Origin: a bacterium
GTDB lineage: Bacteria; Elusimicrobiota; Elusimicrobia; Elusimicrobiales; UBA9959
Assembly (NCBI GenBank): GCA_021811185.1
Contig: JAJZPL010000026.1
Location: 1 to 42,866, forward strand
DNA length: 42,866 bases
Direction: 5' to 3'
Below the pieces are notes generated by a model, which saw only the letters and a program-made list of their open reading frames with translations, was not told where the DNA came from and did not search any database. The position numbers and the translations under genes are program-made. Below, piece after piece: positions 1 through 42,866 of this stretch (positions are counted from its first letter, which is position 1; each line of letters opens with the position of its first letter).

Positions 1-270
1 AGTTTCAGGATAACCGGGAAGGTTCAGGGTATCGGCTACCGCTGGTTCGTAAAGGAAACGGCGGAGAAGCACGACGTCTCGGGCTGGGTCAGGAACGCGC
101 TGGACGGCGCGGTGGAAGGCGAGGCGCAGGGCAGCATGCCCGCGCTGGACGACTTCCTTAAAGAGCTGAAGAGCGGCCACCCGTGGGCCGTGCCGGAAAA
201 GACCGAGACGCAGGAAATGCTGGACCACGAAACGGGCGAAAAAAATTTTTACATTAAACCCACGGTCTAA
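1..270 (+). CDS. acyP: Acylphosphatase, 3' part (5' end outside window)
   Basis: The frame is open from base 1 and gives 89 residues before the TAA at 268-270. The start codon lies upstream of the window. Acylphosphatases hydrolyse carboxyl-phosphate bonds such as that of acetyl phosphate. The family signature is visible as GKVQGIGYRWF near the N-terminus, which holds the catalytic Arg, followed by GWVRN with the catalytic Asn and then the DG.VEGEAQG strand. Family members are about 90 residues, so only a few N-terminal residues are missing. The sigma factor gene starts 11 bases downstream on the same strand. Confidence 0.9.
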   Translation, partial: SFRITGKVQGIGYRWFVKETAEKHDVSGWVRNALDGAVEGEAQGSMPALDDFLKELKSGHPWAVPEKTETQEMLDHETGEKNFYIKPTV

Positions 271-281
271 AAGAGGGGCAA

Positions 282-1352
282 ATGGCTGAAGAAAAAGAGA
301 ACGAAGATCAGGAACGGGAAGAGCAGCCCGAGAAAGATACCGCCAAGGACGCTAAAGAAAAAGGCGCGCCCAAAGAAAAGCTGAGCGAAATAAACATAGA
401 TTCCACCAACCAGTACATCAGGAAGATCAGCCAGATAGACCACAAGATCTCCCGCGAGGAATCGCACGAACTGTGGAAGCGCGTGAAGCGCGGCGACCGC
501 CGCGCCAAAGAGCGCATCATGGAGCTGAACCTGAAGCTGGTCATCCCCATCGCCAAGCGCTTCCTGTACCAGGGCGCGGACCTCATGGACCTGGTGGAAG
601 AAGGCAACCTGGGCCTGCTGCACGCCATCGACAAATTCGAGCCCAGCAAGGGCTACCGCTTCTCCACCTACGCCTCCTACTGGGTGGAGCAGTACGTGCG
701 CCGCTCCGTGGAAGAAAATTCCAAGACCATCCGCATCCCGCCGCACGCGTGGACCGCGCTGCGCAAATGGCTCAAGCAGTGGGACGCCATGCACGGCAAA
801 CTGGGCCGCGATCCAACGATGGCCGAGATGGCCAAGCACATGCACTGGAACGCCAACCAGGTGCGCACCGCGCTCAACGCCTCGGAGATCGTCACCGGCC
901 TGTCCTCCATCGAGACCCCGATGTCCAGCGGCGGCGAGTCCGAAGACACCATGGGCGACACGCTGAAGGACGCGGACTCCTCCACGCCAGACAACCTTAT
1001 CTCCATCCTGCGCCTGCACGACGACCTCAAGGACGCCCTCGTCGAGATAGGCGAGCGCGAGCGCATGATCGTGGAATACCGCTACGGGCTTACCGGCCAG
1101 ACCCCGATGACGCTGAACGACATCGGCAAAAAACTGGACCTGTCCCGCGAGCGCGTGCGCCAGATCGAGGAAAGAGCGCTGCTGCGCCTGCGCCGCGTGG
1201 CGGCGAAGATGGGCCTGATAGAACTCGGCCGCAGGCCGGACCATACCAACCTGCAGCCCGGCTGGCACCAGCCCAAAGCCAAAACGGACATCCTGGGCGA
1301 CGCCATCCCCACCAAGCCGTACGCCCCGCGCAAGCAGGGCGGGAAGAAATAA
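282..1352 (+). CDS. RNA polymerase sigma-70 family factor, group 2 (RpoS/RpoD-like)
   Basis: This 356-residue sigma factor directs RNA polymerase to promoters. After a charged, Lys/Glu-rich N-terminus (1-38) come region 1.2 (about 40-80), region 2 (82-152, with NLKLVIPIAKRF and GYRFSTYASYW), region 3 (155-210) and region 4 (245-306) with the helix-turn-helix LNDIGKKLDLSRERVRQIE. It lacks region 1.1 and the long non-conserved insert of primary RpoD, so a group 2 factor is likelier than the housekeeping one. The region 2.3/2.4 stretch reads YWVEQYVRRSVEENSKTIRIP, where the usual form is YWIRQAI.RA; Glu replaces the common Arg just before the Gln. This may shift -10 recognition. A Shine-Dalgarno GAGGGG precedes the ATG. 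Confidence 0.93.
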   Translation: MAEEKENEDQEREEQPEKDTAKDAKEKGAPKEKLSEINIDSTNQYIRKISQIDHKISREESHELWKRVKRGDRRAKERIMELNLKLVIPIAKRFLYQGADLMDLVEEGNLGLLHAIDKFEPSKGYRFSTYASYWVEQYVRRSVEENSKTIRIPPHAWTALRKWLKQWDAMHGKLGRDPTMAEMAKHMHWNANQVRTALNASEIVTGLSSIETPMSSGGESEDTMGDTLKDADSSTPDNLISILRLHDDLKDALVEIGERERMIVEYRYGLTGQTPMTLNDIGKKLDLSRERVRQIEERALLRLRRVAAKMGLIELGRRPDHTNLQPGWHQPKAKTDILGDAIPTKPYAPRKQGGKK

Positions 1353-1361
1353 GAAGGCCAC

Positions 1362-1904
1362 ATGACACAAGCCGCTGCCGAAACTCTTTCGTCCAAGCTG
1401 AAGACCATCATCCGCGACGTGCCTGATTTCCCCAAGAAAGGCATAGTCTTCAAGGACATCACGCCGCTGCTGGCCGACCAGGCCGCTTTCGCCGGGATGG
1501 TGAAGCATTTCGCCGGCCAGTTCAGCAAAGCCGGCATCACCAAGGTGCTGGGCATCGAGGCCCGGGGCTTCCTGCTGGCCGCCCCCATAGCCATGGAACT
1601 GGGCGCCGGCCTGATCCCCGTGCGCAAAAAAGGCAAGCTGCCGTACAAAACGGTGGCGGCGTCCTACGCGCTGGAGTACGGCACGGACACGCTGGAAATG
1701 CACGCCGACGCGGTAAAGCCCGGCGAGAAGGTGCTGATAGTGGACGACGTGCTGGCCACCGGCGGCACGGCGGGCGCGGTGTGCTCCCTGGTGGAGAAAC
1801 TGGGGGGGGAAGTGACCGGGATAGCGATGCTGATCGAGCTCGAATTCCTGAACGGCCGCGCCAAACTCGCTGGCCGTCCCATCTATTCTTTGATAAAATA
1901 CTAG
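1362..1904 (+). CDS. apt: Adenine phosphoribosyltransferase
   Basis: Apt makes AMP from adenine and PRPP in cytoplasmic purine salvage. At 180 residues it has the normal length. The PRPP-binding motif VLIVDDVLATGGT is at 124-136, and the family N-terminal block FPKKGIVFKDITPLL is at 23-37. IEARGF (65-70) is also typical. The ATG lies 9 bases after the sigma factor stop, with GAAGG as ribosome binding site, so the two genes are probably cotranscribed. An 8-base G run around 1802-1809 lies inside the gene without breaking the frame. Confidence 0.97.
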   Translation: MTQAAAETLSSKLKTIIRDVPDFPKKGIVFKDITPLLADQAAFAGMVKHFAGQFSKAGITKVLGIEARGFLLAAPIAMELGAGLIPVRKKGKLPYKTVAASYALEYGTDTLEMHADAVKPGEKVLIVDDVLATGGTAGAVCSLVEKLGGEVTGIAMLIELEFLNGRAKLAGRPIYSLIKY

Positions 1905-1914
1905 TGTAGCCGCT

Positions 1915-1989
1915 GCCCCCGTCGTTCAACGGATAGGACGAGAGTTTCCTAAACTCCAAATAGAGGTTCGATTCCTCTCGGGGGCACCA
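1915..1989 (+). tRNA. tRNA-Arg (anticodon CCT), CCA encoded
   Basis: A 75-nt cloverleaf. The acceptor arm GCCCCCG pairs with CGGGGGC. The D arm is GTTC/GGAC and the anticodon arm AGAGT/ACTCC has a loop TTCCTAA. The T arm is AGAGG with loop TTCGATT, followed by discriminator A and a genomic CCA. The first anticodon-stem pair would be an A-C mismatch. The anticodon CCT reads AGG, a codon used often in this window. The gene starts only 10 bases after apt and shows no promoter of its own, so it may be processed from the apt transcript. Confidence 0.93.
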
Positions 1990-2020
1990 GATTTACTTAA
2001 CGCAGACAGGAGCATAAACT

Positions 2021-2734
2021 ATGCCAGATTCATCTTGGATACACAGCGAAGACACGGTGGTAGAACCTCACAGGTTCGAGCGGATACTGGGCTGGATCAA
2101 GAACAACCGCGAGACCTTCATAGGCTCGGCGGTCATCCTGCTGGCCCTGGTCCTCTTCTCGGTCTACTTCTTCGTGCATTACCGCGACCTGCGCGACACC
2201 GCCTGGAAGAACCTCTTCATAGCCCAGCAGATAGGCTACGCCGGCAACATCCCGCAGGCCCAGGAGCAGCTTAAAGCCATAGTCTCCTCCTACGGCAACA
2301 CCACCGCCGCCCCGTACGCCACTATCACCCAGGGCGACATCCTCTTCGCGCAGGGCAAGTTCAAGGAAGCCGGCGACGAATATGCCAAGCTGGCGGCCGG
2401 GAATTCGGACCTGGCGCCGTTCGCCCTTTACAGCCTGGGCAAATGCAGGGAAGCCGCCGGGGACTTCACCGGCGCCCAGGCGCAGTACTCGGAGTTCCTG
2501 TCCAGGAACCCGGACCATTTTATGGCCCCCGAAGTGCACGCTTCCCTTGCGCGCACCCAGGAACTTGCCGGCGCCAAGGACCTGGCCAAGGCCACCTACG
2601 AAAAGATAGTGCTGCTCTACCCCGACACCTCCTGGGCCATGCAGGCCAAGGCCAAGCTGGAAGGGCCCGGCGCGAAAGCTCCCGCCGCGGCCGCGCCGAA
2701 AGCGGCGCCAAAGCCCGCCCCCGCCAGGAAGTAA
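2021..2734 (+). CDS. Membrane-anchored TPR-like protein (YfgM-like)
   Basis: 237 residues. A short cytoplasmic N-terminus with conserved EPHRFERILGWIKNNRE precedes one membrane helix (about 33-52). The rest is an alpha-helical repeat region that should face the periplasm, including GDILFAQGKFKEAGDEYAKL and YSLGKCREAAGDFTGAQAQY, both TPR-like. It ends in an Ala/Pro/Lys-rich tail. The layout matches YfgM/TPR_21 proteins, which act as periplasmic chaperone partners of the Sec translocon in E. coli. That role is inferred from architecture only. Shine-Dalgarno AGGAG is present and a strong terminator follows. Confidence 0.7.
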   Translation: MPDSSWIHSEDTVVEPHRFERILGWIKNNRETFIGSAVILLALVLFSVYFFVHYRDLRDTAWKNLFIAQQIGYAGNIPQAQEQLKAIVSSYGNTTAAPYATITQGDILFAQGKFKEAGDEYAKLAAGNSDLAPFALYSLGKCREAAGDFTGAQAQYSEFLSRNPDHFMAPEVHASLARTQELAGAKDLAKATYEKIVLLYPDTSWAMQAKAKLEGPGAKAPAAAAPKAAPKPAPARK

Positions 2735-2750
2735 GGAAGAGCTTCCGCGA

Positions 2751-2778
2751 AAAAGCCCGGTTCACGCCGGGCTTTTTT
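2751..2778 (+). terminator. Rho-independent terminator after the TPR gene
   Basis: A 10-bp stem AAAAGCCCGG / CCGGGCTTTT with a 6-base loop TTCACG runs into a T tract. It closes the sigma factor-apt-tRNA-TPR unit and insulates it from the promoter 25 bases downstream. Confidence 0.92.
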
Positions 2779-2802
2779 ATTTTCCGTTCAGCCGGGGCCG
2801 CG

Positions 2803-2831
2803 TTGACAACACCGCCCCCTCATGCTACAAT
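2803..2831 (+). promoter_or_regulatory. Sigma-70 promoter of the lipid operon
   Basis: TTGACA (2803-2808), 17-base spacer, TACAAT (2826-2831). The -35 is a perfect match and the -10 has one mismatch. The expected transcription start is near 2838, giving a leader of about 150 nt to the ATG at 2989. Confidence 0.88.
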
Positions 2832-2849
2832 TTACCTACCGGTAAGTAA
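2832..2849 (+). promoter_or_regulatory. 18-bp palindromic operator on the transcription start
   Basis: TTACCTACCGGTAAGTAA is a near-perfect palindrome: 16 of 18 positions match its reverse complement. It begins directly after the -10 box and covers the predicted start site, a classical repressor position. The pattern resembles operators of TetR/AcrR-family repressors that guard RND transporter operons. The family assignment is inference, and no such regulator gene is in this window. Confidence 0.7.
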
Positions 2850-2933
2850 TTTGATGCCGGGCGGGCCCGGGGCCGGCGGCCGCGCCTGAAACTAATACGC
2901 CCGCGGCGCATCCAATATACGGAGGAAAGTTTC

Positions 2934-2972
2934 TTGGCAATATCCCCGCGAAATAAAATAAAATCTTACTAA
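2934..2972 (+). other. Possible 12-codon leader ORF in the operon 5' UTR
   Basis: A strong Shine-Dalgarno (GGAGG at 2921-2925) precedes a TTG at 2934 and a short frame encoding MAISPRNKIKSY, ending at TAA 2970-2972, 16 bases before the MlaC-like gene. The MlaC-like gene itself has only a weak AAGGG upstream of its ATG. Translation of the short frame could open or couple the main start. This is speculative. Confidence 0.3.
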
Positions 2973-2988
2973 GGGTAATCTTTACAAT

Positions 2989-3678
2989 ATGATAGAGAAT
3001 AAATCAGGCCTCATGGCGTTTTTTGCGTTGATATTCATCGCTTCCGCGGTCCGCGCAGGCGCGCAGGCCTCCACCGGGACCGCCGCGGGGGAGGTCTCTT
3101 CCGGCACCGCCGCCGCCCAGGCCGCCGCGGCTGCCTCCGGGGCTCCCACGCTGGCGGTACAGGACCTGGTAGCCAGCGCCCGCGTTTACAAGGACGTGAA
3201 CGCCGCGGGCCTTACCCCTGAAGAAAAAAGCGCGCGGCTGAAGGTCAAGAACAAGCTGAGCGGCATCCTGGACCTGCACGAAATGGCGCACCTGATCCTG
3301 GTGAAGCACTGGGACAAACTCACCCCCGCGCAGCGCGAAAAATACGCCGCCCTGCTGGCCGGCCTGGTGGAGAAGGTGGCCTACCCGCAGATAGAGAAGT
3401 ATTTCAACGAGGACCTGGCGATAAATTACGCCGGCGAAAAGGCGCTGCCGGGCGGCGGCACCGGCGTACAGACCAAAATAGTATACAAGGAAGAGGACCT
3501 TACCCTTTCCACGGACTTCCTGCTGCGCCCCACCGATAAAGGCTGGCGGATCTACGACGTGGTGACCGACGGCGAAAGCCTGCTGCTGATATACCGCAAC
3601 CAGCACATGAGCATCATTAAGGACAAGGGCTTCCCCGAGCTGGTGAAGCTGATGGAGAAAAAACTCAATGCCGATTAG
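2989..3678 (+). CDS. MlaC/Ttg2D (HpnM-like) periplasmic phospholipid-binding protein
   Basis: 229 residues with an N-terminal signal peptide (hydrophobic stretch about 9-20, probable cleavage near VRAGAQA). MlaC-type proteins (PF05494) carry phospholipids across the periplasm. Family features seen are a helical block LTPAQREKYAALLAGLVE, followed by a strand region ending in GWRIYDVVTDGESLLLIYRNQHMSIIKDKGFPELVKLMEKK, the usual MlaC C-terminal signature. It is the first gene of a tightly packed operon with a TolC-like channel and an MMPL transporter, the same company kept by HpnM and HpnN in hopanoid-transporting bacteria. The frame is closed upstream by a stop at 2959, so 2989 (or the ATG at 3013) must be the start. 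Confidence 0.82.
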   Translation: MIENKSGLMAFFALIFIASAVRAGAQASTGTAAGEVSSGTAAAQAAAAASGAPTLAVQDLVASARVYKDVNAAGLTPEEKSARLKVKNKLSGILDLHEMAHLILVKHWDKLTPAQREKYAALLAGLVEKVAYPQIEKYFNEDLAINYAGEKALPGGGTGVQTKIVYKEEDLTLSTDFLLRPTDKGWRIYDVVTDGESLLLIYRNQHMSIIKDKGFPELVKLMEKKLNAD

Positions 3679-4999
3679 CGCCGCGCTGCTGGCGGCGCTG
3701 CTGGCCCAGGCGGCCCCCGCGGCCGCGGCGGAACCCTATACGCTGGACCAATGCGCGGCTTACGCCGAGGCCAATAGCCCCGAAGTGCGCGAGACCGCGC
3801 TGAGCGTGACCGGCTACCGCGCCAACGCGGACGAGGCCCGCGCCGCCCGCGACCCCAAGTTCAGCCTGCTCACCTACGTAGCCCCTGCCTACAAGGTAGG
3901 CGGAAATGAATCCGAGTACGAAAACAATTACCACGTATGGGGTCCGTACTATCACGCCAAGCTGGAAGCGCAGCTGCCGCTCTGGACCTGGGGCAAGATC
4001 GACAGTTACATCGGCGCCGCCGAGCACGGCGAGAAGGTGGCCAGGAGCGAGACCGCGCAGAAGCGCGACGAGGTGCTGTACGACGTAAAGAAATACTACA
4101 ACGGCCTGCTGCTGGCGCGCAGGCTGAAGCGCACCGTAGAGGACGCCATGAAGATCCTCACCGAGGCCATCGAGAAGGCCGACAAGCTCTACCAGGAAGG
4201 CACCGGCGAGGTTAAAAAGACCGACTTGGAGACCCTCAAGGTCTACCTGGCCGAAGCCGAGAAGAACCAGCACCTGGCCGATAAATCCATCACCATGGCG
4301 CGCCTGGCGCTGATGCAGAAGATGGGCATGCCGGAAGACCCCGCCTTCGACATCTCGGACGGCCAGCTTAAACCGGACCCGGGCGAACTGGCCCCCGCTG
4401 AGATCTACGTGAAGAAAGCCTTCGAGAACAGGCCGGAATGGAGCATGGTCCATAACGGCATCAAAGCCCGCCAGCTGCTGGTGGACGCCGAAAAGGCCGA
4501 CCGCTACCCCGTGTTCTTCCTTGCCGGCGAGATGGAATACAACCAGTCCGCCGTGCGCAAAAACCAAAGCAATCCCTGGCTATACGACCCCTACAACAAT
4601 TTCACCGGCGGCGTGGCCGTGGGCGCCAAGTTCGACTTCGCGCCGCGTACGCTCAGCGCCAAGGCCGCCGCGCTGCAGGCGGAAGCGGACAAACTGAGGG
4701 AAAAAGAGAAGTTCGCCCGAGAAGGCATAGAGCTTCAGGTGAAGAACGCCTGGCAGAACGCCAAGGAAGCGAAGGACAATATAGACAGCGCGAAACGCGG
4801 CCTCGACGCCGCGCAGCGCTGGGTGATGGCCGCCGGGCTGGTGTACGGCATAGGCACCGGCGAAGCCAGGGACGCGCTGGAGGGCCTGGCCGCCAAGGCC
4901 AAGTCCGAGAAGGATTATTATCAGGCTATCTACGACTACAACATGGCCCGGGCGGACCTGGCCAGATCCTGCGGCCTGAAGAAGCTGGACGCCGAATGA
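3668..4999 (+). CDS. TolC-like outer-membrane efflux protein
   Basis: 443 residues with a short Ala-rich signal peptide (cleavage near AAAA/EPYTL). Mature TolC-type proteins form trimeric outer-membrane channels with a periplasmic helical tunnel. Visible features are the N-terminal YTLDQCAAYAEANSPEVRETAL motif, long amphipathic helices rich in Ala, Glu and Lys, and the family's internal duplication of two helix/strand halves (about 20-235 and 240-435). The ATG overlaps the end of the MlaC-like gene by 11 bases, and its TGA overlaps the next ATG (ATGA), so all three are probably translationally coupled. The partner for RND-type export is encoded next. Confidence 0.85.
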   Translation: MPISAALLAALLAQAAPAAAAEPYTLDQCAAYAEANSPEVRETALSVTGYRANADEARAARDPKFSLLTYVAPAYKVGGNESEYENNYHVWGPYYHAKLEAQLPLWTWGKIDSYIGAAEHGEKVARSETAQKRDEVLYDVKKYYNGLLLARRLKRTVEDAMKILTEAIEKADKLYQEGTGEVKKTDLETLKVYLAEAEKNQHLADKSITMARLALMQKMGMPEDPAFDISDGQLKPDPGELAPAEIYVKKAFENRPEWSMVHNGIKARQLLVDAEKADRYPVFFLAGEMEYNQSAVRKNQSNPWLYDPYNNFTGGVAVGAKFDFAPRTLSAKAAALQAEADKLREKEKFAREGIELQVKNAWQNAKEAKDNIDSAKRGLDAAQRWVMAAGLVYGIGTGEARDALEGLAAKAKSEKDYYQAIYDYNMARADLARSCGLKKLDAE

Positions 5000-7443
5000 T
5001 AAAACAACTCGTGAACAGGGCGCTGAAGTCGCTGGCGAACCATTACGTGCTGGTGATAGCGGCCTACGCCTTCATTACGGCCGGGGCCGCTTACTTCTCG
5101 TCCCGCCTCACTTTCGATTCCAGCTTCGAAGACCTGCTGCCGCGCACCTTCGCCAGCGTGCGGGCGCTGGACGACATCACCAAGGAATTCGGCGGCACCG
5201 GCTACCTTGTGCTGGACGTGGAATCCGACGACCTCGCCCAGTCCAAGCGGTTCTCCGCCGACCTGGTGAAGGAGATAGAGAAACTGCCTGAAGTGAAGTA
5301 CGTTAACTGGCGCCAGCCCAAGCAGTACTTCGAGGACCGCCGCCTGCTCTACATGGACCTGGCCGACCTGGAAACCGTGCGGGCCAGGATCGAGAAGAAG
5401 ATAGACGTGGAGAAGCAGAAGGCCAACCCGCTCTTCATAGACCTGCTCGACACCAGCTACAAGCTGGATTTCTCGGACATAGAGAAAAAGTACGAGGGGG
5501 AGAACGTTTTCAAGGACTACTACGTCAGCACGGACGGCCGCGAGCTGGTGCTGCTGGTAAAGCCCAACGGCCTGGCCGGGGACCTGGCCTTCTCGCGCAA
5601 GCTGGTGGGCGACGTGCAGGCCCTGGTGAACAAAGTCGGACCCGCCAAATACCACCCGTCGATAAAGGTCTCCTTCACCGGCAGGTACAAGAAGCAGATA
5701 GACCTTAACGCCCAGCTGCGGCGCGACCTCACGTATACCGGCGCCGGCTCCACGCTGCTGGTGCTGGTCCTGCTGGTCTTCTATTTCAAACAGAAAAGGC
5801 CGCTGCTGCTGATCGTGCTGCCCATGGCGTCCGGCCTGCTCATCACCTTCGGCATCACCTACCTGGTGATCGGCTACGTCAATATCATCAGCGCTTTCCT
5901 CGTTTCCATCCTGATGGGCATCTCGGCCGACTACGGCATAGTGCTGTACAGCCGCTACACCGAGGAGACGCTGAGAGGCCAGACCCCCCGGGAAGCCGTG
6001 ATCGCGACCATCTCCAGCACCTGGTCGCCCATCGTGCTGAGCGGCATGACCACGGGCCTGGTGTTCTTCAGCCTGCTGCTGGCCCAGTTCAAGGGCTTCT
6101 CGCAGTTCGGGTTCATCGCCGGCATCGGCGTGTTCCTGAACATGTTCGTGTTCTTCACGCTGTTCCCGGCGCTGATCCTGCTGCTGGAGAAGTTCAAGCC
6201 GGCCAAATACACCTCCATCACCCGGCTCAACGCCTCCCACATCAACAAGTATTTCTACATCCCGGTGCTGATCTTCACCGTGCTCTTCACCGCCTATTCC
6301 GTCTACAGGCTCAGGGACATAAAGTTCGAATACAACTTCAGCAAGATCCAGGGCTCCAACATCCCGTCGTTCATCCTGGACGAGCGCATCAACGGGATCA
6401 TAGGTACCTCGCTCACCCCGGACCTCGCCATGGTGGACAGCCTGGACGAGGCGAAGGCCGTCTCGAAAGTGCTGGAGCAGAAAGAGAAAGATCCCGGCAC
6501 CACCATCGACAGCCACGCCTCGCTGCTGTCCTTCCTGCCGGAAAACCAGGACGAAAAACTGAAGGTCCTTAAAAGCATCCGCGGCCTGCTGGACCAGAAC
6601 GCGCTCAACATGCTGAAGGGCAGGCAGAAAAAGGACATCGACGACGTAAAGAAACTGCTGGACGTGAAAGAGATCCGGGAAGAGGCGCTGCCCGCCGAGA
6701 TCCTGCGCATGTTCAAAGGCGAAAGCCCCAGCCGCTCGGCCGTGTTCATCTTCCCGAAGATCAACCTGAGCGACGCCGCGCTGGTGAAGAAATCCTCCGA
6801 CGAGATCCGGGACCTGAAGATCCCGGGCCGGACCGTGCATCCCTGCAGCGAGTCCATCATCTTCTCGGACATCATCCACATGATAGAGCAGGACGGGCGC
6901 ACCATTATGCCGCTGGCCTTTTTGCTGACGGCGATCCCGGTGCTGCTGGCCTACCGCAACTTCAGGGACGCCGGGCTGGTGCTGGTGCCGCTGTCGCTCG
7001 GGTTCGTATGGATCTTCGGCATCCTGGCCATGTTCCACATCAAGCTGAACTTCTTCAACGTACTGATGCTGCCGCTGATCTTCGGCATGGGCGACGACTA
7101 CGGCGAGTACGTGCACAGCCGCTACGAGGAGGAGGGCCCCGGCTCCATCCACTTCGTAATGTCGCACACCGGGCCGGCGGTCTTCATGTCGGCCACCACC
7201 ACGTTCATAGGTTTCGGTTCCATGCTGTTCGCCAGCCACTACGGGCTGCGCAGCATAGCCATCATGGCGGCCATCGGCATCTCGTGCGTCTTCTTCGCCG
7301 CCATGCTGCTGCAGCCCTCCTTGATAGTACTGCTGGAAAAATGGGATAAATACAGAAATGACAAGAGAGCAAATAGACCCGCTGATAATGCGCGCGTTCG
7401 AGCCGATAGGCCCGGCGCTGAAGAAAGCGCGGATAACGCCTAA
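4996..7443 (+). CDS. MMPL/RND family transporter (HpnN-like)
   Basis: 815 residues, an inner-membrane proton-driven exporter of the RND superfamily. Two homologous halves each have one membrane helix, a large periplasmic loop (about 40-245 and 440-630) and a bundle of about five helices. The conserved motif GISADYGIVLYSRY (308-321) has its counterpart GMGDDYGEYVHSRY (697-710), with candidate proton-relay Asp residues 312 and 700/701. Size and order fit HpnN, which moves hopanoids to the outer membrane, and mycobacterial MMPL lipid exporters. No membrane-fusion adaptor gene is adjacent. The last 86 bases overlap the next gene in another frame. The C-terminal tail (KRANRPADNARVRADRP...) looks like a by-product of that overlap. 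Confidence 0.87.
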   Translation: MIKQLVNRALKSLANHYVLVIAAYAFITAGAAYFSSRLTFDSSFEDLLPRTFASVRALDDITKEFGGTGYLVLDVESDDLAQSKRFSADLVKEIEKLPEVKYVNWRQPKQYFEDRRLLYMDLADLETVRARIEKKIDVEKQKANPLFIDLLDTSYKLDFSDIEKKYEGENVFKDYYVSTDGRELVLLVKPNGLAGDLAFSRKLVGDVQALVNKVGPAKYHPSIKVSFTGRYKKQIDLNAQLRRDLTYTGAGSTLLVLVLLVFYFKQKRPLLLIVLPMASGLLITFGITYLVIGYVNIISAFLVSILMGISADYGIVLYSRYTEETLRGQTPREAVIATISSTWSPIVLSGMTTGLVFFSLLLAQFKGFSQFGFIAGIGVFLNMFVFFTLFPALILLLEKFKPAKYTSITRLNASHINKYFYIPVLIFTVLFTAYSVYRLRDIKFEYNFSKIQGSNIPSFILDERINGIIGTSLTPDLAMVDSLDEAKAVSKVLEQKEKDPGTTIDSHASLLSFLPENQDEKLKVLKSIRGLLDQNALNMLKGRQKKDIDDVKKLLDVKEIREEALPAEILRMFKGESPSRSAVFIFPKINLSDAALVKKSSDEIRDLKIPGRTVHPCSESIIFSDIIHMIEQDGRTIMPLAFLLTAIPVLLAYRNFRDAGLVLVPLSLGFVWIFGILAMFHIKLNFFNVLMLPLIFGMGDDYGEYVHSRYEEEGPGSIHFVMSHTGPAVFMSATTTFIGFGSMLFASHYGLRSIAIMAAIGISCVFFAAMLLQPSLIVLLEKWDKYRNDKRANRPADNARVRADRPGAEESADNA

Positions 7444-7948
7444 CCAGCTTACGCTGCTGGGCGTGGCCTTGTCTTTCCTGGGGGCGGCCATCCTGAGCAC
7501 CGGCCGGCTCAGGACCGGCATGCTGGTGCTGATCTTTACCTGGCTGTTCGACGTGATGGACGGGGCCATGGCCAAATATTCCGGGCAGGTCAGCCGCTTC
7601 GGCGGCTTCCTGGATTCGGTGATGGACCGCTACACCGAGGGCGCGGTCTTCGTGGCTTTCGCGTATTACTACGCGGCCGCCGGCAACGCGGCCATGGCGG
7701 CGGTAACGACCTTCGCGCTGATCGGCGCGGCGGCCGTTTCCTACGCGCGCGCCCGGGCCGAGAACGAGATAGACGCGCGGTGCTCTATCGGCGTGGGGGA
7801 CAGGCTTACCCGGCTGGTCACGCTGGCGGTGTTTACGATGATAGGGTACCCGGAGGCGGGCCTGGTGATAGTTATGCTGCTAGCGCATTACACGGTGCTG
7901 CAGCGGATCTTCTTTACCCGCAGGGCCCTCGAGGCCGCGCGCAAATGA
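7358..7948 (+). CDS. CDP-alcohol phosphatidyltransferase, phosphatidylinositol-phosphate synthase type
   Basis: 196 residues, an integral membrane enzyme that moves a phosphatidyl group from CDP-diacylglycerol to an alcohol phosphate. The signature DxxDGxxA(x9)GxxxDxxxD is complete at residues 65-90: DVMDGAMAK, then SRFGGFLDSVMDR. The usual Arg of the A-R pair is Lys here. The block closely resembles mycobacterial PI-phosphate synthase (DGAMAR, TRFGAVLDATCDR), as does the N-terminal KKARITPNQLTLLG helix entry. The myo-inositol-phosphate synthase gene directly downstream supplies exactly the acceptor such an enzyme needs. PgsA (glycerol phosphate acceptor) is the main alternative. The start at 7358 overlaps the MMPL gene by 86 bases. 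A second ATG at 7388 is possible, but it would drop little-conserved residues only. Confidence 0.85.
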   Translation: MTREQIDPLIMRAFEPIGPALKKARITPNQLTLLGVALSFLGAAILSTGRLRTGMLVLIFTWLFDVMDGAMAKYSGQVSRFGGFLDSVMDRYTEGAVFVAFAYYYAAAGNAAMAAVTTFALIGAAAVSYARARAENEIDARCSIGVGDRLTRLVTLAVFTMIGYPEAGLVIVMLLAHYTVLQRIFFTRRALEAARK

Positions 7949-7975
7949 TTTGGCTAACTTAGGAGGAAAGTAAAA

Positions 7976-9289
7976 ATGAAAAAGACAAAGATCGCGCCCG
8001 TTAAGGGAAAACTCGGTGTGCTGATACCCGGCCTGTGCGGGGCCATCTCCACCACCCTGATCGGCGGCGTAGAAGCGGTGAAAGCCGGCGAAGGCAAGCC
8101 CATAGGCTCGCTTACGCAGATGGGCAGGATCCGCCTGGGCAAGCGCACCGAGAACAAGAACCCCATGATCAAGGACTTCGTGCCGCTGGCGGACCTGGAC
8201 AGCCTGGTGTTCGGCGGCTGGGACATCTTCGACGAGAACCTCTACAAGTCCGCGCTTAAAGCCGGCGTGCTGGAACGCACCCAGATAGAAAGCCTCAAGG
8301 AAAAGTTTTCCGCCATCCGCCCGATGAAGGCGGCCTTCGACCGGAAGTACGTGAAGAACATCACCGGCCCCAACGTTAAGAAAGGCAGGACCAAGTACGA
8401 CCTGGCCCTGCAGCTGGTAGAGGATATCAAGGCGTTCAAGAAAGCCAACGGCCTGGACCGCGCGGTCATGGTCTGGTGCGCCTCCACCGAAACCTACATC
8501 CCGCCGAACGACGTGCACACCACCATCGCCAAGTTCGAAGCCGGCATGAAGAAGAACCACCCCGCCATCTCGCCCTCCACGCTGTACGCGTGGGCGGCCA
8601 TCAAGTGCGGCGTGCCCTTTATTAACGGCGCGCCCAACCTGAGCTGCAACATCCCGGCGCTCGTCGACCTGGCGAAGAAGAGCGGCGTGCCGGTGGCGGG
8701 CTCCGACTACAAGACCGGCCAGACGCTGATGAAGACCATCATCGCCCCCGGCCTTAAGGCCCGCGCGCTCGGCATCAACGGCTGGTTCTCCACCAACATC
8801 CTGGGCAACCGCGACGGCGAAGTGCTGGACGATCCCGAATCCTTCAAGACCAAGGAAGTCAGCAAACTCTCCGTGCTGGACAGCATCCTGAAGCCCGAGA
8901 CCTACCCGGACCTGTACAAGGACCTGTACCACAAGGTGACGATCAACTACTACCCGCCCCGCGGCGACAACAAGGAAGGCTGGGACAACATAGACCTCTT
9001 CGGCTGGCTGGGCTACCCCATGCAGCTCAAAGTGGACTTCCTGTGCCGCGACTCGATCCTGGCCGCGCCGCTGGCTCTGGACCTTGTGCTCTTCATGGAC
9101 CTGGCCAAGCGCGCCGGCATGGGCGGCACGCAGGAGTGGCTGTCGTTCTTCTTCAAGAGCCCGATGCACGCGCCCGAAGTGTACGCCGAGAACGACCTGT
9201 TCGTGCAGCTCGAGAAGTTCGAGAACAACCTGCGCCACCTGATGGGGGAGAACCTGATAACCCACCTGGGCGTAGAATACTACAAGTAA
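7976..9289 (+). CDS. ino1: myo-Inositol-1-phosphate synthase
   Basis: 437 residues. The enzyme cyclises glucose 6-phosphate to 1D-myo-inositol 3-phosphate with NAD as catalytic cofactor. Family landmarks are an N-terminal nucleotide-binding loop GVLIPGLCGAISTT (14-27), GWDIFDENLY, NGAPNLSCNIPAL (counterpart of NGSPQNTFVPG), GSDYKTGQTLMKT, STNILGNRDGEVLDDP and the C-terminal inositol-synthase block with LGYPMQLKVDFLCRDSILAAPLALDL. The shorter bacterial/archaeal-type length argues against the eukaryotic form. A textbook Shine-Dalgarno AGGAGGAAAG lies 6 bases before the ATG. It is the last gene of the lipid operon, followed by a stable hairpin. Its product is the probable substrate of the upstream transferase. 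Confidence 0.93.
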   Translation: MKKTKIAPVKGKLGVLIPGLCGAISTTLIGGVEAVKAGEGKPIGSLTQMGRIRLGKRTENKNPMIKDFVPLADLDSLVFGGWDIFDENLYKSALKAGVLERTQIESLKEKFSAIRPMKAAFDRKYVKNITGPNVKKGRTKYDLALQLVEDIKAFKKANGLDRAVMVWCASTETYIPPNDVHTTIAKFEAGMKKNHPAISPSTLYAWAAIKCGVPFINGAPNLSCNIPALVDLAKKSGVPVAGSDYKTGQTLMKTIIAPGLKARALGINGWFSTNILGNRDGEVLDDPESFKTKEVSKLSVLDSILKPETYPDLYKDLYHKVTINYYPPRGDNKEGWDNIDLFGWLGYPMQLKVDFLCRDSILAAPLALDLVLFMDLAKRAGMGGTQEWLSFFFKSPMHAPEVYAENDLFVQLEKFENNLRHLMGENLITHLGVEYYK

Positions 9290-9295
9290 AAAACA

Positions 9296-9323
9296 GCGCC
9301 CCGGGCCTAAAAACCCGGGGCGC
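9296..9323 (+). terminator. Terminator-like hairpin after ino1
   Basis: A 10-bp GC stem, GCGCCCCGGG / CCCGGGGCGC, encloses the 8-base loop CCTAAAAA. Only a weak T stretch follows (ACAATTT). It lies between the convergent ino1 and pgpA genes. Apart from this hairpin, nothing recognisable was seen in 9324-9505. Confidence 0.75.
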
Positions 9324-9505
9324 ACAATTTCCAGTTCTTTTAAATATGCGGAGCCTGCGGGCCTGACGCCGGGGCCGGGTTAGCAAAAGCCTGGCGGAGG
9401 CCTGAGCTTGCATAGCGCGAAGGCCGAGACGGGCAGGCGCGCGCACGGTGTGCGCGACGCCGGTTTTGCGTTCCGGCCCCGGCGGCAGTACCGCTCAGAA
9501 ACGGT

Positions 9506-10000
9506 TTATCTAAGGATAGGGATGAAGAGGAGCAGGACGCGCAGGACCAGGTTGGCGGCCACGCCGGCGAGCACGTCGTCCAGCACCACGCCCAGCCCGC
9601 CGCCCACTTTGTCGTCCACCTGCCGGATAGGCCAGGGCTTCAGCCCGTCGAAAGCGCGGAACAGCCCGAAGGCCAGCGCCAGCACCAGGAAATTGTGCGG
9701 CAGCCAGGCCGCGGCCATCCAGTAGCCCACGGTCTCGTCCAGCACCACGCGCTGGTCGTCCTCAATGCCGGTGTCGGCGCAGTACCGGTGGGCCACCACC
9801 ACCGCGAACACGCAGGCCGCCAGCAGGAACACGGCATAAGCCGCCCGGCCCTGCGGCAGCAGCGGCATAAGCGCCAGGCCCAGCAGCGTGCCCAGCGTAC
9901 CGCCGCCCGTAGTTTTGGGCTTCCCCGTAAGCTTGCGCGGCAGGCAGCCGAGGTAGAAGTCGGTGGCGAAGAAAGCGGAGAAGCTTGAGAAGAGTTTCAT
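9506..10000 (-). CDS. pgpA: PgpA-family phosphatidylglycerophosphatase / PI-phosphate phosphatase candidate
   Basis: 164 residues with several membrane helices. PgpA removes the phosphate from phosphatidylglycerol phosphate. Family motifs are all present: GGGTLGT, then DDQRVVLDETVGYW, and FRAFDGLKPWPIRQVDDKVGGGLGVVLDDVLAG with its acidic metal ligands. It lies next to the inositol lipid genes, so it may act on phosphatidylinositol phosphate rather than, or as well as, phosphatidylglycerol phosphate; that is inference. A possible -10 TACAAT (10016-10011, minus strand) lies only 10 bases before the ATG, implying a leader of a few bases at most. Transcribed divergently from the flippase-like gene. 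Confidence 0.9.
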   Translation of the reverse strand: MKLFSSFSAFFATDFYLGCLPRKLTGKPKTTGGGTLGTLLGLALMPLLPQGRAAYAVFLLAACVFAVVVAHRYCADTGIEDDQRVVLDETVGYWMAAAWLPHNFLVLALAFGLFRAFDGLKPWPIRQVDDKVGGGLGVVLDDVLAGVAANLVLRVLLLFIPILR

Positions 10001-10043
10001 CGGGATTTAAATTGTAACAGATAAAGCGCCCGGAAAAAAAGCG

Positions 10044-10997
10044 ATGAAGAAGATAATTTCAATTTTTGCCGGCCTCGCCTTGAGCGCGGCGCTCCTGTGG
10101 TTCGCGTTCAGGGAAGCCGACCTTGGCGCCATCCTGGCCGTGCTGGCCGGCGTCAAGACCGCCCCGCTGGCGCTGGTGGTCCTTACCGTAACCGGCGAGC
10201 TGGCCGTGCGCGGGCTCAAGTGGAGCCTGCTCTTGGCCCCCGCGCGCGAAGTGCGCCCCTGGGACGCCGCGCGCCTGGAGACCGCGGCGCTGGCGCTCAA
10301 TAACCTGCTGCCGCTGCGGCTGGGGGAACTGGCCCGGGCGGCTTACGGCTCCGAACTCTTCAACCTGCATATCTCCACCGTGCTGGCCACCATCCTGGCC
10401 GAAAAGGCGCTGGACCTGGCCGCGCTGTTCGCGCTGGCCGGGGCGGCGGCCGCCTTTGGCGGGTTCGCCTTCAGCCTGCCGGGCTGGCGGCCGGCCCTGG
10501 CTGTGGCCGCGGGGCTGGGGCTCCTCTTCCTTGCCTCGCGCCGCTTCGCCGCGCGCAGCCCAAGACTTAAAAGAACGGCGCAAGACCTGGCGCTGGGACT
10601 TAAAGCCCTGAGGTCGCCGGCCGCCGCGGCCGGGGTCTTCGCGCTGTCCCTGTTCCAGTGGCTGCTTAACGCGCTGAATTACTACTGGCTTGCGCTGGCC
10701 TTCGGCCTGAGCCCCGCGGCTTCGCTGCCCCGGAGCGTGCTGCTTTCGTTCACCGGCGCGGCCGCCTCTTCCGCGCCCGGCATGCCGGGTTATTTCGGCA
10801 GCTTCGAACTGGCCGTCAGCGCGGTGCTCGGCTCCTGGGGCATAGCCAGGGAAACAGCCCTCGCTTACGCGGCCGCCTCCCATATGCTGCCATATCTGGT
10901 CATAACCGCCGCCGGCCTTTTCTTCATTTACAACCTTGGCAGGTCCCTGGGCCAGGTCTGGGCCAGGTTCGCCGGGCTGCAAACCGATATGCCATAG
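10044..10997 (+). CDS. Lysylphosphatidylglycerol synthase membrane-domain family (UPF0104/YbhN) flippase-like protein
   Basis: 317 residues, about eight membrane helices. The family (PF03706) includes the flippase half of MprF and stand-alone proteins thought to move lipids or lipid-linked sugars across the inner membrane. Signatures seen are LNNLLPLRLGELARAAY (about 88-104) and PGMPGYFGSFELAVS, matching the family's N.LLP.R.GEL.R and PGG.G..E blocks. There is no synthetase domain. It is divergent from pgpA across 43 bases and beside the inositol lipid operon, so a role in distributing that lipid is plausible but unproved. Confidence 0.8.
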   Translation: MKKIISIFAGLALSAALLWFAFREADLGAILAVLAGVKTAPLALVVLTVTGELAVRGLKWSLLLAPAREVRPWDAARLETAALALNNLLPLRLGELARAAYGSELFNLHISTVLATILAEKALDLAALFALAGAAAAFGGFAFSLPGWRPALAVAAGLGLLFLASRRFAARSPRLKRTAQDLALGLKALRSPAAAAGVFALSLFQWLLNALNYYWLALAFGLSPAASLPRSVLLSFTGAAASSAPGMPGYFGSFELAVSAVLGSWGIARETALAYAAASHMLPYLVITAAGLFFIYNLGRSLGQVWARFAGLQTDMP

Positions 10998-11002
10998 TGA
11001 TA

Positions 11003-11032
11003 TGACATATAAGACATATACCATCCTATAAT
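11003..11032 (+). promoter_or_regulatory. Tandem GACATATA repeats with an upstream promoter candidate
   Basis: TGACATATAAG (11003-11013) and GACATATA (11013-11020) overlap head to tail, followed by TATAAT at 11027-11032. The 11-mer TGACATATAAG recurs exactly at 14486-14496 in the promoter of the winged-helix gene. The element lies upstream of the main porin promoter and may be both a -35 region and a regulator site. Confidence 0.55.
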
Positions 11033-11044
11033 ATAGATATCTAG

Positions 11045-11073
11045 TTGACACCACAACCTTGTTTTTGTAACAT
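11045..11073 (+). promoter_or_regulatory. Sigma-70 promoter of the porin gene
   Basis: TTGACA (11045-11050), 17-base spacer, TAACAT (11068-11073). Transcription should start near 11080, leaving about 255 nt of untranslated leader before the ATG at 11337. Confidence 0.8.
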
Positions 11074-11079
11074 AAACTT

Positions 11080-11320
11080 GCTCTGTAGAGGAGCTCCCGG
11101 TACTAACGGGAGACCGCCCACCCCGGGGTAATTAGGGGGGAAAGCGGAGCGCCACTTTCAAGGCGCTTCTCCTTAGGGAGCCCGCAAGGGATCCCGCAAG
11201 GCCGTAGGCCCCAAAAGGGCTGGCCCTAACTGTAAGGCGTGAAAACCTTGCAGGGAGAGTGTAGTACCGGACCCGCAAGGGACCGGAACTAAGCCCCGGA
11301 AACGGGCTTACGACAAAAAC
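11080..11320 (+). ncRNA. Structured 5' leader RNA of unknown class upstream of porin gene
   Basis: Almost the whole leader can be folded into consecutive hairpins. These are CTCCCG/CGGGAG (11094-11099 with 11107-11112), AGCGCC/GGCGCT (11148-11153 with 11162-11167), CCC-GCAA-GGG (11181-11190), GGCC-GTA-GGCC (11200-11210), TGTAAGG/CCTTGCA (11231-11237 with 11246-11252), CCGG-A-CCC-GCAA-GGG-A-CCGG (11267-11286) and TAAGCCC/GGGCTTA closed by a GAAA-type loop (11290-11310). At least three loops are GNRA tetraloops, typical of compact riboswitches and ribozymes. The last stem ends 10 bases before the AGGAGG ribosome binding site, so it could control translation. It matches no class that I recognise. 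Confidence 0.6.
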
Positions 11321-11336
11321 AGGAGGAGTAAACTTA

Positions 11337-12605
11337 ATGAAAAAAGTAATAGGAATGCTTGCGCTGGTCGCGCTTGTTGGCAACATAGCCAACGCCGAAC
11401 TGCTCAAGAACTTCAAAGCGGATGGACAGGTTGACGTTAACGCCTACAGCTACAATAACGCCGACTTCAACAAAGACGTAAACGACAAGAAAGCCTTCAC
11501 CGACACCCGCGTTATGATCAACGCGGGCTTCGACCTGAACGAAGACGTGAACGCCGTCGTGTCCGTTGTTAAGAACAACAGACAGTACGGCACGGCCTCC
11601 CAGAGCGCCACTAACGGTACCGGCATCCTCGACCTGATAAAGTTCGAGCAGGCCTACCTGAACCTGAAGAACGTGTTCGGTATAGACCACAAGCTCGGCC
11701 GCCAGTACTACGGCGACAAGGGCGATATGGTCATCTACTACGGCCCGGCCACCATGCCTTATACCTCCAAGTTCACCCCTTCTGTCGCCGCGATAGACGG
11801 TTGGACCGGCTGGTATAAGTTCAACGCCCTTAACAGGGACTGGAACCTGAACGCGATCATCGCGAAGGAAACCCAGGGCGCCCCCGCCGGCCAGAACGAC
11901 ACCAACATAACCGGCATCAACGCCAAGACCAACGTGGACCGCTGGAACCTGAACGCTTACTACTACCAGAAGGTAGACAAAAGCGCCGGGCTTGCGGACT
12001 ACCTGGACCTGGTCGGCGCCCGCGCCAACTGGGAATGCATGTTCGTTAAGAACCTCTTCATCGGCCTCGAGTACGACATGAACATGGGCAAGAACCACAC
12101 TGGCGACGTAAAGCACCAGGGTTATGCCTACAAGGCCAACGTGGACTACTCCATGGACCTGGCGGGCAAACTGGCCTTCTCCGGCGAGTATGCCGCACAG
12201 TCCGGCGACAAGAACACCACCGACAAGACCGACAAGGCCTTCCAGGCCATCAACACCGACTACCGCCCCGGCATCATCATGGGCGCCGGCTTCCTGCAGG
12301 CCGCTTATACGCCCGTTGCCGCTGACGGCATAGCGATCTACGACGTGGGCGCCAACTGGACCCCCGAGAAGCTTAACAAGCTGAACATCGGCGCGAAGTA
12401 CTACAACTTCGCCGCCGACAATAAGAAGAACACCTACGTCGACACGAACATCGGCAACGAAGTGGACGTAATGGCCACCTGGACCCACTCCGCGAACGTG
12501 TCCGTGAGCGGCTACTACGCCATGTTCTCCCCCGAGAAGAAGAACGTCGGTGCCAATCATGATTCCGAGAACATGATGGGCGCGATGTTCAACGTGAAGT
12601 TCTAA
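11337..12605 (+). CDS. Outer-membrane porin-like beta-barrel protein
   Basis: 422 residues. Signal peptide MKKVIGMLALVALVGNIANA, cleavage before ELLKNF. The mature part alternates polar and hydrophobic residues with many Tyr, Asn and Asp turns (for example LGRQYYGDKG and GLEYDMNMGKNHTGDV), and ends in FNVKF, a C-terminal aromatic as recognised by the BAM machine. This fits a trimeric or monomeric porin. No named family is certain. It has an excellent ribosome binding site (AGGAGG), its own promoter and terminator, and codon use of an abundant protein, so it may be the major porin. The long structured leader suggests post-transcriptional control. Confidence 0.72.
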   Translation: MKKVIGMLALVALVGNIANAELLKNFKADGQVDVNAYSYNNADFNKDVNDKKAFTDTRVMINAGFDLNEDVNAVVSVVKNNRQYGTASQSATNGTGILDLIKFEQAYLNLKNVFGIDHKLGRQYYGDKGDMVIYYGPATMPYTSKFTPSVAAIDGWTGWYKFNALNRDWNLNAIIAKETQGAPAGQNDTNITGINAKTNVDRWNLNAYYYQKVDKSAGLADYLDLVGARANWECMFVKNLFIGLEYDMNMGKNHTGDVKHQGYAYKANVDYSMDLAGKLAFSGEYAAQSGDKNTTDKTDKAFQAINTDYRPGIIMGAGFLQAAYTPVAADGIAIYDVGANWTPEKLNKLNIGAKYYNFAADNKKNTYVDTNIGNEVDVMATWTHSANVSVSGYYAMFSPEKKNVGANHDSENMMGAMFNVKF

Positions 12606-12628
12606 TAACCGCGAGGTTAATAGATAAA

Positions 12629-12659
12629 GCCCCGGGGCCGCAAAGCCCCGGGGTTTTTA
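12629..12659 (+). terminator. Rho-independent terminator of the porin gene
   Basis: Stem CCCCGGGG (12630-12637) with CCCCGGGG (12646-12653), loop CCGCAAAG, then TTTTTATTT. The gene is therefore a monocistronic unit. Confidence 0.93.
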
Positions 12660-12689
12660 TTTGCCCATACAAGGTGAACCATGTTTTTT

Positions 12690-12698
12690 TGTTATAAT
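12690..12698 (+). promoter_or_regulatory. Extended -10 promoter directly before an ATG
   Basis: TGTTATAAT (TGn plus the perfect TATAAT at 12693-12698). No good -35 is seen at the right distance, as usual for extended -10 promoters. The ATG at 12707 starts 8 bases after the box, so the mRNA is probably leaderless. No Shine-Dalgarno is visible. Confidence 0.7.
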
Positions 12699-12706
12699 TA
12701 GTATCA

Positions 12707-14023
12707 ATGAAAAGGCTGGCTTCCCCGCTGTTTATACTTTGCTGTCTGCCTACGGCTTTCGCGCTTAACGCTAACGCCACCAAGCTGGACCTTTTCTCCA
12801 ACGTCGAGCTGAAAGCCGCCAACTACCAGCACCTTATTTACGGCCCCAGGCAGACCTCGCAGCCGCTCTATTCCGAAGACGCCACGCTGGGCTTCGTGAT
12901 CAAGAACATCCGCCTGGAAAAAGCCCCCGAGTCCTCCATGGACGTCGGGATAGTGCTGCAGAGCGTGGGCAACGGCGCCTCTACCGGCACCATTACGTCC
13001 CCGCAATTCACTAACGCCATCAACCGCCTGCCCGCTTCCGACGGCACGCCGTTCGTCCGCGAGGCCTACGTCAAGATCTACCAGTTCCTGCGCCCCAACG
13101 TCACCGCCACTTTCGGCCGGCAGGACTTCACGCTGGGCCAGGGCATAGCCCTCGCCAGCGACGACCTCGGCCTGCCCGGCGGCCGGGTGGAAGTCGCGAA
13201 CCTCTTTCACAACCTTAAGGCCGACCTGTTCTTCTTCCGGCCTTTCCTGGCCGACCGCTTCTACAAGGTCTACGGCGGCTCGGCGTACTATCCCGGCAAC
13301 GAAGGCCTCTGGCAGGTCTACCACTTCTGGCAGCGCGACGACGGCGCCTCCCAGGACATCCTCTTCAACACCGCCTCTAAAACGAAAAAGTTCACCGGCG
13401 TGCGCTATTTCCTCAGCCAGAGCCAGCTGACCTTCGACGGAGAAGCCTCCATAGAACGCGGCACCGCCAAGAAAGTGGGGGGGGGCTCCGGCAACTACTC
13501 GGCCCACGCCTTTATGATGAAGGGCGCCTGGAGCCAGAACATCCCCTATTTCGGCAAGTCCAAGCTGCGGCTGGGCTACGGCAGGTCCTCGGGCAACGCC
13601 GACGCCGGGGCCGGGGCCAAAACGGACAAGAATTTCTTCCCGGCTTTCGGGCACAAGTACAACGGCCTGGAGCGCGACGGCTACGGCGCCATAGCCGGGG
13701 CCAGCCTTTACGACATCATAAAGACCTCCGACACCGCCAACGGCCTGCCGCACGGCATGTCGGGCCTTAACGTCATAGACATAGGCGCGGACATGCCCTA
13801 CAAGAAACTGCTCCTTTCCGCCGACCTGTACAAGTTCAGGGCCACCGAGAACACCGCCGGCGGCTCGCTGCAGATAGGCAGCGAATGGGACCTGAAGGTG
13901 ACCTACCCTTTCGGCGACAACCTGCGCCTGAACGTCGTTTACGCCGTTTTTACACCGCTGGGAGTCAATGCCGACCTCAAGCCCATAAAACTGACTTACG
14001 GGTCGGTCGCGGCCCGGTTCTAG
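12707..14023 (+). CDS. Outer-membrane beta-barrel protein, alginate-export (AlgE)-like
   Basis: 438 residues with signal peptide MKRLASPLFILCCLPTAFA. Strand-turn patterns run through the whole mature chain, and it ends in VAARF, a typical barrel terminus. The section REAYVKIYQFLRPNVTATFGRQDFTLGQGIALASDDLGLPGGRVEVANLF resembles the GRQ..l..G block of alginate-export/OprD-like barrels. Substrate unknown. It follows the porin but has its own promoter and probably a leaderless mRNA. A G7 run lies near 13480-13486 without breaking the frame. Confidence 0.68.
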   Translation: MKRLASPLFILCCLPTAFALNANATKLDLFSNVELKAANYQHLIYGPRQTSQPLYSEDATLGFVIKNIRLEKAPESSMDVGIVLQSVGNGASTGTITSPQFTNAINRLPASDGTPFVREAYVKIYQFLRPNVTATFGRQDFTLGQGIALASDDLGLPGGRVEVANLFHNLKADLFFFRPFLADRFYKVYGGSAYYPGNEGLWQVYHFWQRDDGASQDILFNTASKTKKFTGVRYFLSQSQLTFDGEASIERGTAKKVGGGSGNYSAHAFMMKGAWSQNIPYFGKSKLRLGYGRSSGNADAGAGAKTDKNFFPAFGHKYNGLERDGYGAIAGASLYDIIKTSDTANGLPHGMSGLNVIDIGADMPYKKLLLSADLYKFRATENTAGGSLQIGSEWDLKVTYPFGDNLRLNVVYAVFTPLGVNADLKPIKLTYGSVAARF

Positions 14024-14404
14024 CCGCACCGCGGCTCCGCCTAACCGGGCCGAAACCGGCCCCGACTTAAGAATAAACCCCCGCAAACCAGTTCCAAGTC
14101 AAAGACAGAGAGGGGGGAAGAGGCCGCCTTTCTCTCCCCCTTTCCACCCCCAAAAATGCAAAGCACAGCCCCCTCGGACAGGCCTGAATAGCGCTTGCGG
14201 AACCCGCTTAAAAAACTCCCCTGCCCGGGGAACAGGAGAAAAGGCCCGCGCTGCGCGCCTGGCCGGAGGCAGCGGCTCGCCGCCAGCCCCAAACTGCCCT
14301 CAGCCCGGCCCGAATGACCTGAAAATCAGCCTGATTTCAGCGATCCTGTAAGGCTTCCGCAGCCCGGCTGTTAGCCCTATCGGCAGCAGGGGCTGGAGTT
14401 GCCC
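14024..14404 (+). other. Gene-free stretch between barrel gene and regulator
   Basis: No convincing gene on either strand. It holds a GC hairpin GGGCCG-AAAC-CGGCCC just after the barrel gene (about 14046-14061, no T tract) and a second hairpin near 14317-14336, TGAAAATCA against TGATTTCA. The word CAGCCTGATTTCAG there has relatives in the A/C-rich region further on (AGGCCGATTTCAGG at about 15630, CAGCCTGATTCAG at 15972). Confidence 0.5.
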
Positions 14405-14423
14405 ACAGGTTATTAACACCTGT
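14405..14423 (+). promoter_or_regulatory. Inverted repeat upstream of the regulator promoter
   Basis: ACAGGT (14405-14410) and ACCTGT (14418-14423), perfect arms around TATTAAC. It lies directly before the first TTGACATAT repeat and is a candidate second operator. Confidence 0.4.
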
Positions 14424-14493
14424 TGACATATGTTAGCCATATATTTGCCATTTATTGACATATAACGATTCATAAGCTACAATATTGACATAT
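14423..14493 (+). promoter_or_regulatory. Promoter with three phased TTGACATAT operators
   Basis: TTGACATAT occurs at 14423-14431, 14455-14463 and 14485-14493. The spacings are 32 and 30 bases, about three helical turns, so all copies face one side of the DNA. The middle copy supplies the -35 TTGACA (14455-14460), and 17 bases on lies TACAAT (14478-14483). The third copy covers the expected start site. This is the layout of a promoter repressed by cooperative binding. The winged-helix-like gene downstream is the natural candidate for autoregulation. Confidence 0.75.
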
Positions 14494-14545
14494 AAGCGCC
14501 AAAAGCGGCCGGCTAAACAAGAAAACGCCAGCGCAGAGACAATAC

Positions 14546-15031
14546 ATGAACCTAAAACTAAGGATCAAGCACCCATCAGGAGCGGAATTCGAAGCCGAAG
14601 GCCCGGTGGAATTCATCCAGACCGAAAAAGAGGGCTTTTTGAGCAGGCTAAACCCGGGAGCGGAACCAGATCGCCAGGCAAAAAATACCGCGGAGCAGCC
14701 CCAGGAACGGCCGGACTGGAGCGCGCTGGCGGAGACGGGAAACGGCGCATTAACCCTAAAGAACAAGCACCCGCAGCTTAAGGCCGGCGAGGCGGCGCTG
14801 CTCATTTTAGCCTCCGAAAGGCAGCTCAATGGGGCTCAGGAAGTGGGTGCGCTGGCGCTATCCAAGGCCATAAAAGCCTCCGGCTACGTGCCCGGGCGCA
14901 TAGACCGGCTGCTGGCGAAAGCACACAGAGAGGGCCTGGTAAAGGCTTCCGGCACCAAGAGAAACAGAACCTACAACATAACCGACAAAGGTCTGGAAAG
15001 AGCCTGGCTGGAAGCCAGAAAGCTAAAGTAG
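14546..15031 (+). CDS. Predicted winged-helix DNA-binding protein of unknown family
   Basis: 161 residues. The N-terminal 35 residues (LKLRIKHPSGAEFEAEGPVEFIQTEKEGFL) look like a small beta-hairpin module. A polar linker follows. Residues about 80-160 read as a winged helix: a helix from AGEAALLILASERQL, a recognition-type section ALSKAIKASGYVPGRIDRLLAKAHREGLV, and a wing KASGTKRNRTYNITDKGLERAW. That pattern is typical of MarR/PadR-like folds, though I cannot assign a family. The composition is richer in A and Lys than its neighbours. No strong Shine-Dalgarno. The promoter with triple repeats, and the same repeat before the porin gene, suggest that it is the regulator of both. Confidence 0.6.
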   Translation: MNLKLRIKHPSGAEFEAEGPVEFIQTEKEGFLSRLNPGAEPDRQAKNTAEQPQERPDWSALAETGNGALTLKNKHPQLKAGEAALLILASERQLNGAQEVGALALSKAIKASGYVPGRIDRLLAKAHREGLVKASGTKRNRTYNITDKGLERAWLEARKLK

Positions 15032-15930
15032 CAGCCGAGAAATCCGCAAGATCAGATCCCGGCTTCCAGCCGGCCGGAACACCGCAAAACCCCTGAAATC
15101 ACGAAAGAACCAGCAAAAACACCACGAAGCAAGGCGGCCTTTCCGCCTTCGGAGATGACTTACGATAAGATATATTATGTTAACTTATCTATCCCCTTCA
15201 CGATTCAGCCCGCTTTAATAAATATAATCAATATTATGCAAATTGTACTTGTTTTATAATAGTTATTTTTAAATATCTAATACCGTTTGTAGATTTTTAT
15301 TATTAGCAGAAGAATTCCCGCCCCGGGCCGAGCCGAAGCGGGATTTTTAATTTTTAAAAATAAAAAATTTTGCCAACTTTTGAGAATTTTGAAACAAGCA
15401 AAGCAGGAATCCTGGCAAAAATCAGCTTGTTTAAAAACACTATGAGGAACCTTAAAATAGCAGATCCCTGGAATCACAAAAACAGCCAACTTTTACAAAA
15501 CATTTAAAGGCAGCCTAGGGCACACCAGGCTAAACCATACAAAAAGGCGCAATTCCCCCCTTAAACAGCCCTGGAGCCCGGAATACCTTCAGAAAAGGGC
15601 AGCCAAAGCGCTAAAAATACCTCAAAAACAGGCCGATTTCAGGCTAAATTGAGATACCACCAGGCCTAAATCAGGCAAAATACAGGGAAAAACCAGCCAC
15701 CCGCAAAACACCATTAAGCCCGAAAAAAACAGGAAACAGAAAAACTGCTTGATTTTACTCCAAGTTTAAAAACACCACGAAGAGCCCTTAGACATGGCAA
15801 AGGGGCCGGAAGCCAGAAATCAGGGGGGCATAAAAAAACCACAAGGGAAATTTTGGCGGCCAGGATCGCTTAAGAAAACACAATGGCTCACGGACTTTCA
15901 CCCTGTAGGGTGGCAGCCAGGCGGAAATAA
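15032..15930 (+). other. A/C-rich gene-free region
   Basis: About 0.9 kb with no credible protein gene on either strand and clearly lower GC than the rest. From about 15420 the plus strand is strikingly rich in A and C and poor in T. Elements seen are a hairpin AAGGCGG/CCGCCTT (15131-15149), an inverted repeat GATAAG/CTTATC (15164-15189), a direct repeat AAAAACACCACGAAG (15115-15129 and 15768-15782), two GCCAACTTTT words (15372, 15485) and several CAGGC-type words. Together with the unusual regulator gene this looks like an accessory insertion or a remnant. Confidence 0.5.
15267..15350 (+). ncRNA. Candidate small RNA: -10 box to terminator with no ORF
   Basis: TATAAT at 15255-15260 is followed about 55 bases later by a terminator: stem TCCCGC (15316-15321) with GCGGGA (15338-15343) and then TTTTTAATTTTT. 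The roughly 80-nt interval holds no reading frame. No clear -35 is seen, so the promoter is uncertain. Confidence 0.3.
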
Positions 15931-15937
15931 AGCAAAA

Positions 15938-15978
15938 CAGGCTATTTTTATGCCATCGTAAGACATAAAAACAGCCTG
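15938..15978 (-). terminator. Terminator of the long minus-strand unit
   Basis: A 15-bp stem with one mismatch: CAGGCTATTTTTATG (15938-15952) against CATAAAAACAGCCTG (15964-15978), loop of 11 bases. Read on the minus strand it follows the stop codon of the last gene by 2 bases and continues into TTTTGCTTTATTT. Confidence 0.82.
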
Positions 15979-15980
15979 AT

Positions 15981-16280
15981 TCAGTCTTTTCGGGGATACC
16001 GGGAAAGTATGGCGGGAATAAAAAGCAGGTAGCCGGTTAGAAGCAGGGCGGGGGACAGTATTGCCCAGGCATTCTGCCCCCCCGGGTCTACCCTTTTAAG
16101 CGAAACATAGCCGGAAATCACCAGCACAAGGGCTGGGATCCAAAAAAGGCGGCTTTTGGCGGCATTACCACCGGCCGTAAAGTCGCCCGGGGGAACAGCC
16201 GCGGCTCTCCCCCCTTCCCGGTTCTCCCGGGAAGGCTCATTTTTATCCCTCTCGGGAGATCGGCGGTGTTTTTTGGCCAT
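15981..16280 (-). CDS. Small two-helix membrane protein of unknown function
   Basis: 99 residues from the ATG at 16280. The frame remains open further upstream, but the extra residues (MISPVSAWPPGR...) look non-coding. A basic, polar N-terminus (MAKKHRRSPERDKNEPSREN) precedes two predicted membrane helices, FWIPALVLVISGYVSL and AWAILSPALLLTGYLLFIPAIL. The pattern of two helices with a short DPGG.NAW link resembles small DUF3098-like membrane proteins, but function is unknown. It is the last gene before the terminator of the minus-strand unit, which supports it being real. Confidence 0.55.
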   Translation of the reverse strand: MAKKHRRSPERDKNEPSRENREGGRAAAVPPGDFTAGGNAAKSRLFWIPALVLVISGYVSLKRVDPGGQNAWAILSPALLLTGYLLFIPAILSRYPRKD

Positions 16281-16317
16281 TATGCGCTTCGAGCCGGGGC
16301 CCCGGGCCGGCCAAGCC

Positions 16318-17433
16318 TTATTTTTTCGGCTGCTGCAGCTTCTGCCTGGCGGCCAGGCGCTGACGGGTGAAATCAAGCATACCCTTGCTCATAGGGTCCT
16401 GCTCCGTGGCGTAGAGTTCGTTGATGAACTGCAGGCTGCGCGCGTCGCCCACGGCGCCTATAACTTCCAGAGCCTGGTTCTTAAGGCTCATGTCCGGGGA
16501 TTTAACGAATTCATAGGCGGTGGGCAGCCCGTCCTGCAGCCCCAGCTTGGCCAGGGCAAGGGCCGCTTCCACCCTTACGGCGGGGATCTCGGCCTTGTCC
16601 AGGCGCTTTTTAAGCTCGGGGGCGGCCGAAGCGTCGCCGATCGAACCGAGGGCACGCACGGCCTCAAGGCGGGTGTACTGGTCCTTGTCGGAAAGGAACT
16701 TAAAGATAGCCGAAGCGGCTTTCTTGGACTGCAGCTGGCCCAGCGCCGAGATGGCCACGCGGCGCATCCCGTCGTCGGCAAGCAGCGCTATCAAAGGATC
16801 TTCGGCCGGGGCGTAACGGATGGCGCCCAGGGTGTTGGCGGCGGCGTAGCGCACGCCGGGGGCCTCGTCCTTGAGCGCTTTCACCAGGGCGGGGCCCGCT
16901 GCCTGGTCCATCATATAGGAAAGCGAACTGGCGGCCTGCTGGCGCACCTGAGCGTCCTTATCCGTAAGCAGAAGCCCGGCGATCTTGGGGGTGGCTTCGC
17001 GGTAAACCAGCTGGCAAAGGCCGTCGACGGCCGAGGCCCGGACCGGGGCCGAAACATCGGCGAGAGCTTTTTCCAGGTAAGGCACGGCTTTCTGGTCCCT
17101 GCTCTGCGCCAGGAAATCCGCTCCCTGGCGGCGGACCGCCGGGTCTTTGGACGCGAGCTTCTCTACCGCGCCGCCGAAAGGCGTAGCGGTGGAAATTTGA
17201 ACGGCCTGGGCCGGTTTGGCGGCCGCCGGTTTTACGGCGGGCGCGGCCTGCGTTTTCGCGGGCGCGGCGGCGGGCTTGGCCTTAGCCGGAGCGGACACGG
17301 CTTTTTTAGCCGCGGGTTTGGCTGCTTTTTTAACCGCGGGTTTGGCGGCCTGCCCGGAGGTCTGGGCGTAGCAGCCGGGAGCGGCGGCCAGGGCCAGGAC
17401 TGCTGCCAGTGAAATTATTTTTGTCAGTTTCAT
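16318..17433 (-). CDS. Secreted HEAT-repeat protein
   Basis: 371 residues. The signal peptide MKLTKIISLAAVLALAAAPGCYA is followed by a low-complexity Lys/Ala/Pro linker (about 27-78). About seven HEAT/PBS-lyase-type helical repeats follow (for example DPAVRRQGADFLAQSRDQKAVPYLEKAL, APVRASAVDGLCQLV, DAQVRQQAASSLSYM, APGVRYAAANTLGAI, YTRLEAVRALGSIGDASAAPELKKRL). Such arrays bind other proteins. Lipidation is possible only if the Cys near the signal end (PGCYA) lies in a lipobox, which it does not match well. It follows the protease-propeller-barrel gene by 33 bases and may be its periplasmic partner; inference. Confidence 0.8.
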   Translation of the reverse strand: MKLTKIISLAAVLALAAAPGCYAQTSGQAAKPAVKKAAKPAAKKAVSAPAKAKPAAAPAKTQAAPAVKPAAAKPAQAVQISTATPFGGAVEKLASKDPAVRRQGADFLAQSRDQKAVPYLEKALADVSAPVRASAVDGLCQLVYREATPKIAGLLLTDKDAQVRQQAASSLSYMMDQAAGPALVKALKDEAPGVRYAAANTLGAIRYAPAEDPLIALLADDGMRRVAISALGQLQSKKAASAIFKFLSDKDQYTRLEAVRALGSIGDASAAPELKKRLDKAEIPAVRVEAALALAKLGLQDGLPTAYEFVKSPDMSLKNQALEVIGAVGDARSLQFINELYATEQDPMSKGMLDFTRQRLAARQKLQQPKK

Positions 17434-17466
17434 AATCTGAATTTTAGTATATTCCGTGGCTTATTG

Positions 17467-20313
17467 CTAGAACAGCGGGCCCAGGTAGAAATAGAAGATC
17501 TTCCCCCCGTCCGAGGTGCGCACCGCGTAATCGAAGCTGAGCACCAGCTGGAAGGCCTGCAGGATAAAGGTATGCACGTCCACCCCGGCCCCGACCGAAC
17601 TGTCTATGGCCGAACCTTTAAAGGCGCGCAGCTGCGCCGCCCCGTCCCAGCCGTAGGCCGAATCCACGAACAGCTTGCCGTAGATCCCTTTAAAGTAAAA
17701 ATCGGGGAACATGTACCACATGTAGTAATTCAGGTCCTTCACGAGCGGCACGCGCAGCTCTGCGTTATTAAGAAAGACGCCGGGCGTGTCGTACCTGTCC
17801 GAAGAGCCGGAGAAGCCGCGCACCCCGCCCAGGCCGCCGAAACCGAACAGGCGGCGGTCGCGCCCGGTGCTGATCCCGGCGGTGAAGCGGTTCACGAACG
17901 CCGAGCGCTTGGAAAGAGGGAAATATTTCAGATACTGCAGCACGTACGCGTCGTACTTGAGGTTGCCCCCCGAAACGGGCGCGGCTTTCGTCCACGTCAG
18001 TTCGGTCCTGGACCCGCGCACCGCCGTCAGGTAAAGCCCGTTCACGGTGTCGCGCACGTAGGAGGTCTGCAGCGCGCGCGTGCGCAGCCTTTCGGTAAGG
18101 GGGATGGTCTTGTAGTCGTTGGTCTCGTTCTTGGAGATGACGAAAGCCTCCACGCGGTTGTAGCGGTCGAAAGGCCAGGCCGTCCCGGCCGCGTGGCGCG
18201 AGTAGCGCTTGTCGTATTCCAGAAGGTCGGAATCCTTGGCGCCGCTATAAGTCAGGGCGCTGGTCTGCAGCAGCAGCGGCATGCGGTAGCGCGCGTAGGA
18301 ATAATTGGCCTGCAGCGCCAGGTAATCGGAGCCGGAATTGTAGTTCAGGTAGAGGCTCAGGTTATGATAGCCCAGCATGTCCGAGGCCTGCCAGTAGTTC
18401 ATCCAGAAGAGCCCGCCCGGCGAGGAGAACAGAAAGGCCGGGAAGAACAGGTCCGTGGAGGCCTTGAACCGGTAAGGCGCGAAAGTGCCGCTGGAGGGTT
18501 TGACGGAGAAAGTCTCCTCCGTTTCCGCCTGCGCCGGGGGCGCCGCCTCGTACAGAAAATTCTCGGGCCGCGCCGCGTACACGTCCATGCCGCCGCGCCT
18601 GAAGGCGGAATAATATATCTTCCGGCCGGAGACGGCCGGCGTGAACGTGCCGCCCAGGCTGCGCGTCAGGCGCGTAGTCCGCCCGGTGGCGCCCTCGTAC
18701 CGGTACAGTTCGAAATCGTAACCGGCGTCGGAGATGAAGTAAATATAAGCGCCGTCCGGGGAGAAGACCGGGTCGTACACGCTGCCGTCCGCCGGGCGTA
18801 TCTCGACCGGCTGCCCGCCGCGTTTAAGCAGGCAGAGGGCGCGCTCCGGCCCGTTCCGGCCGTCCGTTTCGCAGGAATAGGCCAGCGAGGAGCCGTCGGG
18901 AGAATACGCCGGGGAGGCCTCGTCCCGCGGGCTGTCGGTGAGGCGGGTGACGGCCGTAAAAGGCAGGGTTCCCCCCGCGGCCAGCAGCTCCGCCGGCGCC
19001 TCGTAAAGGTCGTTAAAGCCGCCGCGCATGCCCACGAAGGCCACTTTTTTACCGTCGGGCGAGAAAGCCGGCTGGCGCAGCTCTTCGAACCCTTCCACGG
19101 CGGCCCTGGAAAGTCCGCCGGAGCCCGGCCGGTAGAAGTGCAGGGATTCGCGGTGGTTCTTCTGGCCGCTGAAGGCCAGGTACTTGCCGTCGGGCGACCA
19201 CGAAAGGCTCCGGAGCGGCTTGGTGAAGCGCCCGTAGGGGATGTTCTCCGCCCCGGCGGAAAGCGCGGTTATTTTCTTCTCCCGGCCGGAGGCCAAATCC
19301 TTCACCCGCAGTTCCGGCGGAAAGCCGTCGCGCGTGGAAATATAGGCCAGGCGGCCGCCGTCGGGAGACAGCGCCGGGGTCATGTTGAACTCCGGGATAT
19401 TGTCGGACCCCGCGGTGAGCGCGCGGCCGTAATAGTAAGGCTCCTGCAGCCGCTCCCTGCGCGCCTCGTCCAGGTATTTAAGCTCGGTATACTCCGCGAA
19501 TTTTTTTTCGAACGAGGACAGGTCCGTACCGATCAGCGCGGTCAGCACCGACCCGGCCTCGTAGCGACTGCGAAACAGTTCCAGCATCCTGCGCGGTTTG
19601 TCGGCGCCGTACTGTTCGGCCAGGAAGCGCATGGCCTGCGCGCCGGTCTTGTAGCCGAGCGTTACCTGGTGGGGCTTCAGGTGGCCGAACTGGTTCAGGC
19701 GGCTCAAAGGGATCAGCCCGCCGGAGAGCGCGGCGTCGCGCACGTACAGCTTTTCCACCGCGTAATCCTGCATGCCGGTCTCGTATTCCGCCGTGCCCTC
19801 TATCATCCAGAGCGGGTAGATGAAGGTTTTAAGGATGCGGGCCGATTTCCAGAAGCCGTCGATCAGCACGCTGAACTGCACCTCGTGGGCGAACTCGTGC
19901 TCGATCACGTCCTTAAGCCAGCCCTTCGACCCGTCGGACCACACCATGAACCGGTCCTTGTACGGTTCGGTCAGCCCGCCCACACCGTCGGAAACGTCGG
20001 CGATGCTGTTCTGCTCCATGTCGTTGATGGTGCCGAACAGGAAGAACGGGATGCGCTTGGTCAGCAGCGGGTTCAGGTCCGCGCTCTCGCGCTTGTAGGC
20101 CGCCTCCAGCACGCCCGAAGCGTAGGGCAGCCACGGCTCGGAGCCGGGGTAATAATGGATGTCGAAGTGCTCGGTGGCGTAGATCTTCCACTCGAAGCCG
20201 CGGACGATGACCTTGTTCTCGTCGGCGGCGCGCGCGCCGCCGCAAAGGAAAAGGCCGGCCGCCGCCAGCAGCGCGGACAGGATCAGGCGTGAAAATTTGC
20301 GGTTGGAAAACAT
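17467..20313 (-). CDS. Three-part fusion: gluzincin-like protease, PD40 beta-propeller, Omp85-like outer-membrane barrel
   Basis: 948 residues. Signal peptide (1-29, ending GGARAA). Residues about 35-270 form a peptidase-MA-like domain: HEFAH (139-143) is an HExxH zinc motif and WMIEGTAEYETG supplies the third ligand, probably Glu172. Residues about 300-600 carry repeated TolB/PD40 propeller blades (LSPDGGRLAYIS, WSPDGKYLAFSG, FSPDGKKVAFVG, YSPDGSSLAYSC, FSPDGAYIYFIS). The C-terminal part (about 630-948) is a beta-barrel with the GFGGLGGVRGFSGSS element, like the VRGF loop-6 motif of BamA/TamA, and ends in YFYLGPLF. There are no POTRA repeats. The product should be an outer-membrane-anchored, periplasm-facing protease with a peptide- or protein-sensing propeller. 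Confidence 0.82.
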   Translation of the reverse strand: MFSNRKFSRLILSALLAAAGLFLCGGARAADENKVIVRGFEWKIYATEHFDIHYYPGSEPWLPYASGVLEAAYKRESADLNPLLTKRIPFFLFGTINDMEQNSIADVSDGVGGLTEPYKDRFMVWSDGSKGWLKDVIEHEFAHEVQFSVLIDGFWKSARILKTFIYPLWMIEGTAEYETGMQDYAVEKLYVRDAALSGGLIPLSRLNQFGHLKPHQVTLGYKTGAQAMRFLAEQYGADKPRRMLELFRSRYEAGSVLTALIGTDLSSFEKKFAEYTELKYLDEARRERLQEPYYYGRALTAGSDNIPEFNMTPALSPDGGRLAYISTRDGFPPELRVKDLASGREKKITALSAGAENIPYGRFTKPLRSLSWSPDGKYLAFSGQKNHRESLHFYRPGSGGLSRAAVEGFEELRQPAFSPDGKKVAFVGMRGGFNDLYEAPAELLAAGGTLPFTAVTRLTDSPRDEASPAYSPDGSSLAYSCETDGRNGPERALCLLKRGGQPVEIRPADGSVYDPVFSPDGAYIYFISDAGYDFELYRYEGATGRTTRLTRSLGGTFTPAVSGRKIYYSAFRRGGMDVYAARPENFLYEAAPPAQAETEETFSVKPSSGTFAPYRFKASTDLFFPAFLFSSPGGLFWMNYWQASDMLGYHNLSLYLNYNSGSDYLALQANYSYARYRMPLLLQTSALTYSGAKDSDLLEYDKRYSRHAAGTAWPFDRYNRVEAFVISKNETNDYKTIPLTERLRTRALQTSYVRDTVNGLYLTAVRGSRTELTWTKAAPVSGGNLKYDAYVLQYLKYFPLSKRSAFVNRFTAGISTGRDRRLFGFGGLGGVRGFSGSSDRYDTPGVFLNNAELRVPLVKDLNYYMWYMFPDFYFKGIYGKLFVDSAYGWDGAAQLRAFKGSAIDSSVGAGVDVHTFILQAFQLVLSFDYAVRTSDGGKIFYFYLGPLF

Positions 20314-20337
20314 CTTACCCCGGACGGGACCGGCCGC

Positions 20338-21309
20338 TTACTTTTTGGAACCGGTCTTAATTTTTGCCGCGGCTTTAGCTTCCGCCTTGCGGGCCTTTTC
20401 GAGCTTGGCCAGCAGCACGCGGCCTTCCTCGTGGGCGGGGTTAAGCTTCAGGAGTTCCTGGAGATACCCATAGGCCCCTTCCGTATCCTTGCTCTTGTAG
20501 GCCGAGTCGCCTGCCAGCCAGAGCAGGCCCGCCCTGTCGGAGAAGTCCGCCGCGGGGCCCGTGACGGCGGCGGCCTTGTTCAGGAAAACGGAAGCCTTCG
20601 CATAATCCTTGCCTTCGTAATTTATGCGGCCCTCGGCGTAATCGGCCAGGAAGGCGCCGGCCGGCCCCAGCGCGCGCAGGTCGGAGAGCGTTTTAGAATA
20701 GTCCAGGTTGTTCTTCCAGCGGGCCAGCGCCAGGTTCTCGAGCAGCACTGGGTCGGAATTGCCTTCCTTCAGCAGCAGCTCGTACTCTTTTACCGCCCCG
20801 GCAAAGTCCCCGGCGACGTAGCAGAGCTTGGCCAGCAGCATGCGGGCTTCGGCGTCCTTGGGGAAATTATTCAGGAACTTGCGGTATTCCTGCGCGGCGA
20901 AATCGTAAAGGCCCACGGCCTGGTACATGCTGCCGAGGTAATAGAAGGTGCGCGCGTCGGCCAGGCCCAGCGAGCGGGCGCGCTCCAGGTCCGCGATAGC
21001 TTCTATATAGCGGGTCGGGCCCAGCTGGTACTTGAGGCGGCCGGATTCGGCCAGGGCCTGCATATCGTCGGGATTGGCGGCCAGCACGGGCTGCAGTTCG
21101 GCCAGCCTGCGCTCGGCCTTGGCGGCCTGGATGAACTGGGAAGACGTCCTGGGAAAGTCGGGCGCCGCCCTGTTGGCGCGGCCCATAAAAACGTAAAGCG
21201 CCGCCAGCATGAAGAACAGGAACATGCCCAGCGGCGCTCCGTACGAATGAAGCAGTTTACCGACCGCGCCCTTTAAAACGTTCTGGCGCGGCTCATAACT
21301 CACCTTCAT
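20338..21309 (-). CDS. Membrane-anchored TPR protein
   Basis: 323 residues. N-terminal membrane helix (about 25-43, GAPLGMFLFFMLAALYVFMG), then TPR-like repeats (NPDDMQALAESGRLKYQLG, ADARTFYYLGSMYQAVGLYDFAAQEYRKFL, DAEARMLLAKLCYVAGDFAGAVKEYELLL) and a Lys/Ala-rich tail. It should face the periplasm and act as a protein-interaction platform. The ATG overlaps the end of rpsA by 17 bases, so translation is coupled. Confidence 0.8.
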   Translation of the reverse strand: MKVSYEPRQNVLKGAVGKLLHSYGAPLGMFLFFMLAALYVFMGRANRAAPDFPRTSSQFIQAAKAERRLAELQPVLAANPDDMQALAESGRLKYQLGPTRYIEAIADLERARSLGLADARTFYYLGSMYQAVGLYDFAAQEYRKFLNNFPKDAEARMLLAKLCYVAGDFAGAVKEYELLLKEGNSDPVLLENLALARWKNNLDYSKTLSDLRALGPAGAFLADYAEGRINYEGKDYAKASVFLNKAAAVTGPAADFSDRAGLLWLAGDSAYKSKDTEGAYGYLQELLKLNPAHEEGRVLLAKLEKARKAEAKAAAKIKTGSKK

Positions 21310-22510
21310 CCTCCGAATTTTCCATCAGTATCTGGCCAAGGGTCAGCGAGGGCGAACCCTTGAGATACTGCGCCATGCGCTTGCGGTCTTCCATGTCCTC
21401 GCAGCTCTTGATGGAGAGCGTGAGGCGGAAATTGGAGGTATTGATGCCGACCACCATGGCGGTGACTTCCTGGCCCTCGCGGGGCGCGCCTTCCGCGCCG
21501 TAGCCCTCGGGGGCGATAAAACCTTCCACCATCTCGCTGACCTTGGCGACCGCGCCTTCCGGCGTAACGGAGATGATCCTGGCCTTGATGTGGGACCGGT
21601 AGGCGTACCGGCGCTTTATCATGTCCACGGGATTGGGCATGAGCTGCTTCAGGCCGAAGGAAAGTTTTTCGCCGGCCTTGTCCACGGCCAGGACCTTGCA
21701 CTTAACGCGCTGGCCGCGCTTGTAGGACTTGAGCGCCTCCGCCGTGTTCCGCCAGGCCACGTCCGCCGGGGCCACGAAGCCCTCTATGCCCTGGAACCGC
21801 ACGAACAGGCCCTCTTCGGTGACCTTGGAGACCACGCCGCGGATGATGTGCCCGGGGCCTACTTCGCCCAGCACCTGCGAGCGGCGCTCTTTCTCGTCCT
21901 CTTCCAGCACCTGCCGGCGGGACACGACCACCTTGCGGTCCTTCTCGCTGAAGTCGGTGATGTAGAACTTGATCTTGGCGCCCTGGGGCAGGTAATGCTT
22001 GTGCGCGCCGCCGAGTTCGGAAAGGGACAGCGGCATGAAGGCGCGCATCCCGGAAATGTCCACGATATAGCCGCCCTTCACGAGTTCGGTGACCTTGCCC
22101 TTCACGCGTTCCTTGGCCTCGAACATCTTCTTGGCCATTTCCCAGGCGGCCTTTTCGCGGGCGCGCCGGTGGGACATCATGGTATAGCGGCCTTCGCCGC
22201 CCTTCTTCTCGAGCACGGCCTGCACTTCGTCGCCGGGGACCGGGGTCTTCTCGTCCTGGAAATCGCCCAGCGGGATGGCGGCCTCTTTCTTCTCGCCGAT
22301 GTCGACGAGGACGTACTCGGCGTTCACCTGCACCACGCGCACGGTCACCACGTCGCGCGAATAGATCTTCTCGGACACCTCCGCCTCCGCCTTCAGGAGG
22401 TCGGCCATCGAAAGCTCCTCTTCGGGGCGCTTTTCCGGCTCAGGCTGCGGGACGGGTTCCTTGACGTCCTTTTCCTGGTCTTCGATGTGCTGGGGTTCGT
22501 TGGTTTCCAT
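21293..22510 (-). CDS. rpsA: Ribosomal protein S1 (four S1 domains)
   Basis: 405 residues. After an acidic N-terminus (EPQHIEDQEKDVKEPVPQPEPEK) come four S1 RNA-binding domains at about 52-120, 132-205, 220-290 and 303-372, for example GKVTELVKGGYIVDISGMRAFMPLSL and IRGVVSKVTEEGLFVRFQGIEGFVAPADV. S1 helps the 30S subunit bind mRNA, which matters for messages without a strong Shine-Dalgarno. E. coli S1 has six domains; four or so is common in other phyla. It sits 7 bases after plsC, in the widely conserved cmk-plsC-rpsA neighbourhood, which supports the S1 call over a generic S1-domain protein. Confidence 0.88.
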   Translation of the reverse strand: METNEPQHIEDQEKDVKEPVPQPEPEKRPEEELSMADLLKAEAEVSEKIYSRDVVTVRVVQVNAEYVLVDIGEKKEAAIPLGDFQDEKTPVPGDEVQAVLEKKGGEGRYTMMSHRRAREKAAWEMAKKMFEAKERVKGKVTELVKGGYIVDISGMRAFMPLSLSELGGAHKHYLPQGAKIKFYITDFSEKDRKVVVSRRQVLEEDEKERRSQVLGEVGPGHIIRGVVSKVTEEGLFVRFQGIEGFVAPADVAWRNTAEALKSYKRGQRVKCKVLAVDKAGEKLSFGLKQLMPNPVDMIKRRYAYRSHIKARIISVTPEGAVAKVSEMVEGFIAPEGYGAEGAPREGQEVTAMVVGINTSNFRLTLSIKSCEDMEDRKRMAQYLKGSPSLTLGQILMENSEDEGEL

Positions 22511-22517
22511 GTGGGTA

Positions 22518-23144
22518 CTACTCCTCTGTTATTGAAAAAATGTCCGCCATCAGAGTTTCTGAAAATCGGGCGTAGGCGGCCTTCAGGTCGCCGTCCGCGG
22601 GCGGCTCGAAATATCTCGGGCTGCCGTACTTAATGGTTATTTTACCTAATTTTAAGAACTTATCGGTGTTGAATAATCTGACGGGCAGCACCGGGGCGCC
22701 GGACTTGTGCGCCATCATGGCCACCCCGAGCTTGGGTTTGCCCTTAAGGTCCGGCCCCTTCGAGCGCGTGCCCTCGGGGAAGATGGCCAGGCAGCCGCCG
22801 TCCTTCAGCGCCGCCAGCGCTCCCCGGAGCGCGCCCAGGTCCCCGCCGGCCCGCTTGCGGTCCACCGGGATGCCCCCCCACCTGAGGAAGAACCAGCCGA
22901 AGGGCCAGCGGAACAGCTCGGCCTTGGTCATGATATACGGCAGGCGGACCAGGCCTATGGAGGAAAGCAGGGCGGGAGGGTCGATGTTGGAAAGGTGGTT
23001 GGAAGCGATGATCACCGGGCCTTTCGCCGGGATCTTCTCCAGCCCGATCACGCGGATGGAGCTGACCAGGCGGAGCGTGGTCCGGAAGAAAATATAGACC
23101 AGCCTTAGCAGGACCGGCTGGGTTTTTTCGGGGGATATCGGCAT
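22518..23144 (-). CDS. plsC: 1-Acylglycerol-3-phosphate acyltransferase
   Basis: 208 residues. PlsC makes phosphatidic acid from lysophosphatidic acid at the inner membrane. Acyltransferase motif I is NHLSNID (49-55, the H-x4-D charge relay) and motif III is FPEGTRSKG (122-130). GIPVDRKR (91-98) is the usual motif II position. It lies 6 bases downstream of cmk and 7 upstream of rpsA. The product is the precursor for CDP-diacylglycerol, used by the transferase at 7358. Confidence 0.93.
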   Translation of the reverse strand: MPISPEKTQPVLLRLVYIFFRTTLRLVSSIRVIGLEKIPAKGPVIIASNHLSNIDPPALLSSIGLVRLPYIMTKAELFRWPFGWFFLRWGGIPVDRKRAGGDLGALRGALAALKDGGCLAIFPEGTRSKGPDLKGKPKLGVAMMAHKSGAPVLPVRLFNTDKFLKLGKITIKYGSPRYFEPPADGDLKAAYARFSETLMADIFSITEE

Positions 23145-23150
23145 CTGCTT

Positions 23151-23831
23151 TTATTTTACGGCGGCCTTGAAAAGTTCCACGATGGCCTCTACCACCTGGT
23201 CCCTGGGCACCGAAGTGGAGTCCAGGTAATGGGCGTCGTCGGCCTTCCGCAAAGGGTTGTTCTTGCGCCCGGAATCCTGGGCGTCCCGCTTGACGATGAA
23301 ATCCAGGATCTGGGCGTGGTCGGCCGGCATGCCCTGCTCTTTCAGCTGGCCCACCCGGCGCTTCGCGCGCGCCTCGGGGGAGGCGTCAAGGTAAATTTTG
23401 AGTTCCGCGTCGGGAAAAACGTTGGTGCCGATGTCGCGGCCTTCCATCACCACGCCGCCGGAAAGCCCGGCCTGGCGCTGCATGTCCTTCATGAAAAGCC
23501 GCACGCCGGGCAGCTTGGCTATCGAGGAGGAGGCGCGGCTGACGCTCTCCTCGGAAAGCTCGAGGGCGAGCACTTTCCCGTCGAGCGAGACGTCGGCCTC
23601 GGGGCCGGCCCCCTTCGGGAACTCCCACCGGAGCGAGCGCGCCAGCGCGACGAGCTTTTCGTCGTCCTCCAGGCCCAGGCCGTTGGCCAGCGCCTTCCAC
23701 GCCAGCGCGCGGTACATCTTGCCGGTGCTGATAAAACTGTAGCCGATCCGCTTCGCCACCATCTTCCCGACGGTGGACTTTCCCACCCCGGCCGGGCCGT
23801 CTATCGCTATAACGATGCCGCTCGCCCGCAT
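23151..23831 (-). CDS. cmk: Cytidylate kinase
   Basis: 226 residues from the ATG at 23831. Cmk phosphorylates CMP and dCMP, recycling the CMP released in phospholipid synthesis. The P-loop is GPAGVGKST (12-20). STGKMYRALAWKAL, then VVMEGRDIGTNVFPDAELKIYLDA, and KRDAQDSGRKNNPLRKADDAHYLDST are family blocks. The frame is open 25 codons further upstream but those residues are non-conserved. The ATG at 23829-23831 shares its A with the stop of the preceding kinase gene (TAATG), a sign of translational coupling. Confidence 0.95.
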   Translation of the reverse strand: MRASGIVIAIDGPAGVGKSTVGKMVAKRIGYSFISTGKMYRALAWKALANGLGLEDDEKLVALARSLRWEFPKGAGPEADVSLDGKVLALELSEESVSRASSSIAKLPGVRLFMKDMQRQAGLSGGVVMEGRDIGTNVFPDAELKIYLDASPEARAKRRVGQLKEQGMPADHAQILDFIVKRDAQDSGRKNNPLRKADDAHYLDSTSVPRDQVVEAIVELFKAAVK

Positions 23832-24550
23832 TACCGCGCCACCGCCGTTTTCTTCGGGAGGTTGGCCTCGTTGTCCATGCCCATCTTGCGGAGCGGGCGG
23901 ACCCACTTGGTGAAGGCGGAGGGCTTCAGGGAATATTCGTGCACCAGGCGCACCACCTCGCTGATGGGCTGGTAGCTCTCCCAGTTCAGGCGGAGGATGC
24001 GCACGCCGGCGTCCTCCATCTCCTCGATGAATTCGTAATAGTTCTCCTGCAGGCTCTTCAGGTACGCCGGGTCGATGGCCTTCTCCATGTTGCGGCCGCG
24101 CGACTTGATGCGGGCGATAGAGGTCTCGACGCGGCAGTCGAGGAAGATCATCAGCTGCGGGAACACCATCTCGCGCAGGACCATGTTGTCGAACAGGTCC
24201 AGGTAGGTGTTGTAGTCCATGTCCGAGATGATCTTGTCAGGGTGCCGGTTCAGCATGCGGGCGAAGATGGTATCTTCCCAGATGGTGCGGTCCTGCACCA
24301 CGCCGCGGATCTTGCCGAGGCTGATGCGGGAGACGAACTCGCGGTGCTGGCGGAAGCGGTGGTTCAGCAGCCAGATCTGCATGATGGTGCCGTACTGCTT
24401 CATATCGCCGTAAAAATTTTCCAGGTAGGGGTTGCCGCCGACCTCCTCGAGCACCGGCTCGAAGTTAAGCGCCTTGGCGAGTTCCATCGTGAGCGTGGAC
24501 TTGCCCACGCCTATGATCCCCGCCACGCCGATATAGCCTTCTGCGAACAT
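23831..24550 (-). CDS. Deoxynucleoside kinase (dGK/dAK type)
   Basis: 239 residues. These kinases phosphorylate deoxyadenosine or deoxyguanosine in salvage. P-loop GIIGVGKST (about 11-19), the substrate-base motif QDRTIWEDTIFAR (the DRS/ERD position), and the lid ARIKSRGRNMEKAI are all present. The N-terminal YIGVAGIIGVGKSTL and the length match bacterial dNKs of the Bacillus Dgk/Dck type. A Shine-Dalgarno AAGGAAGG lies before the ATG. Sitting between pilT and cmk, it makes a small nucleotide kinase pair with cmk. Confidence 0.88.
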   Translation of the reverse strand: MFAEGYIGVAGIIGVGKSTLTMELAKALNFEPVLEEVGGNPYLENFYGDMKQYGTIMQIWLLNHRFRQHREFVSRISLGKIRGVVQDRTIWEDTIFARMLNRHPDKIISDMDYNTYLDLFDNMVLREMVFPQLMIFLDCRVETSIARIKSRGRNMEKAIDPAYLKSLQENYYEFIEEMEDAGVRILRLNWESYQPISEVVRLVHEYSLKPSAFTKWVRPLRKMGMDNEANLPKKTAVAR

Positions 24551-24583
24551 AGGTACCTTCCTTGTGGAACAAAGATGCAGATC

Positions 24584-25678
24584 TTACTTCGAGCGCCCGG
24601 GCTCGATATCCTGTTCGATGCCCTTTATCGCCAGCAGCACGTCGTCGGGGTTGGAGGCCGACTGCAGGATATCCTCAAGCCGGGCCTGGCCTTCCTTGTG
24701 CAGCTTAACCAGCGACTGGTTGAAAGTCTGCATGCCGTAGAAACCGCCTTTGGAGATGGCCCCGTTGATGGCGTCGATGGTGTTCTCGGCTATCATCTTC
24801 TTGACGTGCGGCGTGTTGGTCATGATCTCCACCGCCGGCAGCCGCCCGCCCTTGGTGCAGGGCAGCAGGCGCTGCGAGATGATGCCCCGCAGGCTTTCCG
24901 AAAGCTGCATGCGGACCTGGGCCTGCTGGTGCGGAGGGAACATATCGATTATGCGCGAAAGGGTCTGCACCGCGTTCATGGTATGCAGCGTCCCGAAGAC
25001 CAGGTGGCCCGTCTCGGCGGCGGTGATCGCGGCCTGCGTGGTCTCCAGGTCGCGCATTTCGCCCACCATGATCACGTCGGGGTCCTGCCGCATCGCGGCG
25101 CGCAGCGCGTCCACGAAGGTGTTTGTGTCGAAGCCGAGCTCGCGCTGGCTGATGATGCATTTCTTTTCCGTGAAAGCGAACTCTATGGGGTCCTCGATGG
25201 TGATGATGTGCGCGTCCCAGGTCTGGTTGAGGTGCTCTATCATCGCCGCCAGCGTGGAGGTCTTGCCCGAGCCGGTTATGCCGGTCACCAGGATCAGGCC
25301 GCGCTCGTTCTGCAGCAGTTTTTTTATCGGGTCGATGGGCAGGCGCAGGTCCTCGAAGGTAGGGATCTTAAGCGGGATATGGCGGATGGCCACGCCGATC
25401 TTGCCCTTGTGCGTGAAAACGTTGAAGCGGAAGCGGCCGAGCTCCCCGCCTTCGAAAGAAAAGTCCACCTCGTGCTTTTCGGTGAAGATGGACTTGAGCC
25501 GCTGGTTCATCAGCGGGAAGATCATGTCCTCCACTTCCTTCTGCGTCATGTTGGAGGAATTTATAGGCGTGATGGCGCCGTTGATGCGCAGGAACACCTG
25601 CGAGTCGCCCCGGATGTGCGTATCGGAGGCCTTGTTCTGCACCATCACTTTCAGAAGGAGATTAAGGTTGATCGCCAT
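24584..25678 (-). CDS. pilT: Type IV pilus retraction ATPase
   Basis: 364 residues, the usual PilT length, without the long N-terminal domain of PilB. It is a cytoplasmic hexameric motor that retracts pili for twitching motility or DNA uptake. Walker A TGITGSGKTST (132-142), Asp box (AHIITIEDPIEF), Walker B DVIMVGEMRDLET and the His box TGHLVFGTLHTMNA are intact. PilU is a possible alternative. It sits 17 bases after ftsZ, in an operon for division and nucleotide metabolism, far from other pilus assembly genes. A pilin gene is, however, 4 kb away. Confidence 0.93.
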   Translation of the reverse strand: MAINLNLLLKVMVQNKASDTHIRGDSQVFLRINGAITPINSSNMTQKEVEDMIFPLMNQRLKSIFTEKHEVDFSFEGGELGRFRFNVFTHKGKIGVAIRHIPLKIPTFEDLRLPIDPIKKLLQNERGLILVTGITGSGKTSTLAAMIEHLNQTWDAHIITIEDPIEFAFTEKKCIISQRELGFDTNTFVDALRAAMRQDPDVIMVGEMRDLETTQAAITAAETGHLVFGTLHTMNAVQTLSRIIDMFPPHQQAQVRMQLSESLRGIISQRLLPCTKGGRLPAVEIMTNTPHVKKMIAENTIDAINGAISKGGFYGMQTFNQSLVKLHKEGQARLEDILQSASNPDDVLLAIKGIEQDIEPGRSK

Positions 25679-25695
25679 AGAATTATCCCCCGCCG

Positions 25696-26853
25696 TTACT
25701 TAAGCCGCCGCGTGCGGTTCTGCAGCCGCAGGTAGGCCGGCTTCTCCACGTCGTCCTCGCGCCCGCCCGCCGCGGAAGAAGCGGAATCCGGCGGGAAATC
25801 GTCCGTGGAGCGGCGCCGCGTGCCGGTGCGGCTCAGCGAGCGCAGCCTGGCCAGGTCGCCGGCCAGCTCGCCGCGGGTGGAAGGGAAGCCGGTGGCGATC
25901 ACGGTTATCTTGATCTCGTCGCCGAGAGTTTCATCGTAGGCCTGGCCGAACTTCACGAAAACGTCGGGGTTGGCGTGCTTCTTGATGTACTCCATCGCCT
26001 CGTCGAGCTCGACGATGCGGATGTCGCGCGAAGCGGTGAAGTTGACGAGCATACCCTTGGCGCCGTCGATCACGGCGTTCTCGAGCATCGGGGAATGAAT
26101 GGCGCCCTTGGCGGCCTCTATATGGCGGTCCGGACCCGAAGCCCGGCCCACGCCGATGAGGGCCTCGCCGGACTTGGTCATGATCTTCCGCACGTCCTGG
26201 AAGTCCACGTTGATGGAGCCGGAGCGCGTGATCACGTCGGAAATGCCCTGGATGGCCTGGCGCAGCACGTCGTCCGCGCGGCGGTAGGCGTCGTTGCTGG
26301 AAGTGTCCCGGTCCACCACCGACAGGATCCTGTCGTTGGGGATCACCAGCAGGCAGTCGGTATGGGTGCGCAACTCCTGGATGCCCGCCTGCGCCTGCTC
26401 GGCGCGCGGCGTGCCCTCGAAACCGAAGGGACGCGTGACCACGCCGATCACCAGCGCGTTGGGATTGTTCTTTTTGGCGGCCTCGGCCACCACGGGAGCG
26501 GCGCCGGTGCCGGTCCCCCCGCCCATGCCGGCGGTTATGAAGAGCAGGTCCGCGTCGGATACGGCTTCTTTTATCAGTTCATAGGATTCCAGCGCGGCCT
26601 CTTTGCCCTTGGCCGGGTCGCCGCCCACGCCCAGGCCCTTGGTGAGGTTCTCGCCGATCTGGATGCGGTTGGGGGCTTTGCTGCGGCGGAGGTCCTGCGC
26701 GTCGGTGTTCACCGCCACGAACTCCACCAGGCGAACGTCGGACTCCACCATGCGGTTGACGGCGTTGCCGCCGCCGCCGCCGACGCCGATGACCTTGATC
26801 ATCGCCTCGCGGTCGTGAAAATCGTTATTGTAGCGTATTCTGTTTTCGGGCAT
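25696..26853 (-). CDS. ftsZ: Cell division protein FtsZ
   Basis: 385 residues, the tubulin-like GTPase of the division ring. The nucleotide-binding GVGGGGGNAVNRMVE (23-37), the tubulin signature GMGGGTGTGAAPVVAE (109-124) and the T7 synergy loop SINVDFQDVRKIM are complete. After a short variable linker the C-terminal peptide EKPAYLRLQNRTRRLK matches the FtsA-binding tail (consensus D-P-hydrophobic-L-R). Placed 66 bases downstream of ftsA. Confidence 0.97.
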   Translation of the reverse strand: MPENRIRYNNDFHDREAMIKVIGVGGGGGNAVNRMVESDVRLVEFVAVNTDAQDLRRSKAPNRIQIGENLTKGLGVGGDPAKGKEAALESYELIKEAVSDADLLFITAGMGGGTGTGAAPVVAEAAKKNNPNALVIGVVTRPFGFEGTPRAEQAQAGIQELRTHTDCLLVIPNDRILSVVDRDTSSNDAYRRADDVLRQAIQGISDVITRSGSINVDFQDVRKIMTKSGEALIGVGRASGPDRHIEAAKGAIHSPMLENAVIDGAKGMLVNFTASRDIRIVELDEAMEYIKKHANPDVFVKFGQAYDETLGDEIKITVIATGFPSTRGELAGDLARLRSLSRTGTRRRSTDDFPPDSASSAAGGREDDVEKPAYLRLQNRTRRLK

Positions 26854-26919
26854 AGGAAATCGGCTCGAAGCGCCCGGCGGCGTGAAAGGCCCAGCCGGCG
26901 CTCACCTGCTCAGCGTTCT

Positions 26920-28152
26920 TTAAAACAAATCCTTGAACCAGCGCCAGACCTTCTTTTCCATGGAGCCGCCGCGCGCCGGGCCCGGCACGTCGGTGTTCCA
27001 CGCTTTAAGGTGCGGGTAGCACACCAGCGCCACCGCACCGAGGTAGGACTGGGTCATATATTCCTCGGGGCACTGCAGGATCTCCTGCGCGGGCAGGCCC
27101 AGCCTGGCCTGGCGCAGGTCAAGCAGCTCCTCCGCGGCCTCGGGCATACCTTTAAGCAGCGAGCCGCCGCCGGTAAGGATGGCCCCGCCGGGGAGCTCCG
27201 CGTAGTTGGACACCTGCACAAACTGGTTTATCTTCTCGAAAATTTCCTCGGCGCGCGGCTGGATGAAATCGAGCAGCTCGCGGGGCTTCACTTCCTTCTT
27301 CGTCCTGGCGTCCAGCCTGGTGATGTTGATCAGCTTGTCCTCTTCTATCATGGTGGACAGCACGGCGCCGTATTTTTCCTTGATCTCCTGCGCCACGGCC
27401 ATCGTGGTCCCCAGGCCGTAGGCGATGTCGCGGGTGATATGGTCGCCGCCGATGGCTATCTCTTTGGAGAAATGAATGCTGCCCTCGGAGTAGATGCCTA
27501 TGGAGGTGGTCTGGCCGCCGGAGTCTATCAGCAGGCAGCCCAGGTCCTTTTCCTCCTCGGAAACCACCAGCTCTCCGACGGCGAGCAGCGTGTAGATGGT
27601 GTCCACCACGCGGAAGCCGCCCTTGGAGACGGACTTCATCAGGTTATTGATGATCGGGCTGGAGGCGGTCACGATATGCACGCCCACTTCGAGCAGGGCG
27701 CCTTCCATGCCGATCGGGTTGGGCACGCCGCGCTGGCGGTCCAGCGAGAAGCCCTGCGGGATCACGTGCAGGATCTCGTGGTCGGGCGAGAGCTGGATGG
27801 TCTTGGCGCTCTCGATGACGTTCGCCACGTCCTCGCTGGTTATTTCCTTGTCGGTGCGGGCTATGTTATAACCGCCCCGATTGTCGAAAGCGTTGATGTG
27901 GGAGCCGCGCACGCCGAGGTAGACCTCGCCTACGACCTCGTTGGCCTTGCTCTCGGCTGCGTCCATCACGTGCTCCACGGCGCGGGCCGTCTCCTCGATG
28001 TTGACTACAACGCCGCCCTTGAGGCCTTTGCAAGGCGCGGAGGCGCCGGCCAGCACGCGTATCTTATTATGCTCTTCGTCGCGCTCGGCTATGACGCAGG
28101 TAACCCGGCTGGAACCCATGTCTAGGCCGGCGATAATTTCAGATTTTCCCAT
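26920..28152 (-). CDS. ftsA: Cell division protein FtsA
   Basis: 410 residues. It is an actin-like ATPase that anchors FtsZ to the membrane. Phosphate 1 motif GLDMGSSRVTCVIAE, then LIDSGGQTTSIGIY (phosphate 2) and ILTGGGSLLKGM (adenosine) are present, as is the 1C subdomain (about 85-165). The C-terminal KKVWRWFKDLF is an amphipathic membrane-targeting helix. I set the start at the ATG at 28152, which has GGAG 8 bases upstream. An in-frame TTG at 28164 would add MELL but lies within that ribosome site. Confidence 0.96.
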   Translation of the reverse strand: MGKSEIIAGLDMGSSRVTCVIAERDEEHNKIRVLAGASAPCKGLKGGVVVNIEETARAVEHVMDAAESKANEVVGEVYLGVRGSHINAFDNRGGYNIARTDKEITSEDVANVIESAKTIQLSPDHEILHVIPQGFSLDRQRGVPNPIGMEGALLEVGVHIVTASSPIINNLMKSVSKGGFRVVDTIYTLLAVGELVVSEEEKDLGCLLIDSGGQTTSIGIYSEGSIHFSKEIAIGGDHITRDIAYGLGTTMAVAQEIKEKYGAVLSTMIEEDKLINITRLDARTKKEVKPRELLDFIQPRAEEIFEKINQFVQVSNYAELPGGAILTGGGSLLKGMPEAAEELLDLRQARLGLPAQEILQCPEEYMTQSYLGAVALVCYPHLKAWNTDVPGPARGGSMEKKVWRWFKDLF

Positions 28153-28223
28153 AAGAAGCTCCAAGAATAAGCGGAATCAATATCTTAAAAAGTCCGGCAG
28201 AGAACCGGCACGGGGAATAACGC

Positions 28224-29018
28224 CTACTTTGCTGCGGAAACGAAGATCTTTCCTTCCCTGAAGTACCGCATATCCACCCGTAAGGGCCCGGGGCGTTTCA
28301 GGGACGCATCCTTCATTACTTCATTCAATCTTATTACTTTTAAACGTGTAAATTCAAATTCTCCCCATAGCACGCTGGTCCCGTCCTCCAGCCTGAGGGT
28401 GCAGGCCCAGTCGCGGCCCGGGCACTCCAGCCCGGACGGCCGCGAATAAAAGACCGGCAGCAGCGGGTCGATGTCCTTCAGGAAAGCGGCAAGCCCCGGC
28501 GCCGATCGGGCCGGCCAGCCGATCTCCGCCGGCAGGTCGGAGGCTGTTTTTCCGGTGATATTCTCGCCCAGCAGCCGGCCGGTGACGCCCAGGTAAGCGG
28601 TGGCGCCCTGCAGCATCACGGCCGAGACGATCTCCTCTGGCACGGCCTTCACGCTGGCCCGGCCGGTGAAAAAGTTCCGGGCAACGCTCACGTCGGCTAG
28701 GCCGGGATGGCGCCGGCGCAGTTCTTCCGCGATCTCGGCGCAGCGGCGGGCGCTGAGCGGCGCTTTGAGCGCGGCGGCCATAAGTTCGCGAGCGGAAACG
28801 TAAGCCTCAGGGGAAGGGCAGTCTACGTTGAAAGAAGCGGGCCGGAAAGAAAAGATGCGCCCGGCGATAAAACCGCGGGAGGCCTTTAAGGCCGCGCCGA
28901 AGAACCAAGAGGCCAGCAGCAGCCCAAGGGCCAGGCCGGCCACGGTCCCGCCCTGTCTTAAAAGCTGGTTGCGGACCTTGCCGCGGACCCGCACTTTAAA
29001 TTTTCGTTTTCCCGCCAT
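28224..29018 (-). CDS. ftsQ: Cell division protein FtsQ/DivIB
   Basis: 264 residues. A basic cytoplasmic N-terminus (KRKFKVRVRGKVRNQLLRQ), one membrane helix (about 24-43), a POTRA-like domain (about 58-130, including HPGLADVSVARNFFTGRASVKAVPEEIVSAVM) and a beta domain (LRLEDGTSVLWGEFEFTRLKVIRLNEVMKD). The order ftsQ-ftsA-ftsZ supports the call more than the sequence, as the family is variable. A -10 box lies 8 bases upstream of the ATG, so the mRNA is probably leaderless. First gene of the long minus-strand unit. Confidence 0.88.
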   Translation of the reverse strand: MAGKRKFKVRVRGKVRNQLLRQGGTVAGLALGLLLASWFFGAALKASRGFIAGRIFSFRPASFNVDCPSPEAYVSARELMAAALKAPLSARRCAEIAEELRRRHPGLADVSVARNFFTGRASVKAVPEEIVSAVMLQGATAYLGVTGRLLGENITGKTASDLPAEIGWPARSAPGLAAFLKDIDPLLPVFYSRPSGLECPGRDWACTLRLEDGTSVLWGEFEFTRLKVIRLNEVMKDASLKRPGPLRVDMRYFREGKIFVSAAK

Positions 29019-29026
29019 TGCGCTAT

Positions 29027-29056
29027 ATTATAGCCCAATTACCGCCCTTTGGCCAA
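29027..29056 (-). promoter_or_regulatory. Promoter of the ftsQ-ftsA-ftsZ unit
   Basis: Minus strand: TTGGCC (29056-29051), 18-base spacer, perfect TATAAT (29032-29027). The ftsQ ATG begins 8 bases after the -10, so transcription should start at or 1-2 bases before the ATG. Confidence 0.7.
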
Positions 29057-29120
29057 AACTCTGGGCGTGCCCTTCCCAGGGCAGTCACGGCGTACCGCGG
29101 CGCCCGGATCCTGGAATGAA

Positions 29121-29148
29121 TTGATTTATCCGGAATATTTGGTATAAT
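29121..29148 (+). promoter_or_regulatory. Promoter of tRNA-Lys
   Basis: TTGATT (29121-29126), 16-base spacer, TATAAT (29143-29148) with an extended TGG in front. The tRNA begins 22 bases after the -10. Confidence 0.82.
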
Positions 29149-29169
29149 AACATGCAGTCGTTAGATTAT

Positions 29170-29241
29170 GCGCCCGTAGCTCAGGGGTAGAGCATTCGCC
29201 TTTTAAGCGAGTGGCCGCGCGTTCGAATCGCGCCGGGCGCA
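29170..29241 (+). tRNA. tRNA-Lys (anticodon TTT), CCA not encoded
   Basis: A 72-nt cloverleaf: acceptor GCGCCCG/CGGGCGC, D arm GCTC/GAGC, anticodon arm TTCGC/GCGAG with loop CTTTTAA, T arm GCGCG/CGCGC with loop TTCGAAT, discriminator A. It is followed by AAAA, so CCA must be added by enzyme, unlike the tRNA-Arg at 1915. No gene is seen in the AT-rich 29242-29432. Confidence 0.96.
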
Positions 29242-29432
29242 AAAATTTCCCCCCATACAGAAAACCGAAGCTATCCCTGCTTTTAAACAAGACCGGCATA
29301 TTGCCGCATCCTGCGGAGCAAGTCATTAACACGCTGAAAAAATCATAAAAATATCACAGGTATACACTTTAAATCCTGCAGGTTAAACTTAGTCCAGTCA
29401 GAAATCACCGCCAAGATCTTGCCTAAAATTTG

Positions 29433-29461
29433 TTGACACTTTGTTAACAAAAAAATAGAAT
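29433..29461 (+). promoter_or_regulatory. Promoter with palindrome in the spacer, leaderless gene
   Basis: TTGACA (29433-29438), 17-base spacer, TAGAAT (29456-29461). The spacer holds the perfect palindrome TTGTTAACAA (29441-29450), a likely repressor site. The ATG at 29470 follows the -10 by 8 bases. Confidence 0.75.
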
Positions 29462-29469
29462 CAATATTT

Positions 29470-29724
29470 ATGCCAGAAAAATATCCTCTAATCCGCTGCT
29501 CGGTCAGATTTCAGAACGTAATACGCGAAGTATCACAGCAACTCAATGTCAGCGGCCCAGTGGCTATAGACCTGATCATGGATGGATACTATAAAGGCGG
29601 GTTGGTTATGCCTGGGCAATCGTCCAAAATCTACAAAATAATCTCTGCACATGAGAAAAACGCATATGCCAGGCCGCTTCCTGTAAAAAAGATGTCCAAA
29701 GGAAGAAAACCGGAAGATATCTGA
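29470..29724 (+). CDS. Unknown 84-residue protein
   Basis: 84 residues, no signal peptide or membrane helix. The section YPLIRCSVRFQNVIREVSQQLNVSGPVAIDLIMDGYYKGG reads as a short strand followed by two helices, loosely like a ribbon-helix-helix DNA-binding unit; this is weak. The C-terminus is basic (KKMSKGRKPED). Base composition is more AT-rich than surrounding genes. A near-consensus promoter with a palindromic spacer site directly in front suggests a self-regulated gene, probably in a small insertion next to tRNA-Lys. Confidence 0.55.
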   Translation: MPEKYPLIRCSVRFQNVIREVSQQLNVSGPVAIDLIMDGYYKGGLVMPGQSSKIYKIISAHEKNAYARPLPVKKMSKGRKPEDI

Positions 29725-29789
29725 ACTTTAAGACCTAAGTGCTCGCTTAATATAGTAAAAATCTCGCTTTTGTATATCAATAATACGCA

Positions 29790-29818
29790 TTGACAATACA
29801 AATGAATTGTTGTATACT
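29790..29818 (+). promoter_or_regulatory. Strong promoter of the pilin gene
   Basis: TTGACA (29790-29795), 17-base spacer, TATACT (29813-29818). The spacer shows imperfect inverted words ATACAA and TTGTTGTAT. A leader of about 65 nt follows, with AGGGGGAA as ribosome binding site before the ATG at 29889. Confidence 0.85.
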
Positions 29819-29888
29819 ATTCGTAAGCAAATTTAGAAGTTACAAAAATTAGTGTCAGGCCATACTTAGCCAGGGGGAACATATTATT

Positions 29889-30347
29889 ATGACTAATAAC
29901 AGAAAGGGTTTCACACTTATCGAGTTGCTGGTAGTCGTGCTGATCATCGGTATTCTGGCTTCCATAGCCATCCCGCAGTACTTCAAGGTCGTAGAGAAGT
30001 CCCGCGTAGCGGAAGCCATGTCGCTCATCTCCAGCGTCAAATCGGCCGAAGAAAGATACTTGGCCCGCGGCGGCACCTATACCGCCGACTTCACCCAGTT
30101 GGATATCTCCTACGCCAACATGACCGCCACCTCTATCCCCACCAAGTTCTTCGCAGCTACCGTAGTTACCGGCTCGGGAGCCTCTGGCCCCAACTACGCG
30201 CTTACCGTGACCCGCCAGACAAACAGTTCGTCAGTGGCGGCCCGCTACGGCAATTACTCTGTAAACACTAACGTGCCCGACCGGCCCATAGTGCAGATCG
30301 CGGCCTGCCCCGGCGGCGGCGCGAACTGCAACGAACTGCTGGATTAA
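29889..30347 (+). CDS. Type IV major pilin-like protein
   Basis: 152 residues. Prepilin leader MTNNRKG, cleavage before the Phe, then FTLIELLVVVLIIGILASIAIPQY with Glu at mature position 5, the hydrophobic assembly helix. The globular part contains KSAEERYLARGGTYTADFTQLDI, typical of this pilin group, and a C-terminal Cys pair (Cys140 and Cys147) likely to close a disulfide loop. It would be assembled by a type IV pilus machine and retracted by PilT, encoded 4 kb away. Own strong promoter and terminator indicate high monocistronic expression. It could also be a type II secretion pseudopilin, less likely given the Cys loop and promoter. Confidence 0.9.
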   Translation: MTNNRKGFTLIELLVVVLIIGILASIAIPQYFKVVEKSRVAEAMSLISSVKSAEERYLARGGTYTADFTQLDISYANMTATSIPTKFFAATVVTGSGASGPNYALTVTRQTNSSSVAARYGNYSVNTNVPDRPIVQIAACPGGGANCNELLD

Positions 30348-30372
30348 TATTAAGCGCTAGCCTAAGTAAAAG

Positions 30373-30400
30373 AAAAACCCCGCAACCGCGGGGTTTTTTT
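30373..30400 (+). terminator. Bidirectional terminator between pilin and response regulator genes
   Basis: Stem AAAAACCCCGC / GCGGGGTTTTT with loop AACC. T tracts flank it on both strands, so it serves the pilin gene (plus) and the operon ending at 30417 (minus). Confidence 0.93.
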
Positions 30401-30416
30401 TGCCTTTAAAACCGGC

Positions 30417-31637
30417 TCAGTAGCGGCGTATCAATTCGGACTTGCCGGCCTCGGCAAGTACAGGCAGGCCATCCCGCGCCAGCCATAGCCTGCCGTTCTT
30501 CCAGGCGAAGGCCGAAAGAGGATACCCGGAACGCGCCGTCTTAAGAGTAAAACTCCCGTCCGGGGTAAGGCTGTCGTCCAGTTTATGGCGGTAGATCATC
30601 CCGGTAGAGGAGACGGCCGTCCAGAGATAACGGCTATCCTTGAAGATCTGATCCGGCTTTTCAGGCAAGCGAAAGGAAGCCGCGGGGGCAAGTTCCGGAT
30701 CCGGGCGACGCAGAACTGCGTTCCCGGCGCTGTCGCAGGTCCAAAGGTATTCGCCGTCGTAAAAGAGCGCGGAAACCTTGCCCGGCATCGGGAAAGATTT
30801 AAGGAGCGGGAGGCCCGGGGCAAGGCGCCTGGCTTCTACCACGCTGCGCCAGGAATCGGCGACGTAAAGCGTGTCGCCGGCCACCGCCAGGCCGCTAATA
30901 TGTGTCTTCTCCAGCTGGTAGCTCTGGTCCAGTTTAAGACCGTCCCTGCCTGCGGAGTACACGTAAACGGCCCCGGCCAGCCAGTCACCTGCAAGGAGCT
31001 TGTCCCCCTGCCAGACCAGCGCGGAGATATTCGCGGCGGCTCCCGGGTATTCCCGGTAGTAATCCGCGTGCCCGGCTACGAAAGCGCGGTATAGCCCGCC
31101 CAGCGCCAGCAGCCCCGCCAGCACGAACGCCGAGCTGACCGCGGCTTTCCTGTACTTCCAGGGCTTGGCCGGGGCGGCATGGCGGGGAACGCCGGCTTCC
31201 GGGGCCGGCCAGGCCGGGACCGGGACGACGGGCGGCTCGCTGCGCGGCAGTACGGGCTGGCGTTTGGGAGGCACGGGCACACCGTGCACGAATTTCTTTA
31301 CGGTAGCCACCAGCTGCGCGTTCTCGAAAGGTTTCTGCAGGTATTCGCTGGCGCCAAGCTTCATCACGTCCACGGCGGACTGGATATGCCCGTAACCGGT
31401 GATCATCACCACGGGCACCGTTTCGTCTATTTGCTTCAGCCCGGCCAGCACCTCGATCCCGTCCATCCCGGGCAGGCGCAGGTCCAGCAGCACCAGGTCC
31501 GGCCGGTCAGCCCTGGCCATCGCCAGCGCGGAAGGCCCGTCGCCGGCCTCGAAAACTTCATAGCCGCGGAGTTTAAGGACGTTGCGCACCGCGAGGCGCA
31601 TGTCGGGTTCATCGTCGATAATAAGTATACGTGACAT
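30417..31637 (-). CDS. Response regulator receiver joined to a membrane helix and an outside beta-propeller
   Basis: 406 residues. A complete receiver domain (1-120): acidic pair Asp8/Asp9, phospho-acceptor Asp52 in LLDLRLPGMDG, Thr80 in MITG and Lys102 in LQKPF. A Pro/Ala-rich linker (118-160) leads to a basic patch KPWKYRKA and one membrane helix (about 166-185). Residues 200-406 form propeller-like blades (ISALVWQGDKLLAGDWLAGAVYVYS, ISGLAVAGDTLYVADSW, VSALFYDGEYLWTCDSAGNAVLRR, YLWTAVSSTGMIYRH). By the positive-inside rule the receiver is cytoplasmic and the propeller periplasmic. This is the reverse of normal sensing and has no DNA-binding output. It starts 6 bases after the histidine kinase gene, its obvious partner. 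Confidence 0.85.
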   Translation of the reverse strand: MSRILIIDDEPDMRLAVRNVLKLRGYEVFEAGDGPSALAMARADRPDLVLLDLRLPGMDGIEVLAGLKQIDETVPVVMITGYGHIQSAVDVMKLGASEYLQKPFENAQLVATVKKFVHGVPVPPKRQPVLPRSEPPVVPVPAWPAPEAGVPRHAAPAKPWKYRKAAVSSAFVLAGLLALGGLYRAFVAGHADYYREYPGAAANISALVWQGDKLLAGDWLAGAVYVYSAGRDGLKLDQSYQLEKTHISGLAVAGDTLYVADSWRSVVEARRLAPGLPLLKSFPMPGKVSALFYDGEYLWTCDSAGNAVLRRPDPELAPAASFRLPEKPDQIFKDSRYLWTAVSSTGMIYRHKLDDSLTPDGSFTLKTARSGYPLSAFAWKNGRLWLARDGLPVLAEAGKSELIRRY

Positions 31638-31643
31638 AATTCC

Positions 31644-34600
31644 TCAAACTTCGGGCAATTCCATGACGGCCCTGGCGCCGCCGCCGGCCACGCTGAAGAG
31701 GTCCAGCGAGCCGCCGTGGGCTTTGGCCACGTTCCGGGCCAGGGTAAGCCCCAACCCCATCTTGCCTGGCCGGGTGGTGAAGAACGGGTGGAAAACGGAA
31801 TCGAGGTTCTTCTTTTCTATCCCTTCTCCGCCGTCGGTGATCTCAAGGCGCTGTTTGCCTCCGGCCGAGGAGATCCGTATCGCCAGCTCCCCCCCGCCGG
31901 GCATGGCTTCCACGGCGTTGGCCAGCAGCTGTTCCACGGCCGCCGCCAGCCGCACCCTGTCCACACTGAGCGGCTTAAGGTCCCCCGCGGCGATAATGCC
32001 GGCCTTTATGCCTTCCAGCCGGCCCGCGCCGCGCAGGCGCTCCAGTTCCTCGGCGGCGATGGCCTGCAGCAGCTCCGGGGAGCGCTGGGGGATCACCGGC
32101 CGGGAAAAATTCATGATCTTGTCGATCTTATTCTGCAGCCCGACGATATTGCGGACGATCACCGCCAGCGACTCGCGGGCGCCTTCGGCCTCCGGTGCCT
32201 CGGCGCAGAATTCCGCGTGGCTGCGGATGATGCTGATGGAATTGGCAACCTGGTGCGCCACGCCGGCCACCAGTTCCTCGAAGTCGGGCAGGTACCCCGG
32301 GGCGCCGGCGGACTTGCCGCGCTGTTTAAGCTCCTCGAAATCCCCTCCCAGCTTTTTCATGCGGGAGCTTAGCTCGGCCAGCATCTTTTCCTTGATGACC
32401 AGCTTTTCCTCCGCTTCCCTGACCGCGGCGCGGTAGGGCCGGGACTTCAATTCTTCCCGCAATTTCTTTTCCCGTGCCTGCAGTTCGTCTTTTTCTATCC
32501 TGGCTTCTTCCAGTTCCGCGCGGAGCTTGTTGAGATCCTTCTCATTCTTGTCCAGCTGCCGCTCCGCTTCCGAGATCCTGGCGGAATTTTCCGGCGCGGC
32601 TTTGCGGCGGACAACCGACAGCAGCGCCTGCTTTTCACGGCGGAGCTCCTCTGCCTCTTCCTTAAGTTCCCTTTCGGCGGCGGAAAGTTTGGCCAGTTCG
32701 GAATCGCGTTCCAGCACGCGCGCCTGCGCCTCTTCAATAAGCTCGTTCTCGGCCTGGATCTCGCGCGCGTACTTCTCGTTAAGCGCCAGCCGGCTGCGCC
32801 GCAGCAGGGAGCATTCGTTCTCCAGGCCGGTCAGCGCCCCGCGCGCTTCCTTAAGCTCGAGTTCTTTAGCTTTCAGCAGGGCCCCGGCGTTCTGCATCTG
32901 CTCCGAAAGTTTTTCGTAGCGGGCTTTTTCCTGTTCTGCCGCACCCGCGGCCGCGTTCTCCATGGACTGAAGATAGGCCCGCAGCGCCGCCGCCTCGGTC
33001 TGGGCGGCGGTCCTGGCCGAGCGCTCCTCCTGAAGTTCTATCTCTTTCTTTTTCAGCAGCGCGTCGGTTTCCCTGGCCTTTTCGAAGAGCTGCGCGCTGC
33101 GTTCGCGCTCCGAATCCGCGGCGCCGGAAAATCCGTTCTCAACGGTCTCCAGCCGCGCGCGCAGCGAAGCGGCTTCGGTGGCGGCCGCGGTTTTTTCACG
33201 GGCAACGGCGTCCCTGGAAAGCATAAGATCGTCGTATTTGCGGAGCAGGTCCGTATACTTGGCTGCCTGCTCGTCCAGCGAGGCCAGCAGCCCCGCGGCC
33301 TCGCCGTCCCTGGCCACGGCCTCGCGCGAAGCCAGGCCCGCGGCGGTGGTCTCCGCCTTTATCGCGGCGGCGCGGAACTTGTCGCGTTCTGACTCCAGCG
33401 TCTTGATGCGGCCGGAGTTTATCTCGTTCTCGTTCTCGGCGGCCCTCAGTTTGGAAACGTAATTATGGAGCTGGGCGGTGGAGAACTTCCACTTTTCCTC
33501 CGCTTCCTCCAGTTCCTTCAAAAGCGCCTGCTCGCGGCCGCGCAGCGAATCGGCTTCGGACCGGGCGGCGGACCTTTCCCGCGCCAGGGCCTCTCCGGAA
33601 AGCATAAGGGCGTCGTACTTGCGCATGAGGTCGGCGTACTTGGCCGACTGCTCCTCGAGCGCCGCCAGCAGGCCCGCGGCCTCGCCGTCCCTGGCCACGG
33701 CCTCGCGCGAAGCCAGTTCGGACGCGGCGGCCTCGGCCTTTATGGCGGCGGCGCGGAACTTGTCGCGCTCGGCTTCCAGCGTTTTAACGCGGCTGACTTC
33801 GATCTCGTTCTCGTTCTCCGCGGCCCGCAGTTTGGAAACGGCGTTATGCAGCTGGGCGGAGGCGAGTTTCCACTTCTCCTCTGCCTCCTCGATATCCTTT
33901 AAAAGCGAGTTTTCCCTGCCGCGCAGCCCGGCCAGCTCCTCATCCTTCCTGCGGAGCTCCGACTGGGCGGAACTGAGGGCGGCCTGCGAAGCCCTGAATT
34001 TTTCCAGGCTTTCGGAAGACCGCTCGGCAAGTTCCAGTTCCAGCTCCTCGATGCGCGCGGAAAGCGCCGCCGCCATTTCCCTGGCCCGTTCGGCGTTCTC
34101 GCGCCCGCGCCCGCTCCTGAGCGCCTCGGCCTCGGCGGCCAGGTCGCGCGCGCGCTGGTTGGCCGCCTTAAGCTGGGCCTCTTTTTCCGCCAGGGCGGCC
34201 CGGGATTCATCAAGCAGCCTGCCCTTGTGCGCGGCGTCTTCCAGAGCTTCGTCCAGGCGGGTCCCGGCGGCGGACAGCTTGCGTTCCAGGTCGCCGGTGC
34301 GTTTGGCCTGTTCCTTAAGATCGTTCTTTATCAGCTCAAGTTTGAGGGAGAAGCCCTCCTCGGAACGCGCGGAGTCGCGGGCGGCCTGCTCCAGGCCCTG
34401 CTCCAGGCTTTCCCGCATCTTCGAAATCGCGCGCAGCTGCGCGTCTTTTTCCTTTACGGCCGCGCGCTCGGCCGAGAGTTCGGCCTTGAGCTCTTCCATC
34501 GCGCGCCAGACCTTTTCCCCTTCCGCTTCCTTGTCCTTTACCGCGGAGCGGGAACTGCTGATGAAGAGGTCCTTCTCGGCGGAACGCGCCTTTTCCTCGT

Positions 34601-34910
34601 CCAGGAGCCGCGAGACGGACTCGAGCCGGCCGACCAGGTCGTTCCGCTCGGCGGCAAGGGCCGCGGACCGGAGGCTCTCTTCGGAAAGGGAGGAGCGCGT
34701 TTCCTGCAGCGCGGCCGACAGGGAGGCTTCCTGCTCGGCCAGGCGCGCGGCGGCGGACTCCGCGGCGGCCCTGGCTTCGCCCAGTTCCGTCTCGAGTTCC
34801 ACGAACCTTGAAGAATAGCCCTGCTCCTTTTCGTGAAGTTCGGAAAGGAAGCCCTCCAGTTCGGAGTTAAGGCCCTTCAGGTCGCCTAGCCCGCTTACTT
34901 GCTCTTCCAT
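31644..34910 (-). CDS. Giant coiled-coil histidine kinase
   Basis: 1088 residues, no signal or membrane helix. Residues 1 to about 865 are Ala/Glu/Arg/Lys-rich heptad-type coiled coil, including a 127-residue tandem duplication. The last 218 residues are a full kinase: H-box ELVAGVAHQVANSISIIRSHAEF with His886, N-box EQLLANAVEAMPGGG (Asn998), G1 ITDGGEGI (Asp1026), F-box VFHPFFTTRPGK and G2 MGLGLTLA (about 1052). The HQxxN form resembles the NtrB-type (HPK4) group. There is no PAS, GAF or HAMP sensor. The coiled coil itself must provide input or location. The ATG overlaps the upstream coiled-coil gene by 16 bases. Confidence 0.9.
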   Translation of the reverse strand: MEEQVSGLGDLKGLNSELEGFLSELHEKEQGYSSRFVELETELGEARAAAESAAARLAEQEASLSAALQETRSSLSEESLRSAALAAERNDLVGRLESVSRLLDEEKARSAEKDLFISSSRSAVKDKEAEGEKVWRAMEELKAELSAERAAVKEKDAQLRAISKMRESLEQGLEQAARDSARSEEGFSLKLELIKNDLKEQAKRTGDLERKLSAAGTRLDEALEDAAHKGRLLDESRAALAEKEAQLKAANQRARDLAAEAEALRSGRGRENAERAREMAAALSARIEELELELAERSSESLEKFRASQAALSSAQSELRRKDEELAGLRGRENSLLKDIEEAEEKWKLASAQLHNAVSKLRAAENENEIEVSRVKTLEAERDKFRAAAIKAEAAASELASREAVARDGEAAGLLAALEEQSAKYADLMRKYDALMLSGEALARERSAARSEADSLRGREQALLKELEEAEEKWKFSTAQLHNYVSKLRAAENENEINSGRIKTLESERDKFRAAAIKAETTAAGLASREAVARDGEAAGLLASLDEQAAKYTDLLRKYDDLMLSRDAVAREKTAAATEAASLRARLETVENGFSGAADSERERSAQLFEKARETDALLKKKEIELQEERSARTAAQTEAAALRAYLQSMENAAAGAAEQEKARYEKLSEQMQNAGALLKAKELELKEARGALTGLENECSLLRRSRLALNEKYAREIQAENELIEEAQARVLERDSELAKLSAAERELKEEAEELRREKQALLSVVRRKAAPENSARISEAERQLDKNEKDLNKLRAELEEARIEKDELQAREKKLREELKSRPYRAAVREAEEKLVIKEKMLAELSSRMKKLGGDFEELKQRGKSAGAPGYLPDFEELVAGVAHQVANSISIIRSHAEFCAEAPEAEGARESLAVIVRNIVGLQNKIDKIMNFSRPVIPQRSPELLQAIAAEELERLRGAGRLEGIKAGIIAAGDLKPLSVDRVRLAAAVEQLLANAVEAMPGGGELAIRISSAGGKQRLEITDGGEGIEKKNLDSVFHPFFTTRPGKMGLGLTLARNVAKAHGGSLDLFSVAGGGARAVMELPEV
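33159..33920 (-). repeat. 381-bp tandem duplication inside the kinase coiled coil
   Basis: Two adjoining 127-codon units (33920-33540, then 33539-33159, minus strand). Both begin GRE..LLK..EEAEEKWK and share blocks such as VSKLRAAENENEI and ASREAVARDGEAAGLLA. They differ at scattered residues, so the duplication is not recent. Confidence 0.88.
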
Positions 34911-37900
34911 GTCTTGAATTTTTCCTTAAGCTGTTCCACCAGCTTCTGCGTGCGGACGAACTCCTCCTGCTTTTCGCGCAGCGCCGAGCGGGAGGTTTCC
35001 GCCAGCAGCTCCGCGTCCGCGCGTTTCTTGCGCTCGTCCCCGAAAGCCGCCTTCAGGCGGTCCACCGCGTGGCGCAGGGCCTCTATCTCCGACTTCTGCT
35101 CGGCGAGGTCCTCGGCTTTATCGGCCAGGGAAGTCCTCAGCACGAGCATCTCGGAAACCAGCGTCTTCTCCCTGAGCGACATTTCCTTCACGCGCTTCTC
35201 GTAATCGTCCTGCAGCGCGCGGGAGGCCAGACCTGCCTCGTTCTTGCCGGCGCGCTCCGCTTCCACGGAAGCCTTGAGGCGCTCGGCCATGCCGCGGGCC
35301 TCGTCGGCCTCCGACTTATGCTTCTCCGCCTGCAGGTCCTTGGCGTTGGCCGAGTCCCTGAGGGCGGAGATCTCCGCGAGCAGGGCTTTTTCCTTCTGCA
35401 CGAACTCGAACGCCTTGCGCTCCACCACGGACTGGACTTCGCGGCGCTCGGCCTCGAGCTGCTTGCCGGCCGAAGCCTTAGCCTCGGCGATATCCTGGTC
35501 CCTGCGCTGCATCTCGGAGCGCAGCAGTTCGCCGTCGCGCTTGAGGGCCTCGATCTGCTTGTCCCTGGAAGCCTTCTGCTCCTCCGCGCCCCGCAGGCGC
35601 AGCATCAGGTCGTTATATTTCTTCTCGGCTTCCTTCACGCCCTGCTCGAACGCGGACTTGAAGTCGTCGTATTCGGAGCGCACGTCCCGGTAATCCTTTT
35701 CCCTGGCGGCCAGCCTGGCGGAGAGCGCCGAGATCTGGTCCGAAGCCGCCTTTCTTTCCTGCGCGAGCTCGGTCTGCAGCGCGGCGAGCTGGAGCTGCCT
35801 CTCGTCGGAAGTCTTCTTAAGGACCTCGAAGCGGGACAGCGTTTCCGCCAGCTTGGAGCGGAAATCCTCCAGAGTTTTGCGGTAGGAGTCGTCCTGGGTC
35901 TGGCGCAGCTGCGAAGCCGCTTCCAGCTCGTGGTTCTTGCGCTGGATGATCTCGTTGTAGCGGTCGGCTTCCTTGCGGAGAGCGGCGTCCAGCCTGATGC
36001 TTGCGGAGGTTTCTTCCTCGGCCAGCCTCACCGAAAGGGCCGTAAGCTTTTCCTCGAGGGCGCGCCTTTCCCCGGCGAAACCGGCGGCGGCGGCCTCCTT
36101 GTTGGCGCCGGCTTTGGCGAGCGCTTCCTTGGCGCGCAGCAGCTCCGCGTCCCTGGCGGCGAGCTCCTCGTCCATGGCTTTCTCTTTCTCGGCGTAAAGC
36201 CGCTGCAGGCGCTCGCGCTCCAGCAGCATCAGCTCTTCCCTTTCCAGCTTAGCGGCCTCTACGGCGCGGGCCAGTTCGGCTATCTTGGAATCGCGCAGGC
36301 GGATGGTGTCGGCGAGCCCCGCGGCCTTGTCCTCCAGCTCGGCGGCGGCCCTGGTGCGTTCCTCGGCCACGGCCGTTTTCAGTTCCTCGCCGGCCTTCTG
36401 GCGGGCCAGCTTCATATCCTCGCCGGCCTTCTGCAGCATCAGGCGCAGGGAATTGACCTCTTCGTCCTTGCGGCCCAGTTCGGAAGCGAACTCCATGGAA
36501 CGGCCTTCCAGCTCGGAGGCGAAGCGCTGCTTCTCGTTCGAAACCTTCTTTTCCCAGTGCATGGCCTCTTCGGACAGCTTGTGCTCGAATTCGGCCTTGA
36601 GCTTGGCCCTGAGGGTGGCCTGCTCGGCCTGGGAACGCTCGGAAGCGGCCTCCAGTTCGCGGCGGAGGGCGGCCTGCTGTTCCTTGCCGGCGGCCTTCTC
36701 CTTGGAAAGCTCTTCCATCTCCCGGCGCAGGTGGGCGATCTCCTCCACCTTCAGGCGGAGGCTGTCTTCGTAGATGCGTCCGGCGGTGTCGATCTCGGAG
36801 CGCAGCGCGCCGGTGTGCTTCTCCATCTCCACCTTCAGACGCACGTCGTATTCGGACTGCAGCTGTTTTTCGCGGAAGGAGAATTCCTCCAGCTTCACGT
36901 TGTACTGCGTCTGCAGCTGCTCGATCTTGTGCGAGAAAGCGTCGCGCTCGCCCTGCAGGGTCTTGATGGTCTCTTCGAAAGTCTTGAGGTTGCGCTGCAG
37001 GTAGTCTATCTCGTCCTGGCGCTTGACCATGTCGTCGCGGTAGCCGTGCTCGATCTCCTGCAGCTTCTCGGCAAAGCGGTTGCGCTCGTGCTCCACGGCG
37101 ATCTTGAGGCGCTTGGGGATCTCCGCCTCCATTTCCCGGTAATGGTTCTTTTCCGCTTCCAGCGCGTCGGCGGTCTTGGACAGGCGGGCCTCGTAATCCG
37201 CCTGCTGGTGCTTCTTCTCCGTCTCCATCGTGCGGATCACGCCCTCGAGGCTGGCCATGGCGTCTTTATAGCGGGAGAGGTCCTCGTCGCGGCGCCTTAC
37301 GGCCTCGGGCAGTTCGCGCAGCTGTTTCTCGAGCAGCGACAGCTTCACCTTGTAATCGTCGATTTCCTGGTTCTTCTCCAGGATCTTCCTGTCCACTTCC
37401 AGGTCCTTCTGCTTCAGGGCGCGCTCCCGGTCCTCGGCTTCTTTCTGAAAGCTGTCCTTGGCCCACTTCAGCATGGCCTCCTGCTTCTTCAGCTCGTCGC
37501 CGACCGAGCGCTCGCGCTTCTCCAGCTCCTCCACCCTGTTCTGGAAAGTAAATTCAAGGGAAGCCTTCTGGGACGAGAGTTCCTCGTCCATCTTCTTCTT
37601 CTCGGCTTCCAGGCGCGAGGCGTACACGCGCTCGAATTCCTGCTGCTTGGACATCTGCTCCTGGCGCAGCTGCCAGAGTTCCCCCTCCACCTGGGCCCAG
37701 CGGCCGCGCAGCTCCTCGGATTTCTTCTGGTAATCGTCCGCCATGCGCAGTTCTTTCTGCTTCAGGGTCTCCTCGCTCTTCGAGATCTTGTCCTCCAGCT
37801 CCTTCTCGCGCTCGGTGAGGCGCTCCAGGCGGGAACGGAACTGGTACTCGAGGGAATCCTGGCGGGATTTCATCTCCTCTTCGTGCACGCGGGTGCCGCG

Positions 37901-38104
37901 CTCTATTTCGGAATTCTTGGCCTTGAGCTGGTTCTCGAGGAAGGTCACCTGGCTGGATTTCTCCTGCAGGTTCTGGCGGATCTTGAGGTCTTCTTCGTGG
38001 TAGCCGCGGATCTTGTCCAGCGCCCAGCGCAGCGCCAGGCGTGCTGTCTCCACGTCGTTTATGGCCTGCTCGTTAAGCGAGGCTTCGTCGAATTTCTCGT
38101 TCAT
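34895..38104 (-). CDS. 1069-residue coiled-coil protein
   Basis: Nearly the whole chain is predicted coiled coil, rich in Glu, Lys, Arg and Ala with few Gly or Pro. No P-loop, signal peptide or membrane helix is seen. The only non-coil part is the N-terminus (MNEKFDEASLNEQAINDVETARLALRWALDKIRGYHEED), which may be a small docking domain. An unbroken rod of this length would be roughly 150 nm, so a scaffold or filament former (as with crescentin- or AglZ-like proteins) is likelier than an enzyme. It lies between the PorV-LysM gene and the coiled-coil kinase and overlaps the latter by 16 bases, so both rods are probably made together and may bundle. Confidence 0.8.
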   Translation of the reverse strand: MNEKFDEASLNEQAINDVETARLALRWALDKIRGYHEEDLKIRQNLQEKSSQVTFLENQLKAKNSEIERGTRVHEEEMKSRQDSLEYQFRSRLERLTEREKELEDKISKSEETLKQKELRMADDYQKKSEELRGRWAQVEGELWQLRQEQMSKQQEFERVYASRLEAEKKKMDEELSSQKASLEFTFQNRVEELEKRERSVGDELKKQEAMLKWAKDSFQKEAEDRERALKQKDLEVDRKILEKNQEIDDYKVKLSLLEKQLRELPEAVRRRDEDLSRYKDAMASLEGVIRTMETEKKHQQADYEARLSKTADALEAEKNHYREMEAEIPKRLKIAVEHERNRFAEKLQEIEHGYRDDMVKRQDEIDYLQRNLKTFEETIKTLQGERDAFSHKIEQLQTQYNVKLEEFSFREKQLQSEYDVRLKVEMEKHTGALRSEIDTAGRIYEDSLRLKVEEIAHLRREMEELSKEKAAGKEQQAALRRELEAASERSQAEQATLRAKLKAEFEHKLSEEAMHWEKKVSNEKQRFASELEGRSMEFASELGRKDEEVNSLRLMLQKAGEDMKLARQKAGEELKTAVAEERTRAAAELEDKAAGLADTIRLRDSKIAELARAVEAAKLEREELMLLERERLQRLYAEKEKAMDEELAARDAELLRAKEALAKAGANKEAAAAGFAGERRALEEKLTALSVRLAEEETSASIRLDAALRKEADRYNEIIQRKNHELEAASQLRQTQDDSYRKTLEDFRSKLAETLSRFEVLKKTSDERQLQLAALQTELAQERKAASDQISALSARLAAREKDYRDVRSEYDDFKSAFEQGVKEAEKKYNDLMLRLRGAEEQKASRDKQIEALKRDGELLRSEMQRRDQDIAEAKASAGKQLEAERREVQSVVERKAFEFVQKEKALLAEISALRDSANAKDLQAEKHKSEADEARGMAERLKASVEAERAGKNEAGLASRALQDDYEKRVKEMSLREKTLVSEMLVLRTSLADKAEDLAEQKSEIEALRHAVDRLKAAFGDERKKRADAELLAETSRSALREKQEEFVRTQKLVEQLKEKFKTWKSK

Positions 38105-38140
38105 AATTTTATCCGCGGCGCGCGCCGCTCCTCGTGCACT

Positions 38141-39556
38141 TTACGGGATCACCAGCACCTGGCCCGGCTTCACCTCGCCGCCGCGGCCCACGGCCCCGGA
38201 GTTGGCGCGGTAGATCTCGGGCCAGCGTTCGGGGTCGCCGTAAACCCTGGAGGCGATGCTCTCCAGCGTGTCGCCGTCCTTTACCATATAGCTCTTGCGC
38301 GCGGCCGGCTGCTGGGGCTGGGGCTTGGGCTGCGGCTTTACCGCGGCCGGCTTGACGGCGGCGCGGGACTTTATGCCCTGCATCTCGGCGCGCGACTTTT
38401 CTAGCTCCGCCTTAAGGGCTTCGATCTGGCTCTGTATTTCGGGCGGCGCCTGCTGAGCGGCCTGGGCCGGAACCGGCGCTGCCTGTACGGCTGCGGGAGC
38501 CGCTTTAGCCGCGGCGTCCAGTTTTTCCTGCAGCGCGCGGAGTTTCTCTTCCTGCAGCGCGGCCTTGTCCTGCACGGCGCGCAGCTCGGCGGCGGCGGCG
38601 GCCTCGGAAGCGGTAAGCGCTTCGGCTTCGGGCCCGAAGCGGAAGGAGAAAGCCAGGCGGTGGGAGCCCATGGTGCCGGAGATCCCGCCCAGCGGCAGGC
38701 TGAAAGAGTAATCGAACTCGGCCAGGCCGAAACGGCCGCCGAAACCCATGTTGACGCTGCGGCGGGAATTATTCCCGGCGACAAGGCCCATGCGGAGCGC
38801 GAAGTTGCGCTGGAAGGAATATTCCGCGCCGGCGGCGGCGGTAAAATCGGAACCGGCCAAGGAGGCGTCCAGGTCCACCAGGCTGGTCTTCATCAGGTAG
38901 GAGGCGCCGGCGTGCACCTGCACCGGCAGGCGGTCGGCGGAATCGAGGCCGAGGTCGGGGCGGTTGAGGTTCTTCAGGGAAAGCCCGAGCGCGTACTTGG
39001 GGGCGGGCCGGTAGAAAAAGCCCAGGTCCGCGCCAAGGGCGGCCTTGGAGTAGCCGCCTGCGAAAACCGGGTCCACGGCGGTATAGGCGTCGGAAACGTA
39101 GCTGCGGCGCATGTACTTGAGCGTAAGCCCGGCGCCGATGCCCTTGTAGACCGAGGTGGCGTAGCTGACCGAGTAGGAGGTTTCGGCGAAGGCGTCGCTC
39201 AGGCGGGTGTCGTTCCAGGAGAACCCGGCGGCGCCAGGCAGGAAACCCTTCACCGGCGCGGCGAAAGCGAAATAGCCCTGCCCTATCTTGGAATCGTCGG
39301 TGAGGCCGGAGTACAGCTTGCCGTAAACGGCGGTAAGTTCGGGGGCGGTGGTTTCAAGCAGGGACGCGGGGTTGGAGCACATGGCCTCCGAGCCGCCGGC
39401 GACGGCGGTAAAAGCGCCGCCCATGGCGGCAGCCCTTGCTCCGCAGGCGGAATCGTTGAAAGAAGCGTTTGCTTTCATATAAGCGAACACCACAACGGAA
39501 ATAATGACCGTCAGCCGTTTTGCCACAATTACAATTTTAGCTTCTGGCTGTTTCAT
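38141..39556 (-). CDS. PorV/PorQ-like outer-membrane barrel with C-terminal LysM domain
   Basis: 471 residues. Signal-anchor-like N-terminus (LTVIISVVVFAYMKANA). The mature start ACGARAAAMGGAFTAVAGGSEAMCSNPASL is the classic opening of PorV/PorQ/FadL-like barrels. The barrel runs to about residue 305 (ends HRLAFSFRFG). Then come a coiled-coil and Ala/Gln/Pro linker (about 315-415) and a LysM domain (421-471, YMVKDGDTLESIASRVYGDPERWPEIYRAN... LVIP) that should bind peptidoglycan. In Bacteroidota PorV shuttles type IX secretion cargo; the LysM fusion would tether such a barrel to the wall. 36 bases upstream of the coiled-coil gene. Confidence 0.82.
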   Translation of the reverse strand: MKQPEAKIVIVAKRLTVIISVVVFAYMKANASFNDSACGARAAAMGGAFTAVAGGSEAMCSNPASLLETTAPELTAVYGKLYSGLTDDSKIGQGYFAFAAPVKGFLPGAAGFSWNDTRLSDAFAETSYSVSYATSVYKGIGAGLTLKYMRRSYVSDAYTAVDPVFAGGYSKAALGADLGFFYRPAPKYALGLSLKNLNRPDLGLDSADRLPVQVHAGASYLMKTSLVDLDASLAGSDFTAAAGAEYSFQRNFALRMGLVAGNNSRRSVNMGFGGRFGLAEFDYSFSLPLGGISGTMGSHRLAFSFRFGPEAEALTASEAAAAAELRAVQDKAALQEEKLRALQEKLDAAAKAAPAAVQAAPVPAQAAQQAPPEIQSQIEALKAELEKSRAEMQGIKSRAAVKPAAVKPQPKPQPQQPAARKSYMVKDGDTLESIASRVYGDPERWPEIYRANSGAVGRGGEVKPGQVLVIP

Positions 39557-39596
39557 AAATATTACCTAAATAATAAGGACATTTCCCGTCCTGAAC

Positions 39597-41765
39597 TCAC
39601 CGCGCCAGCACCACGGTGCCGTTATAGGTCTTATTTCCGGCCTTGAACTGGTAGATATAGATCCCCGCCGCGGCCTTGCCGCCGCCGGACCGTTTGCCGT
39701 CCCAGGCCAGCGAAGCCTCGGAATTATAGGTGCCGGGCTTAAGGCTGGCCACCTCGGCCCCGGAAAGGTCGTAGACCTTCGCCGCCGAGATCTCGAGGCC
39801 TTCGGGGTTCTCGAAGATGATATTGAACTCGTCCCAGACGCCGTCGCCGTTGGGCGTAAAGATCTTCCTGGGCACGGTCTGCGTGATCCGGAACGACTGG
39901 GGCCGGATGACCTGCTTCACCTTGAACACGCCGGTCTTGCGCGTGAGCACGGAGATGGTGCCGGTCAGGGGGTCCACGGTGCCGCCCAGCTTCACGTCCT
40001 CCACGCCGTTGGAATAATACACGGCGTAGTCGTAGGCGGAATAGGTGGCGGCGGGCGTAACGGCGCTGATGGTGACCGCCCCCGTGCGGGAAAGCGGCAC
40101 GGTGAGCAGCACGTCGCCGGGGAAGTCCGTGCCGACGCGCTCGGCGCCGGAACGGTCCGCGAAGTAAAGCTTATACGCCGCGAAGGTCAGGCCGCTTTCG
40201 TACTGGGTCTGCCTGGCGAGGCGGGGCGTAAGGCCGGCCGCGCCCAGCTCCGCTTCTATGGCTGGGCTGATGTCCGCGGCGGCGCGGAGGTCGTCCGCCA
40301 CCAGGCGGGCCTGCTCGCCGGAATTCTTAAGCCAGAGCGAAGCGTCGCTCTTGAGGTTGTAAGGATCGGCCGCTTTCACGAAATACCACCGGACGGCGCC
40401 GACCGCCTCGGTGTAGCTGAAGGTGGCGCTGGAGAGCGCGGCCGCCAGGGCCGGCACGCCGTCGATGGCGGTGCTGCTGTACACCTCGTACTTCTTTACG
40501 CTGGTGGTGGCGCCGTACACGTCGTACAGCACGGGGTCCCAGGCTATGGTGAAGCCGGCGCCGGACACCGAGCCGCGCACTACCGGGGCCGCCGGCCGGG
40601 CCACGTTGAGCGTGAGCGCGATGCTGCCCAGGTCGGAATAAATGGTTTCCACTCCGGAATAGTTACGGGCCTTGCCGCGGGCGTAATAAACCGCGTTGGT
40701 GTCCAGCCCGCTGAAAGCGGCGGAGGTGGCCGCGATCCAGCCCGTGCTGACGGCCACGGAGAAGTCGGCGAAGCTGGAGACCTGCACGAAGTATTGCGTG
40801 CCGGTGGAGTTGTCGGCGTTGTAGCTGACGGTAAAGCCGTCGCTGGTCATGTCGGAAAAACCGGCAGGCATGGGCGGGTAGGCCATGGTGACCAGCTGCG
40901 AGATATTACTGGGCCCGCTGAAAACCGGCACTTCGTCGCCCAGGAAGACCGCGGCGTAATAAGTGACGTTGCCCAGCAGGCCCAGGAACCCGTAGGACTC
41001 GGCCGCGCCGACGGAAGCGGTGGTGGACAGCTGCGTTACGTAGTTGGTGTTGGCAAAGCTATGGGCCGGGTCGGTGGAATAATCTATACGGATCACGCCG
41101 GGGTCGAACACACCCAGCGAATTGGAGGCCCCGGTCATATTCCAGGCGAGCGCAAGCGCGCCGCTGGTGGAGGACTGCACGGTCAAAGTGTTAACCGCGT
41201 CCGGCGGTATGGCCGTGGTATAAAAAGTGGACCCGGCGGAAAGTCTGCCGGTAATGCCCGCGCTGTCGCGCACGCGCAGCGCGGCGTAATACTGGGGCCC
41301 GGGAAGGAGATGGGAATAGGTGCTGATATCCACGGTGCCGGCGGCGAGGGCCGCCAGGGTGAGCGAGGAGGTTATGCTGTCGTAGTTGGCGGAGGTTACG
41401 GGAACGGTCGCTATCTTGACGATCACCGAAGCGGCGCTGCCGACGAGGCCGTCGCGCCCGACGCTGGTCCAGCTTATGCGCACCTGCCCGTCCCCCACCG
41501 GCTGGGTGGTGGTGGCCAGGTCGTAAGCCACGCCGGGGCTGTGGCTGGTGGAAGAATGTCCGGAAAGGACCTTTTTGGAGCCGGAGGTTATCTGCGCGCC
41601 GGAGAGCTCCCCCACCACGGACTCCAGGCTCTTGGTGGCGGAAACGGAAACGGCCAGCCCGCCGGTAACGGCCTGGGTCTCCATCAGCTTGGTCTGCGCG
41701 TCTGCGCCGCCGCAAAAAGCCAGCGCTAAAACAGCCGCAGACAGAACCGCGCTTTTGTATCTCAT
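39597..41765 (-). CDS. Secreted fibronectin-type surface protein with FlgD/T9SS-like C-terminal domain
   Basis: 722 residues. Signal peptide MRYKSAVLSAAVLALAFCGGADA. Several Ig/fibronectin-III-like segments follow (for example VGDGQVRISWTSVGRDG, SGALALAWNMTGASN, GFTIAWDPVLYDVYGATTSVKKYEVYSS). The C-terminal 90 residues read FTPNGDGVWDEFNIIFENPEG...AKVYDLSGAEVASL...LAWDGKRSGGGKAAAGIYIYQFKAGNKTYNGTVVLAR, a FlgD-Ig / type IX sorting-like domain. It is probably exported and attached to the cell surface. The next gene encodes a PorV-like protein, the known partner of such C-terminal domains in Bacteroidota. A weak hairpin (39576-39592) separates the two genes. Confidence 0.8.
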   Translation of the reverse strand: MRYKSAVLSAAVLALAFCGGADAQTKLMETQAVTGGLAVSVSATKSLESVVGELSGAQITSGSKKVLSGHSSTSHSPGVAYDLATTTQPVGDGQVRISWTSVGRDGLVGSAASVIVKIATVPVTSANYDSITSSLTLAALAAGTVDISTYSHLLPGPQYYAALRVRDSAGITGRLSAGSTFYTTAIPPDAVNTLTVQSSTSGALALAWNMTGASNSLGVFDPGVIRIDYSTDPAHSFANTNYVTQLSTTASVGAAESYGFLGLLGNVTYYAAVFLGDEVPVFSGPSNISQLVTMAYPPMPAGFSDMTSDGFTVSYNADNSTGTQYFVQVSSFADFSVAVSTGWIAATSAAFSGLDTNAVYYARGKARNYSGVETIYSDLGSIALTLNVARPAAPVVRGSVSGAGFTIAWDPVLYDVYGATTSVKKYEVYSSTAIDGVPALAAALSSATFSYTEAVGAVRWYFVKAADPYNLKSDASLWLKNSGEQARLVADDLRAAADISPAIEAELGAAGLTPRLARQTQYESGLTFAAYKLYFADRSGAERVGTDFPGDVLLTVPLSRTGAVTISAVTPAATYSAYDYAVYYSNGVEDVKLGGTVDPLTGTISVLTRKTGVFKVKQVIRPQSFRITQTVPRKIFTPNGDGVWDEFNIIFENPEGLEISAAKVYDLSGAEVASLKPGTYNSEASLAWDGKRSGGGKAAAGIYIYQFKAGNKTYNGTVVLAR

Positions 41766-41850
41766 AAAATCGTCTCGCTTCCCATCAAATACACCTGCCG
41801 CCCCCCCACCGGGCCAGGAATGGAACCATGGCCCGGATACAACCCATGTG

Positions 41851-42866
41851 TTACGGCGTTACGCCTATGGCTATCCAGTTGTAGGTATCGGTGAGCGAGC
41901 CCTCAGCTGTAAACCCTGCCTCGGTTGGCGTTGAAACCCGCATGGGAGTTGCTGTTGAGGTATCAGTCAGAACTACAACCGGGGTGGTGCCAGTCCTGAA
42001 AGCATGGGCAAAAGTCACGCTTTGAGTCCCGGCAGTTAACGTTCCAGTACCGGACTGCATCATCATGGGAGTCCCGCCGAATGAGACCATGATCGCGTTC
42101 CCGGCCAGCGTGGAAGTGGATTCGGCCACTACTAGCGGGCCAGCCTTGATATTTATGCCGGAGCTGGTTTCAATGCTGTAATTGGCATCCCCGGTGTTCG
42201 TGAACGTGCCGCTGGAGGCGGTTATGCCGCCGCTAAGCGTTACGGAGGCTGCTTCTATTCCATACGTCACACCGAGGCCAAGGGCCGCCGTTATGGTCTG
42301 AGAGGAGATGAAGGTATTCACGGAGGATAATCCCGCTTTCGCGGCCAGGCCGTCATTAAGCGTACCGGTATCCACGGCCACGGCGTCTATCTGGACCTTC
42401 AGCGCGTCGGTATCGGCGAATACGGCGTTGAACTGCAGGGTTATAGTCGAGAAGTCAACCGCGGAACCGGGGATGGCCCCGGTCAGCTTGGAGGCCGACA
42501 TCCCGGCTATCTTCGCGTCAGTCACCGCCGAATTAAGGATCTTGCCCGTGGTGATAGCGTCGCTGCCGATAGTGAGCGCGCCGGCGCTGCTAAGCGTGGC
42601 GTCGCCGCTAAGCGCCACGGGCGCCGCCTGGTTGGAGGCGTTGCCCACGAAGATGTTGGCGCTGTTAAGCCCGCTGCTGAGCTTGATGGAAGCCAGCGTG
42701 GTGGTGTCGGCGGCCACGGTGTCCAGCTGGGCCTTTAAAGCGTCGGTATCGGCGAATACGGCGTTGAACTGCAGGGTTATAGTCGAGAAGTCAACCGCGG
42801 AACCGGGGATGGCCCCGGTCAGCTTGGAGGCCGACATCCCGGCTATCTTCGCGTCAGTCACCGCCG
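41851..42866 (-). CDS. Repeat-rich tail-fibre-like surface protein (5' part outside window)
   Basis: The frame is open to the window edge, so the N-terminus lies beyond 42866. About 338 residues are visible. They contain two copies of DAKIAGMSASKLTGAIPGSAVDFSTITLQFNAVFADTDALK, each inside a 112-codon unit, and low-complexity Ser/Thr/Ala/Gly segments like those of phage tail fibres and trimeric adhesins (SVNTFISSQTITAALGLGVTYGIEAASVTLSGG). The C-terminal 65 residues (GTQSVTFAHAFRTGTTPVVVLTDTST... YNWIAIGVTP) resemble the small beta-sandwich/H-type-lectin-like tips of such fibres. A host-encoded adhesin is likelier than prophage, as no phage genes are near. Confidence 0.65.
   Translation of the reverse strand, partial: AVTDAKIAGMSASKLTGAIPGSAVDFSTITLQFNAVFADTDALKAQLDTVAADTTTLASIKLSSGLNSANIFVGNASNQAAPVALSGDATLSSAGALTIGSDAITTGKILNSAVTDAKIAGMSASKLTGAIPGSAVDFSTITLQFNAVFADTDALKVQIDAVAVDTGTLNDGLAAKAGLSSVNTFISSQTITAALGLGVTYGIEAASVTLSGGITASSGTFTNTGDANYSIETSSGINIKAGPLVVAESTSTLAGNAIMVSFGGTPMMMQSGTGTLTAGTQSVTFAHAFRTGTTPVVVLTDTSTATPMRVSTPTEAGFTAEGSLTDTYNWIAIGVTP
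42404..42866 (-). repeat. Two identical 127-bp direct repeats within the surface gene
   Basis: 42404-42530 and 42740-42866 (cut by the window end) are identical over 127 bases, offset 336 bases (112 codons, in frame). Perfect identity at the DNA level suggests recent duplication or gene conversion, with room for unit-number variation. Confidence 0.95.

Follow-up and report, generated by a model that had tools for sequence, protein, structure and literature searches.

The cytoplasm is where response regulators are assumed to do their work. The locus analysed here, in a 42,866-nt contig of an Elusimicrobiota bacterium (hereinafter the window), raises the question of whether a two-component system can be run outward, with a receiver connected across the inner membrane to an effector outside the cytoplasm, an arrangement that would give bacteria direct phospho-control of the periplasm. 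An earlier note on this DNA had proposed such a pair, and the two open reading frames that it gave, of 406 and 1088 residues (aa), are both present (Table 1). We favour the reading that the pair forms a functioning two-component system in which the regulator exerts its effect across the inner membrane, with signals flowing from the inside out; to this reading we assign a probability of slightly over one half (about 0.52).

Table 1. Features of the regulator-kinase operon and of its two signalling proteins (positions in the window).
Feature	Position	Strand	Evidence or remark
Regulator gene, 406 aa	30417-31637	-	ORF list
Receiver (REC), residues 1-117	31287..31637	-	Response_reg 112 bits at residues 4-113 (Pfam)
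Phospho-acceptor D52; T80; K102	31482-31484; 31398-31400; 31332-31334	-	By alignment; acidic pair D8/D9
Pro-rich disordered linker with basic patch next to membrane, residues 118-164	31146..31286	-	pLDDT <50 at 127-140 and 142-163
Single membrane helix, residues 166-185 (model helix 166-191)	31083..31142	-	Kyte-Doolittle 1.85; AlphaFold model
Five-bladed propeller, residues 193-406, inferred periplasmic	30420..31061	-	AlphaFold model
Kinase gene, 1088 aa	31644-34910	-	ORF list
Coiled-coil rod, residues 1-865, ~127-residue internal repeat	32316..34910	-	Heptad z 9.6; helix-only model
DHp and ATPase core, residues 866-1088	31647..32315	-	Pfam; His886 (32253-32255), N-box Asn998, G boxes
Second long coiled-coil protein, 1069 aa	34895..38104	-	Heptad z 11.3; 16-base overlap with kinase gene
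PorV-like barrel with C-terminal LysM, 471 aa	38141..39556	-	PorV family 65.4 bits (cut-off 90); LysM 29.3 bits (Pfam)
Secreted-looking protein with C-terminal T9SS-type sorting domain, 722 aa	39597..41765	-	CHU_C 31.1 bits, above cut-off 27
Terminator-like hairpin, 11 pairs, 3' of the operon's last gene	30373..30398	-	Length and place only

Regulator and kinase are the last two genes of a five-gene operon that runs in a single direction from 41765 to 30417 and encodes, in order, the sorting-domain protein, the PorV-like barrel with LysM, the long coiled coil, the kinase and the regulator, with intergenic gaps of 40, 36, -16 and 6 bases, the last of which separates the pair. The earlier note missed this envelope operon, as it did the varied inputs of the propeller family described below. 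The barrel protein has a hydrophobic N-terminal segment, and in the sorting-domain protein TIGR04183 scores 22.6 bits, slightly under its cut-off of 23, with TIGR04131 also under cut-off. As 17 terminator-like sites were found compared with 15.8 in shuffles, it is length and place only that support the hairpin beyond the operon. Further downstream lie a convergent pilin gene and then ftsQ, ftsA, ftsZ and pilT. The close relatives L013, L017, L020, L022, L026, L029, L031, L032, L034 and L035 have a further response regulator and histidine kinase, in inverted orientation, located between the pilin gene and ftsQ; L028 has the regulator only, and the window has neither. Elsewhere in the window, long open frames antisense to the coiled-coil gene (35069-38404, +) and to ftsA/ftsZ (25975-28125, +) most likely reflect codon bias, and a 239-aa protein (23831-24550, -) with weak nucleoside-kinase-like matches is 92-96% identical in relatives, above FtsZ.

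The composite architecture of the regulator, REC, membrane helix and propeller, is supported by Pfam, hydropathy and an AlphaFold model of the 406-residue protein. Alignment confirmed the complete receiver that had been claimed, with D52, T80 and K102 accompanied by D8 and D9. A cognate kinase gene adjoins that of the regulator. Hydropathy peaks at residues 165-183 (Kyte-Doolittle 1.85, compared with 1.14 for the next best segment of the protein), and the model (pLDDT 88.4, pTM 0.60) comprises REC at residues 1-117, a low-confidence stretch at 127-163, a helix at 166-191 and the propeller at 194-405. The proposal that the propeller faces the periplasm is a prediction from the positive-inside rule, the sole evidence here, the net charge of the 15-residue helix flanks being +5 on the N-side and 0 on the C-side.

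The modelled propeller fold is of the five-bladed glutaminyl-cyclase type. It shares this fold with the five-bladed glutaminyl cyclases but not a family sequence match: no cyclase family was found in Pfam at E 0.01 or among the best 25 of 102 families in NCBIfam. A sequence search of the PDB gave no significant match for the propeller (best E 0.3), and Foldseek against viral proteins returned generic propeller and receiver matches and nothing more. Response_reg is the sole Pfam match of the regulator at E 0.01, which leaves it with no known output domain, a feature not required of every response regulator.

The partner kinase had been described as soluble and sensor-less, with about 865 residues of coil followed by an intact catalytic core. 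Our analysis bears this out, the core being of DHp/ATPase type with the His and the N and G boxes. The heptad signal of residues 1-865 lies 9.6 sd above window-wise shuffles, compared with 4.9 sd for a control barrel protein with its own short coil, and the segment contains 2 prolines. Motif copies at 360/487 and 431/558 define the internal repeat, which suggests how rod length may change. The AlphaFold model, of modest confidence (pLDDT 66.5, pTM 0.27), shows helix alone at residues 8-867, followed by the core. In Pfam, the core matches HATPase_c with 70.1 bits and HisKA with 22.7 bits, under the cut-off of 26.9, and H886 and N998 are without variation in a 14-sequence kinase alignment. The kinase thus has the DHp His and the HATPase_c domain with N and G boxes of an orthodox histidine kinase but not its sensor or membrane segment, neither of which was recognisable by Pfam, NCBIfam or the model (top hydropathy 0.99).

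A scan of genome contigs, which reaches close relatives only, provided 28 close relatives of the locus (L009-L036). A kinase gene lies within 600 bases of the regulator in all 27 untruncated relatives (L009-L034 and L036), L035 having been dropped from this count because a contig end cuts its locus, and this recurring pairing argues against chance neighbours. Such a chance arrangement, or a mis-called segment in which an orphan receiver carries a hydrophobic stretch and has nothing to do with the kinase, could appeal to the moderate score of the membrane helix in the window protein (1.85) and to nothing else; with architecture and gene order conserved in relatives and a confident model of the regulator, we consider it very improbable.

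All five operon genes are present in order in 16 of the 28 relatives. The stretch of L032 begins after four of the five have been seen, and those of L009, L015, L022, L027, L028, L031, L034 and L035 start too close to the pair for operon order to be read. L025 has an upstream LysM fragment alone; L030 has neither a barrel nor a sorting-domain gene over 4.8 kb; and in L036 the sorting-domain gene and a kinase of 231 aa are present but the barrel and rod genes are missing. The kinase is split over two frames in L030 and L031. The acidic pair, D52 and K102 of the receiver are kept in the 27 full-length relatives, L030 having Met at the T80 position. By 15-residue net charge, the flank before the helix is more positive than that after it in 23 of 29 proteins (the window regulator and 28 relatives), equal in 5 and less positive in 1.

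The window pair has an NtrX/FixJ-like receiver and an NtrB/AtoS-like core in common with ordinary histidine kinase-response regulator pairs, with scores far below the model cut-offs (NtrX, 99 bits, equivalog cut-off 600; AtoS, 140 bits, cut-off 646). It differs from them in that the regulator crosses the membrane and has no DNA-binding or enzyme output, and in that the kinase is soluble and rod-like. The PorX/PorY system likewise ties a response regulator to a PorV-type envelope system; PorX, which has a PglZ domain, is not membrane-spanning, whereas the window regulator itself carries the envelope part. The PorX model scores 65.2 bits against the regulator, on REC alone (cut-off 300). Excerpts of work on type IX secretion in Bacteroidota describe PorX as binding the inner-membrane subunit PorL (PMC5005315). 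LapD, according to excerpts of two papers, is likewise a case in which events in the cytoplasm alter a periplasmic module on the other side of the inner membrane (PMC3032553, PMC3032545); there the driving signal is c-di-GMP, whereas in the window system it would be phosphotransfer to the receiver. In line with the earlier note, no system with the same wiring is described in the literature searched, reviews on output domains being a place that might hold one, and nothing alike appears in excerpts of an archaeal two-component census (PMC5847659) and of PMC7031533.

Across the phylum, the propeller profile matches at least 115 of 294 Elusimicrobiota genomes. We examined 134 propeller genes at 128 loci (those of the 28 close relatives and 100 further regions from among the stronger matches listed). 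Of these, L035, whose contig is cut, and L158, which duplicates the record of L036, were set aside, leaving 132 genes. With receivers designated intact when they have the acidic pair, D52 and K102, whatever the residue at T80, and decayed when they match the iterated profile and miss the catalytic set, 56 genes have an intact receiver, 35 a decayed one and 41 no receiver by the iterated profile, TPR and coiled-coil forms being among the last. Pfam places the decayed receiver under cut-off in L151, L215 and L211 and does not see it in L154 and L201. The membrane helix and propeller recur behind intact receivers, decayed receivers, TPRs (by Pfam in L145; read from sequence in L140, L141 and L148) or coiled coils, several hundred coiled-coil residues standing directly ahead of the helix in some versions; in the 690-aa coiled-coil forms, a remnant receiver may precede the helix.

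In 125 of 132 proteins, the 60 residues ahead of the propeller include a hydrophobic segment with a score of 1.5 or more. When 20 residues outside the uncharged core are counted, the receiver side of the helix carries more Lys and Arg than the far side in 101 of 132, the same number in 16 and fewer in 15; by a cruder 15-residue net-charge count, the N flank is more positive in 78 of 127. The occurrence of the same membrane helix and propeller behind varied inputs suggests that what stays constant is the propeller, with phosphotransfer as just one among several ways of controlling it from the cytoplasm; the receiver form would be the phospho-controlled version of the propeller effector.

Outside the phylum, the propeller profile gave weak partial matches in 7 of 40 genomes (best 52.9 bits, covering 56-196 of 214 positions), with none confirmed in viral contigs and no match in plasmids. 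These 40 genomes were picked for query-like receivers rather than at random and the contig scan was limited to close relatives, so the apparent restriction of the propeller to Elusimicrobiota is provisional. Family f2, of the same order and with small listed genomes (1.1-2.3 Mb), is not represented among the matches listed for the 115 propeller genomes.

The long coil of the kinase partner is variable: among complete-looking genes, with contig-cut genes set aside, family kinases range from 217 to 2545 aa. The four shortest (217-231 aa) have no rod, which argues that the rod is not essential to the system. At the other extreme, the kinase genes of L163, L130, L123, L121, L119 and L120 encode 2078-2545 aa with N-terminal parts that are 94-100% coil-like by a simple measure.

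Presence of a kinase gene follows the state of the receiver. A same-strand kinase lies within 600 bases of 51 of the 56 intact receivers, compared with 4 of 35 decayed receivers and 10 of 41 genes without one; the intact exceptions are L142 (twice), L143, L175 and L176, and both L142 receivers have a kinase nearby on the opposite strand. In the wider phylum alone the contrast is 25/30 intact versus 4/35 decayed (Fisher p = 3e-9, with L158 still included and genes treated as independent, which they are not).

The catalytic residues of the two partners are associated as well. Among 64 readable pairs (L009 and L034, on cut contigs, were excluded from the His count), 48 have both the kinase His and an intact receiver, 2 the receiver only, 1 the His only and 13 neither. 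An intact receiver stands beside a His-replaced kinase in L025 (Asn) and L029 (Arg), both close relatives, and the single His-only pair is L177, whose receiver retains D52 and K102. In pairs without an intact receiver, the His is replaced in 13 of 14, by Lys (7), Arg (3) or Gln (3), each in one clade; for L151, L206 and L211 the His column is an alignment gap and Gln was read from the sequence. The ATP-site Asn, Asp and two Gly are retained in all 66 kinases read out, and seven His-less kinases scanned with Pfam match HATPase_c (59.9-74.1 bits) and not HisKA, a missing HisKA match not being taken as loss of the His because the L121 kinase has the His yet no Pfam HisKA. On the tree, receiver state changes at least 6 times, and the comparison of His with receiver yields 1 independent pair by starred branches and 3 by all branches, too few for a sign test to attain significance; striking as the association is, few independent events lie behind it. 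Given this link between the chemistry of receiver and kinase, the two proteins of the window are likely to engage in phosphotransfer.

The same pairs bear on a split sensor working from the outside in, wherein the propeller senses the envelope, the receiver, decayed receiver or TPR part docks and sets the activity of the soluble kinase, and the true output is a different regulator or the coiled-coil proteins. PknD has a cytoplasmic signalling domain, one membrane helix and an extracytoplasmic propeller that acts as sensor, and the propeller here might equally be one, although PknD-type proteins are Ser/Thr kinases and the window protein has a receiver instead. The window kinase has no recognisable sensor of its own, and ten receiver-less propeller proteins, all in two TPR-type clades, still adjoin a kinase-like gene. 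The kinases of those ten loci have, however, lost the His and so could not supply the phosphate for a pathway of the ordinary kind, and where the His is kept the phospho-acceptor set of the receiver is kept in 48 of 49 pairs, which points to real transfer. That a kinase can read the state of its regulator has a precedent in DivL of Caulobacter, presented in excerpts of PMC4211667 as a kinase-like protein without the usual role and with reversed information flow; it is comparable to the His-less relatives only, not to the window kinase. Taken with the retained chemistry, we regard the outside-in arrangement as rather unlikely.

Of the 132 propeller genes, 97 have a LysM or PorV gene no more than 9 kb away on their own strand (LysM 90, PorV 74, both 67); for comparison, the genome of the window contains 3 Pfam LysM matches over 3.09 Mb, including the one in the operon, and 22 PorV-family matches. 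Many of the 35 genes without such a neighbour are close to contig ends, and in a block of 12 coiled-coil forms that group together in the tree LysM/PorV truly seems absent in the stretch seen. For 42 of the 132, a sorting-domain gene is located no farther than 9 kb away. Three partial SprA matches fall in one 1795-aa frame of the same genome (G000:C31, ~20784-23699; best 77.7 bits, cut-off 200), and SprA-like matches, none above cut-off, occur in 254 of 294 phylum genomes irrespective of whether the propeller is present, which rules SprA out as a discriminating partner; the phylum as a whole seems to have a divergent SprA-like protein. The GldM/PorM motor gave no match in the genome of the window, where controls likewise failed to match.

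This envelope neighbourhood is also what a trans-envelope tether would display, that is, a structural link from the cytoplasmic rods through the inner membrane to the LysM/PorV complex, whose assembly phosphorylation tunes and whose decayed versions have a structural role alone. The 31 decayed-receiver genes without an adjacent kinase fit it, 30 of them having a same-strand LysM/PorV gene no more than 9 kb away, as do the hundreds of coiled-coil residues before the membrane helix in some versions and the rods in both the kinase and its upstream neighbour. That none of the 27 full-length relatives has lost the acidic pair, D52 or K102 is more than a tether would require, and the four short kinases run the system without a rod; we judge a mainly structural role unlikely, though, like the split sensor, a serious contender. 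A constant helix and propeller near LysM/PorV, combined with a variable cytoplasmic part, suggests an effector with exchangeable inputs and favours outward signalling.

In the inside-out reading that we prefer, the soluble rod kinase would autophosphorylate on His886 and pass the phosphoryl group to Asp52 of the receiver. Phosphorylation would alter the oligomeric state or contacts of the receiver, a change that the single helix would relay to the arrangement of the periplasmic propellers, which may in turn act on the PorV-like barrel/LysM and sorting-domain proteins of their own operon, with the rods as a candidate cytoplasmic scaffold. More tentatively, and as a possibility that falls somewhat short of probable, these proteins may be lineage-wide transmembrane regulators in which rod-kinase phosphorylation drives a propeller controlling the PorV/LysM complex, the effector having been repeatedly rewired (decayed receiver, TPR, coiled coil) and some His-less kinases being ATP-switched. 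If true, this would be a two-component system run outward, and it would tie the PorV-like/LysM envelope proteins of a poorly cultured phylum to a regulatory system.

Natural versions with and without receiver chemistry or the kinase His leave the contribution of phosphorylation open to comparison. The genome of the window itself encodes two further membrane-helix propeller proteins, L154 (C27, 7444-8583) and L155 (C25, 5386-7125), one with a decayed receiver beside a PorV/LysM gene and the other with a coiled coil beside a PorV-like gene.
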